From the NCBI RefSeq assembly GCF_025353885.1, contig NZ_JANXNX010000005.1, forward strand, positions 1 through 64,000: 64,000 nucleotides of DNA, given 5' to 3'. The translations under genes and the position numbers were made by a program. Source of the DNA: Sphingomonas sp. (GTDB lineage Bacteria > Pseudomonadota > Alphaproteobacteria > Sphingomonadales > Sphingomonadaceae). The stretch's first letter is position 1. The number at the start of each line of letters is the position of its first letter. Below are positions 1 to 64,000 of the stretch, piece by piece. A model generated the notes under the pieces. It was not told the origin of the DNA, ran no database searches, and saw only the letters and a program-made list of their open reading frames with translations.

Positions 1-1
1 G

Positions 2-121
2 GGTTGGACCCGCGTCGTGACGCGCACCGACGACAGCCGCTTGGCGCGCATCGACTTTGCCGTCGTCGACGATGTTGGACGCCCAAGCGGCGCGCTCTCA
101 CTGGCAAGGCCCGTCCAGTGA
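2..121 (+). CDS. gspI: Type II secretion minor pseudopilin GspI, C-terminal end (partial)
   Basis: Frame 2 reads an open C-terminal tail (ending ...SGALSLARPVQ, TGA at 119-121) that runs in from outside the window. Its position directly before gspJ, with a 4-bp GTGA overlap, and its minor-pseudopilin-like end (LARIDFAVVDD) identify it as the end of GspI. GspI forms the pseudopilus tip complex with GspJ, GspK and GspH in the periplasm. Only about 39 residues are visible, so the assignment rests mainly on synteny with the complete gspJKLMN genes that follow. Confidence 0.7.
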   Translation, partial: GWTRVVTRTDDSRLARIDFAVVDDVGRPSGALSLARPVQ

Positions 122-822
122 GTCTCGACCACTCCGCCGAAAACGGCTTCACGCCCCTTCGGCGCTCCGCCGAAAACGGCTTCACGCCCCTTCGGCGCTC
201 CGCCGAAAACGGCTTCACGCCCCTTCGGCGCTCCGCCGAAAACGGCTTCACGCTAGTCGAACTGATGGTCTCGCTCTTCATTTTCGGTCTGCTCGCCGCC
301 GCGGGGGTATCGTTGCTGACTTTCAGCGTCCGCGCGCAAGCGTCGGCGACAGCGCGGCTGGATGAAATTGCGCAGGACCGTCGCCTGTCCGCATTGCTGA
401 CCAGCGACCTGGCCCAGGCGCTCCCCCGCATCGCTCGAACCGCCGATGGCGACGCGGTGCGCGCCTTCGAAGGCTCCGATGGCCGGGAGGACGGCCTGTT
501 GATGGGCTATGTGCGGGCAGGCTGGAGCAATCCCGACGGCGGCGCGCGGGCGGGTATCCAGCGCGTCGATATCGTGGTGGACAAGGGCCGACTGGAGCGC
601 CGCGCCTATGCCATGGTCGACGGAACCATCCCGGCCAACATCATGGTGCTGGCGACGGATGTGGAATCGGTCGGGGTGCGATACCGCGAAAAGATCGACT
701 GGCGGACGAAATGGGACACGACGCGTCTCGACCTGCTGCCCCGTGCCGTCGAATTGACGATAAAGCGCCGAAACCGTGCGGCGCTGCTGACGGCTTTTCT
801 TGTCGGCACACCCTATCCATGA
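118..822 (+). CDS. gspJ: Type II secretion minor pseudopilin GspJ with a repeated leader
   Basis: GspJ is a pseudopilus-tip component processed by the GspO prepilin peptidase. The canonical cleavage/methylation site is G43|FTLVELMV followed by a hydrophobic helix (SLFIFGLLAAAGVSLLTF). The GTG at 118 overlaps the gspI stop (GTGA) and is the best start, giving 234 aa. The leader is abnormal: the unit SAENGFTPLRR occurs three times before the true SAENGFTLVEL site, encoded by 33-bp tandem repeats, so the leader is about 43 residues instead of the usual 6-15. The last codons overlap gspK (ATGA). The body from the helix onward looks like a normal GspJ. Confidence 0.9.
   Translation: MSLDHSAENGFTPLRRSAENGFTPLRRSAENGFTPLRRSAENGFTLVELMVSLFIFGLLAAAGVSLLTFSVRAQASATARLDEIAQDRRLSALLTSDLAQALPRIARTADGDAVRAFEGSDGREDGLLMGYVRAGWSNPDGGARAGIQRVDIVVDKGRLERRAYAMVDGTIPANIMVLATDVESVGVRYREKIDWRTKWDTTRLDLLPRAVELTIKRRNRAALLTAFLVGTPYP
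132..252 (+). repeat. 33-bp tandem repeat, 3 full copies plus 22 bp
   Basis: Three identical 33-bp units (132-164, 165-197, 198-230) beginning CTCCGCCGAAAACGG are followed by a 22-bp partial copy (231-252) that merges into the native gspJ sequence. The period is a multiple of three, so the copies stay in frame and each encodes a G-F-T prepilin-like motif. Confidence 0.95.
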
Positions 823-1799
823 TCAGGCTTCCCCCGCCGAGAGAGGAGGGTGCCGCGCTGCTATCGGTCCTGCTGTTGGTGGCGATCATCGCGGTCCTGG
901 CGGCGGCGAGCCTCCAGAAGCTGAAACTTGCCACGCATCTGGCGGGCAATGGTATCGCGATCGACCAGGCGCGCGCTTACGCCCTGTCCGCAGAGGCGGT
1001 CGCCCTGTTCAGGATCGGCGACTTGTTGCAACGCGATGCTGCCCGGACCACGCTCGAGGGTAACTGGGCTAATAGGGACGTCAGCGTTCCCATCGACAAG
1101 GGAATCGCCGCGGCCCGGATTACCGACGGCGGCAACTGCTTCAACATCAATTCACTGGTCGGGACGCCGATCAACACCGGCTATGTCGTCCGACCCGAGG
1201 CCGTATTGCAATTCGCCCGCCTGATGCAATTGCTCGACGTGCCGGGCGCTGATGCGCGGCGGGTCGCAATCGCCGCCGCCGACTGGATCGACAGCGATAC
1301 GGCACCGCTGCCGGGCGGGGCGGAGGACGACGCCTATGCCAATGCCGATCTGCCCTATCGAACGGGCAACACATTGATGGCCGACCCGAGCGAGCTGCGC
1401 GCGGTTGCCGGGGTCACCCCCGCGCTCTACACCCGCGTCAGACCCTTTCTCTGCACGCATCCGGTGGCCGACCTGTCTCCAGTCAATATCAACACGCTGT
1501 TGCCCGACCAGGCTCCGTTGCTGGCGATGCTGGTGCCCGGTCTGGACCTTGCGCGGGCGCGGGCGCTGATCGATGCGCGCCCGGCCAAGGGATATGACAC
1601 GCTTTCGTCCTTTTGGGATAGACCGGGATTGATGGGGACGCCGGAGTTCGCAAAGCAACAGGTGCGGCTAAAGACGCGGTGGTTCGGGCTGCACCTGCTT
1701 ATCGAACTGGAAGGTGCCGAGCTTGAGGAAAACGCGCTGATCGATGCTGCGCTCCAGCCCGCCAAGCTGGTCAGTCGCAGCTATGGGGCGGCAACATGA
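819..1799 (+). CDS. gspK: Type II secretion minor pseudopilin GspK
   Basis: This 326-aa protein starts at ATG 819, which overlaps the gspJ stop (ATGA). A short leader ends in EEG|AALLSVLLLVAIIAVLAA, a prepilin-peptidase site followed by the N-terminal helix. GspK caps the pseudopilus; family members have a large C-terminal alpha domain inserted in the pilin fold, and the length here fits that. Segments such as CFNINSL and PVNINTL match the two SAM-like repeats of the family. It overlaps gspL by 4 bp. Co-translation within the gsp operon is likely. Confidence 0.88.
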   Translation: MIRLPPPREEGAALLSVLLLVAIIAVLAAASLQKLKLATHLAGNGIAIDQARAYALSAEAVALFRIGDLLQRDAARTTLEGNWANRDVSVPIDKGIAAARITDGGNCFNINSLVGTPINTGYVVRPEAVLQFARLMQLLDVPGADARRVAIAAADWIDSDTAPLPGGAEDDAYANADLPYRTGNTLMADPSELRAVAGVTPALYTRVRPFLCTHPVADLSPVNINTLLPDQAPLLAMLVPGLDLARARALIDARPAKGYDTLSSFWDRPGLMGTPEFAKQQVRLKTRWFGLHLLIELEGAELEENALIDAALQPAKLVSRSYGAAT

Positions 1800-2872
1800 C
1801 GGCGTCCACATGCGTTGTATTTGTCGGTCATCCCCCACGATGGGCGCTGATCGACGATGGCCTGATCGTCGACCGTGGGGACGGATTTCCCAATGTCGGA
1901 GAGGGCGCGGGTCTGGTCGTCGTCATTCCCGCGACCGACGTCGTCGTTCACCAGCTTGCGCTGCCCGAACTGACCGATGCCCAGGCGCGCGGCGCGGCGC
2001 GGATCGCGGTCGCGGAAAACAGCGTGTCGCCGATTGCGACCCTCCACGTGGCGGTCAGTGCCGACATCGACGGCCAGCGCACGGTCGTGGTAATCGATAC
2101 GCTGCTGATGCAGGACTATCTTGCCGCGTTCGTCGCCCTCGACCTCGATCCCGATGCGGTCATCGCCGCACCACTGGTCCTGCCTCGCCCAGAGGTCGGC
2201 TTTGTGACGGCGGACATTGGCGGTGAACGTCTGATCCGGGGTCGCGATGGCGCTTTTGCCGATGATCCGGTGCTGACGCCATTGCTGACGGGCGGACAGA
2301 TGGTGACACTCGACCAAGGGCAGGCCGATCAGGCGTTGATCGCTGCCGTCGCTGCGCCCGAAGTCGATCTGCGACAGGGTGGCTTTGGGCGCCGCCGTCG
2401 CTGGGCGGTCGATGCCGCGCGGCTGCGGCGGATCGGCTGGCTGGCGGCGGCGTGCCTCGCAACGCTGTTCGTAATCCCCGTTGTCGACCTGCTGCACCTG
2501 AACGCCGCCGCCCGCCGCATCGAACTGCAGAATGTCGCGATCGCGCTGGCCGCACTGCCGCCGGGCACCGTTGTCGTCGATCCGCTGGTACAACTCGACG
2601 AGCGGCTGGCCGCGGTTGGCGGGGCAGGGGGCGGCTTTTTGCCACTTGCGGGCGCGGTCGTGTCGGCCGCCAGCAAGACGGCCGACGTCGAGCTGGGCAC
2701 CATGAACTTCGATAGCGAAGGCGGGCTTCGGGTGAATGCTCATGCAACGGGGATGGCCGACCTGGCGGCGTTCGAGGCGCGGATGGTGGCGGCAGGGCTG
2801 GTCGTCACGCCGACGCCGACCGTCGCAGGCATGGGTCGCCCGGCACGTGATTTTGTAGTGCGCGCGCGGTGA
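1796..2872 (+). CDS. gspL: Type II secretion inner-membrane protein GspL
   Basis: GspL links the cytoplasmic GspE ATPase to the periplasmic assembly platform. The 358-aa product has a long cytoplasmic actin-like region (residues about 1-210), a basic stretch (GRRRRW), one transmembrane segment at about 215-235 (WLAAACLATLFVIPVVDLL) and a ferredoxin-like periplasmic C-terminus. The ATG start overlaps gspK by 4 bp, and the stop overlaps the GTG of gspM. Sequence conservation in GspL is low, so the call leans on architecture and operon position. Confidence 0.82.
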   Translation: MTASTCVVFVGHPPRWALIDDGLIVDRGDGFPNVGEGAGLVVVIPATDVVVHQLALPELTDAQARGAARIAVAENSVSPIATLHVAVSADIDGQRTVVVIDTLLMQDYLAAFVALDLDPDAVIAAPLVLPRPEVGFVTADIGGERLIRGRDGAFADDPVLTPLLTGGQMVTLDQGQADQALIAAVAAPEVDLRQGGFGRRRRWAVDAARLRRIGWLAAACLATLFVIPVVDLLHLNAAARRIELQNVAIALAALPPGTVVVDPLVQLDERLAAVGGAGGGFLPLAGAVVSAASKTADVELGTMNFDSEGGLRVNAHATGMADLAAFEARMVAAGLVVTPTPTVAGMGRPARDFVVRAR

Positions 2873-3348
2873 TCGACCGGCTCCGCGACGAATGGGCACG
2901 GCGCAATGCGCGCGAGCAACGATTGCTGGCGGTCATGTTTGCGCTGCTCGCCGCCGTGATCCTGTGGTTCGGGATCGTCACCCCACTGAAGAACGCGCGG
3001 CTGGCGGCGCAGGCGCGGCTGGATGCCGCCACGGTCATCGCCGGGCAGGTTTCTGCGCGCGCCGATGCCCTGCGCCGTTCTGCGCGCGCGGTGCCCGCCC
3101 CGCTCGAGGCGTCTCTCGTAGTCGCGGTCGGCAGCACCGCGACCGAGGCCGGCTTCACCCCCACACGCCTCGATCCGCAGGGGGAGGACCGCGTTGTAAT
3201 CGCGATTTCATCGGCCCGCAGCATCGCGCTGTTCGCGTGGCTCGATGGGTTGGCCAGGCGTGGGGTATTTGCCGAAAGGATTGCGCTCCGCCCGAACAGC
3301 GACGGAACCGTCAGTTGCGAAGCGACGTTGCGGTTGCGCCGCCGGTGA
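2869..3348 (+). CDS. gspM: Type II secretion protein GspM
   Basis: The product is a 159-aa bitopic protein: a short basic cytoplasmic N-terminus, one membrane helix (residues about 20-38, LLAVMFALLAAVILWFGIV) and a periplasmic ferredoxin-like domain. GspM pairs with GspL in the inner-membrane platform. The start is GTG overlapping the gspL stop (GTGA). The order L-M-N and the size match the family; no catalytic motif is expected. Confidence 0.82.
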   Translation: MIDRLRDEWARRNAREQRLLAVMFALLAAVILWFGIVTPLKNARLAAQARLDAATVIAGQVSARADALRRSARAVPAPLEASLVVAVGSTATEAGFTPTRLDPQGEDRVVIAISSARSIALFAWLDGLARRGVFAERIALRPNSDGTVSCEATLRLRRR

Positions 3349-4040
3349 GCCGCGCCCGTGCCCTTGGCGTGTTCGCGGCAACGCTGCTGGTCATGCTTGT
3401 GCTGCTCTGTCCGCTCGGGGCGGGGGTTGCGCTGACAGGGCTGGGCCAGTTGGGCCTGTCCGCGCGGGCGGCGACGGGGACGATGTGGTCTGGATCGCTC
3501 GCCGATGCGCGGCTTGGGCCAGTTCCGCTCGGCGATGTTGACGTGGCGCTCCGCCCTTTGCCCCTGCTGGCCGGTCGCATCGAATTGGGCGTGACCGGCG
3601 TGTCGGGCACCGGTCGCCTGATCGCCAGTTCGGGCAGTCTGGGCATCGGCAAGGTCACGGCAAAGCTGTCACTGGCCCAGGCGTTTGCGCCGCTGCCGCT
3701 CGATCTGATCGATCTCGACGAGGTCACTGTCCGCTTCGTGGGTCTGCGGTGCGACAGCGCAGAGGGCCGGGTCCGCGCCACCTTCACCGGCGATGTTGGC
3801 GGCCTCGACTTGTCGTCGGGCCTCAGCGGCGCTGCGCGCTGCGATGGCGGCGAACTGCTGCTACCCCTGGCCAGCCAGTCGGGGACGCAGCGCCTGTCGC
3901 TCCATGTGGCTGGCGATGGTGGTTGGCGCGCGGTGCTGACAGTGCGGGTCGCTGACCCCGCGATGGCCGAAAAACTCGCCGCCGCCGGGTTTCGCGCGAT
4001 CGCGGGTGGCTATGTCTTGCGCCTGTCGGGCAAGGTGTGA
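3345..4040 (+). CDS. gspN: Type II secretion protein GspN
   Basis: The protein has 231 aa with an N-terminal signal-anchor (ALGVFAATLLVMLVLLCPLG) and a periplasmic beta-rich domain. GspN is an accessory type II secretion protein found at the end of gsp operons in some proteobacteria. The GTG start overlaps the gspM stop by 4 bp, and motifs such as GTMWSGSLADARLG are typical of the family. It ends the operon: the next gene is tRNA-His, 55 bp away. Confidence 0.8.
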   Translation: MSRARALGVFAATLLVMLVLLCPLGAGVALTGLGQLGLSARAATGTMWSGSLADARLGPVPLGDVDVALRPLPLLAGRIELGVTGVSGTGRLIASSGSLGIGKVTAKLSLAQAFAPLPLDLIDLDEVTVRFVGLRCDSAEGRVRATFTGDVGGLDLSSGLSGAARCDGGELLLPLASQSGTQRLSLHVAGDGGWRAVLTVRVADPAMAEKLAAAGFRAIAGGYVLRLSGKV

Positions 4041-4095
4041 CTTGACGTTCCGCCACCCTCGCGCGTACTGCGGCGACCGCGTCAACGCGCCTTAT

Positions 4096-4173
4096 GGCGA
4101 TCGTAGCTCAATTGGTTAGAGCGCCGGTTTGTGGTACCGGAGGTTGCGGGTTCAATCCCCGTCGATCGCCCCA
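4096..4173 (+). tRNA. tRNA-His (GTG anticodon)
   Basis: The cloverleaf starts with the His-specific extra G(-1) at 4096, with acceptor stem 4097-4103 pairing 4163-4169. The D arm is AGCTCAATTGGTTAGAGC. The anticodon stem CCGGT/ACCGG has loop TTGTGGT, giving anticodon GTG. The T arm is GCGGGTTCAATCCCCGT, the discriminator is C at 4170 opposite G(-1), and CCA is genomically encoded at 4171-4173. Confidence 0.97.
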
Positions 4174-4201
4174 TTCTTAAACAATATCAGAAAGTTACAC
4201 C

Positions 4202-5254
4202 ATGGTCGCCGTTTGGGATTTGGCTGATTTCGACGATCATGAAGGCGTCCACCTGTTCCGCGACCGCGACAGTGGCCTGACCGCGATCATCGCCATCCAT
4301 TCGACCGCACTTGGGCCGGCGGCGGGCGGCACGCGGCTGTGGCATTATCCCGATCGCGCCGATGCCGTCACCGATGCGCTGCGCCTGTCGCGCGGCATGA
4401 GCTACAAGAACGCGATGGCCGGGCTGCCGATGGGCGGTGGCAAGGCGGTCATCTTGGCCGACGAGCAGGTCGCCAAGACCCCTGCCATGATCGCTGCGTT
4501 CGGTCGCGCGATCGAATCGCTCGGTGGCCAATATGTGACGGCAGAGGACGTCGGGATGAACGACGCCGATATGGTCGCGATTGCGCGCGAGACCCGTTAT
4601 GTTTCCGGCCTGCCCGTCGGCGGCAATGCAGCGGGCGGCGACCCCGGCCCATACACGGCGCACGGAGTTTATCTTGGCGTGAAGGCAGCGGCGCGCCATG
4701 CCTTGGGCAGCGACGACATGGCGGGGGTCCATGTGGCGGTTCAGGGCGTCGGCAGCGTGGGCGGGGGGCTGGCCCGCTTGCTGGCAAAGGACGGCGCGCG
4801 CCTGACCATCGCCGACGTGTCCCCCGGTCGTGCCAAGGCGCTGGCCGACGAACTGGGCGGCACAGCAGTCGCCGCCGCCGACATCCTGACCACGCCGGCC
4901 GATATCCTTAGCCCCTGTGCATTGGGTGCGATCCTCACGGCGCAAAGCATTGCCGCGCTGCGGGTGCAGGTCGTGGCAGGTGGCGCGAACAACCAGCTTG
5001 CGACCCCCGATGACGGCGATCGGCTCCACGCGCGGGGGATATTGTTCGCACCCGACTATGTGATCAACGCGGGCGGCATCATCAATGTCGCGCTGGAATA
5101 TCTAGGGCAGGGCGACCGGACCGAGGTCGAAGCACGCGTGGCGCAAATCCCCACCCGGCTACAGACGATCTGGGCCGAAAGCGCGCGCACCGGGGACACT
5201 GCGGCACGCGTCGCGGACCGCATGGCGCAAGCCCTGATCGGTCGGAACCGCTAA
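4202..5254 (+). CDS. Leucine dehydrogenase-like amino acid dehydrogenase (Glu/Leu/Phe/Val family)
   Basis: This 350-aa NAD-dependent amino acid dehydrogenase of the Glu/Leu/Phe/Val family deaminates branched-chain amino acids to 2-oxo acids. The substrate-binding segment GPAAGGTRLW and the catalytic lysine motif MGGGKAVI are near residues 40-85. The Rossmann nucleotide-binding glycine motif VQGVGSVGGGLA lies around residue 180. The length equals that of leucine dehydrogenases rather than hexameric glutamate dehydrogenases (about 450). ATG 4202 is the only sensible start, 28 bp after tRNA-His. Exact substrate preference (Leu, Val or Phe) cannot be read from sequence. Confidence 0.85.
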   Translation: MVAVWDLADFDDHEGVHLFRDRDSGLTAIIAIHSTALGPAAGGTRLWHYPDRADAVTDALRLSRGMSYKNAMAGLPMGGGKAVILADEQVAKTPAMIAAFGRAIESLGGQYVTAEDVGMNDADMVAIARETRYVSGLPVGGNAAGGDPGPYTAHGVYLGVKAAARHALGSDDMAGVHVAVQGVGSVGGGLARLLAKDGARLTIADVSPGRAKALADELGGTAVAAADILTTPADILSPCALGAILTAQSIAALRVQVVAGGANNQLATPDDGDRLHARGILFAPDYVINAGGIINVALEYLGQGDRTEVEARVAQIPTRLQTIWAESARTGDTAARVADRMAQALIGRNR

Positions 5255-5333
5255 GCGGGGATGCGTGCCCCGTGCCGGGCTTCCGTCGAAGAACAATTTG
5301 CAGAATTCGGTCGGTTCGCTAGACGAAGCCTCG

Positions 5334-6050
5334 ATGCACGCCCTTGCCAATCCCACGCGGTTCCTTAAGCTTGCGCGACCGTTGACGGGCGTATGCGGTA
5401 TCGTCGGTATTCTGCTGGTTGCGCTGGGGTCCTATGGCGGGCTGTTCATCACCCCGCCCGACGCCCTGCAGGGTGAAACCGTCCGCATCCTTTATATCCA
5501 CGTGCCCGCCGCATGGCTCGGCATTGCCGGTTGGTCGAGCCTTGCGCTCGCCAGCATCGCGCAACTCGTATGGCGGCATCCGCTTGCCGGGGTCGCCGCC
5601 CGTGCCACTGCCCTCCCCGGCGCGGTATTCACCGCGATCTGCCTGGCCACGGGGTCGATCTGGGGTCGCCCGACATGGGGAACATGGTGGGAATGGGACG
5701 GACGAATGACATCGATGCTGGTCCTGCTGTTCCTTTATTTCGGCTATATCGCGCTTGCCGATGCAAGCGAGGAGCGCACCACCGTCAGCCAGGCCGCCGC
5801 GATTTTCGGCATCGTCGGCGCGGTCAACATTCCGGTCATCAAATATTCGGTCGTGTGGTGGAATTCGCTTCATCAGGGTGCGTCGATCACGCTGTCGGGG
5901 TCGAAGATTGCGTCCGAACTGCTGTGGCCGCTGGGACTGACCACGCTCGGCTTCACATTGCTGTTCGCGGCCATCGTGCTGATGCGGATGCGGACCATAT
6001 TGGCCGAAGCTAAGACCGAAGCACGCATGGCCCGGATGGCGCGCGCATGA
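5334..6050 (+). CDS. ccmC: Heme exporter/handling protein CcmC
   Basis: CcmC is a six-helix inner-membrane heme-handling protein that loads heme onto CcmE during System I cytochrome c maturation. The 238-aa protein carries the tryptophan-rich WWD motif WGTWWEWDGR at residues 115-124, a conserved periplasmic His56 (RILYIHV), and a second His in WWNSLHQGAS. ATG 5334 (MHALANPTRF) is preferred over an upstream in-frame start because family proteins begin here. It heads the ccmCDEFGH-ccmI run; ccmA and ccmB are not adjacent. Confidence 0.95.
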   Translation: MHALANPTRFLKLARPLTGVCGIVGILLVALGSYGGLFITPPDALQGETVRILYIHVPAAWLGIAGWSSLALASIAQLVWRHPLAGVAARATALPGAVFTAICLATGSIWGRPTWGTWWEWDGRMTSMLVLLFLYFGYIALADASEERTTVSQAAAIFGIVGAVNIPVIKYSVVWWNSLHQGASITLSGSKIASELLWPLGLTTLGFTLLFAAIVLMRMRTILAEAKTEARMARMARA

Positions 6051-6063
6051 AACAACCCCGCTC

Positions 6064-6180
6064 ATGAGCCAATGGGCGTTCGTGACGGTGGCCTATCTGG
6101 TCGCCCTCGGCGGCACTGCTGCGACCACACTTTGGACCTATGTCACGATGCGCCGCGCCGAACGGAAGGGCGACCGATGA
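6064..6180 (+). CDS. ccmD: Heme exporter protein CcmD
   Basis: A 38-aa ORF lies between ccmC and ccmE. It starts MSQWAFVTVAYLVALGG, has one membrane helix (residues about 4-26), and ends in a strongly basic cytoplasmic tail (MRRAERKGDR). Size, single helix and position are diagnostic of CcmD, which releases holo-CcmE from the CcmABC complex. The ATG is 13 bp after ccmC and the stop overlaps ccmE (ATGA). Confidence 0.9.
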   Translation: MSQWAFVTVAYLVALGGTAATTLWTYVTMRRAERKGDR

Positions 6181-6605
6181 AGGCCAAGCACCAGCGCCTG
6201 GTCCTCGCCATCGTCGCCGTCGTGGCACTGACCGGATCGAGCCTGCTGGCCATGTCGGCGCTGAAGGACCAGGCGAGCTATTTCTATGCGCCCGGCGACA
6301 TTGCGCGAAAGGGCGTGCCACCGGGTGCCATCCGGCTTGGCGGCATGATCCCGATGGGCGGCATCACCCACGCGTCCGATGGCGTCACCATCGACTTTAC
6401 CGTGCGCGACGAAACCGGCAGCGTCCCTGTCCGCTTTCGTGGCATCGTGCCCGCGCTGTTCAAGGAAGGCTCGGGCGTCGTCGCCGAGGGCAGCTTTGTC
6501 GGCAAGACCTTTGTCGCGACCAATCTGCTCGCCAAGCACGATGAAAATTACATGCCGCCGAAGGCCGCCGGTGCCGAACACGTGACGAAGACGCTGAAGG
6601 AATGA
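6177..6605 (+). CDS. ccmE: Periplasmic heme chaperone CcmE
   Basis: CcmE binds heme covalently in the periplasm and passes it to CcmF. The 142-aa protein has an N-terminal membrane anchor (residues 8-27) and an OB-fold domain. The heme-binding signature H121-D-E-N-Y125 sits in LLAKHDENYMPP. The ATG overlaps the ccmD stop, and the TGA overlaps the ccmF ATG. Confidence 0.96.
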   Translation: MKAKHQRLVLAIVAVVALTGSSLLAMSALKDQASYFYAPGDIARKGVPPGAIRLGGMIPMGGITHASDGVTIDFTVRDETGSVPVRFRGIVPALFKEGSGVVAEGSFVGKTFVATNLLAKHDENYMPPKAAGAEHVTKTLKE

Positions 6606-8530
6606 TTGCCGAAGCCGGTCTTGCCGCACTGTGGATCGCCGCAGCGCTTGCCCTGTTGCAATTCGTGCTGGGCACGATGGGGCTGAAGGACGAACGCGCC
6701 GACCTGCGCGCCGGGGTGCGTTCGGTGGCAGTCGTTCAGGGCCTGTTCGTGGCGCTGGCGTTCGGGCTGCTGATCCTGTGCTTCCTGCGGTCGGACATGT
6801 CGGTAAAGCTGGTCGTCGAAAATAGCCATTCGATGAAGCCATGGCTGTATAAATTTGCCGGGACCTGGGGCAATCACGAAGGGTCGATGCTGCTGTGGGT
6901 CGCGGTACTCGGCATCGCGGGCGCTGCGGTCGCGATCTTTGAACGGCGGCTCGACGAGGCAACTCTGGTCGCCACGCTCGCCGCACAGGCGCTGATCGCC
7001 TTCGGTTTCTATGCGTTCCTCCTATTTGCGTCGAACCCGTTTGCGCGCCTTAATCCGGCCCCGGTCGAGGGGCTCGGCCTGAACCCGCTGTTGCAGGATC
7101 CGGGCCTCGCCTTTCATCCGCCGACTTTGTATCTGGGCTATGTCGGCATGTCGATCGCGTTCAGTTTCGCGGTCGGCGCGCTGATCACGCGCAAGGTCGA
7201 TGCGGCATTTGCCCGGGCGATGCGGCCCTGGGTGCTGGGCGCATGGATTTTTCTGACGCTGGGGATCACGGCGGGCAGCTACTGGGCCTATTACGAGCTT
7301 GGCTGGGGCGGCTGGTGGTTCTGGGATCCGGTCGAGAACGCCTCGCTGATGCCGTGGCTTGCCGCCACCGCGCTGCTTCATTCGGTCACTGTGCTGGCCA
7401 CGCGCGACGGGCTGCGCGCGTGGACCGTCATGCTCGCGGTCGTTGCCTTTTCGATGAGCATGGTCGGCACCTTCCTGGTGCGGTCGGGCATCTTGACCAG
7501 CGTCCACAGTTTCGCCGTCGATCCGACACGCGGCAGTTTCATCCTTGCGCTGCTGTCGCTTTATATCGGCGGGGCACTGGCATTGTTCGCATTGCGCATC
7601 GGTACGGTGAAGGAAGGCAATCAGTTCGACCTGGTCAGTCGCGAGGGAGCGCTGGTCGCCAATAATCTGTTGCTCTCCGCAATTTTGGGTGTCGTCGTCA
7701 TCGGCACTTTGTATCCGCTGGCCGCAGAAGCCATTTCGGGCACGAAACTGTCGGTCGGTCCGCCCTATTTCAACGCGACCGCAGGGCCGATAGCGCTGGT
7801 GCTGGTGGTCGTCATGGCGCTCGGCCCGCTCACGCGCTGGCGGCGGGATACTCTGAAAGCGGTCGTCTCGCGGGTTGCGCTGCCCGTGCTGCTGGGCGCG
7901 CTGGCCTTGCTCGCCATGGCGGCTTTGGCACCGCCCATCGGTGTTTTGCCGTTCCTCGGTATCGTCCTGGCGATCGGTGTCGGTGCCGCCAGCCTGGCCC
8001 CCTTGTGGAAGCGCAACCTGCGCCGGACGCCGCTGTTCACTTATGGCATGGTGATGTCGCACCTCGGCATCGCAGTTGCGCTGGCCGGCATGTCGACCGA
8101 ACGCGCCTTTATCAAGGAAACTCTGGTCGCGGCGCGGATCGGCGACACGGCGAAGGTCGGTCCTTACAGTATCAAGTTCCTGGGGATCGAGCCGATTGCC
8201 GGACCCAACTGGACAGCGCTGGAGGCTACACTTCAGGCACAACGCGGCGACAACGCACCATTTACCATGAAGCCCCAGGCGCGGATGTTCTCGTCCCCGC
8301 CGACCGAAACCAGCGAAGCCGCCATTGCCACCCGCCTCGACGGCCAGCTTTACCTCGTGTTCGGTAAGGGCGACGGCACTGGGCGCTGGCAATTGCGGCT
8401 GTGGTGGAAACCGATGGTGACCCTGATCTGGCTGGGTGGCGCGATGATCGCGTTCGGTGGTTTTCTGTCGTTGATCGGCCGGATGCGGCGCGAATGGGGC
8501 CAGAACGACCGTCGGGCTTATGGGGTATGA
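6602..8530 (+). CDS. ccmF: Cytochrome c heme lyase subunit CcmF
   Basis: This large polytopic protein (642 aa) ligates heme to apocytochrome c together with CcmH and CcmI. The WWD heme-binding motif is clear (GWGGWWFWDPVENASLMPW, around residues 236-254), flanked by conserved periplasmic histidines, and the C-terminal periplasmic domain precedes the last helix. Length is normal for the family. It overlaps ccmE and ccmG by 4 bp each. Confidence 0.97.
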   Translation: MIAEAGLAALWIAAALALLQFVLGTMGLKDERADLRAGVRSVAVVQGLFVALAFGLLILCFLRSDMSVKLVVENSHSMKPWLYKFAGTWGNHEGSMLLWVAVLGIAGAAVAIFERRLDEATLVATLAAQALIAFGFYAFLLFASNPFARLNPAPVEGLGLNPLLQDPGLAFHPPTLYLGYVGMSIAFSFAVGALITRKVDAAFARAMRPWVLGAWIFLTLGITAGSYWAYYELGWGGWWFWDPVENASLMPWLAATALLHSVTVLATRDGLRAWTVMLAVVAFSMSMVGTFLVRSGILTSVHSFAVDPTRGSFILALLSLYIGGALALFALRIGTVKEGNQFDLVSREGALVANNLLLSAILGVVVIGTLYPLAAEAISGTKLSVGPPYFNATAGPIALVLVVVMALGPLTRWRRDTLKAVVSRVALPVLLGALALLAMAALAPPIGVLPFLGIVLAIGVGAASLAPLWKRNLRRTPLFTYGMVMSHLGIAVALAGMSTERAFIKETLVAARIGDTAKVGPYSIKFLGIEPIAGPNWTALEATLQAQRGDNAPFTMKPQARMFSSPPTETSEAAIATRLDGQLYLVFGKGDGTGRWQLRLWWKPMVTLIWLGGAMIAFGGFLSLIGRMRREWGQNDRRAYGV

Positions 8531-9051
8531 AGCGATTCTGGCTCTGGGCTCCGCTCGCGATCTTCGTCATATTCTTCATCACTGTTGCAAGCGGCCTATA
8601 TGCACCCGACGACCGCAATCACCCGTCGAAGATGATCGGAAAGGCGCTGCCGACGTTCGAACTGCCGGCCGCGGCAAGGGACCGTCCCGCGCTCTCGTCG
8701 CGCGACTTCACCGGCCAGCCGCGTTTGCTGAACGTCTTTGCCAGCTGGTGCGTGCCCTGCATCGCCGAAGCGCCGGTCCTGACGCAATTGGCCGCGCAGG
8801 GGGTCATCATCGAGGGAATCGCGATCCGCGATCGCCCGACAGACGTCGACCGATTCCTCGCCACCAACGGCAATCCTTATCGCGCAATCGGGTCCGATGT
8901 GGACTCGACGATCCAGCTTTCGATCGGATCGTCGGGGGTGCCGGAGACGTTCGTGATCGACGGCGCGGGCAAGATTCGCCACCAACACATCGGCGACATC
9001 ACGCCGACCGACGTGCCCGTGATCCTGGCGGCGCTGAGCGACGCCAAATGA
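8527..9051 (+). CDS. ccmG: Thiol:disulfide interchange protein CcmG/DsbE
   Basis: This membrane-anchored thioredoxin-like reductant keeps apocytochrome c or CcmH thiols reduced. The anchor is at residues 4-22 and the thioredoxin fold follows. The active site is W74-C75-V-P-C78 and the cis-Pro loop is GVPETFVID. The protein has 174 aa. The ATG overlaps the ccmF stop (ATGA), and its own stop overlaps the ccmH start. Confidence 0.95.
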   Translation: MKRFWLWAPLAIFVIFFITVASGLYAPDDRNHPSKMIGKALPTFELPAAARDRPALSSRDFTGQPRLLNVFASWCVPCIAEAPVLTQLAAQGVIIEGIAIRDRPTDVDRFLATNGNPYRAIGSDVDSTIQLSIGSSGVPETFVIDGAGKIRHQHIGDITPTDVPVILAALSDAK

Positions 9052-9575
9052 ACTCGTTGGCAAATTTCAACTCCAGCTGCCGTCACCCTGAACTTGTTTC
9101 AGGGTCCATCTATCAACCCGCGAGGCTCTGGCAGGCGGCACGACGGACCCTGAAACGAGTTCAGCGTGACGGCCTGTGGATAGCGGCAGTATTCCTGCTA
9201 ATCGGCAGCCCGGCCCACGCCAACTCGTCGATGCCCAAGGCGCATTACGCCGACACGCAACTGGCCGATCCACGGCAGGAGGCCGACGCCCATGCGCTGA
9301 TGGAATCGGTGCGCTGCCTCGTCTGCCAGGGCCAGTCGATCGCCGACAGCGATGCCGACCTCGCTGCCGACATGCGCGCCATGATCCGGCGCCGGATCAA
9401 GGCGGGTGAAAAGCCGGAGGCCATCCGGCGCTGGCTGATCGAACGCTATGGCGACTGGGTCAGCTACAAGCCCGTCCTAGACGCGGCGACCGCCCCACTG
9501 TGGATCGCGCCGTTCCTGCTGATCGCGATCGGCCTGTGGCTCGCGCGCGGGCGTTTTCGGAAAAGGCGCCGCTGA
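9048..9575 (+). CDS. ccmH: Cytochrome c maturation protein CcmH, with a repeat element translated into its N-terminus
   Basis: CcmH holds apocytochrome c thiols with its V-R-C90-L-V-C93-Q motif. The core after residue 44 looks complete: signal-like helix LWIAAVFLLIGSPAHA, CXXC domain, and a C-terminal membrane helix (PLWIAPFLLIAIGLWLA). Upstream of the signal peptide lie about 30 extra residues (HPELVSGS...TLKRVQRDG) translated from the palindromic element at 9082-9170. No ATG, GTG or TTG occurs in frame between codon 3 and the signal peptide, so the ATG at 9048 (ATGA overlap with ccmG) seems to be the real start. Whether the long positively charged n-region is tolerated or cleaved is unknown. 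Confidence 0.9.
   Translation: MNSLANFNSSCRHPELVSGSIYQPARLWQAARRTLKRVQRDGLWIAAVFLLIGSPAHANSSMPKAHYADTQLADPRQEADAHALMESVRCLVCQGQSIADSDADLAADMRAMIRRRIKAGEKPEAIRRWLIERYGDWVSYKPVLDAATAPLWIAPFLLIAIGLWLARGRFRKRRR
9082..9170. repeat. Palindromic repeat (REP/MITE-like) with 26-bp arms inserted in ccmH
   Basis: Arm 1 (9082-9107) starts GTCACCCTGAACTTG and arm 2 (9145-9170) ends with its near-perfect complement; they differ at two positions. A 37-bp spacer separates them. The peptide HPELVSGS on one strand and TLKQVQGD-type on the other is the usual translation of an abundant intergenic palindrome seen in sphingomonad genomes (from memory). The 89-bp element plus flank stays in frame in ccmH. Confidence 0.85.
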
Positions 9576-10225
9576 TGGGCTGGGTTTTCATCATTGTCCT
9601 GGCCGCAGTGGCGTTCGGGGCGCTGCGCCGTTTCGGGCATCTGCCGCGCACCGGTCTCGAACTGGTGGGCGCGGCATTGCTGATCGGGATCGCGGGCTAT
9701 GCGTGGCAAGGCAGCCCGGCCCAGCCCGGCAATCCCGTTACCTCGCGTGAGGCTGCGGGCAAGGTCGATGCCGCCGCGATGATCGCGCAGCGCCGGATGC
9801 GGACAGGCGCGGGGGATGAGGGGGCGTGGCTCGACATGGGCGATGCGCTGAACCGGGCGGGCGCCACGCAAGAGGCGGTTCTGGCAATGCGCAGCGGGAT
9901 CCGTGATCATCGCAACAGCCCGGACCTGTGGGTCGGGCTCGGCAACGCGCTGGTTGCCCATGGCGACGGTCTGATGTCGCCCGCCGCGACCTTCGCCTTT
10001 CAGCATGCGGCGAACCTGTCGCCCCAACATCCCGGGCCGCCGTTCTTCTATGGGCTGGCGCTGGCCCAGCAGGGCAAGACCGAAGAGGCCGGCGATGTCT
10101 GGCGTGGCCTGCTCGCCCGAACCCCGAAGGATGCACCGTGGCGCGCCGATCTGGAGGCACGACTGACGGCGATCGGTGGTATGCCGACCGCCGTCCTGAA
10201 ACCAACCGCGCCCACGAAACCTTAG
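9575..10225 (+). CDS. CcmI/CycH-like TPR protein of cytochrome c maturation
   Basis: This 216-aa protein has two N-terminal membrane helices (MGWVFIIVLAAVAFGAL and VGAALLIGIAGYAW) followed by tetratricopeptide-like helices (GAWLDMGDALNRAGATQEAVLAMRSG and similar; FFYGLALAQQGKTEEA). CcmI chaperones apocytochrome c to CcmFH. The two-helix plus TPR layout and position directly after ccmH (TGATG, 1-bp overlap) support this role, although it is shorter than classical CcmI (about 400 aa). Its TAG overlaps the convergent DUF3072 gene by 4 bp. Confidence 0.8.
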   Translation: MGWVFIIVLAAVAFGALRRFGHLPRTGLELVGAALLIGIAGYAWQGSPAQPGNPVTSREAAGKVDAAAMIAQRRMRTGAGDEGAWLDMGDALNRAGATQEAVLAMRSGIRDHRNSPDLWVGLGNALVAHGDGLMSPAATFAFQHAANLSPQHPGPPFFYGLALAQQGKTEEAGDVWRGLLARTPKDAPWRADLEARLTAIGGMPTAVLKPTAPTKP

Positions 10226-10455
10226 GCGCCGCGTCCGGTTTTTGTCTGCAACGCGTCGATCTGGCGAGAGGCGTCGGCCTTGGTCAGGTCATCGTCGAAC
10301 GGTTCATGCGCTTCCTCGCTCAGCGTTTTCAGATAGGACGCCTGCGCGCCCGTCATTGGCTCGTCGCCGGTGGTCCAGTCGCTCGGGTCCTTTTCGGCAT
10401 TGGAAGTGGGATGCGTCTTCGGGTTCTCGATTTCGTTTATCTTGTCGTCGGCCAT
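10222..10455 (-). CDS. DUF3072 family small protein
   Basis: This 77-aa hydrophilic protein contains the DUF3072-type core (DWTTGDEPMTGAQASYLKTLSEEAHEPF). Function is unknown. The ATG at 10455 is preceded by an AGGAAAGGTG ribosome-binding region; an ORF extension to 10488 is less likely. It lies 57 bp downstream of ald on the same strand and converges on the ccmI-like gene, overlapping it by 4 bp. Confidence 0.75.
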   Translation of the reverse strand: MADDKINEIENPKTHPTSNAEKDPSDWTTGDEPMTGAQASYLKTLSEEAHEPFDDDLTKADASRQIDALQTKTGRGA

Positions 10456-10512
10456 GTCGGTCACCTTTCCTGAAATGTCCGACGACAACGCGGGTGTTCG
10501 CGGTCCGTTCCC

Positions 10513-11610
10513 CTATGCGACAAACGGCAGATCCAGCGCGTCGGCCACTGCTCGGTGCCGGATTTGCCCGCCCGCTATGTTCAGCCCCGCCGCCAGATGC
10601 GGGTCCGCCGCCATCGCCGCTTCGGCACCCAGCTTGGCCAGGCGCAGGACGAACGGCAGGGTCGCATTGTTCAGCGCGAACGCCGAAGTCCGCGCCACCG
10701 CGCCGGGCATGTTCGCGACGCAATAATGAATCACGCCTTCCTCGACGAACACCGGATCGTCGTGCGTCGTTGGGTGACTCGTCTCGAAACAGCCGCCTTG
10801 GTCGATGGCGATGTCGACCAGTACAGACCCGCGCTTCATGGTCTTCAGCATTTCGCGCGTGACCAGCTTGGGTGCGGCCGCTCCCGGCACGAGCACCGCA
10901 CCGATCACCAGATGCGCCTTGGCGACCGCCGCCGCGATCGCTGCCTTTGAGGCATAGGCGGTCTTGATCTGGCTCGAAAAGAACATGTCGAGTTCGGCCA
11001 GCCGGTCGTTGTTGATGTCATAGATCGTGACGTCGGCGCGCATTCCCACCGCCATTTGCGCGGCATTCACGCCCGACACGCCCCCGCCCAGGATCGCCAC
11101 CCGCGCCGGGGCGACGCCCGGGACTCCGCCCAGCAGCACGCCGCGCCCGCCCTGTTCCTTTTCCAGGTAATGCGCACCGACCTGCACCGACATCCGCCCC
11201 GCCACCTCCGACATGGGCTTCAACAGCGGCAGGGCACCCGACCGCGACGTCACCGTTTCATAGGCAATGCACGTCGCGCCCGACTTCATCAGCCCCTGGG
11301 CCTGCGGCTTGTCGGCGGCGAGATGAAGGTAGGTGAACAGCAAATGCCGCGATTCGAGCATCGCGATCTCGCCCGGTTGCGGTTCCTTGACCTTCACGAT
11401 CATGTCGCTCTGGGCAAACACGCTTTGCGCATCGGGCAGGATCACCGCCCCCGCCGCCACATAATCCTCGTCGGAAAAATCGATGCCGAGGCCCGCCTGG
11501 GTCTGCACGTTCACGACATGGCCAGCGGCGGTCAGTTCGGCGACCGATGCCGGGGTCAGCCCGACGCGATATTCGTGGTTCTTGATTTCCTTTGGGACAC
11601 CGACGCGCAT
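10513..11610 (-). CDS. ald: Alanine dehydrogenase
   Basis: The NAD-dependent enzyme interconverts L-alanine and pyruvate plus ammonia. The 365-aa sequence begins MRVGVPKEIKNHEYRVGLTP, the family signature with the pyruvate-binding Arg15. It contains the NAD-binding Rossmann motif LGGGVSGVNAAQMA near residue 175 and the conserved GGCFETSHPTTHDDPVF region. Length is that of the hexameric family. It is transcribed leftwards and may share a transcript with the DUF3072 gene; a divergent promoter region (11611-11764) separates it from kup. Confidence 0.96.
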   Translation of the reverse strand: MRVGVPKEIKNHEYRVGLTPASVAELTAAGHVVNVQTQAGLGIDFSDEDYVAAGAVILPDAQSVFAQSDMIVKVKEPQPGEIAMLESRHLLFTYLHLAADKPQAQGLMKSGATCIAYETVTSRSGALPLLKPMSEVAGRMSVQVGAHYLEKEQGGRGVLLGGVPGVAPARVAILGGGVSGVNAAQMAVGMRADVTIYDINNDRLAELDMFFSSQIKTAYASKAAIAAAVAKAHLVIGAVLVPGAAAPKLVTREMLKTMKRGSVLVDIAIDQGGCFETSHPTTHDDPVFVEEGVIHYCVANMPGAVARTSAFALNNATLPFVLRLAKLGAEAAMAADPHLAAGLNIAGGQIRHRAVADALDLPFVA

Positions 11611-11764
11611 TGCTCTCTCCTGCGTAATAATATTGCGTTGATATAGCGACCCCGGTCCCCCATGTCTTGCAATTGCGCGGCCCCTTGCGAAGTGCTAGCG
11701 GCGCGCCCGATCTATATGTCGTTGCTTGGGACGGCATTTTGCGAAAGGCTGGGTTCACACCCGC

Positions 11765-13684
11765 ATGTCGACGTCAGCGATTGCCAACCCACCTGCCGAG
11801 GATACAGAACACGGCGAGGGTCATCATATTTCGGGTAGCATCCCCAAACTTGCGCTGGGCGCGGTGGGGGTCTGCTATGGCGATATCGGGACCAGCCCGC
11901 TGTATGCGATGAAGGAAGTCTTTGTCGGTCACCACAAGCTCGCGGTCGACCCCCTGCATATCTTCGGCGTGCTCAGCCTGATCTTCTGGTCGTTGCTGCT
12001 GGTGGTCACGATCAAGTATATTTTCATCATCCTGCGTGCCGACAACAAGGGGGAGGGCGGGAGCCTGGCCCTGCTCGCCATGATCCAGCGGCGCACCGGC
12101 GGCGGGCGCTGGGGTGCCAGCCTGGTGATGCTCGGTGTCCTCGCCACCGCCTTGTTCTTTGGCGACTGCATGATCACGCCCGCCATATCGGTGCTGTCGG
12201 CGGTCGAAGGGCTGGTCGTGGTCCAATCGGGGTTCGCTCCCTTCGTCCTACCGATCTCAGTCGGCATCCTGATTGCGCTGTTTATAATACAGTCGCACGG
12301 CACCGACACGATCGGCCGGTTTTTCGGCCCGATCATGACGCTGTATTTCATCGTGCTGGCGGGGCTCGGCATTCTCAGCATTGTCGAGCGGCCCGATATC
12401 CTTGCCGCGATCAACCCGGCCTGGGCGTGGCGCTTCATCGAACATGATCCAAAGCTGGCGTTTCTTGCGCTCGGTTCGGTGGTCCTCGCGCTCACCGGGG
12501 CCGAAGCGCTCTACGCCGACATGGGCCATTTCGGTCGCCGCCCGATCCAGGCCGCATGGGTCTGGCTGGTCTTTCCGGCACTCCTCCTGAACTACGCCGG
12601 ACAGGCGGCGCTGCTGCTCCACACACCGTCAGCCGCCGAGAACCCGTTTTTCCTGATGGCGCATGAGGATTGGCGCCTGCCGCTGGTCATCCTCGCCACC
12701 GCCGCGACCGTCATCGCCAGCCAGGCGGTTATCACCGGCGCTTTCTCAGTCGTGCAGCAGGCGGTCCAGTTGGGCCTGATGCCGCGCCTGAAGATCGAGC
12801 ACACCAGTGCCTCCGCCCTTGGCCAGATCTACGTCCCCACCGTCAACTGGGCGCTGATGGTCATGGTCGGTTTGTTGGTCCTGATGTTCCGCGAATCCTC
12901 GAACCTCGCCGCCGCTTATGGCATCGCGGTAACGGGCACGATGTTCATCACCACCTGCATGCTGGGCGTCCTTGTCTTCCGCGTCTGGAACTGGCCGAAA
13001 TGGGTCGCTGTCCCCGTGATCTCACTGTTCCTGATCATCGATTCGCTGTATTTCGCGTCGAACCTGACCAAGGTTCCCGACGGCGGTTGGTTCCCGTTGC
13101 TGATTGCATTGATCGCGTTCACGCTGCTGACGACCTGGGCCAAGGGTCGCCAGCTGATGCTCGCGCGCATGAAAGAGGCTGCGATGCCGATCAAGGTGTT
13201 CGTGTCATCCGCCGCCAATTCGGCCACGCGCGTTGCGGGCACGGCGGTGTTCATGACCTCGACCCCCGACGGCGTCCCCCACGCGCTGCTCCATAATCTG
13301 AAGCACAACAAGGTGCTGCACGAGCGTGTCATCCTGCTGACGGTCAAGATCATGGACGTCCCCTATGTCGAGGAGGACATTCGTTGCCGGCTTGAGGATC
13401 TGGGTGAGGGCTTTCACCGATTGGTCGTCAAATACGGATTTATGCAGGAGCCCGATGTTCCGGCGGCACTGGCTCGCCTGACCGGCTGTGGACCGGCGTT
13501 CAAAATGATGGACACCAGCTTCTTTCTGGCGCGCCAGACGCTGCTGCCTTCGGCGCGTCCGGGAATGGCGATCTGGCGCGAAAAGCTGTTTGCCTGGATG
13601 CTGCGAAACGCGGAAAGCGCGATGGAGTTTTTCCGGCTGCCGACTAACCGGGTGGTCGAACTGGGCAGTCAGGTCGAAATCTAA
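11765..13684 (+). CDS. kup: Low-affinity potassium transporter Kup
   Basis: This 639-aa K+/H+ symporter of the KUP/HAK/KT family has the signature [22 protein letters not shown] near the N-terminus, about 12 membrane segments and a C-terminal cytosolic domain (from about residue 470). ATG 11765 ([10 protein letters not shown]) is chosen over an upstream TTG. It is monocistronic and converges on the carbonic anhydrase gene 10 bp away. Confidence 0.96.
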
Positions 13685-13694
13685 TGACGGACTA

Positions 13695-14321
13695 TCAAGC
13701 CGGCGAAAACACGCCCGTCGCCTCGTCCAGCAGCCACAAAACCCCATCCGCGATCGCGAAATAACTCCCGCGCAGCGTCAGTGTGCCCGCCGCCTCGCGC
13801 TCGCGGATACAGTCGAACGTTCGCAGATTGGCGATGCTGACCTTCACGCCTTCGAGTTCCAGAGCCCTGACCGCCTCGGGACCATGGCCATGTTCGGCAA
13901 TGATCCGGTCGCGGGCGTCGTCCAACAGGTCGATCCAGTGCGCGATAAATCCGCCTTCGCCCGCGGCCGCGTTTTCGAAAACGCGCGTCATCGCCGCCGC
14001 GATGCCGCCGCAGGCGCCGTGGCCCATGACCATTACTTCGGCGACCTCGATCTGGGTTACCGCGAATTCGAGAGCAGCCGATACGCCGTGCCGCCCGCCG
14101 CCTGTTTCAAAGGGGGGCACCAGATTGGCGATGTTGCGGACCACGAACATCTCGCCGGGCGATGCGTCAAAAATCGTCGTCGGATCGACGCGGCTGTCTG
14201 AACACGCGATGACCATGGTGCGAGGTTTCTGCCCCGTCGCCAGCGCCTCCCAACGCTCTTTTTCATACTGCCATTGTTCGCTGCGAAAGCGACCATATCC
14301 ATCGATGAGCGCGTCTGTCAT
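13695..14321 (-). CDS. Beta-class carbonic anhydrase
   Basis: This zinc enzyme hydrates CO2 to bicarbonate. Ligand residues are present: C40-S-D42-S-R44 and H101-G-A-C104 (MGHGACGG), the complete Cys2His beta-CA set with the Asp-Arg dyad. The 208-aa length is typical. The start is ATG (MTDALIDGYGRF). Its promoter probably lies in the 65-bp divergent gap to lipA. Confidence 0.95.
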   Translation of the reverse strand: MTDALIDGYGRFRSEQWQYEKERWEALATGQKPRTMVIACSDSRVDPTTIFDASPGEMFVVRNIANLVPPFETGGGRHGVSAALEFAVTQIEVAEVMVMGHGACGGIAAAMTRVFENAAAGEGGFIAHWIDLLDDARDRIIAEHGHGPEAVRALELEGVKVSIANLRTFDCIREREAAGTLTLRGSYFAIADGVLWLLDEATGVFSPA

Positions 14322-14386
14322 GATTCTCGCCTAGACCGTCATCACCGGGGGTGGCAACCCTGCGCCGCAATCGCTATCTGAATTGC

Positions 14387-15355
14387 ATGAGTGAAGCAGA
14401 TTCCGCCGTCGCGTCGTTTCCGATTCCCGGGCCAACGCCCGCCACACCTCGCGCGCGCAAGCCCGACTGGATCCGCGTCAAGGCACCCATGGGCGTCGCC
14501 TTTGCCGAAACCCGCGACCTGATGCGTCGCCTCAACCTTGCCACGGTCTGCGAGGAGGCGGCCTGTCCGAACATCGGTGAATGCTGGACCAAGAAGCACG
14601 CCACCGTGATGATCCTCGGCGACACTTGCACGCGCGCCTGTGCGTTTTGCAACGTGAAGACCGGCATGCCGCGCGCTATCGATGCGCTGGAGCCCCAGCA
14701 TACCGCCGATGCCGCCGCCGAACTCGGTCTCCAGCATATCGTCATTACCTCGGTCGATCGCGACGACCTGCCCGATGGAGGCGCATCGCAGTTCGTGAAG
14801 GTGATCGAGGCGCTGCGTCGCACGACCCCGAATACGACCATTGAAATCCTCACGCCCGATTTCAGGAACAAGGCGCAAGCCGCTGTGGAATCGATCATTC
14901 AGGCCCGCCCTGACGTTTATAATCACAATCTGGAAACGGTGCCGCGGCTGTACCCGACCATCCGCCCTGGTGCGCGCTATTATGCGTCGCTGCGGCTGCT
15001 GGAGAGTGTGAAGCGGCACGATCCGTCGATCTTTACCAAGTCGGGGATGATGATGGGCCTGGGCGAGGATCGGCTCGAAGTGCATCAGGTGATGGACGAC
15101 ATGCGCTCTGCCGATGTAGATTTTCTGACGCTCGGCCAATATCTGCAACCGACCCCACGCCATGCCAAAGTCATCGATTTCGTGACCCCGGCCAGCTTCA
15201 ACGCCTATGCGGGGATCGCCCGCGCCAAGGGGTTTTTGCTGGTCGCGTCCAGCCCCTTGACGCGGTCCAGCTATCACGCGGGCGATGATTTCGCCAAGCT
15301 GCGGGCCGCGCGCGCGGAAAAACTGGCGCGCGAGGGCAGGGCGGTCCGCCCCTGA
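14387..15355 (+). CDS. lipA: Lipoyl synthase
   Basis: This radical-SAM enzyme inserts two sulfurs into octanoyl-lipoyl domains. Both cluster motifs are intact: the auxiliary cluster C55-x4-C60-x5-C66 and the radical-SAM cluster C81-x3-C85-x2-C88 (CTRACAFC). The conserved C-terminal [10 protein letters not shown] is present. The protein has 322 aa. ATG 14387 ([11 protein letters not shown]) is preferred over an upstream ATG at 14351. Its TGA overlaps the next ATG (TGATG). Confidence 0.97.
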
Positions 15356-15822
15356 TGCCTGCCCATCGCGAAAAGAAGTTTCTGCCGCACACGCCCGAAC
15401 AGATGTTCGACCTGGTCGCCGATGTCGGTAAATATGCCGAGTTCCTGCCGTGGGTCAGCGCGGTGCGGGTTCGCTCCGACACGCCGACCGAAATGGTGGC
15501 CGACCTGATCGTCGGCTTCCGGGCCTTGCGCGAACGCTTTACCAGTCGCGTGACCAAGGACCGGGCGGTCTGCATCAAGGTCGATTATATCGACGGGCCA
15601 TTGAAGTTCCTGCGCAACGACTGGCATTTCGCGCCCGCGCCGGGGGGCTGCACGATCGACTTCTCGGTCGAATTCGCCTTCAAGAATAGGGTGTTCGAAG
15701 CGATTGCCGGTCAGATGTTCGACGCCGCGCTGCGCAAGATGATCAGCGCGTTCGAAACGCGCGCAACGGCTCTTTACGGGTCGACGGGCATCATCAGTTC
15801 GAGCGCGCAGAGCGCCGCCTGA
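15355..15822 (+). CDS. COQ10/RatA-type START-domain protein (ubiquinone-binding)
   Basis: This 155-aa polyketide-cyclase/START-like protein has a hydrophobic pocket. The sequence pattern PHTPEQMFDLVADVGKYAEF...PWV and FRSRV-like core (RERFTSRVTKD) match the COQ10/RatA family, linked in alphaproteobacteria and mitochondria to coenzyme Q function. It overlaps lipA (TGATG) and converges with the cinA-type gene, with 49 bp of coding overlap. The E. coli RatA toxin role is debated and should not be assumed here. Confidence 0.85.
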   Translation: MPAHREKKFLPHTPEQMFDLVADVGKYAEFLPWVSAVRVRSDTPTEMVADLIVGFRALRERFTSRVTKDRAVCIKVDYIDGPLKFLRNDWHFAPAPGGCTIDFSVEFAFKNRVFEAIAGQMFDAALRKMISAFETRATALYGSTGIISSSAQSAA

Positions 15823-16328
15823 AGGCGAACGCCACCGCGTCCGTTGTCCACAAAAAACCTTTTGTCGGCGTGAACGTTCTCGGGATCGCCGCCGCGCCTG
15901 GCGACGGCAAACACCACCGTGCCGACCGGCTTTTTCGCATCGCCGCCATCAGGGCCCGCTATCCCCGTGATCGCCACTGCGATATCGGCGTCGCTTCGGT
16001 TCAACATACCCTGCGCCATCGCCCATGCCGTCGCGATCGACACCGCGCCGAACGTCTCGACGATGTCGCTGCCGACGCCCAAATGGGCGATCTTGGCAGC
16101 GTTTGAATAGGATACGATGCTGGCGATAAACACGTCTGACGCGCCCGGATGTTCGGTCAGCGCGGCGGCGACCAGGCCACCGGTGCAACTTTCGGCGACG
16201 GCGACGGTGCGCCCGATCGCGCGATTGGCGTCGAGCACGGTCCTGGCCACCGCAACCAGTTCGGCCGGCAGCAGCGTGTCGATGCGCGCGGATGTCGGCG
16301 CGGCGGGGAGCGAACCGGCGTCGGTCAT
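15774..16328 (-). CDS. CinA C-terminal-type NMN amidohydrolase
   Basis: This stand-alone CinA_C domain has 184 aa. Family members deamidate nicotinamide mononucleotide (PncC activity). Hallmarks are AVAESCTGGLVAAALT, SIVSYSNAAK and ITGIAGPDGGDAKKPVGTV. ATG 16328 (MTDAGSLPAA) is taken as the start; the frame extends to a TTG at 16373 that would overlap ispDF. It lies downstream of ispDF on the same strand. Confidence 0.9.
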   Translation of the reverse strand: MTDAGSLPAAPTSARIDTLLPAELVAVARTVLDANRAIGRTVAVAESCTGGLVAAALTEHPGASDVFIASIVSYSNAAKIAHLGVGSDIVETFGAVSIATAWAMAQGMLNRSDADIAVAITGIAGPDGGDAKKPVGTVVFAVARRGGDPENVHADKRFFVDNGRGGVRLQAALCALELMMPVDP

Positions 16329-16362
16329 CCCGTTGCCAGACCGGAAATGCGCGAACCTGTCT

Positions 16363-17523
16363 TCATAACTCAATTCCAGCTGTTACCGTCGCAATCGCCT
16401 GCGCCGCTATCCCTTCGCCGCGTCCGGCAAAGCCGAGTCTTTCGGTCGTCGTCGCCTTTATACTGATCTGCGAGGGTCGCAATCGCAGCAATTCTCCCAA
16501 TCTGGAACGCATAGCCTCGCGATGGGGGCCAATTCGTGGCGCTTCGCAGATGATCGTCAGGTCGATATGGTCGATCCGGCCGCCGCGCGCCACGATCAGA
16601 TCGCGGGCGTGCGTGACGAAACGGTCGGACGACGCACCGCGCCATTGCGGATCGCTGGGCGGGAAATGGCTGCCGATATCGCCGTCGCCGATGGTCCCGA
16701 GCAGCGCGTCGGTCAGCGCGTGAAGCGCGACGTCGGCATCCGAATGACCCGACAGGCCATGCGTGTGCGGGATCAATATCCCGCCCAGCCAGAGCGCCTC
16801 ACCCGTTTCCAACCGATGGACGTCGAAGCCCATCGCGCTGCGGCTGACCATAGTGCGTGCCAGTAATGCCTCGGCCCGCGCGAAATCCTCGGCATGAGTG
16901 ATCTTGTTGAGTGCGGGGTCGCCTGCCACCATTGCGACGCGAAAACCCGCCGCCTGCGCGACCTGCGCGTCGTCGGTCGCAGGCGGGCCGGACCAGCGCA
17001 AATGTGACATCATGATGGCGTCGAGCCGGAACGCCTGGGGGGTCTGCACCCGGTAGAGGTCGGTGCGGTCGACCGCGTCGCCCAACTCCAGACTGTTCGT
17101 GTCGTGGCCAAGTGAGAGCCGCGCCACGCTGTCCGCAACGGGCAACACCGGCACCGCGCCATCGGCGCTGTCGAGTGCCGCTGTCAGCCGCTCGATCACC
17201 GCCCACGGCAACAGCGGACGCGCCGCATCGTGGATCAGGACGCGCTCGGCATGACCCAACACCGCCGCCAGCCCCGCGCGGACCGAATCCTGACGCTCCG
17301 CCCCACCGATGACGACTCCGGCCACTGTGCGCCCGTTCAGCGCCTGCGCCAGCAGTGCCTGCTGTCCTTCGGCGATGACCACGAACACAGGCAATCCGGC
17401 CAAGGCATCGACGGCGCGCGCGATGACCGGCACGCCGCCCAGCATCGCAAATTGTTTGGGGGTGTCGCCGCCCGCGCGAACGCCACGTCCGGCGGCGACG
17501 ATCAGGGCTGCGGTCCGGTCCAT
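16363..17523 (-). CDS. ispDF: Bifunctional IspD/IspF (CDP-ME synthase and MEcPP synthase)
   Basis: Two MEP-pathway enzymes are fused in 386 aa. The N-terminal IspD cytidylyltransferase (residues 1 to about 225) has the nucleotide-binding [21 protein letters not shown] and IHDAARPL motifs. The C-terminal IspF domain (from about 230) has [11 protein letters not shown] and [19 protein letters not shown] zinc-binding residues. The IspE step is encoded elsewhere. The fusion is widespread in alphaproteobacteria. The dxr gene of the same pathway is at 47960-49120. Confidence 0.96.
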
Positions 17524-17609
17524 GCCCTTGCTCTAGCCACCATTGGGCTTGCCCGCTAGCGCCATTGGGGCTAGTCGACTGCCTCTTTTCCAGGCAATCC
17601 GATTTCGTC

Positions 17610-18608
17610 ATGACGCGCATCAATCCCATCAATATCGGCCCCGTGCGGATCGAGACGCCGGTGATCCTGGCGCCGATGACCGGGGTCACCGACATGCCGT
17701 TCCGGACCGTCGTGCGTCGCTTTGGCTCGGGGCTGAACGTGACCGAGATGATCGCCAGCGCCGCGATGATCCGTGAAACGCGCCAGTCGCTGCAAAAGGC
17801 GGCCTGGGCGCCGGTCGAGGAGCCCGTGTCGATGCAGCTGGCCGGCTGCTCGCCGCGCGAGATGGCCGAAGCGGCCAAGCTGAATGCCGACCGGGGAGCG
17901 GCGATCATCGACATTAACATGGGCTGCCCGGTCAAGAAGGTCGTCAATGGTGACGCGGGCTCCGCCCTGATGCGCCAACTGCCGCTTGCCGCCGCCATTA
18001 TCGACGCGACGGTGAAGGCCGTCGACGTGCCCGTGACGCTGAAAATGCGCATGGGATGGGACCATGACAGCCTCAATGCCCCCGAACTGGCGCGCATTGC
18101 AGAGGATCTGGGCGTCCAGATGATTACCGTCCACGGGCGGACCCGCTGCCAGATGTATAAAGGGTCGGCTGACTGGTCCTTTATTCGCCAGGTCAAGGAC
18201 GCCGTGTCGGTCCCCGTGATCGCGAACGGCGACATTTGCTCGGTCGAAGATGCCGTCGCCGCCCTTGATGCGTCGGGGGCCGACGGCGTGATGGTTGGTC
18301 GCGGAGCCTATGGCCGCCCCTGGTTGCTGGCGCAGGTAATGGCTTTCCTGACCACAGGCCAGCGCCTTGCCGATCCTACGGTAGAGGAACAATATCACTT
18401 GATTACAGGGCATTACAAGGCAATGCTCGATCATTATGGTGACTATATCGGTGTGGCGATGGCACGCAAGCATATCGGTTGGTATACCAAGGGGCTGACC
18501 GGCTCTGCCGAGTTCCGAAACCGTGTAAACCAGGTGGTCAACCAACATACCGTCCTTGCCATGCTGGCCGAATTTTACGACCCGTGGTTATCGCGCGCAG
18601 CGGCCTAA
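17610..18608 (+). CDS. dusB: tRNA-dihydrouridine synthase DusB/NifR3
   Basis: This FMN-dependent enzyme reduces uridine in tRNA D loops. The TIM-barrel start ([23 protein letters not shown]), catalytic cysteine motif NMGCPVKKV and [12 protein letters not shown] are canonical. The protein has 332 aa. ATG 17610 is the start. Classic nifR3-ntrB-ntrC synteny is kept: ntrB starts inside the end of dusB. Confidence 0.95.
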
Positions 18609-19663
18609 CCGCGGTCCCTTCGGGGCCCGGTGCCGACGCCCTGATCGCCGCCATGCCCATCGCGCTGGTCGTGCTCGACGGCGAAGGGCGGATCGCCGCC
18701 GTCAACGCCGCCGCCGAAATATTCCTGAACGCCAGTGCCGGATACCTGATGCACAAGCCCTTCGGCCTGGTCCTGCGTCTGCCCGAATCCTGCCTCGCCG
18801 GACTGCGCGAGGAGGCAGTGTTCGCCTCGTTCGATTGTATCGCGGATCGACCGCGGGGCGGGCGCACCCGCATTGACTTCCATTCCACTCCGCTTGCCGA
18901 CCACAATGGCTGGCGACTCGTTTCGCTCCATGGCGCGGCAGCGGCGCAGGCGATCGGCGACCGTCGGCGCGGCACCCGCACCGCCATCGGCGTCGCGGCA
19001 ATGCTGGCCCACGAGATTAAGAATCCGCTGTCGGGCATCCGCGGTGCCGCTCAGTTGATCGATGCCGAAGCATCACCCGAAACGCGGCGGATGACCAAGC
19101 TGATCCGCGACGAAGTCGATCGCGTCGCCGGGTTGATCGACCGGATGGAGCAGTTCACGGACAATCGTCCGCTCGAGCGCACGTCCGAAAATATCTACGC
19201 GATCCTCGATCACGCGCGCGCGGTTGCGATGAGCGGGTTCGGACTGAATATCGACGTGAAGGATGCATTCGACCCGTCGCTTCCCCCGGTTCTGGTTCAT
19301 CGCGATTCGATCGTCCAGGTCATCCTCAATTTATTGAAGAACGCCAGCGAAGCCGTCCCGATGGGTAAGAATGGCACGATCTGGCTGACCACCGGCTATC
19401 GCCACGGTGTCGCGGTCCCAAGCGAAGGCGGCCGTCGCCTTTCGGTGCCGATCGAGCTGTGCGTGATCGATGACGGGCCCGGCCCTCCACCTGAAATCGT
19501 CGATCATCTGTTCGAACCATTTGTGTCGTCCAAATCTTCCGGGCGCGGGCTGGGGCTGGCGCTGGTCGACAAGCTGGTGCGCGACAACGGAGGCATCATC
19601 CAGTTTGCCCGCGAGGGAGTCCCTGAACGATCTGTCTTCCGTATGTTACTACCTAGAGCCTGA
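18584..19663 (+). CDS. ntrB: Nitrogen regulation sensor kinase NtrB
   Basis: Soluble histidine kinase, 359 aa: PAS-like sensory region (residues about 15-120), HisKA phosphoacceptor H143 in [11 protein letters not shown], and HATPase_c with N-box [11 protein letters not shown] and G-boxes DDGPGPPP and GRGLGLALV. It phosphorylates NtrC under nitrogen limitation; PII usually controls it. No ATG is available upstream of the PAS domain, so GTG 18584 is inferred, overlapping dusB by 25 bp. ntrC follows after 13 bp. Confidence 0.92.
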
Positions 19664-19676
19664 TGAGAAAAACACC

Positions 19677-21107
19677 ATGAAGCGTGCCAAGATCCTGCTT
19701 GTCGATGACGACGCCGCGATCCGAATGGTCGTCACAGAAGCGTTGAAGCGTGACGGGCATGACGTGCGAACCGCAGGATCGATCGCCGAGCAGGTCGCGC
19801 TCCTCGAAAGCTTTGTGCCCGACGTCCTGATCACCGATGTCGTCTTGCCGGACGGCAATGGCCTCGACCTGGTGCCAACCATCCTGGCCCAGCGCCCGGA
19901 TCTGCCGGTCATCGTGCTGTCGGCGCAAAATACGCTGACAACCGCCGTCCGCGCGACCGAACAGGGGGCTTTTGAATATCTTCCCAAACCGTTCGACCTC
20001 GACGAACTGACGCGCGCAGTGCGTGACGGACTGGCGCGATCGCAGGGCAATGACGAGCCCAGCGCGCCCGCCGAAGACCCCGACTTGCCGTTGATTGGTC
20101 GGTCCGCCGCCATGCAGGATGTGTACCGCATGATCGCGCGGGTCGTCTCGACCGACTTGACTGTGCTGGTGCTGGGTGAGTCCGGGACGGGCAAGGAGCT
20201 GGTAGCGCGCGCGCTCCACGACATGGGCGGACGAAAAAAACTCCCGTTCGTTGCGGTCAACATGGCCGCGATTCCGCGTGAACTGATCGAGGCCGAACTT
20301 TTCGGTCATGAGCGCGGTGCGTTCACCGGTGCCTTGGCACGCAGTGCGGGACGGTTCGAGCAGGCGTCGGGCGGGACATTATTTCTCGACGAGATCGGCG
20401 ACATGCCGATGGAGGCACAGACCCGTCTGCTGCGTGTTCTGCAGTCGGGTGAATTTACGACCGTCGGGGGAAACCGCACGATTAAGGTCGATGTGCGGAT
20501 CATTGCTGCGACCCATAAGCACCTACCCGAACTGATCGCCGCGGGCCAGTTTCGCGAAGACTTGTTCTATCGCCTTAATGTCGTCCCGATCAACCTGCCG
20601 GCGCTGCGCCAGAGGGACGACGATATCGGACTGTTGGCCCATTATTTCCTCGAGCGAGCGGCTGCCGAAGGACTTCCTCGCAAGCGCATCGACAGCGCCG
20701 GGACAGCGCGGCTTGCGGCGCACAACTGGCCGGGGAATGTGCGTGAACTTGAAAACCTGATGCGTCGGCTCGCGGCGATTGCGCGCGATCCCATTATCCC
20801 GGCAAGCTTGATCGAGGCCCAGCTTGGCGGACACGGCGAAATGTCAGGTGACGTGTCCACGACGCTCGAGCAGGCCATCGAACTGCATCTTGCTCGGTAT
20901 TTCGTGCAATTTGCTGGCCAATTGCCGCCTCCCGGCCTGCACGCCCGTATCGTCGCACAGGTCGAGCGCCCCTTGCTGGTAGCGACACTGGCGGCAGTGC
21001 GGGGGAACCAGCTTAAAGCTGCCGAACTCCTGGGCATAAATCGCAATACACTGCGGAAGAAATTAAGTGATCTCGGTATCGAGGCGCAAAGGGGCCGATC
21101 CCGCTGA
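19677..21107 (+). CDS. ntrC: Nitrogen regulation response regulator NtrC (sigma-54 activator)
   Basis: The 476-aa protein has a receiver domain with D54, an AAA+ domain with Walker A GESGTGKE (167-174) and the sigma-54-contacting GAFTGA loop (214-219), and a FIS-type HTH C-terminus ([18 protein letters not shown]). All motifs for enhancer-binding activation are intact. ATG 19677 starts at [12 protein letters not shown]. It is translated just after ntrB. Confidence 0.96.
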
Positions 21108-21153
21108 TCCGCTCGATCCTTGCGTTAAAGTGTGATTGATAAGCCACGATGAT

Positions 21154-21169
21154 GTGATATCATTATCAC
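21154..21169. promoter_or_regulatory. Dyad GTGATA-TCAT-TATCAC before ntrY
   Basis: A perfect 6-bp inverted repeat with a 4-bp spacer ends 1 bp before the ntrY ATG, in the place where a Shine-Dalgarno sequence would be expected and none is visible. It could be an operator or an RNA hairpin occluding initiation. The 63-bp ntrC-ntrY gap holds no other feature that I can see. Confidence 0.45.
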
Positions 21170-21170
21170 G

Positions 21171-23399
21171 ATGTCGATTGCGCGCAATTCGAAATGGCAA
21201 CGTAGGGCTAATGTCTGGTTTCGCCGCCATCGGTGGATGCCGTTTGTTGAGCTGGGCACGATCCTGGGACTCGCTGTCATCGCTACGATCACCTCCCTAG
21301 TGCTCACCGGGGGAGTGCCAGGACAAAAGCTGCTGACACCGCCGTTCGTCGCACTGCTTCTCGTCGCAAACCTGGTACCATCGATTGCGCTGCTGGTGCT
21401 GATCGGTCGTCGCGTAGCGAAGGGCAGAGCGCGACGTTCACCCGTCGGCGGGGGCGGCAAGCTGCATGTCCGACTTGTCGGAATTTTCTCGCTGCTGGCC
21501 AGCGTGCCAATGCTGCTCGTCGTCATTTTTGCATCGTTGCTGTTCCAATACGGCGTGTCTTTCTGGTTTTCGGATCATGCGCGCGGGACGCTCGAAGGGG
21601 CGGCAGAGGTCGCCAAGCAAAGCTACGCGCGCGAAGAAGATCGCGTTTCCCGAAATTCGGTTGCAATGTCGGGTGATCTTGCCGACGCGCTGGGGAAGGT
21701 TTCGATGGATAACCCCCAATTCGGCTATTACCTCGTTGGCCAGCTCGCCCAGCGCGAATTAACCGAGGGGATGATCCTGCGCGCACAACCGGGCAAGGAA
21801 ATTGCTTCGCTGGCGCTGGTCAATCCGTATGATCGGGAAATCGGCAAGTTTATCACGTCTAACATGGTCAACGCCGTCAGAAGCGGCAAAATGAGTGTGG
21901 TCGTGGAAAGTCCGAATGGCATCGGCGCTTTGACAAAGCTGCCGATCGGTACCGACAATTATCTGTATGCGGCGCGGATCGACCCGACCTATGGCTCGCA
22001 AATCCAGCGCGCGCGGATCGTGTTGCGTGATTATCGCGACCTGCTGGAACGATCGCGCAAGCTTCAACTGCAGTTCAATGCGGCCCTGTTCATTATCGCG
22101 TTGCTGATTGTCGCGCTGGCCGTTTGGATTGCGCTGACCGTCGCCGACCGTCTCGTCCGCCCGGTCGGGGAGTTGGTCGATGCCGCGCGCCGGGTTGCCG
22201 CAGGGGATTTGACGGCACGGGTGACAACGCCGCGGACGCATGACGAAGTTGGCACGCTCGCCAATGCCTTCAATCGCATGACGGGTCGTCTAGAGGCGCA
22301 GACCGGCGATCTCGAGCGGCGGCGCGCTTTGATCGAGGCGGTGCTATCGGGCGTGACGGCCGGCGTTGTCTCGGTCGATGCTGAGCGTTCGATCCGGTTG
22401 CTCAATGTATCGGCCAAGACTTTGTTATCGACTGGGGACACGTCGGCGATCGGGCGCAAATTATTCGATATTGCACCCGAACTCGATGGCATGCTCGGAC
22501 GTGGTGAGCGCGAGGGGATCATCCAGCTGACTTCAGGTTCAGAACCCCGGACGCTTGCCGCCAAGATCGTGGCGGACGAGGGCGGGCATGTCCTGACGTT
22601 CGACGACATTACCGAGCAGTTGCTCGACCAGCGCCGCGCGGCCTGGTCCGATGTTGCACGGCGGATTGCCCATGAGATCAAGAATCCGCTGACGCCCATC
22701 CAGCTTGCCGCCGAGCGCCTGAAGCGGCGCTATGCCAAGGAAATCACGTCGGACCCCGCCACATTCATCAGGCTGACCGAGACCATCGTTCGGCAGGTGG
22801 GGGATTTGCGGCGGATGGTGGACGAGTTTTCATCGTTTGCCCGGATGCCCAAGCCGGTGTTTCGCCAAGAGTCGTTGCTCGATATTGCGCGCCAGTCGCT
22901 GTTCCTGCACGAGGTCGCACATCCCACGATCAAATTCGATTTGGTTGCAGGCGACGATGCACCAAACATGGTGTGTGACCGGCGGCAACTTGGCCAGGCG
23001 CTCACGAATGTGGTCAAGAATGCGGTCGAGGCGATTCAGCAACAGCCCGATGGCGAGGAAGCGGGGGGCACTGTTACCCTGACGTTGTCCCAAGCGGGCG
23101 ACATTGTGCGAATTTCTGTCGCCGATAGTGGCATTGGCCTTCCGCCTGAGCGTGGCAGGCTGGTCGAACCTTATATGACGACGCGCGCAGGGGGGACGGG
23201 GCTGGGTCTGGCCATCGTGAAGAAGATTGTCGAGGAGCATTTCGGGACCATGAATTTTGCCGATCAGATTGGGGGGGGCACGATCGTGTCGATGGACTTC
23301 GACACTGTCCTGCTGGAGCCGCTTCGCCAGGATGGCGAGCCTGTGGAATGTTCCGACGACCCGGTGCCGACTGAACTTTTACGAACGGGACGAAGCTGA
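21171..23399 (+). CDS. ntrY: Nitrogen/redox sensor histidine kinase NtrY
   Basis: This membrane-bound kinase has 742 aa: several N-terminal helices (residues about 20-125), a periplasmic sensor region, a helix near 305-325, HAMP (ADRLVRPVGELVDAARRVAAGDL), PAS, HisKA with [15 protein letters not shown], and HATPase_c with NVVKNAVEAI and GTGLGLAIVKKI. NtrY signals to NtrX in nitrogen, redox and envelope control. It overlaps ntrX by 1 bp (TGATG). Confidence 0.95.
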   Translation: MSIARNSKWQRRANVWFRRHRWMPFVELGTILGLAVIATITSLVLTGGVPGQKLLTPPFVALLLVANLVPSIALLVLIGRRVAKGRARRSPVGGGGKLHVRLVGIFSLLASVPMLLVVIFASLLFQYGVSFWFSDHARGTLEGAAEVAKQSYAREEDRVSRNSVAMSGDLADALGKVSMDNPQFGYYLVGQLAQRELTEGMILRAQPGKEIASLALVNPYDREIGKFITSNMVNAVRSGKMSVVVESPNGIGALTKLPIGTDNYLYAARIDPTYGSQIQRARIVLRDYRDLLERSRKLQLQFNAALFIIALLIVALAVWIALTVADRLVRPVGELVDAARRVAAGDLTARVTTPRTHDEVGTLANAFNRMTGRLEAQTGDLERRRALIEAVLSGVTAGVVSVDAERSIRLLNVSAKTLLSTGDTSAIGRKLFDIAPELDGMLGRGEREGIIQLTSGSEPRTLAAKIVADEGGHVLTFDDITEQLLDQRRAAWSDVARRIAHEIKNPLTPIQLAAERLKRRYAKEITSDPATFIRLTETIVRQVGDLRRMVDEFSSFARMPKPVFRQESLLDIARQSLFLHEVAHPTIKFDLVAGDDAPNMVCDRRQLGQALTNVVKNAVEAIQQQPDGEEAGGTVTLTLSQAGDIVRISVADSGIGLPPERGRLVEPYMTTRAGGTGLGLAIVKKIVEEHFGTMNFADQIGGGTIVSMDFDTVLLEPLRQDGEPVECSDDPVPTELLRTGRS

Positions 23400-24784
23400 T
23401 GGCCCTGGATATTCTGATTGTCGACGACGAGCGCGACATTCGCGATCTGGTTGCAGGCGTGCTCGAGGACGAAGGTTATTCCGCGCGCACGGCGGCGGAT
23501 AGCGATGGCGCACTGGCGGCTATTTCGGAGCGCAGGCCCTCGCTGGTGCTGCTGGATGTGTGGTTGCAGGGTTCGCGGCTGGACGGGCTCGACTTGCTGG
23601 ACGTGATCAAGGCGCGCGATCCGTCGTTGCCGGTCCTCGTTATTTCGGGGCACGGCAATCTGGACACCGCAGTCGCGGCGATCCGTCGGGGCGCGGTCGA
23701 CTTTATCGAAAAGCCATTCGAGGCCGAGCGGCTGATCATGATGGTGGCACGCGCCACCGAGACCGACCGCCTGCGCCGCGAAAACGAACATCTAAAGGAG
23801 CGGGTCGGCGGCGACGACGAATTGAACGGCGCGTCGAGCGCGATCAACGGCGTCCGAGCGACCCTGAAGCGGGTGGCCTCAACCGGCAGCCGGGTACTGA
23901 TCACGGGACTGGCCGGGGTGGGAAAGGAGGTCGCCGCGCGACTGTTGCACAATTGGTCAGCGCGCACCGGCGCGCCTTTCATCGTCGTCAGCGCCGCACG
24001 AATGGAGCCCGAGCGTGCCGAGGAGGAGTTGTTTGGCGTCGAGGAAAATGGCGAACTGGTGCGGCCGGGCCTGCTCGAACGTGCGCACGGCGGTACATTG
24101 TTCCTGGATGAAATCGCCGACATGCCCCTGACCACGCAGGGGAAAATCCTTCGCGTTCTGACCGAGCAGAGCTTCGTGAGGGTCGGCGGCACGCGTACCG
24201 TTCGGGTCGATGTCCGGGTTGTTTCGGCAACCTCGCGCAACCTTGCTGAAGAAATTGCCGCGGGACGTTTCCGGGAAGACCTATATTACCGGCTGAATGT
24301 GGTGCCTGTTCATTTGCCATCATTGTCCGACCGTCGTGAGGACATTCCGGCACTTGTGGACCACTTTGCAGCACGCTATGCGGCCGACCGACGGGTTGCA
24401 ACGCCCGAGATCGCGGCAGAGGCGATGGCCGCCTTGCAGGCGTTCGACTGGCCTGGAAATGTGCGCCAGCTTCGCAATATTGTCGAACGGACGATTATCC
24501 TTGCTCCAGGCGATCGCCTCGCGCGGATCGATGTTGACCTGCTTCCGCCAGAGATCATCCAGGACACCGGCGTGGGGCAGGGGGCGGTCGGCAATTCGGT
24601 GATGGGCGCACCGTTGCGTGAAGCGCGCGAAACATTCGAGCGCGAATATCTTCGGGTCCAGATCCGGCGGTTTTCGGGGAACATCTCACGTACCGCAAGT
24701 TTCATCGGGATGGAGCGTTCGGCGCTGCACCGAAAGCTCAAAATTCTGGGCATTACCGACCTGAAGCCCGATGGCGACGAGTGA
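23399..24784 (+). CDS. ntrX: Response regulator NtrX, AAA+ domain without GAFTGA
   Basis: Architecture (461 aa): receiver with D53, AAA+ domain with Walker A-like GLAGVGKE and Walker [14 protein letters not shown], and a FIS-type HTH (RTASFIGMERSALHRKLKILG). Where NtrC carries GAFTGA, this protein has VEENGELVRPGLLE, so the sigma-54 contact loop is missing; alphaproteobacterial NtrX often lacks it. It follows ntrY and is 127 bp before hfq. Confidence 0.93.
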   Translation: MALDILIVDDERDIRDLVAGVLEDEGYSARTAADSDGALAAISERRPSLVLLDVWLQGSRLDGLDLLDVIKARDPSLPVLVISGHGNLDTAVAAIRRGAVDFIEKPFEAERLIMMVARATETDRLRRENEHLKERVGGDDELNGASSAINGVRATLKRVASTGSRVLITGLAGVGKEVAARLLHNWSARTGAPFIVVSAARMEPERAEEELFGVEENGELVRPGLLERAHGGTLFLDEIADMPLTTQGKILRVLTEQSFVRVGGTRTVRVDVRVVSATSRNLAEEIAAGRFREDLYYRLNVVPVHLPSLSDRREDIPALVDHFAARYAADRRVATPEIAAEAMAALQAFDWPGNVRQLRNIVERTIILAPGDRLARIDVDLLPPEIIQDTGVGQGAVGNSVMGAPLREARETFEREYLRVQIRRFSGNISRTASFIGMERSALHRKLKILGITDLKPDGDE

Positions 24785-24911
24785 GCACTTGCAGCAGAGC
24801 CCGAGTCGGGGTTAGGTTGCGATATCGGCCGCTTGCGGTCGCTGCACAACGTCGGTGCTATCGGCGCAAAAGCGGGCCTACGATCCCGCCAAAAGCAAAC
24901 GAGGCAAAGCC

Positions 24912-25403
24912 ATGGCTGACAAGCCCAACAACCTGCAGGACTTGTTCCTTAACTCTGTTCGCAAGGCCAAAACTCCGGTCACGATGTTTCTCGTCAAGGG
25001 CGTGAAATTACAGGGTATCATTACCTGGTTTGACAATTTTTCGGTGTTGCTCCGCCGCGACGGGCAATCGCAGCTAATTTATAAACACGCGATCTCTACG
25101 GTGATGCCGTCCAACCCGCTGGACCTCGCCCCCGTTGCCGCGGCATTTGCAGAAGACACGTCCAAGCCCAAGCAATTGCAGGATATTTTCCTGACAGCGG
25201 TGCGGCGTCAGAGTAACCCTGTGACGATGTTTCTGGTCAACGGCGTCATGCTTCAGGGCGAAATCGCCGCCTATGACCTGTTCTGTATGTTGCTTCAGCG
25301 CGACGGTATGGTGCAGCTTGTCTACAAACATGCGGTTTCGACGGTCCAACCGGCCCATCCCCTTAACCTGGCCGAGGAAGGGCCTGTGGAGGAAGCGGCG
25401 TAA
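24912..25403 (+). CDS. hfq: Tandem-domain RNA chaperone Hfq
   Basis: Two complete Hfq/Sm domains lie in one 163-aa chain. Domain 1 (residues about 1-72) has [29 protein letters not shown], with the Sm2 motif IYKHAIST. Domain 2 (about 84-155) has [29 protein letters not shown] with VYKHAVST. Normal bacterial Hfq is one domain of 70-100 aa forming hexamers, so this chain could form a trimer of fused dimers. The ATG at 24912 has GAGG upstream. hflX follows after 9 bp, the usual hfq-hflX order. Confidence 0.95.
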
Positions 25404-25412
25404 GCCTGGGAT

Positions 25413-26714
25413 TTGGCTAGTTTCGAACTTAAAAGAGAAGAAGGTCTCGCGCGCGGGGCTAAGGCGATCGTGGTTTATCCGGATCGTCATTCGACCGGCT
25501 TACGGGATAATGATGCCCGTCTAGAAGAGGCGGCGGGTTTGGCCGCGGCGATCGGCATCGATGTCGTCGACAAAATTGCCGTTCGCGTGCGGGCGCCAAA
25601 GCCCAAGACTTTGTTCGGGAGTGGCCAGGTGCAAGAGCTGGCAGCGCGGGTCCAAGTACATGAGGCAGAACTGCTGATTGTCGACGGCGCACTGACCCCC
25701 GTGCAGCAACGCAACCTGGAAACGGATACCAAGACGAAAGTGATCGACCGGACCGGGTTGATCCTCGAGATATTCGGCGAGCGGGCGGCCAGTGCGGAGG
25801 GTCGATTGCAGGTCGAACTGGCGCACCTGGATTATCAGGCCGGGCGACTGGTCCGCAGTTGGACCCATCTCGAACGTCAGCGAGGCGGTTTTGGATTCCT
25901 CGGAGGGCCGGGCGAGACCCAGATAGAGGCCGATCGTCGCCTGATTCGCGACCGCATGGCCCGCCTGAAACGTGAGTTGGAACAAGTCGTCAGGACGCGC
26001 GGCCTGCACCGCGACCGCCGCCGTCGCGCGCCTTGGCCGATCATCGCGCTTGTAGGTTATACGAATGCCGGTAAATCCACTCTTTTCAATCGCCTGACCG
26101 GCAGCGCTGTGATGGCGGAGAACCTGTTGTTCGCAACACTCGACCCGACGATGCGCGAAGTATCGCTGCCTGGTGTGGCCAAGGCGATCCTATCCGATAC
26201 CGTTGGCTTTGTTTCCGACCTTCCGACGCAACTTGTTGCGGCTTTTCGGGCGACTCTCGAGGAAGTAATTTCCGCCGACCTGATCGTCCATGTGCGCGAT
26301 CTCAGCCATCCTGACAGCGATGCGCAGGCAGAGGATGTGGCAGCGGTGCTGGACGATCTCGGCATCAGCGGGGAAGGGGGCATCCCCTTGCTGGAGGCAT
26401 GGAACAAGATCGACGGCGTCGACGACGAAGCGCGGATTGCGATTGCAGGCGAAGCCGCGCGGCGTGATGATGTTGCGGTAATATCGGCGCTCACGGGGGA
26501 AGGGGTGACGGCACTGACGGCGTTGATCGGTGCCAAATTGACCGCGGGCCAGCGGCTCCACCATATCCAGTTGTCGAACGATGACGGTGCTGGGATGGCG
26601 TGGCTGCATGCTCATGGTGCCGTCGAGAGCGAGGTGCTGAACGACGATCTGCTGGAGGTCGCGGTGCGTCTGAGCGAAGACGACTTTGCCCGGTTTCAAT
26701 CCCGCGGGCGCTGA
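25413..26714 (+). CDS. hflX: GTPase HflX (ribosome rescue)
   Basis: This 433-aa ribosome-splitting GTPase has an N-terminal nucleotide-binding HflX domain, with the GGxGE motif seen as RGGFGFLGGPGETQIEADRR, then a G domain with P-loop GYTNAGKSTLFN, switch II DTVGF and NKID-type specificity motif (WNKID). The start is a TTG (MASFELKREEGL) 9 bp after hfq; no ATG lies near enough. It overlaps mazG convergently by 19 bp. Confidence 0.94.
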   Translation: MASFELKREEGLARGAKAIVVYPDRHSTGLRDNDARLEEAAGLAAAIGIDVVDKIAVRVRAPKPKTLFGSGQVQELAARVQVHEAELLIVDGALTPVQQRNLETDTKTKVIDRTGLILEIFGERAASAEGRLQVELAHLDYQAGRLVRSWTHLERQRGGFGFLGGPGETQIEADRRLIRDRMARLKRELEQVVRTRGLHRDRRRRAPWPIIALVGYTNAGKSTLFNRLTGSAVMAENLLFATLDPTMREVSLPGVAKAILSDTVGFVSDLPTQLVAAFRATLEEVISADLIVHVRDLSHPDSDAQAEDVAAVLDDLGISGEGGIPLLEAWNKIDGVDDEARIAIAGEAARRDDVAVISALTGEGVTALTALIGAKLTAGQRLHHIQLSNDDGAGMAWLHAHGAVESEVLNDDLLEVAVRLSEDDFARFQSRGR

Positions 26715-27466
26715 GCCCTTTTCGCGGCGGCCCATAAAGCTTCCTTCTGCTCCAGCGAGAGGATTGCAAAGTTCGGCTCGGTCTCGATTGCCCTGAAACG
26801 GCGTTCGAACTTTCCGCTGGCCCGGCGCAGAGCCACTTCGCTGTCAACGTTCAGATGGCGTGCGAGGTTGACCACCGCAAACAGCAGATCGCCAATTTCA
26901 TCTTCTCGCTCATCTTCGCTATTGGCAGCTTCGACCTCCGCAAGTTCTTCAATAATTTTCGATCGTGGTCCATCGGTGTCGGACCAGTCGAAGCCGACGC
27001 GCGCGGCCCTGCGTTGTATTTTTTCCGCTCTCATCAACGCCGGGAGTGCCATCGCAACCCCGGCCAACGCACTCTGGTCATCGGAAGAAGATCGCTCGAG
27101 AGCCTTTACTGCTTCCCACTGGGCTTGACCGTCGGCACGCGCAACTTCGGAACCAAAGACGTGCGGATGACGTCGCTCCATCTTTTCTGATATCGCATTT
27201 GCGACATCCGCAAACGTGAATGCGCCCAAGTCATCGGCAATCTGCGCGTGAAAAACGACTTGAAGCAAAAGGTCGCCCAATTCATCCTTCAGCGCAGCAA
27301 GGTCGTTTCGTTCGCACGCGTCTGCAACCTCATAAGCTTCCTCGATCGTGTATCTGGCGATACTCATGAAATCCTGAGCCAGGTCCCAGGGACAACCCCT
27401 CGCAGGGTCCCGAAGCCGGGCCATGATCATTAGCAGTCGATCAATAGCAGCAAGAGGGCGCGACAT
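26696..27466 (-). CDS. mazG: Nucleoside triphosphate pyrophosphohydrolase MazG
   Basis: The 256-aa all-alpha NTP pyrophosphatase cleans up abnormal nucleotides. The two MazG domains are visible: CPWDLAQDFMSIARYTIEEAYEVADA with the EExxE...DELGDLLLQVVFHAQ metal-binding motif, and a second IIEELAEVEAA...DEIGDLLFAVVNLARH. ATG 27466 (MSRPLAAIDRLL) is preferred to the ORF end at 27475. It lies 41 bp downstream of tatD. Confidence 0.95.
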   Translation of the reverse strand: MSRPLAAIDRLLMIMARLRDPARGCPWDLAQDFMSIARYTIEEAYEVADACERNDLAALKDELGDLLLQVVFHAQIADDLGAFTFADVANAISEKMERRHPHVFGSEVARADGQAQWEAVKALERSSSDDQSALAGVAMALPALMRAEKIQRRAARVGFDWSDTDGPRSKIIEELAEVEAANSEDEREDEIGDLLFAVVNLARHLNVDSEVALRRASGKFERRFRAIETEPNFAILSLEQKEALWAAAKRAQRPRD

Positions 27467-27479
27467 TTCAGGCAAACTT

Positions 27480-27515
27480 AAGTCCGATAATATGTATTAT
27501 GTTAAATTATATTGC
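27480..27515 (-). promoter_or_regulatory. AT-rich patch with TATAAT before mazG
   Basis: This gap is markedly AT-rich against a high G+C background. Read on the minus strand it contains TATAAT (27511-27506), 40 nt before the mazG start and overlapping the tatD stop codon. No convincing -35 box is seen, so an internal mazG promoter is only possible. Confidence 0.3.
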
Positions 27516-28304
27516 TCGCGAGGAGCGGGGGACGCTTGCCTTTGAAAAAAGCGTTCTGAAGTTCGTCGAAGTGACATGGGCCAGATCTTCAACGTCAATT
27601 CCGCGAATGTTTGCCAGAAACCGCGCGGTATCCGCCACGAACGCGGGTTCACAAGGTTTCCCTCGATGTGGCACGGGCGCCAGAAATGGTGAATCCGTTT
27701 CGATCAGCAATCGCTCGCTCGGTACTCTGGCTGCCGTCGATTGCAGCGCTTTCGCATTCTTGAATGTAACGATTCCTGAGATTGAAATGTAAAATCCGAG
27801 GTTGAGCGCTATTTCCGCAAATGCGTCGGTCGCCGTGAAACAATGGATGACACCCGAAAAGACACCCGCTGTCATTTCCTCGGTCAGGATTGTCGCAGTG
27901 TCCTCCTCCGCGCTGCGCGTATGGACGATCAGGGGCAGTCCGGTCTGGCGAGAAGCAGCGATATGTGCTCGAAAACTCGTCTGCTGCTGATCCCGGTCGC
28001 TATGATCGTAATAATAATCCAGCCCTGTTTCGCCGATCGCCACGACGCGCGGATGCTCCGCGCGCTCCAGCAATTTGTGAGTGTCGACATCGGCATGACC
28101 ATCGGCTTCGTGCGGATGAATGCCGATCGAGGCCCAGACATCAGGCTCGCGCTCAGCTACGGCAACGACCGCATCCCACTCCGATTGACGCGTCGAGATA
28201 TTTAACATCGCGTCGACGCCTGCCCCCCGCGCCCGTGCAATGACGTCCGCCTGCTGCTCGACCAATCCCTTGTAGTTCAGGTGGCAATGCGAATCGATGA
28301 ACAT
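27507..28304 (-). CDS. tatD: TatD family metal-dependent DNase
   Basis: TIM-barrel metallohydrolase, 265 aa. Metal-binding motifs are DSHCHLN at the N-terminus, GETGLDYYY near residue 93, VHTRSAEEDT, IHCFT and ETDSPFLAPVPHRGKPCEP. The ATG at 28304 overlaps the metG TGA by one base. Family enzymes are 3'-5' exonucleases with DNA-repair roles. It belongs to the minus-strand holB-metG-tatD group. Confidence 0.95.
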   Translation of the reverse strand: MFIDSHCHLNYKGLVEQQADVIARARGAGVDAMLNISTRQSEWDAVVAVAEREPDVWASIGIHPHEADGHADVDTHKLLERAEHPRVVAIGETGLDYYYDHSDRDQQQTSFRAHIAASRQTGLPLIVHTRSAEEDTATILTEEMTAGVFSGVIHCFTATDAFAEIALNLGFYISISGIVTFKNAKALQSTAARVPSERLLIETDSPFLAPVPHRGKPCEPAFVADTARFLANIRGIDVEDLAHVTSTNFRTLFSKASVPRSSRAI

Positions 28305-29848
28305 CAGGCTGGCAGTTCAAGCCGTGGAAACGCGCCGACCGGAGTGGGCAAAGGCGTGCCGGGGTTGATAGGGATGTCAAGATCGGCAAAACTTGGCGAA
28401 GCAGGTTGGCCAAGGAGAGTGAGTATCTTTGCGCAACCCCCTGGAATTGCCCAGGAAGCCAATATCGCCAGTCGGCGAACGGCTTCCAGTGTGAAATAAA
28501 GAATCGTGTCGGCACGCGTAGGATCGGTTTTGCGAACTGTCCAAGCTGCCTGTTCGGCAAAATACAGGTTGGCGGCGCTCATACCCTGCCAGATTGCTTC
28601 GAGCGCGGTGTTTAACGCCAAGCCGTGCATTGCAGCAGATGCGGCTTTGTCGGCGGCAGTGATTGCTTCGAACAGCTGAAGTTCAGCCAGCGTTGAGGCT
28701 CCAGGATTTGGCACCACCCCCTCACAATTCTTGGCAATCATAGAAAGACTGCGCTGTGCGAGATTGCCGAAGTTATTGGCAAGATCGGCATTTACCCGGG
28801 TCACGATAGCTTCGGGAGAATAGCTCCCGTCCGAACCAAAACTGACTTCGCGGAGAAGGAAATATCGTAGGGCATCGACGCCAAACAACTCTACGAGATC
28901 CACAGGGTCGACAACGTTACCGAGCGATTTCGACATTTTTTCCCCGCCTCGGGCCAGCAGGAACCCATGGCCGAAAACCTGCTTCGGCAAGGCGATACCG
29001 GCGGACAGGAGGAAAGCTGGCCAATACACCGTATGGAATCGTACGATGTCCTTGCCGATCACGTGAAGGTCCGCCGGCCAGAATTTGGCATAGTCTACGT
29101 CGTTGTCGGGATATCCCACGCCAGTCAGATAATTTGTCAGCGCGTCGACCCAGACATACATCACGTGCCCGCCACCTCCGGGAACTTTCACACCCCAGTC
29201 GAAGCTCGTCCGCGAAACCGAAAGGTCAGACAAGCCACCTTCGACAAACCGCAGAACTTCGTTGAGCCGGCTTTCCGGGCGAATGAATTCTGGATGGGCC
29301 GAGAAATGGTCGAGCAGCGGTTGCTCGTATTTCGAAAGCCGGAAAAACCAGCTTTCCTCGACGGTCCATTCAACCGGCGTCCCTTGTGGCGAAAGGCGCT
29401 TCCCCTCACCTCCGGCCGGATCTTCAATCAGTTCCTTGTCGTCGTAGAAGGCTTCGTCGCGGACCGAATACCAGCCCTCGTAACGCCCGAGATACAGATC
29501 GCCACTGGCTTCCATTGCATTCCACAGCGCCTGGCTTGCGGCATGATGGGCGGGCTCGGTAGTTCTGATAAACCGATCGTAGCTGATCTCAAGAAGATCA
29601 CACATCTCCCTGAAAAGCGACGACATCTCATTTGAAAGTGACGTCACTTCGATACCCTTGTCGCGCGCTGTCTGCACCATCTTGAGGCCGTGTTCATCGG
29701 TGCCGGTCTGAAAAAAGACGTCCCGTCCCGACAGCCTGTGAAAACGCGCGATGGCGTCGGTCACGATCGCTTCATAGGCATGGCCGATATGTGGCTTGCC
29801 GTTGGGATAGCTGATTGCGGTGGTGATGTAATAGGGCTGGCCGGACAT
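28304..29848 (-). CDS. metG: Methionyl-tRNA synthetase
   Basis: Class I synthetase, 514 aa: HIGH motif H20-I-G-H23, KMSKS near residue 300, and an alpha-helical anticodon-binding domain. The connective-peptide region has none of the zinc cysteines found in E. coli MetRS, and the C-terminal dimerization domain is absent, so this is the short zinc-free form usual in alphaproteobacteria. It lies between holB (17-bp gap) and tatD (1-bp overlap). Confidence 0.96.
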   Translation of the reverse strand: MSGQPYYITTAISYPNGKPHIGHAYEAIVTDAIARFHRLSGRDVFFQTGTDEHGLKMVQTARDKGIEVTSLSNEMSSLFREMCDLLEISYDRFIRTTEPAHHAASQALWNAMEASGDLYLGRYEGWYSVRDEAFYDDKELIEDPAGGEGKRLSPQGTPVEWTVEESWFFRLSKYEQPLLDHFSAHPEFIRPESRLNEVLRFVEGGLSDLSVSRTSFDWGVKVPGGGGHVMYVWVDALTNYLTGVGYPDNDVDYAKFWPADLHVIGKDIVRFHTVYWPAFLLSAGIALPKQVFGHGFLLARGGEKMSKSLGNVVDPVDLVELFGVDALRYFLLREVSFGSDGSYSPEAIVTRVNADLANNFGNLAQRSLSMIAKNCEGVVPNPGASTLAELQLFEAITAADKAASAAMHGLALNTALEAIWQGMSAANLYFAEQAAWTVRKTDPTRADTILYFTLEAVRRLAILASWAIPGGCAKILTLLGQPASPSFADLDIPINPGTPLPTPVGAFPRLELPA

Positions 29849-29865
29849 AGCGCTCCCCTACCCGG

Positions 29866-30849
29866 CTATCTCTGGGTTGTCGAAGGCTGCGGAGCAAGGC
29901 TGGCGACATAACCTGCCATTTCGAACACGACCGTTTCCGCGATCAACGATTGTGGAATAGCGATAGCGCTGAGGGTTTGCGCCTGTGCCCATGCATCCAG
30001 CGCTATTTCCAGCGCCATGCCGGTACTGGTGCGCGCCCGGGCGGCGATGAAACCTGGAACGCGCTGCAGAAAGGCTTCGTAGCGCGGCAAGGCGGCTTTC
30101 AGCGCCAGTGACTGGGCCAATTTGCTGCGCACGGCATTGGTCGGGTCGCCGGTGGAGGCAAGTTCCTCAAGCGCGGTCGCAAAGGCCGACAGGTCGAGAC
30201 TTGCCGCTGCCAAAGCGGCGGACGCTATACCGTTTGCGCCCGATATCAGTGAGATCCGCTCGGCCGGGTCAAGGCTAGGGAGTTGGTCATCGAAGATAGA
30301 CGCCATCGCCTTATCGCAGAGAGGACCAAACATAAGCGTCCGGCATCGCGAACGAATCGTTGGCAGCAGTCGACCTGGAGCATGGCTCACCAGCAGGAAT
30401 ATTGTGGTTTCCGGCGGTTCTTCGAGATTCTTGAGCAAGGCGTTGGCCGCACCACGCTCCATGTCGTCGATCGAGTCGACCACCACGACCCGGCGCTCGC
30501 CCATTGACGTTCCGGTCGCAAATAGGGTTCGCAAGGCGCGAACCTGGTCGATCGTGATGTTACGAGCCAGATTGCCCTTGTCGTTCGGCAACCGCTGCAA
30601 CTGGCGAAAATCGGGGTGGCTGCCCGCCTTCATAAGATGTGCGGTCGGATGGTCGTCGTCCACGTCCAGATTGCTTTGCGCGACCGGCTTGCCCGACGCT
30701 TCGGCCAGCAAACGACGCGCCGCCATCAATGCAAAACTACCCTTGCCCACGCCGCGCGGCCCGGCAAGGAGCCATGCGTGATGCATGCGCGGACTGTCCA
30801 TGGCGGCGCGGAACGCTGTCACTTGCGCATCGTGTCCGTGGATTTTCAC
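29866..30849 (-). CDS. holB: DNA polymerase III subunit delta'
   Basis: The 327-aa clamp-loader subunit has an AAA+ fold with P-loop-like GPRGVGKGSFAL, SRC motif (IRSRCRTLMF) and KNLEEPPETTIFLLVSH. The N-terminal HHAWLLAGP motif is typical. Its ATG overlaps the tmk stop by 4 bp, the common tmk-holB pairing. The zinc-module cysteines of E. coli delta' are not obvious. Confidence 0.93.
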   Translation of the reverse strand: MKIHGHDAQVTAFRAAMDSPRMHHAWLLAGPRGVGKGSFALMAARRLLAEASGKPVAQSNLDVDDDHPTAHLMKAGSHPDFRQLQRLPNDKGNLARNITIDQVRALRTLFATGTSMGERRVVVVDSIDDMERGAANALLKNLEEPPETTIFLLVSHAPGRLLPTIRSRCRTLMFGPLCDKAMASIFDDQLPSLDPAERISLISGANGIASAALAAASLDLSAFATALEELASTGDPTNAVRSKLAQSLALKAALPRYEAFLQRVPGFIAARARTSTGMALEIALDAWAQAQTLSAIAIPQSLIAETVVFEMAGYVASLAPQPSTTQR

Positions 30850-31469
30850 AACCAGTCTTCCAGCGCCTCGACCAATCTCTGCGTGACGATCTGTTCGTTT
30901 CCATCGGCCACAATGACCCGGAAACGGTCGAGATCGTTATGTGAAAGTGTCTCAAAAAGTGACGTCACCTTGGCGTGGTAAACAGCGTCACGTGCCCCCA
31001 TGCGGTCGGTCTTTTCGCCATCGCGTTTGTGGAGTCGTGCGCTGCTCTGCGCGACTGGCAATGTCAAAAGTAGCGTTCGATCAGGAAGCAATCCAGCACT
31101 GCCGATGCCGTGAAGCATAAGGATGTCGGCATCTTCAATCCCATCTGCACCGCCCTGATAAGCGCGCGTGGAATCGATGAAGCGATCGCAAATCACCCAT
31201 GCCCCACGTCTAAGCGCCGGATTTATCAGTTTTTCCACATGATCGGCACGGGCGGCGGCGAACAGCAAGGCTTCGGTCCGCGCGCTCCAGCGATCTTCGG
31301 CTCCGGTCATCAGCAGGTCGCGGATGTTTTCGGCGCCGGTTGTTCCACCGGGTTCCCGAGTCGTAACAACTTCCTGCCCACGCGACCGAACGGCTTCGGC
31401 AAGTCGCACCAATTGCGTCGATTTGCCGACGCCCTCGCCGCCCTCAAGGGTTATAAAACGGCCTCTCAC
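30846..31469 (-). CDS. tmk: Thymidylate kinase
   Basis: dTMP kinase, 207 aa, with P-loop GGEGVGKST at residues 9-17, the DR(Y/F) motif ICDRFIDSTRAYQG and the TREPGGT loop. GTG 31469 overlaps the preceding carboxypeptidase stop (GTGA), which puts MRGRFITLEG in register with the family; the longer ORF to 31499 would overlap further. The product feeds dTTP synthesis. Confidence 0.95.
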   Translation of the reverse strand: MRGRFITLEGGEGVGKSTQLVRLAEAVRSRGQEVVTTREPGGTTGAENIRDLLMTGAEDRWSARTEALLFAAARADHVEKLINPALRRGAWVICDRFIDSTRAYQGGADGIEDADILMLHGIGSAGLLPDRTLLLTLPVAQSSARLHKRDGEKTDRMGARDAVYHAKVTSLFETLSHNDLDRFRVIVADGNEQIVTQRLVEALEDWL

Positions 31470-32632
31470 GCCCCGACGAGCGACCTCAACCCTGCCCAAA
31501 TCCGTCCAAAGAAGCCTGCTGCTGCAACGTCGGTTTCGGCAACGAGTGGCATGGTTTGTGGCGGCGTGTCAGGTGTCGTGACGACCAGATCGGCAATATG
31601 GTCGCCTGCCTTGATCGGAGCCTTGATCGGGCCATTGTAAACTATCTTCACCTGCATATTCCCGGCACTCCCGCCCGGAAGAGTGACCGCCAAGTTCCGT
31701 GGCGCAACAAGGCCAACGGTAGCCGCAGCACCTTCTTGCACCTCGGCAACATCGACGTGCTTGCCCTTGGTGAACAACGGCTTTGTCGTCCAGGCGTGGA
31801 AACCCCAGTCCATGAATTTCACGGACTCAGATATACGCGCGTTGAAGCTGGTCAGACCGGCCACCACCATCACCAGGCGGCGACCGCCCTGTTCAGCCGA
31901 GCCGGTAAAGCCATAGCCTGCTTCGTCGGTATGGCCCGTCTTCAATCCGTCCGCTCCTGCAACCCGACCAAGCAAAGGGTCGCGATTGGCCTGGGTGATG
32001 TCGGTCCCAGAATCGAGCGTCTTGCCCCAAGTGAATTCTTTCAGCGAATAGAAGCGCTTGTACAGGTCTGGGAAATCCTCGATCGTAGCTTTGGCGAGAG
32101 TGGCCAGGTCGCGCGCCGTGACATAGGTGCGCCCTTCGTCGGGCCAGCCATTGGAATTGCCGAACTGGCTATTCCGTAGCCCGATCCGCTTGGCCTGCTG
32201 GTTCATCCGCTGCACAAAGGCCTCTTCAGTGCCTGAGATACCCTCCGCCAGCACGACGCAGGCGTCGTTCCCCGACAGCGTCACGATCCCCTTCAGCAAA
32301 TTATCGACGCTTACGTTCTCGCCGGTGGAAAGGAACATCGTCGAACCGGCGGCAGGACCATGCCATCTCTTCCACGTCTCTGGCCGGACGTTGAACTGCT
32401 TGTCGAGCTTTAGCTCGCCCTTCTTAATCATGTCGAACGCGACGTAGACGGTCATCATTTTTGCCATCGAAGCGGGCGGCATCCGGCGATCGGCGTCCTT
32501 CGAATACAGTACCGCGTCCGAAGACAGGTCAATCATATAAGCAACCGGCGCAGGCGTATCGAAAGGCGGTGCAGCGGCGGTCGCAGGCCAGGCAAGGAGG
32601 GCGAAAACCAACGGGGGAGCAAAACGCTTCAT
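31466..32632 (-). CDS. D-alanyl-D-alanine carboxypeptidase (PBP5/6 family)
   Basis: Peptidoglycan-trimming serine peptidase of 388 aa with a cleavable signal peptide (residues 1-20). The active-site S55-M-A-K58, S-G-N triad (TLSGNDACVVLAE) and K-T-G motif (LKTGHTDEAGY) are intact. The C-terminal PBP5-like beta domain is present, and the hydrophobic end (FFGRIWAGLRSLV) could act as an amphipathic membrane anchor. It sits between rlpA and tmk. Confidence 0.94.
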   Translation of the reverse strand: MKRFAPPLVFALLAWPATAAAPPFDTPAPVAYMIDLSSDAVLYSKDADRRMPPASMAKMMTVYVAFDMIKKGELKLDKQFNVRPETWKRWHGPAAGSTMFLSTGENVSVDNLLKGIVTLSGNDACVVLAEGISGTEEAFVQRMNQQAKRIGLRNSQFGNSNGWPDEGRTYVTARDLATLAKATIEDFPDLYKRFYSLKEFTWGKTLDSGTDITQANRDPLLGRVAGADGLKTGHTDEAGYGFTGSAEQGGRRLVMVVAGLTSFNARISESVKFMDWGFHAWTTKPLFTKGKHVDVAEVQEGAAATVGLVAPRNLAVTLPGGSAGNMQVKIVYNGPIKAPIKAGDHIADLVVTTPDTPPQTMPLVAETDVAAAGFFGRIWAGLRSLVGA

Positions 32633-32657
32633 GACACCTCAAGACAATAAACGGAGA

Positions 32658-33488
32658 TTACTGGACTATACGGGCGCCGGGATACCCTTTTGCCGCGAGC
32701 GGTGCCAGCGCCGCGTTTGCCTCGCGTGCGGTTTCGTATGGACCAAGCCGAACACGGTGAATTTCCCCGAGGGTCGAGACATCGGCGTGAAGGTAGCTGG
32801 CCATCGATCGCGCGCGTGACTTGGATGAAAAGCTCGCGACCTGGAGATAAAAAGGGCCGCCGCCGACTGGCAGCCTGATGCTGGCTATCACCGGCATCCG
32901 CCAATCGGTTCGCCCGCGCAGGTCGGTCAGTTGACCAACGGTAGAGCGCGCCCGCTCGGGTAGTGTACGTCCCTGACGCAAGGCCAGTTTGTCCGCCTCC
33001 CCGGGATAGACGCGGCGGACCCGGATCGGGCGGGCGCCGTGGCCAGTCATGCCAAGCTGGCGGGCAGCCCCGATAGAGAGATCAAGGATCCGGTTCGAAT
33101 GAAAAGGCCCACGGTCGTTGATACGCACCAAAATTGTGCGACCAGTGTCGAGGGACGTCACTTCTATGTAGCTTGGCAGCGGCAATGTCGGGTGCGCAGC
33201 GCTGGCGCCGTCGGGGTCGAAAGCCTCGCCGCTGGCTGTCAGCCGACCACGCAATTCCTCGCCATACCAGCTCGCAAGGCCGACTTGTTCATAATCTCTG
33301 GCGTCTGCCGGTGTGTAGCGCTGTCCTGCGACCTGATAGGACACGCCAATTTTCAAGGGGCGAGCTGACACGCCACGAAAGAGCGGGGGCGACACGAAGC
33401 GATGGACCACACCCGGGCGGTAATCAGGGGCCGCGGCGCAGCTGGCCAGCAATACGCCGGCTATTATCGGCTCAATCCGCAACCGCAT
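32658..33488 (-). CDS. rlpA: RlpA-like septal lipoprotein with SPOR domain
   Basis: The 276-aa product has a lipobox (VLLASC) near the N-terminus, a double-psi beta-barrel RlpA domain (GLASWYGEELRGRLTASGE; INDRGPFHSNRILDLS) and a C-terminal SPOR domain (FYLQVASFSSKSRA...) that binds denuded glycans at the septum. RlpA proteins can be lytic transglycosylases. ATG 33488 (MRLRIEPII) overlaps mltB by 17 bp. With mltB and the carboxypeptidase it makes a peptidoglycan-remodelling cluster. Confidence 0.92.
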   Translation of the reverse strand: MRLRIEPIIAGVLLASCAAAPDYRPGVVHRFVSPPLFRGVSARPLKIGVSYQVAGQRYTPADARDYEQVGLASWYGEELRGRLTASGEAFDPDGASAAHPTLPLPSYIEVTSLDTGRTILVRINDRGPFHSNRILDLSIGAARQLGMTGHGARPIRVRRVYPGEADKLALRQGRTLPERARSTVGQLTDLRGRTDWRMPVIASIRLPVGGGPFYLQVASFSSKSRARSMASYLHADVSTLGEIHRVRLGPYETAREANAALAPLAAKGYPGARIVQ

Positions 33489-34527
33489 CGGACAACAATG
33501 CGACCGAGAGCGCATAGAAATTGGAGCAATTATAGTCGAGTATCACGCGGTAGTTGCCGGTAAGTAGATAGGCGGTCGCGCCCGGGCCGTCGGGTTCCAG
33601 CAGCGATGCCAGGGTCGTATCTGGAAGCGTGCGGCCGGTCGGAGTGACACCCAGAGAGCGCCACTCCCCGACAGTCAGCCAGCGCGTGTGACGATCGTGG
33701 ACGCGTGGACATCGGGGCGAACTGGTCCGATCGGCAAGGGCGAGGCGATCGAGAGAACCCGGTACGCTGACGGCTACGCCCCAAGGCTGATTGGGCCGCC
33801 AGCCAGCTTGCACGAAATAATTTGCAATCGAAGCGAGCGCGTCGGCTTCGCTGTTCCAGATGTCGACCCGGCCGTCGCCGTCGCCGTCCCGCGCAACTTT
33901 CAAGTACATCGACGGAAGAAACTGTGGGAGCCCGGTTGCCCCTGCCCAACTACCCTTGATGGTGTCGCGGGCGATGCCACGGTCAATGATCTTTAATGAG
34001 TCGACAAATTCCTGGGCAAACAATTCACGGCGGCGACCATCATAGGCAAGACTGGCAAGCGACCGCGGCAGGTCGAAGTCGCCAGTATAGGCTCCATAGT
34101 TGGTCTCATTGCCCCAGATTGATACCATGATAGACTCGGGCACACCTGTTTCTCGCTCCACGCGACCAAGAACACCTCGAAGTGCCTGATATTTAATTCG
34201 TCCACGCGCGATCCGAGCCGCATCAACGTGCTTGGCGCGGTAGGGAGCGAATGCTGGGATTGCTGACGCCGGGCTAGCCGGATTGCCACCTGGCTGGGCA
34301 CGGTCGAGCTCGACGACCCGTTGGTTGAAGCTGAGCGTGGGAATAACTGCATCAACCGTCCGCCGCGTAACGCCCTGCGCCATTGCCTGCGCGGCGAGCT
34401 GCGTCATGTAAGCATCGAAGCCAGCGCTATCCTGAGCCATGGCCCGACTGCCGCCCAGCGCCGAAATTGGCAGCACCATCGCTGCGCCGAACGCTAGCAT
34501 GGTCGCAACGGTGAATTTGCCCCTCAT
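33472..34527 (-). CDS. mltB: MltB-type lytic murein transglycosylase
   Basis: Exported SLT_2/MltB-family transglycosylase, 351 aa, with signal peptide (residues 1-31, ending SRAMA). Catalytic Glu lies in SIWGNETNYG, followed by the conserved GSWAGATGLPQFLPS segment and DGDGRVDIWNSEADALASIANY. The C-terminal part (LLEPDGPGATAYLLTGNYRVILDYN) resembles the usual PG_binding-like tail. ATG 34527 (MRGKFTVATM) is taken over a start at 34551. Confidence 0.93.
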   Translation of the reverse strand: MRGKFTVATMLAFGAAMVLPISALGGSRAMAQDSAGFDAYMTQLAAQAMAQGVTRRTVDAVIPTLSFNQRVVELDRAQPGGNPASPASAIPAFAPYRAKHVDAARIARGRIKYQALRGVLGRVERETGVPESIMVSIWGNETNYGAYTGDFDLPRSLASLAYDGRRRELFAQEFVDSLKIIDRGIARDTIKGSWAGATGLPQFLPSMYLKVARDGDGDGRVDIWNSEADALASIANYFVQAGWRPNQPWGVAVSVPGSLDRLALADRTSSPRCPRVHDRHTRWLTVGEWRSLGVTPTGRTLPDTTLASLLEPDGPGATAYLLTGNYRVILDYNCSNFYALSVALLSDAVAD

Positions 34528-34620
34528 GACGGAGAACATGGCACATGACATCGGAGTGGGGAATCCCCTTTATCGCGGGGCTTGCACGCTCAGGCGCGGA
34601 GCCGCTATGCGCCTGTGGCA

Positions 34621-34710
34621 GGAAGAGTGTCCGAGTGGTTTAAGGAACTGGTCTTGAAAACCAGCGAGGGTGCAAGCTCTCCGTGGGTTCGAATCCCACC
34701 TCTTCCGCCA
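34621..34710 (+). tRNA. tRNA-Ser (TGA anticodon)
   Basis: A 90-nt class II tRNA. The acceptor GGAAGAG (34621-34627) pairs with CTCTTCC, followed by discriminator G and encoded CCA (34708-34710). The anticodon loop CTTGAAA lies in stem CTGGT/ACCAG, so the anticodon is TGA. A long variable arm (GCGAGGGTGCAAGCTCTCCGT) is present. The terminal A of CCA is the first base of the direct repeat flanking the adjacent mobile element. Confidence 0.97.
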
Positions 34711-34715
34711 AATAT
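34710..34715. repeat. Left direct repeat AAATAT of the mobile element
   Basis: AAATAT abuts the left inverted repeat and matches AAATAT at 37059-37064, directly outside the right inverted repeat. This is consistent with a 6-bp target duplication. IS1595-family elements usually make 8 bp, and the two further bases do not match. Confidence 0.6.
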
Positions 34716-34741
34716 GCGGTATTATGTAGCAGTTGCACCAA
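34716..34741 (+). repeat. Left terminal inverted repeat, 26 bp
   Basis: Reads GCGGTATTATGTAGC... inward and is the exact reverse complement of 37033-37058. Confidence 0.92.
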
Positions 34742-34783
34742 CATCTAACTACCTTTGTCATCGTCCGCAATGCATAAGGGCGC

Positions 34784-35218
34784 ATGACTGATTACATGGT
34801 TGAGGGGCTGGTGAAGCGCCGCGCGCAGCTTGCGGGCGATATGCACCACGCGCACGAACGGCTGCGGTCGTTAGCGGTCGATCTGGAGCACATAGACGCG
34901 ACGTTGCGCCTTGTTGCGCCTGATTTGGTGATTGAGGGTATCGCGCCCAAACTGTGGCGACCGCCTGAGAACTGGAGCAAGCGCGGCGATATGGCCCGTA
35001 TCATGCTGAACATCCTGCGCATGGCCCGCCAGCCCATGACGACCCGCGAGATTGCCACACAGATGATTGTAGAGCGTGGCGTCGCATCGGATGCGAAGAT
35101 GTTGAACCTTATGTCGAAGCGGTGCGCTACGGCCCTGCGTGGGCTGCGCGAGCGGGGGCACGTTCGGTCGAAAGAGGGCGAGTGCGGGTTCTGGTTGTTA
35201 TGGGAATTGGTGCGGTAA
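34784..35218 (+). CDS. Conserved hypothetical protein, element passenger
   Basis: A 144-aa protein starting MTDYMVEGLVKRRAQLAG, with an AAGGG ribosome-binding site 8 bp upstream. The N-terminal half is a predicted helical hairpin. The C-terminal half (MARIMLNILRMARQPMTTREIATQMIVERG...ATALRGLRERGHVRSKE) looks like a winged-helix or HTH DNA-binding fold. I recall similar proteins beside alphaproteobacterial transposases, but no function is known to me. It could regulate the element. Confidence 0.7.
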   Translation: MTDYMVEGLVKRRAQLAGDMHHAHERLRSLAVDLEHIDATLRLVAPDLVIEGIAPKLWRPPENWSKRGDMARIMLNILRMARQPMTTREIATQMIVERGVASDAKMLNLMSKRCATALRGLRERGHVRSKEGECGFWLLWELVR

Positions 35219-35237
35219 CGTCTAAAGAACAAAATAG

Positions 35238-35255
35238 CACTTAGCGCGCTAAGTG
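35238..35255. promoter_or_regulatory. 18-bp perfect palindrome in the element
   Basis: CACTTAGCGCGCTAAGTG begins 20 bp after the first passenger gene. A spacer-free perfect dyad is operator-like. The HTH-like passenger upstream is an obvious candidate binder, but that is inference. Confidence 0.5.
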
Positions 35256-35302
35256 ACTCGCTTTTAGTTGAAAATTAACCTAGATTATCCCCGAAACGAT
35301 TT

Positions 35303-35330
35303 GACCCACTCCCTTGCCGGGGAGTGGGTC
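35303..35330 (+). terminator. 11-bp stem-loop between the passenger genes
   Basis: GACCCACTCCC pairs perfectly with GGGAGTGGGTC around a 6-nt loop. No T-tract follows, so it may be a Rho-dependent or structural element rather than an intrinsic terminator. The 35219-35451 gap also contains the GATCCGCT/AGCGGATC inverted repeat (35336-35343, 35364-35371). No further gene is visible there. Confidence 0.45.
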
Positions 35331-35451
35331 GGATCGATCCGCTAAATCTGGTGTGCAATCGCCAGCGGATCAAACGGGGCGCAGAGGGGATTTAACTCCC
35401 CTTTTCCTGAAGGGTCAAGGTGATTGCATGTGCACATAAAGGATAGTGCAT

Positions 35452-35745
35452 ATGACGCAAGTGCCCTGTGCCGCGATTGCGGCCAACTCATGTCTTGAAC
35501 TCCGCTACGATGGTTACAGCCGTATCGTAGAGGTCCACGCGGTCGGAATCTCGACTGCTGGCAACCCCTGTATGCGCGTTTATCAAACTCGCGGGGGAAG
35601 TGTCAGTAACGAACCGATCGGGTGGAAAATGATGACCATCGACAAGTCCTTCGCGATGGAGGTCATTGCGGAGCGCGCCCAAACTCCCCGGCAGGGGTAC
35701 AGGCGCGGCGATCGAGGAATGAGTAGGATAATCAGCCAAATTTAA
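35452..35745 (+). CDS. Small conserved hypothetical protein with WYL-like core, element passenger
   Basis: This 97-aa protein contains LELRYDGYSRIVEVHAVGIS...MRVYQTRGGSVSNEPIGWKMMTIDKS. The pattern of a conserved Tyr/Arg strand followed by Val-Glu-x-His recalls WYL-type ligand- or nucleic-acid-binding domains, but the match is weak. ATG 35452 has AAGGAT 7 bp upstream; an in-frame GTG at 35446 is also possible. Function is unknown to me. Confidence 0.65.
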   Translation: MTQVPCAAIAANSCLELRYDGYSRIVEVHAVGISTAGNPCMRVYQTRGGSVSNEPIGWKMMTIDKSFAMEVIAERAQTPRQGYRRGDRGMSRIISQI

Positions 35746-35836
35746 CTGTCCGCAATTGCACGGGCCAGCGTGAGAGGCTGGCCCGTTGTAAATAGCGCAA
35801 TCCGACCAATGCATCTCCATATGGGTTATTTAGCAT

Positions 35837-36943
35837 CTATGTCGCCCGCTGCCAATACCCAGCCCATTTGCGTGACTGTCCGCAAGTCAGGGCTGCGCTC
35901 GCAACCCGCGAAGCCTGTTCGCCATTGGGGGCGCGGCGGTGATCTTCACGCCATGCAGCTTCACCAGCATACGCTTGTAGGTATGGCCCTGCGATATAGT
36001 GATGCGTCCCGACTTCCATCCGACGAAGGCGGCTAAAGAAGCTCTCTGCCTGATTGGTGCAGACGCCCTTGTCCATGAATGTAACCGAATGATTGACGCG
36101 GTGCGTATCCCAACCGGCGTGAAGCGCGTCCCAACCAGTGCCTTCGTCGGCATAGATCGTTGCCAGCGTTCCAACCCGGTCACGAACGATAGGCACTGCA
36201 TCGCCTTCAACGCGGCACAGGAACGGCAATGACCGTCCGCCACGCTCACGCATGCTCGCGACAATAGCGCGTTCGCCGTCTTTTTTGCCGGGCTTAGCCG
36301 CCTCGATGCTCGGACGAACAAACTTCAGTAAAACCCGGTCTTGGTTTTCGCCCGTTGTCGTTTCCAATTCTATCCGGTGCGCGGCGATTTGCCGTTCACC
36401 CTCTCTAGCTTCCAAGGCAGTAAATTTAAAAGCGCTTCGAACGTTCCTGCCATCCGTTTCAAAAACAGCCGCCTCTATCAAGCCGCCTGCGTTAGGATCG
36501 CGCGCGATAGCTGCCAGAGCCTTATGGTAATCTGCCAAATCAGATTTGGTTGCCTTTACGTCGCGACCACCCGGCACAAAATACTTTCGAAGCCTTCCGC
36601 CAAGATCGCCGACGAACTTCGTAAGAATTTGCCCTTTGTCTATGGTGTCGATGATGTTGATGCCGGGTAGCGACGTCACCGTTGAAACGGCCCATGCGAT
36701 CAGATCAGCCTCGATGCATCCGGCTCGTACCTCCTTGACGAAAAATTCGCTGTCCGTTTTTAGTTGCGGGTAGTGTTCCGCAACGTACTTTTCGAATTGC
36801 GACCCAATTCCGACAAAATTGCCAATGAAGTCCGACAGCGCGACCGGGTCATGCGTGTCCAACTTGATACGAATATGTGCGCCCGTTTCCCCCATAGCTT
36901 CGCTGTATGAGGGACGAGCATTTAAAACGTCAAGAAATTCCAC
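35837..36943 (-). CDS. Chimera: uncharacterised N-terminal domain fused to the C-terminal catalytic part of an IS1595-type transposase
   Basis: A 368-aa ORF starting at GTG 36943 behind a strong AAAGGAG site. Residues 1 to about 222 (DPVALSDFIGNFVGIGSQF; VLLKFVRPSIEAAKPGKK) are not transposase-like; they resemble an uncharacterised conserved protein family that I know only as hypothetical. From about residue 225 it becomes IS1595-type: IYADEGTGWDALHAGW (D266), VNHSVTFMDKGVCTNQAESFFSRLRR (E300) and HHYIAGPYLQAYAGEAAWREDHRR. The zinc ribbon and first catalytic Asp of the transposase are missing, so it should be catalytically dead. The join is in frame at GERAIV, near 36255-36285. Confidence 0.8.
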   Translation of the reverse strand: MEFLDVLNARPSYSEAMGETGAHIRIKLDTHDPVALSDFIGNFVGIGSQFEKYVAEHYPQLKTDSEFFVKEVRAGCIEADLIAWAVSTVTSLPGINIIDTIDKGQILTKFVGDLGGRLRKYFVPGGRDVKATKSDLADYHKALAAIARDPNAGGLIEAAVFETDGRNVRSAFKFTALEAREGERQIAAHRIELETTTGENQDRVLLKFVRPSIEAAKPGKKDGERAIVASMRERGGRSLPFLCRVEGDAVPIVRDRVGTLATIYADEGTGWDALHAGWDTHRVNHSVTFMDKGVCTNQAESFFSRLRRMEVGTHHYIAGPYLQAYAGEAAWREDHRRAPNGEQASRVASAALTCGQSRKWAGYWQRAT

Positions 36944-37032
36944 TCTAAAGCTCCTTTATGGAGCGGTAGAATGCAGCTTTGCCACCTTCTGCGATGTGTT
37001 TGCCACTAGGAAAGGTGGCCTGCGTCATCGCC

Positions 37033-37058
37033 TTGGTGCAACTGCTACATAATACCGC
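37033..37058 (-). repeat. Right terminal inverted repeat, 26 bp
   Basis: Exact reverse complement of 34716-34741. The 89 bp between it and the chimeric gene start (36944-37032) hold the promoter and ribosome-binding site of that gene and nothing else recognisable. Confidence 0.92.
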
Positions 37059-37064
37059 AAATAT
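37059..37064. repeat. Right direct repeat AAATAT of the mobile element
   Basis: Copy of 34710-34715 on the other side of the element. The 37065-37158 stretch to the SOUL gene stop shows no gene. Confidence 0.6.
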
Positions 37065-37158
37065 GTCGGTGACCGCTCTGGTAGTCGGTTGACCCACATT
37101 CCTGCGTAGAAGCCATGCACGCTGCCTCGGATCAGGTCGTTGCGCTGCCCTCGGGTAA

Positions 37159-38082
37159 TCAACGAGTGCTAAGCGTGATCAATACCTCATTGCGGCGCAG
37201 GGGGCCGGGCATAACGGGCGAATTGTAGAAAGCGTGTTCGGCCAATCCCTCGCTTGGAAACGCTTTCAGCTGAAGCCAAGACCGCAGCGCTCCTTCTTTG
37301 GCTGCAAGATCGGCGTCACCCGCTCGCCCGGGAAAGCGGACGGCAGCGACCCGGCGTGGAGGTTCATTCGCGACTGTAATCCCGGCGGGTGCTGCAGGCA
37401 GGTCGGCCCGCGCCTTGCCGACGGGCATGATGAAGCGCGTCCGCCAACCGGACTTACTGCTGCCATCCGCCAGCACGGGGGCCATCATGGCGATCTTTTC
37501 CCCGTTACGCGATTTGGCGAAGATGTAGTCCGCCAGAATGGTAAAGCCGCGTTTTAGTGCGGCATCACGAGGGCCGCGGGCCTCGGTTGCGGCGGTCACT
37601 TGGGCTGGATATTCACGAATTTCAAAATCGCCGTCGCGTTCGATGAGCTTGTAGTCGGGCTGGTCGGCCTTGCTCGCGCGCCACAGGAATATTGCAGTGC
37701 CGATCGCGGCCAGCAGCCCGCCCGTTCCGGCCGCCACCGCAGCCACTTGCTTCGCGGTCGGCTTCACTGCGGCCGTCGGCTTTGCATCTGGAGCGGCCCG
37801 AGTTTTCACGGGCGTCCGAGATTTCGACTCGGCCCGGCGCCGGGTCGGCACCTTAGCCTTTACTGTTTTTGCTGACGCGATTTTAGCGATTTTCGGAGCA
37901 GCCAGAGGGGTGATGGTCAAGTCGGCCGCCGTCACCGGTGGAGGCACCGTCGCGCTGGCCTTTGGTGCTGCTTTTGGCTTTTCCGGAGACTTTGCGGCAG
38001 CGGTATTCACCGGCCGCTTGCGTGACGGAGCGCGTTTTGTCGGCACCTTCGCGTTGGGCTTTTCAGGCGGCGTCGTAGGCAT
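37159..38082 (-). CDS. SOUL heme-binding protein with basic, membrane-anchored N-terminus
   Basis: Three parts make up 307 aa. Residues 1 to about 120 are Lys/Ala/Pro-rich and disordered (KRAPSRKRPV; AAKSPEKPKAAPKASA), resembling histone-H1-like tails. One membrane helix follows (AAVAAGTGGLLAAIGTAIFLW). The C-terminal SOUL domain (DYKLIERDGDFEIREYP...KRGFTILADYIFAKSRNGEKIAMMAPV) binds heme in related proteins. ATG 38082 (MPTTPPEKP) has GGGAGAAA upstream. The long basic tail is unusual for a SOUL protein. Confidence 0.85.
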   Translation of the reverse strand: MPTTPPEKPNAKVPTKRAPSRKRPVNTAAAKSPEKPKAAPKASATVPPPVTAADLTITPLAAPKIAKIASAKTVKAKVPTRRRAESKSRTPVKTRAAPDAKPTAAVKPTAKQVAAVAAGTGGLLAAIGTAIFLWRASKADQPDYKLIERDGDFEIREYPAQVTAATEARGPRDAALKRGFTILADYIFAKSRNGEKIAMMAPVLADGSSKSGWRTRFIMPVGKARADLPAAPAGITVANEPPRRVAAVRFPGRAGDADLAAKEGALRSWLQLKAFPSEGLAEHAFYNSPVMPGPLRRNEVLITLSTR

Positions 38083-38176
38083 CGGTTTCTCCCGTCGAGC
38101 AACAAGCATGGTGAGCCCGGCCTCACGCCGGATGCGAAAGTTTCGTTATGATACTCAAATTGTTCGCAACGAAGCG

Positions 38177-38380
38177 TTATTCTTCATCCTCGTCGCTGGC
38201 ATCGTCATCGTCACCGTCGGCCTCTTCAAGTTCCTGAGCACTTTCGATTTCGTCGACGATTTCGACGAGCTGATCCTCGTCGGCCATCAGCTTGGTAACC
38301 GATCCGGACTCGTCCTCGATCGTAAGAAGGAAGCCGTCCTTTGAACGCTTGACCGTGAACTGTTCGAGCATTTTGGCCAT
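38177..38380 (-). CDS. Small acidic hypothetical protein
   Basis: A 67-aa protein (MAKMLEQFTVKRSKDGFLLTIEDESG...) with a short beta-rich N-terminus and a C-terminal run of about 20 Asp/Glu-rich residues (EEADGDDDDASDEDEE). AGGGG lies 8 bp before the ATG at 38380. No known family is recognised. The acidic tail suggests a DNA-mimic or protein-binding role, which is inference only. Confidence 0.7.
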   Translation of the reverse strand: MAKMLEQFTVKRSKDGFLLTIEDESGSVTKLMADEDQLVEIVDEIESAQELEEADGDDDDASDEDEE

Positions 38381-38506
38381 GAAGTTATCCCCTGAAAGTT
38401 CAAATAACGCCTGTGACGCAATCACCGCATTTTGAGAAGTGCAATCTAATTGTCCGGCAAAATGGTCGGGGGATGGCATGGTTCCATGATTTGGCTATCG
38501 TGACGC

Positions 38507-39916
38507 ATGTTTGTTCGCCTGTTTCCCGACCTTGGCACCGGATATCTGGTGCTGGAATGGATTATCCGGATCGGGATGACGCTGGTCGTACCGTTTCGTC
38601 GTTCCGCCGGGGCAACGCGCAGCTGGCTGCTGCTGGTCTATTTCCTGCCGGTGCCGGGCGCACTTTTCTATGCGGCAATCGGACGACCTAAATTCCCACA
38701 ATGGCGCACCGAGCGGTTTGCCAACCTGTCCGGCTTTTACCAATCACTGCGCGAAACGCTGGCTTCTGCCGGACAGGTCGACGGGTTTGAGGAAAGCGCT
38801 GCGTTGGTCCAGCGCGTGGGTGGGATGCCAAAGGTCGGTGGCAATACCGTCGAATTAATTGACGATTACGATGGGGTCGTTGACCGGCTCGTCGCCGATA
38901 TCGACGCGGCCACGCGCCACGTCCGCATCCTTGTATACCTGTTTGCCAACGACACCGCCGGGATGCGGGTGATTGGTGCTCTCGGGCGAGCGAAAACAAG
39001 AGGGGTAGCCTGCCACGTCCTGGTCGATCCCGTGGGCTCCCATAAATGGCTTAAGGGTACACGGATCGCGCTTCAGGCGGCGGGTGTTGAAATCCGCGAA
39101 GCCCTGCCCTTCCGCATTCTGCGCGGGCGTACGCGGCGAGACATGCGCAATCATCGCAAGCTGTTTCTGATTGATGGCCGAATTGGCTATGCCGGTTCAC
39201 AAAATATTGTCGCCAAAGACTTCCGTCCCGGTGTCACCAACCACGAACTCGTCGCGCGCGTTACCGGCCCGATTGTTGCCGAGATGACCGGAGCGTTCCT
39301 AGCCGACTGGTATCTGGAAACCGAAGTCATGCTGGAAGACCGGGTTGACCTGCCCGCCGTTAGCGGTCCCGTAACAGCGCAACTTTTGCCCAGCGGTGCG
39401 GATTATCGGTGCGAAGGGTTCCAGACGTTCCTCGTCTGGAAAATCCATCGGGCTGAGCGACATGTCCTGATCACTACGCCCTATCTGATACCTGACGAGG
39501 ATTTGCTGAGCGCCATGCGGACAGCCGTCCTGCGCGGTGTTATTATCGACCTCGTCATTTCGGCAGTTGCCGATCAGAAACTAGTGAACATGGCGCAACG
39601 CTCCTATTATCAGGAATTGCTCGACAGCGGGGTTCGCATCCATCGTTTCCGCAAATATCTGCTTCATGCAAAAAACGTCACCATCGATGGGTCGGTCGCT
39701 GTTATCGGCTCCAGCAACGTCGACATCCGTTCGTTCCAGTTGAATGAAGAGGTCAGTCTGGTGCTTTACGGAGTCGACGCAGTCGCTCCGCTGTGGGCGA
39801 TCCAGCAGGATTACCTCTATAACAGCGATCTTGTCGACGCCGCACGCTGGCGGCGTCGCCCCGCCCTTCACAAAGTTGGCGAGAACATCGCACGGCTGGT
39901 CAGTCCCCTGCTTTGA
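38507..39916 (+). CDS. cls: Cardiolipin synthase (phospholipase D superfamily)
   Basis: The 469-aa enzyme condenses phosphatidylglycerol to cardiolipin. It has two N-terminal membrane helices and two HKD motifs, NHRKLFLIDGRIGYAGSQN and HAKNVTIDGSVAVIGSSN, each in a PLD domain. The C-terminus is normal. Its end overlaps the outer-membrane efflux gene convergently by 17 bp. Confidence 0.95.
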   Translation: MFVRLFPDLGTGYLVLEWIIRIGMTLVVPFRRSAGATRSWLLLVYFLPVPGALFYAAIGRPKFPQWRTERFANLSGFYQSLRETLASAGQVDGFEESAALVQRVGGMPKVGGNTVELIDDYDGVVDRLVADIDAATRHVRILVYLFANDTAGMRVIGALGRAKTRGVACHVLVDPVGSHKWLKGTRIALQAAGVEIREALPFRILRGRTRRDMRNHRKLFLIDGRIGYAGSQNIVAKDFRPGVTNHELVARVTGPIVAEMTGAFLADWYLETEVMLEDRVDLPAVSGPVTAQLLPSGADYRCEGFQTFLVWKIHRAERHVLITTPYLIPDEDLLSAMRTAVLRGVIIDLVISAVADQKLVNMAQRSYYQELLDSGVRIHRFRKYLLHAKNVTIDGSVAVIGSSNVDIRSFQLNEEVSLVLYGVDAVAPLWAIQQDYLYNSDLVDAARWRRRPALHKVGENIARLVSPLL

Positions 39917-41396
39917 CCGGTGCTGCCGGCATCGTCGGGGGCGGTTCGCCATCGATCAGCATGTCACCGCCGAGCACTCGGTATAAAGTCACAAGATTGT
40001 CCGCCCGCAGCAGGCGAGCCGAGGCCAGTGCTCGCCGCGCCGAATAGAGCGTCCGTTGGGTATCGAGACGGCTGAGGAATGGGTCAATCCCCTCCTTGTA
40101 TCGAGCCTCGGCAAGCATGTCGCTGTCCCGCGCTGCAGCTTCCAGGTCGATCTGCGCTTGGGTCTGAAGCCCGATGGTGCCACGCCGGGCAAGCGCATCG
40201 GCAACTTCACGAAAGGCCGTCTGGACGGTCTGTCGGTATTGCGCGACTGCGAGGTCGCGCTGGGCATTCGCATAGGCGAGATTTCCCCGATTCGCGCCGC
40301 CGTCGAACAGGGGCAGGGAAACCCCCGGTGCCACCGACCAGTTTAACCCGCCGCCGGTAAATAGCGACGATAACGCACTGCTCGCAAATCCAGCAAGCGC
40401 TGTCAGGCTGACCGTCGGAAAGAAATTCGCACGCGCTGCGCCGATGCGTGCGTTGGTTGCTCGCAGTCGATATTCAGCCTCCACCACATCCGGCCGACGA
40501 AGCAATATTTTCGAGTCCAAACCGGCGGGAAGTTCGCTCAACAAGCTGTCGACACTCTCGATCGAGGGTGGAAGCTCGCTATCGGCAATGGTTCCGCCAA
40601 CCAGCAACTCCAATGCATTGCGGTCCTGTGCTACCACGGTGGTAAGATTGGCCGCGTCTGAACGCGCTTGGTCGAGCACGGTTTCGGCCTGGCGCAGGTC
40701 GGTGCGGGGCGCGATCCCCCCCCGCAGCCGCGCCAGAGTCAGATCGACACTGCGCGAGGCGCTGACCTGGGTATCGTGGGCAATGGCAAGCAAGCTTCGA
40801 TCCGTCGCAAACGTTAGATAGGTGCTGGCAATCTCGGCAACCAGCGTCAGGCGCGCGGCGCGGACCCCGGCTTCGGTTGCCAGATATTCCTGCAGAGCTG
40901 CCTTCGAAAGGCTACGAACGCGACCGAACAAGTCGATCTCGAACGCGGAGATGCCGATGTCTGCTGTGTAGGATGTCCGCCTGGCATCGACCCTCGAGCC
41001 CGAGGTGCCGGTTCCCGCGTTGCCTGTTCCGGTTGTGTTGCCCGATTGCGTAGAACCGGACACTCCGGTCGAGATGCGACTGGAGGCGTCGATGCCGGGG
41101 AGCAGCGCTGCGCGCTGGACACGATACTGGGAGCGCGCCGACGCGACGTTTGCAAGCGCAATGGCGATGTTCTGATTGTCGACCAGCGCCCGCGCGATGA
41201 TTGCCTGCAGTCGAGGGTCGCGGAACAAGTCTTTGTAAGTGATGCTCGGCAGGGTGGCTTCAGTATGCCGCAAATATGCGTCGCCAACCGGCCAGCTCAG
41301 CGGTACCGCAGGGGCGGGACGGATATATTTTGGCTCGAGGCTGCATCCCGCGAGTGCCGTCGCACCGAACAATGCCAGGCATAGACGAGCGTGCAC
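39900..41396 (-). CDS. NodT-family outer-membrane efflux lipoprotein
   Basis: TolC-like outer-membrane factor of RND pumps, 498 aa, with lipobox LAGC at the N-terminus (ATALAGCSLEPKY). OEP repeats appear twice (residues about 60-270 and 275-480: FEIDLFGRVRS; PLFDGGANRGNLAYANAQRDLAVAQYRQTVQTAFREVADAL). A Ser/Thr/Gly-rich loop (STQSGNTTGTGNAGTGTSG) is inserted in the first half. The GTG start lies 5 bp after the adaptor gene. No RND pump gene is present in between. Confidence 0.92.
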   Translation of the reverse strand: MHARLCLALFGATALAGCSLEPKYIRPAPAVPLSWPVGDAYLRHTEATLPSITYKDLFRDPRLQAIIARALVDNQNIAIALANVASARSQYRVQRAALLPGIDASSRISTGVSGSTQSGNTTGTGNAGTGTSGSRVDARRTSYTADIGISAFEIDLFGRVRSLSKAALQEYLATEAGVRAARLTLVAEIASTYLTFATDRSLLAIAHDTQVSASRSVDLTLARLRGGIAPRTDLRQAETVLDQARSDAANLTTVVAQDRNALELLVGGTIADSELPPSIESVDSLLSELPAGLDSKILLRRPDVVEAEYRLRATNARIGAARANFFPTVSLTALAGFASSALSSLFTGGGLNWSVAPGVSLPLFDGGANRGNLAYANAQRDLAVAQYRQTVQTAFREVADALARRGTIGLQTQAQIDLEAAARDSDMLAEARYKEGIDPFLSRLDTQRTLYSARRALASARLLRADNLVTLYRVLGGDMLIDGEPPPTMPAAPVKAGD

Positions 41397-41401
41397 CCCG
41401 A

Positions 41402-42562
41402 TCAGGACCCAGCGCGTTTTTTAATCGGAGCGGGTTTCGACCCGGCGGGAACGGGCTTGATCGCCTGTCCCGGCTTGATGCGGATCAAACCCTCCGTGAT
41501 CACCCGATCGCCGGGCTTCAACCCCTTGGTGACCAGCCATTTGTTTCCGATTGCGCGATCGGCGGAAACCGCCCGCTGCACTGCCTTATTGTTCGGGCCG
41601 ACCAGAAGCAACGTCGCGCCGCCCTTGGCATCGCGCGAAATTGCCTGTTGAGGGACCAGAATCGCGGATAGGGCGATGCCCTGCGCCAGCCTTGCTCGCA
41701 CATACATGCCAGGCAACAGCAGGCCGTCGGAATTGGGAAAACGCGCGCGCAGCGTTACGCTGCCGGTATTGGCATCGACCATCGCCTCGGCAAATTGCAC
41801 GGTGCCCGTCGGTGCGTAGTCGCTGCCATCCTCCAGGGTTAGCTTGACCGCCGCTGAAGACATGCCGAGCCCGCCCGAAGCCAGCGCGCGGCGCAGCGCC
41901 AGAAAGTCGGCACTTGACTGTTGAATGTCGACAAACATGGGGTCGAGCCGCTGGATCGTCGTCATTGGACTGACCTGGGCTGACGTCACTAGAGCACCGG
42001 GGGTCACCAGCGACCGACCGATCCGCCCCGTTATAGGCGCAGCGATCCGGGTAAAGCGCAAGTTGATGTTGGCGGTGTCCAGTGCCGCCCGGGTTTGAGC
42101 AACCCCTGCGCCTGCCTGCCGCGCCGCTGCCGACGCGTCGGTCAGGTCCTGCTGGCTGACCGCTTCGATCTTCGCGAGTGGGCGATATCGGTCGGCCTTA
42201 GCTTGCGCGGCTTCGCGCGCGGCACTCGCGTTCTGAAGGTTTGCCTGTGCCTGTGCCGAGGCGGCGCGATAGAGACTGGCGTCGATCTGATAGAGCGTCT
42301 GGCCGGCGCGAACGATTTTGCCTTCGGTAAACAAACGTTCGCGGACAATTCCCGAGACCTGTGGCCGCACTTCGGAGGTTTCATAAGCGGCGGTGCGTCC
42401 CGCCAGTTCCACCGTTAGCGGGACCGATTCGGTCTTTGCCGTCACGAACCCCGCCTCGGGTGTCGGGGGTGCTTTTTTCTCGGGCTTTGAACAAGCGCCG
42501 ATCGCCCCCAAAAGCGCAGACACCAGTATCGCGCGATGAATACGGCTGGGCAGTTTGCGCAT
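41402..42562 (-). CDS. RND efflux periplasmic adaptor (AcrA/MexA type)
   Basis: Membrane-fusion lipoprotein, 386 aa: lipobox IGAC, then VSGIVRERLFTEGKIVRAGQTLYQID (first biotinyl-lipoyl half), an alpha-helical hairpin rich in Ala/Gln, and the second half APITGRIGRSLVTPGALV, beta-barrel and membrane-proximal domains. ATG 42562 is chosen. It bridges an inner-membrane RND pump to the outer-membrane factor encoded next, but the pump gene (about 3 kb) is absent here. Confidence 0.92.
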   Translation of the reverse strand: MRKLPSRIHRAILVSALLGAIGACSKPEKKAPPTPEAGFVTAKTESVPLTVELAGRTAAYETSEVRPQVSGIVRERLFTEGKIVRAGQTLYQIDASLYRAASAQAQANLQNASAAREAAQAKADRYRPLAKIEAVSQQDLTDASAAARQAGAGVAQTRAALDTANINLRFTRIAAPITGRIGRSLVTPGALVTSAQVSPMTTIQRLDPMFVDIQQSSADFLALRRALASGGLGMSSAAVKLTLEDGSDYAPTGTVQFAEAMVDANTGSVTLRARFPNSDGLLLPGMYVRARLAQGIALSAILVPQQAISRDAKGGATLLLVGPNNKAVQRAVSADRAIGNKWLVTKGLKPGDRVITEGLIRIKPGQAIKPVPAGSKPAPIKKRAGS

Positions 42563-42633
42563 TGTCAGATCTAAAGGGACGGTCAACTCGAACTCCAGGC
42601 CAAAGCCAATACCGTCCCCCAGGATCGCCAGCG

Positions 42634-42876
42634 TTATTTCTTGAGCGAAAGTCCGCCGAAACGCTTGTTAAAGCGAGCAACCTGACCACCGGCGTCGAGC
42701 ATTGCGCCCTTGCCACCTGTCCAGGCAGGATGCGACGTTGGATCGATCTCGAGTGTCATGAGATCGCCTTCTTTGCCCCAGGTCGAGCGAGTCTCGAACT
42801 CCGTGCCATCGGTCATCTTGATCTTGATGGTGTGATATTCAGGATGCAGATCTTTTTTCACAGCTATAGCTTTCAT
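42634..42876 (-). CDS. rpmE: 50S ribosomal protein L31
   Basis: L31, 80 aa, beginning [24 protein letters not shown] with the conserved STWGKEGD and THPAWTGG-like (SHPAWTGG) segments. The zinc-binding Cys motif of zinc-type L31 is missing, so this is the zinc-independent form usual in alphaproteobacteria. ATG 42876 is the family start; the longer upstream ORF is spurious. Confidence 0.95.
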
Positions 42877-42964
42877 GTAATGCGGCTGGTTCCGACCAGC
42901 CAGAAAGGAAGCGCGGCCCATAACGGGTGACGCGGCAGTCCGCAACCGAACCAATGCCCCAAAG

Positions 42965-43408
42965 CTATTTTGGGGAGTCGGCAATCATCGCGGTAAAATT
43001 CGCTTCGGCGACCAGCTTGCCGTCAACCAGTGCCCGCCCAGCGAACTTGCAAACCGACGCACGTTTCTGAACAAAGCTGGCCTCGAGCCGAAGCAGGACA
43101 CCGGGCTCAACCGGGTTGCGAAACTTCGCGCCGTCGATTGCCATGAAATAAACCAGCTTGCCAGTGCCGGCGAGCCCAAGTGATTCGACTGCCAATATCC
43201 CGGCCGCCTGCGCCAATGCCTCCACGATCAGGACACCGGGCATGATTGGCCGACCGGGAAAATGACCAGCGAAAAAGGGCTCGTTTATCGTCACGGCTTT
43301 GATCGCAACGATGCGCTCGTCAACGATGAGTTCCTCGACGCGATCCACCAGCAACATCGGGAAGCGATGAGGCAGTGCCGCCATCACCCCCCGAATGTCT
43401 ATGCTCAA
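42965..43408 (-). CDS. fabZ: 3-hydroxyacyl-ACP dehydratase FabZ
   Basis: Hot-dog fold dehydratase of fatty-acid synthesis, 147 aa. The catalytic motif is [26 protein letters not shown] with His and Glu, preceded by [13 protein letters not shown]. The start is uncertain: TTG 43408 ([16 protein letters not shown]) lies one base after the ompH stop and is preceded by AAGG; an ATG further inside would leave a shorter N-terminus. The usual lpxD and lpxA neighbours are missing here. Confidence 0.9.
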
Positions 43409-43409
43409 G

Positions 43410-44039
43410 TCAGCGACCTTGTGGTGCCGCGGTGTTGGCAGCCGCGCCCTGAGCACCTGGTGTCCAGTTCGCGGGTGGCGTAATACTGGCGGTCGGAACG
43501 GTCTTGTTCAGTTCGGCGACGATCGTATCGGTCAGGTCAACCGATGGTGCATAGGAGATCGCAGCTTGTGGAGCGACGACAAGGCTAACGCCCTTTGCTG
43601 TCATTGCCGACTTGATCGCGGCATCCAGCTTCGATCCGATCTGCTCTTCGACATAAGCCTGGGCGCGAGCGATCGGGGCTGACAGACGCTGCAATTCAGC
43701 CTGGGCTGCCTGCTGCTTCTGCTGAATCGCCGTGTACTGCGTCTGTAGCGCGGCCTGGTTGGCGTTGGGAGCCTTTTGGGCGGCCTGGAAAGCAACAATT
43801 TGCGGCTGAAGCTGAGCCTGCAAAACCTTTGAACGCGCATCGAACGCGGCGATTGGCGCCGCATAGGTGGTCTTCATCTGAGTCATCGCCGTCGTGAAGG
43901 CGGTCGTCTTTTGCACAGCACCCTGAACATCGGCCACGCCAACGTTTCCGGCAGCCTGTGCAACAGCGACGGGGACCACGCCTGCGGCGAACGCAAATGG
44001 AGTTGCAGCAAGAAGCGCTGCCTTGATCATTGTTTTCAT
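43410..44039 (-). CDS. OmpH/Skp-family periplasmic chaperone
   Basis: Secreted protein, 209 aa, signal peptide cleaved near residue 28 (AVAQA|AGN). The body has a small beta core and long Gln/Ala-rich coiled coil ([38 protein letters not shown]), matching Skp, which escorts outer-membrane proteins to BamA. It overlaps bamA by one base at 44039. The C-terminal tail is Pro/Ala-rich. Confidence 0.9.
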
Positions 44040-46783
44040 CAGAATTGGGTTCCTACGTTGAATGTGAAGAGTTTAGTCTGATCGCCCGGAGACTTTAACA
44101 AGGCCTTGGCAATATCGATACGGAATGGGCCGAACGGCGAGTTCCAGTTTACGCCCACACCGATCGAAACGCGAGGGCGCGGCGTGTCACCGAGGAATGT
44201 TTCGTTGAAAGGATTGGCAAGGGTGGTGATGGACTGCGCATTGACTGATCCGGTCGTAGGACATCCTGCCAATGTAGTCGAATATCCAAATTTACAGAGG
44301 GTCGCTAGGCCGGAATTTGGATCGCCCGTCGCGATCGGGACGATATAGACCAGATTGCCATTAGAATCTTTAGTTGGCCTTGTCAGCGGCCCGACTGTGC
44401 TGACTCCATTGACCGTGGTGGTGAACGTGTTGGCGATGGTTGTCAGGTTCGGCCTGCGCACACCAAATACGGCGCCGGCGTCCATGAATATCGACGGCCG
44501 TAGGCCAAGTTCTTTTGCTCCGGAGCCAAGGGGAATTTCGACCTCAAGTCGACCTAGATAATAGGCCCGCCCGCCCAGTGCGTCGTCCGTCTGGTTGTTA
44601 TTCGTGTCAGACGACGGGACGTATTTGCCCGTGGCATCTTGGGTGTAGCTCGTCCGCAATACCCGTGGACCGACGCCGCGGATATCGAAACCTCGAATCT
44701 GCGGTTCACCCAAAAAGAAGCGATCGGTCAGGCGAACGGGATCGACTCCCGCGTCCGAACTGGAATCGAACGACTTGATGTAGCCGCCCTCCAGCTTCGC
44801 CGAAGCGATGAATTTCGACCCAAGATCCCAATATTTCGTGGCCTCGAACCGAGTCTTAAGATAGTGGACATCGCCGCCGAGACCGGCAAAATCCTGGCTA
44901 AACACAGCGCGTTGACCGCGTGTCGGGCGAATGCCGTTGTTCAAGTTGTCGAACACGAGGCTGTAGCCGATCGACGACGTGATCCGGTTACCGATCGCAT
45001 CGCAAAGGTATCGGCCAGCCAGCAACGGACTGCATTGACCGTCGATATAGTAGGTGTTCCGATCAAGCGTAACCTGATCGTAGCTCACGCCGAAACGTCC
45101 CGCCGCCGACACGAATTCCGTAAGTGGCACGCCCGTGCGGAGCTGGAACCCCGTCGTCAGCTGCGAATAGGTCGTGTTGCGGTCGCCGTTGTTCGTGTAA
45201 TTGAACGAATTAAAGTCACGCCGGAAAATGTCGCCACCCAGCGCAATGTTCTTGTCGAACAAATATGGCTCGGTAAAACCAAGCTCGACCGATTTCGAAT
45301 AGGTCGAATAGTTGACCGACGCCCGCAACTCCTGGCCCTTGCCGCGGAAATTGCGTTGCTTGATAGAGGCATTGATGATGAATTTTTCAAGGCTCGAGAA
45401 ACCAGCCGACAGCTGAAGCTCGCCGGTCGACTTTTCCTCGACATTGGCTTGCAGTATGACGCGGTCGGGGGCGGACCCCTGCGATTGCGCAATTTCCAGC
45501 TTTTCCTGGAAAAAGCCCAGCGACTTAATGCGATCTTCCGATCTTTTGACCGAAAAGCTGTTGAAGGCATCGCCCTCGGCCAGACGAAATTCACGGCGGA
45601 TGACCTTGTCTTGCGTCAGAGTGTTGCCGTTGACATCGATCCGCTCGACGTAAACGCGCGGTGCATCGGCGACGCGGAACGTGATGTTCATCGTCCGCGT
45701 ATCTTTTTGACGGTTAAACTGCGGATCAATCTGGGCAAAGGCATAGCCCAGCAGTCCGGCAGTCTTGGTCACGTTGTCGACCGTGTCCTCGACTAGCTTG
45801 GCGTTGTACCACTCACCCTTCTTCATGGGCAGCAGTGACTTCACGGTTTCAGCCTTGAAATCGCGAATGTCGCTTTCGACATCGATATCGCCGAATTTAT
45901 AGCGTTCGCCCTCTTCAACCACGTAGGTAATGATGAAGTCGCGCTTGTCGGGGGTCAGTTCGGAAACCGCAGACACGACGCGGAAATCGGCATAACCGTT
46001 CGTCAGGTAGAACTGGCGCAGCTTGCCTTGATCATAGGACAGCTTGTCGGGGTCATAAGTCGTGTTCGACGACAGGATGCGCGACAGACTAGACCGCTTG
46101 GTTACCATTTCGCTGCGAAGTTCGTTATCGGAAAACTTGGCGTTGCCAATGATGTTGATCTGGCGAACCTTCGACTTCGGCCCCTCTGTAACCTCGTACA
46201 CAACATCGACGCGGTTCTGGTCGAGCAAGACCATCTTGGGTTCGACAGTCGCGGCAAAACGGCCTTGGCGACGATAAAGCTCAATAATGCGGGCAATGTC
46301 AGCGCGCACCTTGGAACGCGTAAAGATCTGGCGCGGGGCGAGTTTCAGCTCCTTGGAAAGCTTGTCCTCCTTGATCCGCTTGTTCCCCTCAAAGACGATC
46401 CGGTTGATTACCGGATTTTCCTTGATGATGATCGTCAGGGCGCCGTTCTCGTCGCGAATCTGGACGTCGGCGAACAACTCGGTCGCGAACAGGTCCTGCA
46501 GAGCCTGGTCGAGCGATTCGCGGGTATAGGCAGCGCCCGTGCGCAGTTTGACGTAGGATCGGACCGTTTCAGGCTCGATCCGTTGCGCGCCGCTTACGGC
46601 GATCGATTTGATTATGCCTCCATCTGTCAGGGGCGCGGGCGCTGGGGGCGCAGGCGATAGCAGACTGGTCGCGGGTACGGGGCGGTTGCGCTGGGCAAGC
46701 GCCGGCGCGCCACCAAGCATAGTGCCCACCAGCAGGACGGAAAGATAACGGCCGTTTTGAAAAACTGACTTGTTCGCTGTCAC
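44039..46783 (-). CDS. bamA: Outer-membrane protein assembly factor BamA
   Basis: Omp85-family insertase, 914 aa: signal peptide ending PALA|QRN, five POTRA repeats (about residues 55-430, e.g. IVFEGNKRIKEDKLSKEL) and a 16-strand Omp85 barrel ending in ...FTFNVGTQF (terminal Phe). GTG 46783 with AAGGG upstream gives VTANKSVFQNGRYLSVLLVG as the signal region; the upstream extension overlaps rseP and is unlikely. Confidence 0.95.
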   Translation of the reverse strand: MTANKSVFQNGRYLSVLLVGTMLGGAPALAQRNRPVPATSLLSPAPPAPAPLTDGGIIKSIAVSGAQRIEPETVRSYVKLRTGAAYTRESLDQALQDLFATELFADVQIRDENGALTIIIKENPVINRIVFEGNKRIKEDKLSKELKLAPRQIFTRSKVRADIARIIELYRRQGRFAATVEPKMVLLDQNRVDVVYEVTEGPKSKVRQINIIGNAKFSDNELRSEMVTKRSSLSRILSSNTTYDPDKLSYDQGKLRQFYLTNGYADFRVVSAVSELTPDKRDFIITYVVEEGERYKFGDIDVESDIRDFKAETVKSLLPMKKGEWYNAKLVEDTVDNVTKTAGLLGYAFAQIDPQFNRQKDTRTMNITFRVADAPRVYVERIDVNGNTLTQDKVIRREFRLAEGDAFNSFSVKRSEDRIKSLGFFQEKLEIAQSQGSAPDRVILQANVEEKSTGELQLSAGFSSLEKFIINASIKQRNFRGKGQELRASVNYSTYSKSVELGFTEPYLFDKNIALGGDIFRRDFNSFNYTNNGDRNTTYSQLTTGFQLRTGVPLTEFVSAAGRFGVSYDQVTLDRNTYYIDGQCSPLLAGRYLCDAIGNRITSSIGYSLVFDNLNNGIRPTRGQRAVFSQDFAGLGGDVHYLKTRFEATKYWDLGSKFIASAKLEGGYIKSFDSSSDAGVDPVRLTDRFFLGEPQIRGFDIRGVGPRVLRTSYTQDATGKYVPSSDTNNNQTDDALGGRAYYLGRLEVEIPLGSGAKELGLRPSIFMDAGAVFGVRRPNLTTIANTFTTTVNGVSTVGPLTRPTKDSNGNLVYIVPIATGDPNSGLATLCKFGYSTTLAGCPTTGSVNAQSITTLANPFNETFLGDTPRPRVSIGVGVNWNSPFGPFRIDIAKALLKSPGDQTKLFTFNVGTQF

Positions 46784-46838
46784 GCGGTGCGGCCCTTGCT
46801 CAGAAATAAAAATGGTGCATCGCCCTGCCCGATGCGCA

Positions 46839-47963
46839 CTAGCCAATCAACCCGGCAAGACGATTCCACAGCCCAAGATCGTTGACTGTCACAAACAACA
46901 TGAACCCAAGCAACACGACCAATCCCGAACGAAACGCCCATTCCTGCGCTCGCAACCCCACCGGCTTTCGCCTGACCGCCTCCGCGGCATAGAACATTAG
47001 GTGCCCCCCATCGAGCGTCGGAATTGGCAACAAATTGATGAATCCCAGATTAATCGAAATCATCGTCATAAAGAACAGGAACTGGATCGGCGTGCCCATA
47101 GCGACCTGCCCGGAGATGCGTGCCATCTTTACAGGACCACCCAGTTCATTGACCGAACGTTCGCCAATAATAATCTGCCTCAGGCCAGTGATCATGCCAC
47201 CGACCGCCTGACCGGTGAAGTTGACCGCCGAGCCGGGCAGTTCCCAAGGCTGTAGCTTAACCATCCGGATCGGGCCGGACATGATGCCGACGCGACCCAG
47301 CATCACAGGCTCGCCGCCGGGGTTGTCGACCTTTTGCGCTTCCGGCGTCACCGACAAATTGATCGCGGAGGCACCACGCTCAATTAAAAACAGCGTGGGC
47401 CTGTTTGCGCGCACCTGAACGATCATCGCAATCTGGTCGTACCGGGAGATGACGTTCCCATCGATCGCGAGGATGCGATCACCCGGTCGCAAGTCCGCCC
47501 GTGCCGCCGCCGATCCCGGGACGACGGCGCCGACCACCGGATCGACGCGGGGTTCGCCATAGAAACTAAACAGGCCGACAAAGACGATAATGGCGAACAA
47601 AAAATTTGTCGCCGGCCCCGCAAGGACAATTAACGCCCGTTGCCAGACCGGTTTTGACTGGAACGTGCGATTGCGTTCTTCGGGTGGCAGCGACAGCCAT
47701 TCGGCCGACGGCTCGCTCGCGGCCGTCATATCACCTGCAAAGCGGACATACCCCCCCAGTGGCATCCAACCGACCTGCCAGCGCGCGCCGCGAACGTCGC
47801 TCCACGCCGCAATCGGTTTGCCAAAACCGATCGAAAAGACCTCGGCCTTCACCCCAAACCAGCGGCCGACCAGATAATGGCCCATCTCGTGAATGAAGAT
47901 GAGCGGCGCAATCGCGAGCGCAAAGAACAGGATCGACCAAAGTATGCCGGGGGTTTGAATCAA
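46839..47963 (-). CDS. rseP: Site-2 protease RseP
   Basis: Membrane zinc metalloprotease, 374 aa. HExxH is in FIHEMGHYLVGR (helix 1) and the second metal site is LPIPTLDGGHL. One PDZ domain is recognisable (VVGAVVPGSAAARADLRPGDRILAIDG). RseP cleaves anti-sigma factors in the envelope stress response. It overlaps dxr by 4 bp. Confidence 0.95.
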   Translation of the reverse strand: MIQTPGILWSILFFALAIAPLIFIHEMGHYLVGRWFGVKAEVFSIGFGKPIAAWSDVRGARWQVGWMPLGGYVRFAGDMTAASEPSAEWLSLPPEERNRTFQSKPVWQRALIVLAGPATNFLFAIIVFVGLFSFYGEPRVDPVVGAVVPGSAAARADLRPGDRILAIDGNVISRYDQIAMIVQVRANRPTLFLIERGASAINLSVTPEAQKVDNPGGEPVMLGRVGIMSGPIRMVKLQPWELPGSAVNFTGQAVGGMITGLRQIIIGERSVNELGGPVKMARISGQVAMGTPIQFLFFMTMISINLGFINLLPIPTLDGGHLMFYAAEAVRRKPVGLRAQEWAFRSGLVVLLGFMLFVTVNDLGLWNRLAGLIG

Positions 47964-49120
47964 GCGGTCAGGCCTCTCATGACGGTTTCGGCAACGCGGC
48001 GGGCCTCGGCATCAATTGCCAGCACGTCTTCGATCGTCGCAGGATTTGCTGGGTCATAGCGCTCCAGCACTGCCTTCACAACATCGGCAATCGTCAGGAA
48101 CCCGACGCGCCGCGCCAGAAACGCCGCCACTGCAATCTCGTTTGCTGCGTTGAGCACGGCCGGGCGTGCGCCACCTGCCTCCAGCGCATCACGCGCCAAC
48201 GTCAGCGCGGGGAAGCGTTCCAGGTCGGGCTCTTCGAAATCAAGTCTGCCGATCGCTGCCAGATCAAGCGGCTCCGCCCCGGTTGCCATGCGGTCTGGCC
48301 ACGCCAGCGTCGAAGCGATTGGAATGCGCATGTCGGGCGATCCCATCTGCGCAAGCACCGACCCGTCGATATACTCGACCATCGAATGAACGACCGATTG
48401 CGGGTGAAAGACGACCCCGAGGCGTGCGCTTTCGATCGCGAACAGATAATGCGCCTCGATCAGTTCGAGGCCTTTGTTCATCATCGTCGCCGAATCGATC
48501 GAAATCTTGGCCCCCATTGACCAGTTTGGATGCTTCACGGCGGTTTCGGGAGTCGCGCTTGCCATTTCCGCCAATGACGAAGTTCGGAACGGCCCACCGC
48601 TGGCCGTCAAGATTATTTTCCTCACAGACTTTGCAGTATCGCCCGCAAGGCACTGAAATATGGCGTTATGTTCCGAGTCTACGGGCAGGAGTACAGCAGC
48701 ACTGTCGTGTGCCGCCCGAATCATCAAGGGGCCCGCCGAGACCAGTGACTCCTTGTTAGCAAAGGCCACGGTCCGTCCACATTTTAGCGCCGCCATGGTC
48801 GAAGGCAGTCCTGCACACCCGACGATCGCCGCCATCGTCCAATCCGCTCCACGCGTGGCAGCTTCGGTTATAGCGTCGGGTCCGCTGGCGATCTCGGTCG
48901 TCGTTCCAGTAAGCGCCTCCGTCAGTTCGCCATGCAACAAAGGATCGGCAATAACTGCGAGCTTAGCCCGCGTCGCGCGCGCCGCTTTCGCAAGTCCCGT
49001 GACGTCACGATTTGCCGTCAGTGCCAGCACCTCAAAGCGCTCAGGTGCTCTGAGCACAAGGTCCAGCGTCGACTGTCCGACCGAACCTGTCGCCCCCAAT
49101 ATGGAGACCGATTTCTGCAT
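47960..49120 (-). CDS. dxr: 1-deoxy-D-xylulose 5-phosphate reductoisomerase
   Basis: Second MEP-pathway enzyme, 386 aa, NADPH-binding LGATGSVGQSTLDL near residue 8 and metal-binding PVDSEHNAIFQ plus IDSATMMNKGLELIEA. It pairs functionally with ispDF at 16363. It lies between cdsA and rseP as in many proteobacteria, with 1- and 4-bp overlaps. Confidence 0.96.
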   Translation of the reverse strand: MQKSVSILGATGSVGQSTLDLVLRAPERFEVLALTANRDVTGLAKAARATRAKLAVIADPLLHGELTEALTGTTTEIASGPDAITEAATRGADWTMAAIVGCAGLPSTMAALKCGRTVAFANKESLVSAGPLMIRAAHDSAAVLLPVDSEHNAIFQCLAGDTAKSVRKIILTASGGPFRTSSLAEMASATPETAVKHPNWSMGAKISIDSATMMNKGLELIEAHYLFAIESARLGVVFHPQSVVHSMVEYIDGSVLAQMGSPDMRIPIASTLAWPDRMATGAEPLDLAAIGRLDFEEPDLERFPALTLARDALEAGGARPAVLNAANEIAVAAFLARRVGFLTIADVVKAVLERYDPANPATIEDVLAIDAEARRVAETVMRGLTA

Positions 49121-49812
49121 CAGCGATGCACCAGAAAAGGCGCAAAAATCATCAGCAGCGCCTGCGCAAACTGGACTGCAAGAAGCCCATCGAGCCGGTC
49201 GAACAATCCCCCGTGTCCAGGGATCAAACTTCCTGAATCCTTGACGCCAGCAAGCCGTTTCATGCGACTTTCAAACAGATCGCCCGCCTGTGCGACAATG
49301 GCGACGACGCAACCGAAAAAGACCAGGTAAAGCATACCGTTGGCCGGGTTTGATGGGGCCAGCAACAAGGTAACGCCAGCGGAGGCGATCATTCCGCCGC
49401 CCAACCCCGACCAGGTCTTGTTAGGGCTGATGCGGGGCCACAGCTTCGGCCCGCCAACCGTGCGTCCTACGAAATATGCGCCAATGTCGGTGGCAGCGAC
49501 CAGCAGAACGGCGAACACCGCAGGCAGCAGCGCCTGTTCGCCCATAAAATAGGAGGCTGCAAACATCGCGCACGACAGTCCGACATAGACGATCCCGGCA
49601 ATCATCCACACGATCCGGTCAATGCGCCTGGCGGCGATCCGGCGCGAAAGCCCCCACCACTCCCACAGAACTCCCACTGCAATCAGGGTAACGAACGTAA
49701 GAAAAAAGTACCCGCCTAGCCAGAACGCCGCGAAAGCAACGGCAATCATGGCCAGACCCGAAAGCGTACGCGTCAACAAATCGGACTTTGCCGGTGGAAC
49801 AGCGTCGCTCAA
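49120..49812 (-). CDS. cdsA: Phosphatidate cytidylyltransferase
   Basis: Polytopic enzyme, 230 aa, making CDP-diacylglycerol. The family signature is in the C-terminal third: SGSLIPGHGGLFDRLDGLLAVQF. The start is inferred to be TTG 49812, whose TTGA overlaps the uppS stop. CDP-DAG is used by pssA (54130). Confidence 0.93.
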   Translation of the reverse strand: MSDAVPPAKSDLLTRTLSGLAMIAVAFAAFWLGGYFFLTFVTLIAVGVLWEWWGLSRRIAARRIDRIVWMIAGIVYVGLSCAMFAASYFMGEQALLPAVFAVLLVAATDIGAYFVGRTVGGPKLWPRISPNKTWSGLGGGMIASAGVTLLLAPSNPANGMLYLVFFGCVVAIVAQAGDLFESRMKRLAGVKDSGSLIPGHGGLFDRLDGLLAVQFAQALLMIFAPFLVHR

Positions 49813-50543
49813 AGCCCGCCGAACCTCCGTTCGCGGAGATTGAACGTCGCTATTGCTTCCGCCAGCGCCGCCTTGCCAAAATCGGGCCAAAGCGTGTCGA
49901 CGAACAGCAATTCGGCATAAGCCGCTTGCCACAGCATGAAATTGGACAGTCGTTGCTCGCCCGAAGTTCTGATCAGGAGATCCACCGGCGGCAGATCCCC
50001 CGTGTCGAGCGCCGCTTCGAGTGCCGCTGCATCAATGGTGGCGGGATCGCGGCCCGCCAACTTACGCGCCGCCCGGACGATTTCATCTTGCGCCCCGTAG
50101 TTCAGCCCGATGACAAGCGTCGATCCGGTATTATCCGCAGTCCGCTGCACAGCACCGTCGATCAGGGTCACCAGATCGGGGGCAAAGGCATTGTGGTCGC
50201 CGATTACACGCAGCCGGACATTATTATCGTCCAGCTCATCAATGTCAGTCTGGATGAAGTGACGGAGCAAGCCCATCAGGTCGCTGATTTCTTCTGCCGG
50301 CCGTCGCCAGTTCTCAGAGGAAAAAGCATAGAGCGTCAGGATCCTGATTCCTTCTTCGCGCGCCGCCCGACTGACCGCGCGCACCGCCTCGATCCCTTTG
50401 CGATGCCCGGCCAGGCGCGGTAGCATCCGCTTCTTGGCCCACCGCCCGTTGCCGTCCATGATGATCGCAATGTGGCGCAGATTGCCCGGCGCCTGACCGC
50501 TCGCGCTTGGTTTTGCGATCGACGTGGCGCCCACTGCGCTCAC
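49809..50543 (-). CDS. uppS: Undecaprenyl diphosphate synthase
   Basis: cis-Prenyltransferase, 244 aa: [13 protein letters not shown] with the catalytic Asp, [11 protein letters not shown]-like motif ([14 protein letters not shown]) and [21 protein letters not shown]. It makes the lipid carrier for cell-wall synthesis. Overlaps of 4 bp occur with frr and cdsA, fitting the frr-uppS-cdsA-dxr-rseP-bamA operon. Confidence 0.96.
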
Positions 50544-51097
50544 TTGCCCAGGATTTCCTTTTCCTTGCCAGACGATGTCGCATCGATGTCGGCAATTGTA
50601 GCGTCGGTCATTTTCTGGACTTCGGTCTCCAGCCGTTTGCGGTCATCCTCGCTGATGACGCTCTTTTTCTCGTCGATCTTTAGTGCATCCATGCCATCGC
50701 GGCGCACGTTGCGAACGGCGATCCGCGCCTTTTCAGCATATTGCCCGGCCAGCTTGGCCAGCTCCTTGCGGCGTTCCTCGGTAAGATCGGGGATCGGCAG
50801 CCGAATGTTCGTGCCGTCGACGATCGGGTTCAGCCCAAGTCCTGCCGAACGGATCGCCTTGTCGACCGGGCCGACATTGCTCTTGTCCCAGACCTGCACC
50901 GACAACATTCGCGATTCCGGCGCGGATACGGTGGCGATCTGGTTGAGAGGCATGTTTGCACCATAAACAGTTACGGTGACGGGATCGAGCAGGTTGACCG
51001 AAGCGCGGCCGGTGCGCAGGCCACCGAGATCACCCTTCAGCGATTCGACGGCACCATGCATCCGGCGTTCCAGGTCGGTCTTATCGTAAGCGGCCAT
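50540..51097 (-). CDS. frr: Ribosome recycling factor
   Basis: RRF, 185 aa, with the coiled-coil motif [17 protein letters not shown] and [35 protein letters not shown]. It recycles 70S ribosomes with EF-G. It starts 3 bp after pyrH. Confidence 0.97.
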
Positions 51098-51100
51098 AAT

Positions 51101-51826
51101 TCAACTGTCCTCTTTGCCGACGATTGTCGCCGTGCCCTGCCCGCTCAATACGAGCGCAAGATTAGCCTGCTCGCGGATGTTGAACACCACGATCGGAATA
51201 TTATTGTCGCGGCATAACGCCACCGCGGCGGCATCCATGACCTTCAGATTATCCGACAGGACACGGTTAAAGCTCAATGCTTCGTAGCGTTTTGCCGTCG
51301 TAACCTTTTTCGGATCGGCGTCATAAACGCCGTCCACACTGGTGCCCTTGAACAGCGCGTCACAGCCCATTTCGGCAGCACGCAATGCCGAAGCCGTATC
51401 GGTCGTGAAAAAGGGATTGCCGGTACCAGCAGCGAAAATAACAATGCGGCCCTTCTCCATGTGCCGCATCGCGCGCCGCCTGATATAGGGTTCGCATACT
51501 GTTGCCATCGGAATCGCCGACTGGACGCGGGTATCGACGCCGATCTTTTCGAGCGCATCCTGAAACGCCAGCGCGTTCATCACCGTCGCGAGCATGCCCA
51601 TGTAATCGGCGGCCGTCCGATCCATGCCCGAAGCGGCGCCCGCGACACCGCGGAATATATTGCCGCCGCCGATGACCAGACACAACTCGAACCCCGAATC
51701 CTTGGCCGACTTGACCTCTTGGGCAAGGCGCGAGACCGTCTCAGGATTGATGCCGAACTGACCCGTCCCCATCAGGACTTCGCCCGACAGTTTGAGCAAG
51801 ATGCGTTTGTAGCTGGAGCGGCTCAT
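51101..51826 (-). CDS. pyrH: Uridylate kinase
   Basis: Hexameric UMP kinase of the amino-acid-kinase fold, 241 aa: [24 protein letters not shown] and [16 protein letters not shown] 51826 ([11 protein letters not shown]) is preferred over an upstream start. A hairpin separates it from tsf. Confidence 0.96.
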
Positions 51827-51859
51827 GGCGCGCGGGGGTGCTTTCAATCAGAGGCAGGC

Positions 51860-51887
51860 GGCGCGCACCCTAGATTGGGTGCGCGCC
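51860..51887 (-). terminator. Perfect 11-bp stem-loop between tsf and pyrH
   Basis: GGCGCGCACCC and GGGTGCGCGCC flank a 6-nt loop. It lies after the tsf stop in the direction of transcription. No U-tract follows, so it is an attenuator, RNA-processing or Rho-linked element rather than a clear intrinsic terminator. Confidence 0.6.
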
Positions 51888-51919
51888 GATTCCAAGCGGC
51901 GCGGCTCGAGCAACTTGTT

Positions 51920-52852
51920 TTAGGCAGGCTGCTTGATGCCCGAAGTCGCCGCAACTTCTGCTGCAAAGTCACTGACGACCTTCTCAATGCCTTCGCCAAG
52001 CTGGAAGCGAACATAGTCGATCAGCGCGATGCTGCCGCCGGCCTCCTTGGCAGCCGCAGCCACCACGTCGGAAATTTTGGTCTTGTTATCCATGACAAAC
52101 AACTGGCTCAACAACGCGTTTTCCTTGCGGAACTTGGCGATTGCGCCCTCGACCATCTTTTCGATGATGTTGGCTGGCTTGCCGCTCTCAGCTGCCTTTT
52201 CCATCGCGATTGCGCGCTCGCGATCGACAAGGGCAGCATCAAGGCCTTCTTCGTGAAGGGCAGAAGGGCTGGCGGCGGCGATATGCATCGCCAACTGCTT
52301 GCCGAGCGCCTCGATCTTCGCCTTGTCGGCATTGCCTTCGAGCGCAACCAGCACGCCGATCTTGCCCAGGCCGGGAGCCGCTGCGTTGTGCACATAGGAC
52401 ACGACCGCGCCCTCGTTCACCGAGACGGTGGCAACACGACGCAGCGACTGATTCTCACCGATCGTCGCAATGTTGGCGGTCAGCACGTCCTGCACCGATC
52501 CGCCCTGTGGCATCGTCGCCGCACCAAGTGCTTCGATCGTGCCATTAGTCAGCGCAAGTTCGGTCGCCGAACGGACGAAGTTCTGGAATTGCTCATTCTT
52601 TGCCACAAAATCAGTCTCGGAGTTGACCTCGACAGCCGCCCCCTTATTGCCGCTGACGGCCACGCCGACCAAGCCTTCGGAGGCGGCACGTCCGGCCTTC
52701 TTGGCCGCCGTTGCCAGCCCCTTGGTGCGCAGCCAGTCGACTGCGGCATCCATGTTGCCGTCGGTTTCGTTCAATGCCTTCTTGCAATCCATCATGCCCG
52801 CGCCCGAAATCTCGCGCAGTTCCTTGACGGTGGCGGCTGTGATCTCTGCCAT
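51920..52852 (-). CDS. tsf: Translation elongation factor Ts
   Basis: EF-Ts, 310 aa, N-terminal UBA-like domain with [25 protein letters not shown], core [14 protein letters not shown] motif and a conserved C-terminal segment near [10 protein letters not shown]. It exchanges nucleotide on EF-Tu. It is transcribed with rpsB. Confidence 0.97.
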
Positions 52853-52879
52853 ATGCCTAAATCCTTTGTTTGATGTGCA

Positions 52880-52916
52880 GACGGGGCGGGCGCGCTGTTA
52901 CGCGCCCTGCCCCGTC
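52880..52916 (-). terminator. GC-rich stem-loop between rpsB and tsf
   Basis: Arms GACGGGGCGGGCGCG (52880-52894) and the near-complementary CGCGCCCTGCCCCGTC (52901-52916) form a long stem with one bulge. It lies 22 bp after the rpsB stop and may set the rpsB:tsf ratio. No U-tract is present. Confidence 0.6.
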
Positions 52917-52938
52917 GTTGTGACTATCCGGTGACGGC

Positions 52939-53736
52939 TTAGACGGTTGCCGGTGCCTCGGCAGGGGCTGCTTCAATAACGGGAGCGGCTTCCGGCTGGG
53001 CGAGGGCTGGCTCGACCGGAGGCTCTGCCATTGCGCCGAAATCGATACCCTTCTGCTGACCATGGCGGGTCGAGGCAGCGCCGATGGCATCGCAATACAG
53101 ACGGATTGCCCGGCTTGCGTCGTCATTGGCTGGAATCGGGAACGCGATGCCGTCAGGCGAAACATTCGAATCGAGGATCGCGACCACCGGAATACCAAGC
53201 GTGTTGGCTTCCTTGATCGCTAGTTCTTCCTTGTTCGCGTCGATCACGAACATGACATCGGGGATGCCACCCATGTCGCGGATGCCGCCGAGCGACAGCT
53301 CGAACTTGTCACGCTCACGGGTAAGCTGAAGGACTTCCTTCTTGGTAAGCCCCGTCGTGTCGCCCGAAAGCTGCTCCTCAAGAGCCTTAAAGCGCTTGAT
53401 CGAACCCGAAATCGTCTTCCAGTTGGTCAGCATGCCGCCCAGCCAGCGGTGGTTGACGAAATGCTGACCCGAAGCCCGAGCAGCATCAGCGATCGGCTCC
53501 TGAGCCTGGCGCTTCGTGCCGACAAACAGGACCTTGCCGCCGCCTGCAGAAATCTGCGAAACGAAATCCAGAGCACGCGCCATCAAGGGCACGGTTTGCG
53601 AAAGATCCAGAATGTGGACGCCGTTGCGGTCGCCAAAGATGTATGGTTTCATCTTCGGATTCCAGCGGTGCGTCTGGTGTCCAAAGTGTGCGCCCGCATC
53701 TAATAGCTGGTGCATCGTGACGACTGGTGCCGCCAT
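52939..53736 (-). CDS. rpsB: 30S ribosomal protein S2
   Basis: S2, 265 aa: [21 protein letters not shown] and [14 protein letters not shown] signatures. It has a Pro/Ala/Glu-rich C-terminal tail. AGGAG lies 8 bp upstream of the ATG. The leader is strongly structured (53768-53816). Confidence 0.97.
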
Positions 53737-53767
53737 AATCAGTTCTCCTTAACCCGGTTTAACCTCT

Positions 53768-53816
53768 GGGAAGCGATGATCCGGGCATCGGCCCGAACAC
53801 CGGTATGGTGCTTCCC
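53768..53816 (-). ncRNA. Putative structured rpsB leader, three-way junction
   Basis: On the minus strand an outer helix GGGAAGC/GCTTCCC encloses two hairpins: CACC/GGTG and CGGGC/GCCCG. The element ends about 31 nt before the rpsB ATG. Ribosomal protein S2 leaders are known autoregulatory sites in other bacteria; homology to any described S2 leader was not tested. Confidence 0.5.
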
Positions 53817-53855
53817 ATGTGGAATGGACGGACCCCGTAGCCCGACATTAACCGG

Positions 53856-53889
53856 TTGACAAGTGATCCGTTCAGAACATAACAAGAAC
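53856..53889 (+). promoter_or_regulatory. SOS promoter with LexA box, driving the small membrane protein
   Basis: TTGACA (53856-53861) and TAACAA (53880-53885) are spaced by 18 bp. An alphaproteobacterial LexA box, GAACATAACAAGAAC (GAAC-N7-GAAC, 53875-53889), overlaps the -10 region. This is a classic repressor arrangement, reading rightward toward the gene at 53943. A third GAAC follows 3 bp later (53893-53896). Confidence 0.7.
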
Positions 53890-53942
53890 ATGGAACGAAA
53901 GAAAAACACTGGTTGTTACGTCCGCACTAAGGAGTTGGTATA

Positions 53943-54161
53943 ATGGTTCTTTTTCTCACCGCCATCACGTCACTGGGGCTCATTTCGCTGGCCATGTTCG
54001 TGATTGCTTCGACGCTTTACGGTTCGGGGACCGCCGTTCTGTCGGCGTTAGCCGCCGAGTCGACGTTTGCGATGGTGCAATCAAAACCGCATGTCCGCAG
54101 GGCAGTTCGGCTTCGCGAATCTATGCGTTTTAAAGAGCAGCCACTGCGCGTTGCCGCCTGA
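53943..54161 (+). CDS. Small single-pass membrane protein, predicted SOS-inducible
   Basis: A 72-aa protein with a strong hydrophobic segment at residues 2-27 (VLFLTAITSLGLISLAMFVIASTLYG) and a basic C-terminal half (PHVRRAVRLRESMRFKEQP). AAGGAG precedes the ATG. It belongs to no family I recognise. The LexA-boxed promoter 54 bp upstream and the small bitopic design recall SOS-induced division inhibitors such as Caulobacter SidA. That role is inference. The gene converges on pssA with 32 bp overlap. Confidence 0.75.
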   Translation: MVLFLTAITSLGLISLAMFVIASTLYGSGTAVLSALAAESTFAMVQSKPHVRRAVRLRESMRFKEQPLRVAA

Positions 54162-54900
54162 TTTTCGCATAGCTCTTCATCCCCATCGGGATGAGTGCGA
54201 GATAGATGATGCAGATCAGTGACAGGGTCGGCCATGGTGCCGACAGCAGCGCACCGAAAAGGATTGCGATGCCGGCCAGCGCTTCGAGCCTGATCCGTCG
54301 ACGCAGCCGCAGCGAGCCCCAACTGAAGGTCGCTACGTTTGAGATCATCAAGAACGCCACGAATGCAAGCCACGGCCCGGCGACATAGGGTTCGCGAAAC
54401 CAATGCGATTCGGTAACCAACCAAAGATACATAGGAAGCAACGCTAACCCGGCCGCCGCCGGTGCGGGTATCCCGGTCAGGAACCCGGCCGATTTATGTG
54501 GTTGGTCGGCACTGTCGATCGCCGCATTAAACCGGGCGAGTCGGAGCGCTGCGCAAACGGTGTAGGCGAGCGCGAATATCCAACCATAGCGTGGCACTGC
54601 ATTCAGCGACCACAGGAACGTCACCAGTGCTGGCGCCACGCCAAACGCGATCACATCGGACAGCGAATCGAGTTCGGCGCCGAAGCGGCTCTCGCCCTTC
54701 AGCAGCCTCGCGATGCGACCATCGAGGCCATCGAGCACACCCGCAATAATGATCGCCGCGAGCGCCCGTTCCCATTCGCCAGCGATCGCGAAACGTACCG
54801 CTGTCAATCCTGAACACAGCGCCAGCGCGGTGACGGCATTCGGGGCCACCGCCCGAAGCGGAATCCCACGTCGCGCTCCGACGGGCAAGGTCGATTTCAT
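54130..54900 (-). CDS. pssA: Phosphatidylserine synthase
   Basis: CDP-alcohol phosphatidyltransferase, 256 aa, several membrane helices. The full motif D60-G-x2-A64-R65-x8-G74-x3-D78-x3-D82 is present. It condenses CDP-DAG with serine. It lies 10 bp after psd on the same strand. Confidence 0.94.
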   Translation of the reverse strand: MKSTLPVGARRGIPLRAVAPNAVTALALCSGLTAVRFAIAGEWERALAAIIIAGVLDGLDGRIARLLKGESRFGAELDSLSDVIAFGVAPALVTFLWSLNAVPRYGWIFALAYTVCAALRLARFNAAIDSADQPHKSAGFLTGIPAPAAAGLALLPMYLWLVTESHWFREPYVAGPWLAFVAFLMISNVATFSWGSLRLRRRIRLEALAGIAILFGALLSAPWPTLSLICIIYLALIPMGMKSYAKIRRQRAVAAL

Positions 54901-54910
54901 CGTCTCGACG

Positions 54911-55669
54911 TCACTGGCTGATGCCGCTGGCCGGACTGGCGTTGCCGATCACGGCAAGCACGGTCTCACCTGCGACGCTTCGCTGCCCAAGGACTACGCG
55001 AGGCGCGGTACCGGCGGGCAGGAACACATCAACGCGGCTGCCGAAACGGATAAGTCCGATCCGCTGGCCCGCCGCAACCATGTCCCCGGGCTTGACGAAC
55101 GGCATGATTCGCCGTGCGACCAGCCCGGCAATCTGGGTAAAGCCGATACGCACGCCGTCGCTCCGTTCGACCAGCAGATGCTGGCGCTCATTTTCCTCGC
55201 TCGCCTTGTCCAAGTCGGCGTTCAGGAATTTGCCCGCGATATAAACCACGCGGGTGACCGTGCCCGAAATCGGCGTGCGATTGATGTGAACGTCGAATAC
55301 ACTCATGAAAATAGACACGCGCGTAACGGGTAAATCGCCGAGGCCACCCTCTCCACTCAATTCCCGAGGAACAGGAACCGTTTCGATCAGCGTGATCAGG
55401 CCATCGGCCGGGGCGATGATGAGGTCGCTGCCCTGCGGAATGCTTCTGACAGGGTCGCGGAAGAACGCGGCCACCCACACGGTCAGGATGATCAGTGGCC
55501 AAGTCAGCCAGTGAACCCAGATAAAAGCAATGAAGGTAATGCCCGCCGCGATGGCGGCAAACTTGCGACCCTCGGGATGAACGGGGGGAAATCGCCATTT
55601 GACGCCGTTAATTTGCGGGGTTTGGCCCGAAGGTGTCGAACCGGTCGAGCCGGGAATTTGTGATGCCAT
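54911..55669 (-). CDS. psd: Phosphatidylserine decarboxylase
   Basis: Short-type proenzyme, 252 aa. The self-cleavage and pyruvoyl site is at the GS of [13 protein letters not shown]; the membrane segment near residues 38-66 and the conserved [14 protein letters not shown] motif are present. It converts phosphatidylserine to phosphatidylethanolamine. psd then pssA is the usual order. Confidence 0.94.
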
Positions 55670-55778
55670 GTCCGCTTTTGTAGAGAGGCCGACCGGTCAA
55701 GACAATGCACGTGGTTGATTGCCCGGGCACTGGCCTCTAACGACGGCGCAAATTCCATCCCCACGGAGCGCGCGTCTT

Positions 55779-56999
55779 ATGGACAAGATCAAGGTAAAAA
55801 ACCCCATCGTCGAAATCGACGGCGACGAGATGACGCGCATCATCTGGCAGTGGATACGCGAACGCCTGATCCTGCCATACCTCGACATCGACCTGAAATA
55901 TTACGATCTTGCTGTCGAAAACCGCGATGCTACCGACGATCGCGTGACCGTGGAGTGCGCCAACGCAACGAAGCAATATGGCGTCGCGGTCAAGTGCGCG
56001 ACGATCACACCCGACGAGGCGCGCGTTGCCGAATTCAACCTGAAAAAGATGTGGAAGTCGCCGAATGGCACAATTCGCAACATCCTCGGTGGCTGCGTAT
56101 TTCGCGAACCGATCGTCATCAAGAATGTGCCCCGGCTGATTCCGGGCTGGACCGATCCCATCGTCATCGGTCGCCACGCGTTCGGTGACCAGTATCGCGC
56201 GACCGATTTCCTGGTTCCCGGCCCCGGCAAGCTGCGGCTCGTGTTCGAGGGCGACGATGGCACGGTGATCGACGAGGAAGTGTTTCAGTATCCGTCAGCG
56301 GGCGTTGCTCTTGCGATGTATAACCTCGACGATTCGATCCGGGATTTTGCGCGCGCCAGCATGAACTACGCGCTCGGACGCGGCTGGCCGCTGTATCTGT
56401 CGACCAAAAACACGATCTTGAAGGCCTATGATGGCCGCTTCAAGGACCTATTTCAGGAAGTTTTTGACGCGGAATTTAAAACGCAATTTGCCGATGCCAA
56501 GATCGTATACGAGCATCGCCTGATTGACGACATGGTCGCATCAGCACTGAAATGGTCGGGTAAGTTTGTCTGGGCCTGCAAGAATTATGACGGCGACGTG
56601 CAATCAGACCAGGTCGCACAGGGCTTCGGTTCGCTAGGGCTAATGACCTCGGTCCTGCTGACCCCCGACGGCAAGACAGTTGAGGCCGAAGCTGCGCACG
56701 GCACCGTCACGCGCCATTATCGCATGTACCAAGAGGGCAAGGCGACCTCGACCAACCCAATCGCGTCGATCTTCGCATGGACAGGTGGCCTTAAATATCG
56801 CGGAAAGTTCGACGATACGCCCGATGTAATCAAGTTCGCCGAAACGCTCGAGCGCGCCTGCATCTATACCGTTGAACAAGGTGGAATGACCAAGGATCTG
56901 GCGATCCTAATCGGACCAGACCAGCCCTGGATGACGACCGAGCAATTCTTCGAGGCCATTCGCCAGAACCTCGAAAATGCCATGAATAACTGGAAGTAA
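55779..56999 (+). CDS. icd: NADP-dependent isocitrate dehydrogenase
   Basis: Homodimeric eukaryote-like NADP-IDH, 406 aa: [15 protein letters not shown] and the substrate-binding SPNGTIRN loop, then [15 protein letters not shown] and [15 protein letters not shown]-cycle step. ATG 55779 has GGAG 12 bp upstream. It is distinct from the E. coli-type Icd. Confidence 0.96.
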
Positions 57000-57036
57000 G
57001 GTACAGGCGGGGAGCGGCAAGCGTCGTTTCCCCGCT

Positions 57037-57053
57037 GCGATGTATTGCATCGC
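57037..57053 (+). terminator. Possible icd terminator hairpin
   Basis: GCGATG/CATCGC with a 5-nt loop is followed by GATATATTT. A second hairpin with GCGGGGA/TCCCCGC arms (57007-57013, 57029-57035) lies just upstream. It sits in the icd-antiporter gap. Confidence 0.4.
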
Positions 57054-57108
57054 GATATATTTCTCTACCTGCCCTGCCGTGATCGCAAAAGTCGCGCTAG
57101 GTTAGGGC

Positions 57109-58869
57109 ATGAGCACCGGAACCCTTTCCGCCGCCGCGAGCGACGCCCTCGTAATCCTGGGCGCGGCGGGAATTGTCATTCCGGCCTTCGCCAGGTTCCG
57201 AATAACGCCGATCATAGGGTTCATTCTGGTTGGGATACTGGTTGGCCCCTTTGGCCTCGGTGCTCTAGACGGTCGTTTTCCCTGGCTGTTCTATTTCTCG
57301 ATTACCGATCCGCATGCGGTAGAGCCCTTTGCCGAACTCGGTATCATATTGTTGCTATTTTCCATTGGGTTGGAACTGTCCTTTCGCAGGCTGTGGCTAA
57401 TGCGAAGGCGTGTCATCGGCTTTGGTGCCACCCAGTTGATCGGGTCGGCCACCCTGATTGCCTGCATATTGTTGATAACGCGAGAGCCAGGTGATGCGGC
57501 ATTGGGTCTCGGTGTTGCGCTCGCGCTGTCATCGACGGCGCTGGTCCTGCCGATGGCGGGCACCACCAGCGCGGTCGGCAAGCTGGCCTTTGCAATGCTG
57601 TTGTTCCAGGATCTCGCGCTGGTTCCGATCGTCTTCACGCTCGGCGCACTGGGAGGGTCGGCGGCGGGCTTCGATGGTGTAATGCGGCTGTTGATCGGTG
57701 GTGGCGCGACCGTTGGCGCAATGCTGATCGCTGGACCCTTTGTCCTGTCCCGCCTGTTTGCGCAGGCGGCCCGCACCAAGACCCCCGAATTATTCCTGTC
57801 GGCTAGTCTGCTGGTCGTCATTTTGGCCAGCGTCGCGACCGTATCGGTCGGACTTTCCCCCATCGTCGGCGCATTGGTTGCGGGATTGTTGATCGCCGAA
57901 ACCGATTATGCGCATGAAGTCGAATCGGTCGTAGCGCCGTTCCGTGGGCTGGCGCTCGGTATTTTTCTGATCACGGTCGGGATGAGTCTGAACCTGCCGA
58001 TGGTACTGGCCCGGTGGCCCGCGCTGCTGGCGGCGATTACGGGCGTGGTGGTTATCAAGGCAGTTGTGACAACGCTGGCCCTGCGGGTCGGTGGAGTCCG
58101 GGGCGGGGTCGCGGTCGAAACCGGCGTCCTGATGGCCAGCCCCTCTGAGACCACGCTGATCGTGCTCGGTGCAGCGGCCACGGCGGGGTTGATCGCCCCC
58201 GATGCCGCCGCTTTCTGGCAGGTTGTGACAGCAATCGGACTGACGATCACGCCACTGCTGGCATGGGGCGGGCATGAATTCGCACGGCGCACCGAATGGC
58301 GTGACGTGCCCGCCGCGAGCGCAGAGCCAGTGGCAGCGTCGGGAACGATCATCATCGGCTATGGCCGCGTGGGTGAAATGGTCGCCGCGATGCTCGACAG
58401 GCACAATTTGCCATGGCTCGCCGTGGAGGCCGATGTCGACATTATTACGACCGCACGGCGTGCTGGCAAGCAGGTCCGCTTTGGCGACGCCGGTCGCGAA
58501 GGCGTGCTGGAGGCGCTCGGCATAGAAAGCGCGTCAGCGCTGGTGATGACGATGGATGATCCCGTTCAGGCGGTGCGGCTCGTACGTCGGCTTAGCAAGG
58601 CGCATCCCGACCTCACCATCGTCGCCCGCGCGCGCGATCCCGAACATGCGGGCGAGCTTTATCGGGCCGGGTGCACCGATGCCGTCCCGGAAACGCTTGA
58701 GAGCTCGCTGCAATTGTCCGAAGCGGTGCTGGTCGACCTGGGTGTTGCTATGGGTCCGGTGATCGCGTCAATCCACGAAAAGCGCGATGAACTACGCGCC
58801 CAGATCAAGGATTCGGGTCATCTCGATGTGCTGCCACGGCTGGGTAGCCTGCGCGCCCGATCATGCTGA
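57109..58869 (+). CDS. Kef-type cation:proton antiporter with TrkA-N domain
   Basis: Protein of 586 aa: about 12 membrane helices of a CPA2 Na+/H+ exchanger (residues about 10-390), then a cytoplasmic TrkA-N domain beginning [18 protein letters not shown] with Rossmann GxGxxG. The family includes KefB/RosB, which expel K+ or H+ in response to stress. It overlaps alaS convergently by 9 bp. Confidence 0.93.
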
Positions 58870-61527
58870 AACGGTCATTGTCTCGGCGAGCGCACGAGCG
58901 GCCTGAATGGCGAGCGCGGCCGCTTCCTGCCCCCCTGGCCCGCCGCCCTGGGCCATGTCCGGGCGCCCGCCGCCACCCTTGCCGCCGCCTGCAAGGACTC
59001 CCGTTTGGACGATCTGAACAGCGCTGAGCCGGTCGCTCACGTCAGGGGTGACAGACGCGACATAGGTGTTTGCGGCTGGATTGCTGGCCACCAGAAATAC
59101 GAAGCCCGATGTGATCAGCGCGCGTTTTTCGTCTGCAAGCGATTTCAACTGCTTGCCGTCCAGCCCCTCGAAAACCTGGGTCAGGACTTCCAGGTCGCCG
59201 ATCTTGTCCGGTGCGGTCGCGGTGCTGACGGTACCGCCACCTCCCAGCGCCAAGGCCTTTCGGGCTTCGGCAAGTTCTTTTTCCAACTTGCGGTGGGCGT
59301 CGATCAGAGCTGCGACACGGGCGGGGACATCGTCGGGAGCCGCTTTGAGCGCGGACGCGACTTCCTTCAGGCGATCCTCACGCGCGGTCAGCCATAGCCG
59401 CGCGGCCTCTCCGGTAAATGCCTCGATCCGGCGGATACCCGATGAGACCGCGCTTTCCGAAACAATCTTGAATAGCGCAATATCGCCGGTCGCATCGACA
59501 TGCGTTCCGCCGCAAAGCTCGACCGAGTAATGACCGTCCTCGCGCGTCCCCATTGACAGGACGCGGACCTCCTCACCATATTTTTCGCCGAACAGCGCCA
59601 GCGCGCCGGCAGCAACGGCATCGTCGGGGGTCATCAGGCGCGTCGTGACCGCTCCGTTATCCCGGATGCGCGCGTTCACTTCGCGTTCGATGACGGCAAT
59701 GTCGTCGCTCGACAGCGCGGTCGAATGCGAGAAGTCGAAGCGCAGGCGATCGGCGGCAACCAGGCTGCCCTTTTGCGAGACATGGCCCCCGAGCCTGTGG
59801 CGGAGCGCGGCGTGGAGTAGATGGGTCGCGCTGTGGTTGGCGCGCAACTGGTCGCGGCGCTGGACGTCGATGCGCATATGGATGGTATCGCCAACCTTGA
59901 TCGTGCCGCTGTCGATCATCGTGTGGTGGGTATGGAGGCGACCGAGTTGCTTGCCGGTGTCGGTGACCCGCGCGGACATGCCTTCATCGCTGGTGATCGT
60001 CCCCGCGTCGCCCGCCTGCCCGCCGCTTTCACCGTAGAAGGGTGTCTGGTTGGTCAGGATGATAACGCTGTCCCCGGGGTTTGCCGTTTCAATCTTCGCG
60101 CCGTCCCTGATAATGGCAACAACCTGGCCGTCGCCGGTCTCGCTGGAATATCCGGTGAATTCCGTCCCGCCGAGCGTGTCGGCAATGTCGAACCAGATGT
60201 CGGCAGAGGCGGCGTCGCCCGACCCTTTCCAGGCGGCGCGCGCGGCGGCTTTCTGGCGGCCCATGGCTTCGTCGAACCCGGCCTTGTCGACGCCGATACT
60301 GCGACCGCGCAAGGCGTCCTCGGTCAGGTCATAGGGGAAACCATAGGTGTCATAGAGCTTGAAGGCGGTTTCGCCGGGGAGCGTGTCACCCTGCCCCAGC
60401 GTTGCGGTGGCATCGTCGAGCAGCTTCAACCCGTTATTGAGCGTCTGGCGAAAACGGGTCTCCTCTTGGAGCAGCGTCGCTTGAATGAGCGGCTGCGCGC
60501 GGACCAGTTCAGGATAGGCGCTGCCCATTTCGGCGACGAGCGATGGGACCAGCCGGGACATCAGCGGCTCTGCCGCGCCAAGCAACTGAGCATGGCGCAT
60601 GGCGCGGCGCATGATGCGGCGCAGGACGTAGCCGCGGCCTTCACTGGCGGGCAGGACGCCATCGCCGATCAGGAAGCTGGAGGCGCGGAGGTGGTCGGCG
60701 ATGATGCGGTGCGACGACTGGGTGTCGCCGGTGATAGCGGTCCGGGTGAGATTACCCGATTCGGCGATCAACGCGCGGAACGTGTCGGTGTCATAATTAT
60801 CGTGGACGCCCTGCATGACGGCGGCGATCCGTTCGAGGCCCATGCCGGTGTCGATCGAGGGTTTCGGCAAGTCGAGGCGCGGACCGCCGGCAACCTGTTC
60901 GTACTGCATGAACACCAGGTTCCAGATTTCCACGAAGCGATCGCCGTCTTCATCGGGGCTGCCGGGCGGACCACCGGCAATATGGTCGCCATGGTCGTAG
61001 AAGATTTCGGAGCACGGCCCACAGGGACCGCTGTCGCCCATCGCCCAGAAATTATCCGAAGTTGCGATGCGGATAATGCGGTGATCGGGCAGGCCCGCGA
61101 TCTTTTTCCAAAGGTCGAAAGCCTCATCGTCGGTGTGATAGACGGTAACGGTAAGGCGGTCGGGGGCAAGGCCCCAGTCCTTGGTCAGCAACCCCCAGGC
61201 GAGGGCGATCGCGCGTTCCTTGAAATAGTCGCCGAACGAAAAATTGCCGAGCATTTCAAAAAAGGTGTGATGTCGGGCGGTATAACCGACATTGTCGAGA
61301 TCATTGTGCTTGCCGCCCGCCCGAACGCATTTCTGGCTGGACGTCGCGGTCGTGTAGTTCCGGTTTTCGAGGCCGGTGAAGACATTCTTGAAAGGGACCA
61401 TCCCGGCGTTGACGAACATCAACGTCGGATCGTTGTGCGGCACGAGCGGCGCTGAATTGACGCGCTCATGACCTTCCCCTGCGAAATAGTCGAGGAACGA
61501 GCGGCGAATGTCGTTGGTCGATGTCAT
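58861..61527 (-). CDS. alaS: Alanyl-tRNA synthetase
   Basis: 888 aa: class II catalytic core ([13 protein letters not shown]), editing domain with zinc motifs HSATH and CGGTH, and a C-terminal DHHA1-type domain with Gly-rich [20 protein letters not shown] 61527 ([15 protein letters not shown]) is the family start; the frame extends upstream to 61590 without conservation. Confidence 0.97.
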
Positions 61528-61652
61528 GGACAGCGATGTAGGGAAGACCGCTGCACTTGGGAAGGCGGACGCACTGGGAAACACTGACACTAGAGTCGCA
61601 GGATTCGCTCTAGATCGGCAAGAAAGTTACGCGAACCCTGCTCATTGATCGC

Positions 61653-62753
61653 TCATTCGGCATCGTCGTCCTCGCTGGGGCCAACCATCAGTTCCTCCGC
61701 AACCTTGTCGGTGCGCTGGCGGATGGCCTTTTCGAGGCGGTCGGCGACTTCGGGATTGTCCTTCAGGTAAGTCTTCGAATTCTCGCGACCCTGCCCGATG
61801 CGGATCGAATCATAGCTGAACCAGGAACCCGACTTTTCCACGATTCCGGCTTTCACGCCAAGATCGAGGATTTCGCCGGTCTTTGAAATACCCTCGCCAT
61901 ACATGATGTCGAATTCGACCTGCTTGAACGGTGGCGCAACTTTGTTCTTGACGACTTTCACCCGGGTAGTGTTGCCGACGATATCGTCGCGCTCCTTGAT
62001 CTGGCCGGTGCGGCGGATGTCGAGCCGAACGCTGGCATAGAATTTCAGCGCATTGCCGCCGGTCGTCGTCTCGGGCGAGCCGTACATCACCCCGATCTTC
62101 ATGCGGATCTGATTGATGAAGATGACCGTGCACCGTGAACGGCTGATCGACCCGGTGATTTTGCGCAGCGCCTGGCTCATCAGGCGGGCTTGCAGGCCGA
62201 CATGACTGTCCCCCATCTCACCCTCGATTTCGGCCCGCGGCACAAGTGCGGCGACCGAATCGATTACCAGCACATCGACCGCGTTCGATCGGACTAAAGT
62301 GTCGCAAATCTCAAGCGCCTGTTCGCCGGTGTCCGGCTGCGAAACGATCAGCTCGTCGATATTGACGCCAAGCTTCTTGGCATAGGATGGGTCGAGCGCA
62401 TGTTCGGCGTCGATGAACGCCGCCGTGCCACCAATTTTTTGCGCCTCGGCAATGGCATGGAGGGCGAGGGTGGTCTTGCCCGACGACTCAGGCCCGAAAA
62501 TTTCGATAACCCGGCCGCGTGGCAGTCCACCGATGCCAAGGGCGATGTCGAGTCCGAGCGAACCCGTCGAGACCGCCTCGATCTCCATCTTTTCACGGCT
62601 GCCCAGCTTCATCGCCGAACCCTTGCCGAAAGCGCGGTCGATCTGCGCCAATGCCGCCTCGAGCGCGCGCGCACGGTCGCTTGATTCTGCTTTTTCCGCT
62701 TTGTCTGTCTTGGATGCCATATCGCTGCCGATGACTTTCAACTGAGCTGCCAT
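61653..62753 (-). CDS. recA: Recombinase RecA
   Basis: 366 aa: P-loop GPESSGKT (87-94), the [19 protein letters not shown] loop, and an acidic C-terminus (SEDDDAE). Catalyses strand exchange and stimulates LexA self-cleavage. ATG 62753 has AGGGA 9 bp upstream; a later ATG at 62720 is less supported. A LexA box lies 76 bp upstream. Confidence 0.98.
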
Positions 62754-62828
62754 GTCGTCGTTCCCTCGTAGCCGTTATGCGCATCCGGTCAACGCGCTGA
62801 TTGGCTTCGTATCCGGTTTGTTCCATAA

Positions 62829-62865
62829 GAACAAGAGTAGAACGAACTTATTTCACTGGTGCCAA
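62829..62865 (-). promoter_or_regulatory. recA SOS promoter with LexA box
   Basis: GAACAAGAGTAGAAC (62829-62843) is a perfect GAAC-N7-GAAC alphaproteobacterial LexA box. On the minus strand TTGGCA (62865-62860) and TTCTAC (62842-62837), spaced 17 bp, give a plausible promoter whose -10 lies in the box. This occupies most of the recA-cckA gap. Confidence 0.8.
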
Positions 62866-62869
62866 TCGA

Positions 62870-64000
62870 TCAGGAGGCAGACGCCGATCGTCCCGCCAGC
62901 GCGTCGCGCGCTGCCTCTGCCAGCTGCTTCACTGAAAATGGCTTGGGCAGGAATGCAACCCGGTCAATCTGGATCGATTTGCGCAACTGTTCCTCGGCAT
63001 ATCCCGACATGAACAGGATGGGCAGATCCGGAAAGCGTTCGCGGGCGTGGCGGACAAGGGTCGGGCCGTCCATTGTCGGCATCACGACGTCGGAAATCAG
63101 CAGGTCGATCGGCGTCCCCTGCCCCAGTATCTCGAGCGCCTCCTCGCCATGCGACGCCGTCAGCACGGTATAGCCATGCCGGGTCAGCGCGCGTTCGGCG
63201 ACGGTCCGCACCATGTCCTCGTCCTCGACCACCAGGACGGTGCCATGCCCCCACAGGTCGGCGGGCTTTTCGACCCTGACCGGTGCGTCGACCGGCGCCA
63301 ATTCCTCGGCCTTGTGAACGGGCAGGTAGATGACGAAGCTGGTGCCGACCCCCTCCTTTGAATCGGCGAAGATAAAGCCATTCGACTGTTTGACGATGCC
63401 ATAGACGGTCGACAGGCCCAGCCCAGTGCCCTTGCCGACCTCCTTGGTGGTAAAGAACGGCTCGAACACCTTGGACAGGATTTCAGGCGGGATGCCGGTG
63501 CCAGCGTCGCTCAGCCGCAGCGCCGTGTAGTCAGCGACCGGCATGATGTCGCTGCCCAGCTTGCGGACGTCGGCTGCGGATACGGCATAGGTCTGTAGCG
63601 TCACGGTGCCGCCGTTGGGCATGGCATCGCGCGCATTGACCGCCAGGTTGACGATGACCTGTTCGAGCTGCCCCGGGTCGGCGCGCACCGACCCCAGGGC
63701 CCGCCCATGATTGACCGAAAGCGTCACCGTTTCACCCAGCAGCCGCTGGAGCAGATGCGAAACCTCTGCGATGACGTCGGGCAGTTGCAGGATTTGCGGA
63801 CGCAGCGTCTGTTGCCGCGAAAAAGCAAGCAATTGCCGCGTCAGCCCCGCCGCACGGTTCGAATTGATGCGGATCTGGGTGATGTCGTCGTAGTCGCTGT
63901 CGCCCGGCGTGTGGCGCATCAGCATCAGGTCGCAATGGCCGATGATCGCGGTCAGGATATTATTGAAATCGTGCGCCACCCCGCCCGCCAGCTGGCCGAC
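62870..64000 (-). CDS. cckA: Hybrid histidine kinase CckA, C-terminal part (partial)
   Basis: The gene runs out of the window at 64000. The visible part has HisKA H-box [12 protein letters not shown], HATPase_c with [14 protein letters not shown] and [13 protein letters not shown], and a receiver domain with the acceptor Asp in LISDVVMP. This matches CckA, the bifunctional kinase that feeds ChpT and CtrA/CpdR in alphaproteobacterial cell-cycle control. Upstream PAS and membrane regions are not visible. Confidence 0.93.

Follow-up and report, generated by a model that had tools for sequence, protein, structure and literature searches.

Introduction

Coding minisatellites, also described as variable-number tandem repeats (VNTRs), occur in bacteria as tandem in-frame units whose number varies. 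A different kind of repeat DNA within protein genes is represented by the Rickettsia palindromic elements, which measure 105-146 bp and enter many genes as well as intergenic regions (PMC2229807). Insertion of a prepilin places its leader on the cytosolic side of the membrane, and the prepilin peptidase takes the leader off (PMC7248040). Here we analyse a tandem array of 33-bp units in the leader of a pseudopilin gene, gspJ, located at the start of a 64,000-nucleotide stretch of Sphingomonas sp. DNA (GCF_025353885.1, contig NZ_JANXNX010000005.1, positions 1 to 64,000; hereafter the window), and trace the unit through the genes of the type II secretion system (T2SS) in related bacteria.

Results

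The gspJ leader carries four copies of one motif

The window opens with the 3' end of gspI (1-121, on the plus strand like all window features given below), the 5' part of which lies on a second contig, C37, and whose stop codon overlaps the GTG start of gspJ (118-822), encoding a minor pseudopilin of the T2SS. The same operon continues downstream with gspK (819-1799; NF037980, 8.2e-78) and gspL (1796-2872; TIGR01709, 2.9e-52), and gspG, gspH and gspI precede gspJ on the minus strand of C37. The assignment to gspJ, made in an earlier note on this DNA from the sequence alone, stands, since the product matches TIGR01711 (7.8e-27; 94.3 bits against a curated cut-off of 64.85) and PF11612 (3.9e-26). 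The source genome has two A24 peptidase genes.

Read from the GTG at 118, the GspJ protein begins with (M)SLDHSAENGFTPLRRSAENGFTPLRRSAENGFTPLRRSAENGFTLVELMV, and its leader of 43 codons (118-246), in agreement with the length of about 43 residues given earlier, ends at the glycine codon 244-246, with removal predicted after G43. The leader peptide comprises (M)SLDH and four SAENGF cores joined by three TPLRR linkers, and TLVELMV follows the last core. TRF reports the underlying array at 132-253 as 3.7 copies of a 33-bp period with 100% identity and a score of 244, far above the other entries among the 35 TRF rows in the window. The cores occupy 133-150, 166-183, 199-216 and 232-249; the first 12-bp spacer, encoding TPLR, lies at 151-162 and recurs identically at 184-195 and 217-228, and each of the three identical unit junctions is spanned by a palindrome, TTCGGCG-CTC-CGCCGAA (158-174, 191-207 and 224-240). 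The 33-bp in-frame repeat of the earlier note is thus real, with period and translation intact, whereas the partial copy that it counted after three full ones is a fourth core together with the start of the mature domain, making four complete SAENGFT motifs.

As had been noted, the last GFT alone adjoins the hydrophobic helix. Both Pfam N_methyl (PF07963; residues 39-62) and NCBIfam IV_pilin_GFxxxE (TIGR02532; residues 42-63) match GspJ in a single stretch at the last copy, indicating that the last GF alone is recognised as a prepilin motif; likewise, the pattern G^F(T/S)xxE with a hydrophobic helix after it is found at the last copy and at none of the three upstream copies. Cleavage thus probably falls between 246 and 247. 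The proposal that the copies offer alternative cleavage sites is not borne out, since the internal copies go unrecognised by the profiles and drift from the core (see below), and the upstream GF sites are probably inert. Between 118 and the helix there is no other in-frame ATG, GTG or TTG codon, and no promoter or terminator was found within the gspJ repeat. Had relatives possessed a start codon beyond the repeats, the earlier note would have counted this against the leader; as worded this comparison does not apply, for relatives without an array merely have shorter leaders.

The array coincides with a contig break

Position 1 of the window is the first base of a 99-kb contig, and positions 1-141 are identical to the reverse complement of the final 141 bases of C37, so that C37 ends within the first unit. 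The exact overlap of 141 bp would fit the largest k-mer size used in de Bruijn assembly. The asparagine codon begins at base 142, at which 26 units in relatives carry A and 97 carry C (N or H) among 126 distinct units; a co-occurring strain with the other letter at this position may explain the break, as may a branch at the other side of the overlap. Because the break lies inside the array, the gspJ copy number in the source genome is provisional.

Could the array itself be a product of short-read metagenome assembly? The meeting of two contigs in the first unit with an exact overlap would fit this reading, as would the situation in another genome, G157, whose arrays also sit at contig ends and which has a 1740-bp identical stretch on two contigs. 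Against it, the window array is 122 bp long, below the 141-bp overlap, and similar arrays are present in relatives assembled into one or two contigs (G090, G112, G076, G203 and G291). We therefore give an assembly origin almost no credence, and the array family certainly exists, whatever the exact number of units in the window. In G157 (contigs C53 and C84; loci L147 and L148), the 1740-bp stretch covers gspG, gspH and gspI with 100% identity on both contigs, and the gspJ-side array of one contig continues into the gspG array of the other, reflecting either a tandem duplication through crossing-over between arrays or an assembly tangle.

The unit recurs in sister genes and across Sphingomonadaceae

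Two units are present in the leader of gspG in the same operon, which reads MTRNHRSLENGFTPLRRSAEN before GFTLVE, and one core, LRSAEH before GFT, in that of gspH; gspI of this operon has no unit. The gspG and gspJ arrays of the source genome have a spacer in common, and both have a CTA codon shortly after the start of the mature part, a codon present at that position in 3 of 81 arrays. All six core matches in the source genome lie in gspJ, gspG and gspH, and the palindrome TTCGGCG-NNN-CGCCGAA occurs three times in the gspJ array, once in gspG and nowhere else in the genome. With core and palindrome confined to gsp genes, a genome-wide REP or mobile palindrome was rejected.

A search for related loci yielded 49 with similar leaders, many of them from sphingomonads. 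Before counting, we removed a copy of another locus (L047, of L046), the second G157 contig (L148), exact duplicates and the non-sphingomonad loci L056, L057, L060 and L062; the weak matches L064-L080, mostly from unrelated taxa, were kept outside the analysis with the exception of L074. Across the family, core matches were seen in the leaders of gspG, gspH, gspI and gspJ, on the coding strand and in frame. Among 129 pilin N-termini from 34 loci, in-frame GF pairs upstream of the last GF lay 11 (41 cases), 22 (20), 33 (9) or 44 (2) residues from it, and single pairs were found at 12, 56, 76 and 101 residues. In 50 loci, 176 of 177 core matches lay ahead of a detected pilin start and in its frame, and the last, in the L061 gspJ, is in frame by translation; one core match in L149 is spaced by 30 bp, not 33.

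A degenerate protein pattern that ignores the core, GF-11 aa-GFTL[VI]E, was found in 30 of 397 Sphingomonadaceae genomes, and its reversed form, used as a control, in none. The 30 genomes all fall within the 203 that are GspG-positive, 173 of which have no doubled motif, and 28 of the 30 carry the same DNA core, with G145 having a diverged form and G237 none. Class-wide, 2 of 385 genomes have the pattern, the source genome of the window and G530, the latter lacking the RSAE core. The core itself matched in 61 of the 397 genomes, and those with multiple or exact matches show tight 33-bp clusters; isolated one-mismatch matches look like chance, because the reversed control also gives scattered singles. 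With up to one mismatch allowed, 13 whole genomes gave 57 core matches, of which 56 fall inside the pilin cluster and on its coding strand; the remaining one is a one-mismatch match in G016. A control of 80 further T2SS loci, taken from the GspG list after removal of the array carriers already fetched and of a few other genomes, and thus no measure of prevalence, comprised 249 pilin N-termini, of which the script flagged three with an upstream unit; two were real (L194 and L210, which alone have a terminal core of the RSAE type) and the third (L180) is a G-L pair rather than GF.

These distributions bear on replication slippage private to the gspJ of this genome, an event that would have no wider meaning and with which the identity of the three window junctions would agree. 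The occurrence of the unit with an identical spacer in gspG of the operon, together with the spread of its core through the leaders of four genes family-wide, indicates a shared repeat family and not a private expansion of gspJ; private slippage is highly improbable on these grounds, and we rejected it.

Other DNA is also found at these sites. Translated REP/BIME sequences of the palindromic GTCATTCCCGCGAAAGCGGGAATCC type lie in sphingomonad pseudopilin leaders at L033:2521-2625 and L048:3800-3995, the insert in the L033 gspG leader having 98 matches in its own genome. Such true REP-type inserts in leaders of the same genes indicate that these leaders tolerate foreign DNA. The gspJ leader of G237 (C16:61636-61686; L246) has its GF doubled at 11 residues without the core and resembles a piece of a REP.

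Unit number and composition change between relatives

The earlier expectation that copy number varies was confirmed at the level of species, since the genome collections hold one genome per species and all copy-number contrasts are between species: two Sphingobium gspJ genes (L035 and L036) have 4 and 1 extra units, respectively, with the frame intact and mature GspJ proteins 97% identical. In a GspG tree with 96 rows, of which 40 have arrays, presence changed 16 times compared with 24-37 in 200 shuffles, in a sample enriched for arrays, indicating that inheritance explains part of the pattern and that gains or losses are frequent. In the closest relative, G001, SAEN precedes the gspJ GFT and there is no repeat, which could be a loss or an independent form.

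Paralogous arrays within a genome share spacers more than expected (0.678 versus 0.553 after shuffling, sd 0.021; 0 of 1000 shuffles). The gspH and gspJ arrays of L156 have two identical spacers in identical order behind a similar insert. The gspG and gspH leaders of L042 (pilin starts near 2544 and 3088) have in common a longer insert (LFPGEGRGP...) before a GFTPLRRSAEN unit, which suggests that a tract was copied between paralogues. In G157, seven consecutive copies precede gspG at the end of one contig, and another contig has four. In the gspJ array of L061 (3950-4150), four RAAQQGFT-type units are followed by a single terminal unit of a different type, RSAEN, which makes this locus a good candidate for replacement of a unit at the 3' end.

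Constancy of the core in DNA sequence contrasts with a variable spacer

The unit of 33 bp consists of a free spacer of 12 bp and a 21-bp core, CGTTCCGCCGAA[A/C]ACGGCTTC, in which the window has CGC in place of CGT. Across 81 arrays with 239 units, the codons of internal copies depart from the local background (given in brackets): CGT 67/74 (0.12), TCC 67/70 (0.15), GCC 71/72 (0.29) and GAA 57/67 (0.43), and the spacer codon AGG 32/58 (0.02). When gspJ genes were compared in 253 genome pairs, which are mutually dependent, agreement was 0.88 at the fourfold sites of the terminal core, 0.48 at the fourfold sites of the mature part and 0.50 at spacer bases. The core is thus constant at the DNA level and the spacer is not; the spacer and the fourfold sites of the gene itself are near saturation.

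The arrays are polarised, with the cleanest cores at the 3' end. Going upstream, mean core mismatches are 0.59, 0.98 and 1.00 (n=81, 47 and 23), a rise that is significant on permutation within arrays (p=0.003) and on synonymous sites only (p=0.025). The longest arrays leave this decay, with 0.20 at j=3 (n=5) and 0 thereafter (n=1 each). In 46 of 81 arrays, the GF of the copy furthest upstream is preceded by sequence other than the core, as is expected where a unit joined behind a native cleavage site.

The core contains a stem, GCCG-AAMA-CGGC, one pair of which covaries among 126 distinct units (G-C 108, C-G 11, mismatched 5, G-T 2), a suggestive sign of structure. The 9 loci with the C-G form include several related ones, and the form may have arisen once. 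Folding energies of units showed no excess over synonymous versions (mean z +0.16), although the region 90-290 of the window folds somewhat better than shuffles (z -2.48); since single units are no more stable than their synonymous versions, conserved mRNA structure is not claimed. The junction palindrome is particular to spacers like those of the window gspJ.

This pattern raises the possibility that the core is a nucleic-acid element for a recombination or insertion process, or a DNA or RNA hairpin, through which arrays grow at their 3' end by something other than ordinary slippage. The agreement at core synonymous sites relative to the gene's own fourfold sites, the fixation of the rare codons CGT, TCC and AGG in the unit, the 3' polarity even at synonymous sites and the covarying stem pair all speak for it; the unremarkable folding of the units and the possible single origin of the covarying form speak against it, and we regard it as unlikely, if still worth entertaining.

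The peptides themselves might instead be functional, with the motifs or the long charged leader tuning processing, targeting or the order of pseudopilin assembly and with unit number under selection. The glycine of internal copies is invariant (77/77) and the phenylalanine nearly so (76/77), arrays are always in frame, and all four pseudopilin genes can carry them. Set against this, close relatives differ widely in how many units a given gene has, often none, most GspG-positive genomes do without the doubled motif, synonymous sites are conserved as strongly as the peptide, and the prepilin profiles ignore the internal copies. A peptide function of this sort appears improbable to us.

Discussion

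We favour the reading, with a probability of roughly 0.6, that the array arose when a 33-bp coding minisatellite, confined to pseudopilin leaders in the Sphingomonadaceae T2SS, expanded locally. In this reading the minisatellite spreads by duplication and recombination and is tolerated because it lies in a leader that is removed. At its 3' end the unit encodes a prepilin cleavage site, so that a unit inserted behind a native GF would keep the frame and place a fresh working site beside the pilin helix, turning the old site into discarded leader. Units would then multiply through tandem duplication and pass among gspG, gspH, gspI and gspJ through recombination at shared sequence, and older ones would shift upstream and decay. 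The prepilin peptidase is predicted to cut at the last GF and to discard everything upstream, which is why the host would tolerate the units, presumably at no cost. Duplication within arrays combined with recombination between paralogues would account for homogeneous arrays, for shared spacers and for the spread through four genes.

Copying should homogenise spacer and core alike, and since the spacers are near saturation and the synonymous sites of the core are conserved, a copying model alone fails to explain the core; the j=3 units of the five longest arrays, which break the decay, also count against it. Synonymous conservation of the core might mean either that copying is limited to units whose core is intact or that cassettes circulate and are often re-acquired. 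In a more specific version, a process recognising the 21-bp core and the GGCTTC of the prepilin site would extend the leader at its 3' end by new units, each bringing a working cleavage site of its own. We consider such polarised insertion distinctly unlikely; were it true, the cutting by the host peptidase would remove the element's own cost, and the variable 12-bp spacers between constant cores would record the order of addition.

Under the favoured reading of a tolerated minisatellite, a cleaved leader peptide can offer repeat DNA a safe place, and one unit family can span four paralogous genes of a secretion machine with the frame kept. In sphingomonad pseudopilin genes, start sites and leaders are prone to misannotation, and an assembly can break at these places. 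The arrays also make it testable how much pre-cleavage sequence the prepilin peptidase and the membrane-targeting route tolerate, and the conserved synonymous sites of the core next to saturated spacers pose a puzzle amenable to direct experiments.

How does the array compare with known systems? The window gene resembles an ordinary gspJ with a class III (prepilin) leader in gene, domain, operon position and last cleavage motif, and differs in that its leader is not short, being 43 residues made of repeats. A search of open-licence literature, in which peptide and DNA strings were included, returned no description of this repeat. With REP/BIME sequences it has short palindromic DNA in common; these have many dispersed, mostly intergenic copies, whereas the core is not dispersed in the genome, being found in gsp genes in the source genome and almost exclusively in the pilin cluster elsewhere, and the junction palindrome belongs to certain spacers. 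The closest published idea that we have seen is that of the Rickettsia palindromic elements, which, like other in-frame bacterial MITEs, are small repeat DNA in frame within protein genes; they are longer and insert into many unrelated genes, whereas the pseudopilin unit is 33 bp long, tandem and found in pseudopilin leaders only (PMC2229807). Tandem in-frame units of variable number are what the array has in common with bacterial coding minisatellites and VNTRs, from which it differs in that one unit family occupies four paralogues and many species, with a synonymously conserved core and variable spacers. We rate the array as a coding minisatellite of unusual target specificity and core conservation.

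Follow-up and report, generated by a model that had tools for sequence, protein, structure and literature searches.

A LexA-boxed gene for a small membrane protein between rpsB and pssA in Sphingomonadaceae, a candidate division inhibitor of the SOS response

The locus described here lies in a window of 64,000 nucleotides, the whole stretch of Sphingomonas sp. DNA that was analyzed, in which a short open reading frame diverges from rpsB and converges on pssA. The features referred to below are as follows.

52939..53736, minus strand: rpsB (30S ribosomal protein S2), divergent neighbour of the small gene
53856..53861, plus strand: −35 element TTGACA, 5′ of the box, read in the sequence
53875..53889, plus strand: LexA (SOS) box GAACATAACAAGAAC, read in the sequence and kept in orthologs
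53880..53885, plus strand: putative −10 TAACAA within the box, after an 18-nt gap from TTGACA; weak, hexamer uncertain
53929..53934, plus strand: ribosome-binding site AAGGAG, 8 nt 5′ of the ATG
53943..54161, plus strand: gene for a 72-aa small membrane protein (helix at about residues 4-25, basic tail, C-terminus ...LRVAA)
54130..54900, minus strand: pssA (CDP-diacylglycerol-serine O-phosphatidyltransferase), convergent neighbour of the small gene
54130..54161, no strand: 32 nt shared tail to tail by the small gene and the end of pssA, the site of the pssA codon choice discussed below
62829..62843, minus strand: LexA box GTTCTACTCTTGTTC, of the same type, 5′ of recA (61653..62753)

An earlier note on this DNA had described the box, the TTGACA, the ribosome-binding site, the 72-aa open reading frame and its divergence from rpsB, and all are present at the positions listed above; it had further remarked that recA in the same window carries the same box type, which is borne out by the site at 62829-62843 upstream of that gene. 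Between rpsB and the small gene, the segment CCATGTGGAATGG (window 53815-53827) is identical in five of five same-genus members and may belong to the leader or the promoter of rpsB.

The window contains eight matches to the pattern GAACN7GAAC, where 2.2 are expected; the 2.76-Mb genome contains 100, as compared with 48 matches to the reversed pattern. With a matrix derived from eight clear LexA targets, the small-gene box ranks 16th among the 100 genome matches, beside the recA box. Taken alone, a bare match to GAACN7GAAC is weak evidence and unremarkable for the small gene, and the significance of the box derives from its conservation across genomes rather than from the pattern match. That the motif is the one used by LexA in this organism follows from the identity of its target genes (lexA, recA, uvrA and others). 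In a regulon check covering 20 fetched sites of this genome, the same box type is found just 5′ of lexA (box C100:979-993, LexA domain C100:768-953) and 5′ of uvrA, as well as at or close 5′ of the starts of nrdA (C84:2412-2426), rmuC (C22:6369-6383) and pdeM (C25:40403-40417). Two repair radical-SAM genes, one PA0069-type and one UDG-linked, also have boxes at or close 5′ of their starts (at C22:45008-45022 and C56:8300-8314), and these two genes, together with nrdA, rmuC and pdeM, are predicted to be further LexA targets of the genome.

Orthologs within the genus share 36 to 56% identity and have the box upstream in all four genomes found. A profile search with the small protein through 401 genomes of the order returned matches in 33 genomes; all match loci adjacent to pssA have one to three boxes 5′ of the small ORF, and those non-syntenic matches that were checked have no box. 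Weak matches at L014-L016, L038, L041, L043 and L045 were rejected, as rpsB, pssA and the box are all missing there. As a control for bias, the region 5′ of rpsB was then taken without regard to the small gene or the box. In a first sample, a survey of related genomes, the box is present in 41 of the 43 family genomes in which pssA adjoins rpsB; in the remaining two, the small ORF is intact and the box has one mismatch. The second sample consisted of 68 sphingomonad loci from named genomes picked by RpsB similarity; pssA adjoins in 61 of these loci, with the small ORF in 59/61 and the box in 58/61. A box within 200 nt upstream is found in 55 of the 59 small-ORF loci, against 0.33 expected from shuffles and none in 244 control windows, which excludes a chance origin of the box; the two samples are not wholly independent, with identical sequences in L017/L236, L059/L188 and L107/L242. 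Genera covered include Sphingomonas, Novosphingobium, Sphingobium, Sphingopyxis, Erythrobacter, Porphyrobacter, Tsuneonella, Croceibacterium and Blastomonas, among others. One-mismatch boxes (AAACATAAGTGGAAC; GAACATTATAAGTAC) occur in some syntenic members that have no perfect box (L071, L231 and L116), which suggests drift of a working site.

Several family genomes have no small gene at the locus, and in some of these, weak profile searches found none elsewhere; the gene is thus not strictly required. A relocated copy together with its box is found in one genome (G029, locus L158). In the other families of the order, the stretch read 5′ of rpsB contains neither pssA nor a gene-sense box, and a profile search of 289 genomes of the class yielded no convincing member beyond the family, the matches there lying mostly in long frames or containing stop codons and looking like chance. 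Homologs with the same box upstream, whose absence the earlier note had named as evidence against its reading, were therefore found family-wide. The best explanation of this distribution, as judged from sequence, is that the small gene is a core member of the LexA (SOS) regulon in the family Sphingomonadaceae.

A TTGACA-N18-TAACAA promoter overlapping the box had also been proposed. Both hexamers are present, the −10 lying within the box, but the −10 is poor, and a sigma-70 promoter scan recognized no promoter at this site. Across the family the box consensus is GAACAWAN4GAACAT (47 single-box loci), and in 55 of 65 loci, against 1.5 expected, a box is preceded by TTGAC at no more than 25 nt, in most cases with the end of TTGAC 4 to 7 nt from the box; read in this way, the conserved promoter element is TTGAC just 5′ of the box. 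With this spacing both the spacer and the −10 fall under the box, which is where LexA usually represses by exclusion. In the window's own genus TTGACA lies farther off, 13 to 14 nt from the box, such that the −10 would fall on the first half of the box. Several genera have LexA boxes in tandem, two or three of them, 5′ of the small gene (L017, at 1371 and 1406, and L020, L029, L097, L098, L248 and L249).

The overlap with pssA provides a means of asking whether the small ORF is translated. The overlap is 16 to 113 nt long in most syntenic loci, and the two reading frames are related in the same way in 114 of 121 distinct sequences. The pssA Arg codon opposite the stop and final Ala of the small gene is AGG in 62/63 cases versus 45/1635 (2.8%) elsewhere (p=1e-82), and the next pssA Arg is CGG in 81/90 versus 493/1635 (30%) elsewhere (p=1e-30), p-values that are inflated by kinship of the sequences, with the direction being clear. 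At this second position CGC, the usual Arg codon, is absent, and the pssA Val codon in the same antisense stretch is GTC in 71/72 cases versus 40% elsewhere in pssA. Thus, pssA is kept to poor codons because the TGA and Ala-Ala of the small gene are needed. A conserved PssA C-terminal motif of which Ala-Ala is a mere by-product is rejected as the whole explanation on this codon choice; the same overlap bases are, as read from the codons, under double constraint, with selection on the small gene too. Pairwise dN/dS among close members is 0.12 to 0.6. On these grounds the small ORF is a real, translated protein, and the pssA overlap offers a clean case in which translation of a small gene is detected from the codon choice of its antisense neighbour.

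The protein was said to have a single membrane helix and a basic tail, and this description holds across the family: a hydrophobic 19-mer (mean of at least 1.84) lies near the N-terminus in 65/65 members of the first set, followed by a Lys/Arg-rich tail. Members are 70 to 110 aa long, with a mean net charge of +6.4 and an Arg/Pro-rich tail of ~58 residues. The tails hold 634 Lys/Arg versus 214 Asp/Glu in the 65 members (~10 Lys/Arg per tail), whereas the N-terminal flank has zero Lys/Arg across the whole set. By the positive-inside rule, the positively charged side of a membrane protein is cytoplasmic; a Lys/Arg-free N-terminal flank and a basic tail therefore predict that the tail is in the cytoplasm, and a topology with the N-terminus out is likely. 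Divergence is fast (mean column identity of 25%) and, apart from the C-terminal end, conservation is usually higher in the N-terminal part than in the tail. AlphaFold, run without an alignment, gives a long helix at residues 2-46 and a second at 49-65 (pLDDT 79, pTM 0.40). No divisome-binding motif is recognizable in the protein, and scans of 61 members against Pfam, NCBIfam and PHROGs returned nothing convincing. The earlier view of the protein as undescribed stands, in that it has no Pfam or NCBIfam family and no description was found in the literature searched. That search, which did not cover all journals, found no account of the gene, its distribution, its promoter logic or the pssA overlap, and all four appear to be undescribed.

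The C-terminus ends in Ala-Ala in 57/65 and 51/59 members, versus 1/59 long frames of the window, which, with non-coding frames among them, serve as a rough control. This end resembles that of the genome's own tmRNA (ssrA) tag, ANDNEVLAIAA. In Caulobacter, CtrA is stabilized by changing its terminal alanines (PMC4433202), and turnover of SosA depends on its C-terminus (PMC6851548). Given the likeness to the ssrA tag and the CtrA precedent, a cytoplasmic Ala-Ala end is a plausible ClpXP signal, and by analogy we somewhat favour turnover through it; the Ala-Ala end could also serve something other than proteolysis. The ssrA-like end would make the small protein a simple test case for turnover through such an end.

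These features suggest the following mechanism. LexA would occupy the GAACAWAN4GAACAT-type box across the core promoter, 3′ of the −35, and keep the small gene off, until RecA-triggered cleavage of LexA turns it on; LexA binding at the box and induction are, from the conserved sequence, nearly certain. In Sphingopyxis granuli TFA, RNA-seq (PMC6472365) shows that anoxia raises lexA and recA about 6-fold and imuAB-dnaE2 11-12-fold, and under such control the gene between rpsB and pssA would be expected to follow them. The product would be a single-helix inner-membrane protein with its N-terminus out and its Arg/Pro-rich tail in the cytoplasm, and rapid degradation by ClpXP or a similar protease would probably follow from its ssrA-like Ala-Ala. 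The helix of the product would contact a late divisome membrane protein (FtsW, FtsI or FtsN), so that septum formation is held back, and the block in septation would end once damage is repaired and the small protein degraded.

Division inhibitors are a common component of SOS regulons, and SulA (PF03846) has no match in this genome or in 60 relatives. Small single-helix membrane SOS inhibitors are recurrent, several acting through FtsW (PMC13396833, PMC4211646). Together with the C-terminal turnover of SosA, these considerations argue for a division-inhibitor role; by analogy, we give division inhibition by the small protein an even chance, and regard FtsW, FtsI or FtsN as a possible but rather unlikely target. 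The small protein probably helps sphingomonads to pause division during DNA repair, to judge from the analogous systems. As a whole, the best explanation, held at marginally better than even, is a LexA-repressed, short-lived, tail-inside membrane protein that holds back division. The fuller combination of a family-wide SOS checkpoint, a tail-inside division inhibitor, an ssrA-like degron, a topology reversed relative to YneA and SosA, and a stop and degron embedded in an ancient pssA overlap is one that we put forward tentatively, as somewhat short of an even chance.

Other functions are less probable. The small protein may instead be a TisB/DinQ-like SOS peptide that disturbs the inner membrane, with effects on proton-motive force and ATP and a slowing of metabolism or nucleoid processes, the divisome not being its target; DinQ itself, an SOS-induced peptide with a single helix, depolarizes the membrane (PMC3567139), and the single helix, the mean net charge of +6.4 and the SOS box would all fit. 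We consider this improbable, given that the ~58-residue tail and its selected AA end set the small protein apart from those peptides, that no antisense RNA partner is found among Rfam families (the Rfam matches of the window are two tRNAs), and that the small gene is part of the family's syntenic core, unlike scattered toxin-antitoxin loci. A membrane-anchored DNA-damage regulator or adaptor with a non-division target, acting for example in protease recruitment or in modulation of PssA phospholipid synthesis, carries a similarly low probability: the convergent pssA overlap is conserved, the basic Pro/Arg-rich tail would suit binding of lipid, nucleic acid or protein, and the AA end could engage ClpX, but the gene and box are kept in three loci where pssA was not detected alongside (L067, L096 and L226), which makes a PssA-specific role unlikely.

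Much less probable is that the transcript, not the protein, matters, with SOS-induced convergent transcription lowering pssA expression by way of the tail-to-tail overlap of 16 to 113 nt; the protein is under purifying selection, its stop codon and Ala-Ala are selected at the cost of normal pssA codons, and a few genomes keep the small gene without adjoining pssA. Regulation of rpsB by the box, and so of ribosome production in SOS, with an incidental small ORF, takes account of the box's place in the divergent rpsB intergenic region but is rejected as largely refuted, since box position tracks the small gene and not rpsB: the rpsB-box distance varies from ~130 to 641 (1468 in L239) while the box-to-ATG distance is mostly below ~120 nt, the box has moved with the gene where the latter has moved away from rpsB (325, 641, 414 and 380 in L018, L031, L036 and L059, respectively), and genomes of the order with no small gene at rpsB usually have no box there either.

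Returning to division inhibition as the preferred reading, the literature searched contains no SOS division inhibitor in sphingomonads (Sphingomonas, Novosphingobium, Sphingobium, Sphingopyxis and Erythrobacter). If the small protein is such an inhibitor, a LexA-boxed gene missed by curated families fills this sphingomonad gap, and represents an independent case of small membrane proteins repeatedly evolving to stop division in the SOS response.

Finally, the small protein may be set beside characterized systems. SulA of Escherichia coli, which targets FtsZ, is comparable in that the small protein, too, is a possible SOS division inhibitor with rapid turnover; identity with SulA is rejected, as there is no PF03846 match in the members or in the 61 genomes. 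TisB and DinQ share SOS control and a cationic single-helix membrane build, whereas the small protein has a long tail, is encoded by a vertically inherited core gene, and has no antisense RNA system seen in Rfam. YneA from Bacillus and SosA from Staphylococcus are likewise SOS-regulated single-helix small proteins, but their C-terminal domains are extracellular, with a LysM in YneA (PMC13396833), whereas the tail of the small protein is predicted to be inside; identity with YneA is rejected, since 61 members have no LysM or other Pfam match. DidA from Caulobacter crescentus is damage-induced, 71 aa long and has one predicted transmembrane helix (PMC4211646), but is SOS-independent (DriD), whereas the small gene has a conserved LexA box. 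In regulation and general build the small protein resembles SidA, also from C. crescentus, which is likewise a small alphaproteobacterial inner-membrane protein under LexA control but has 29 aa (PMC4211646) as against 70 to 110 aa. Homology to SidA would be hard to demonstrate because the proteins are so short, and SidA has been shown to act on FtsW, whereas for the small protein a divisome target is proposed. By analogy, the "sphingomonad equivalent" of SidA suggested in the earlier note is the most likely function of the gene.
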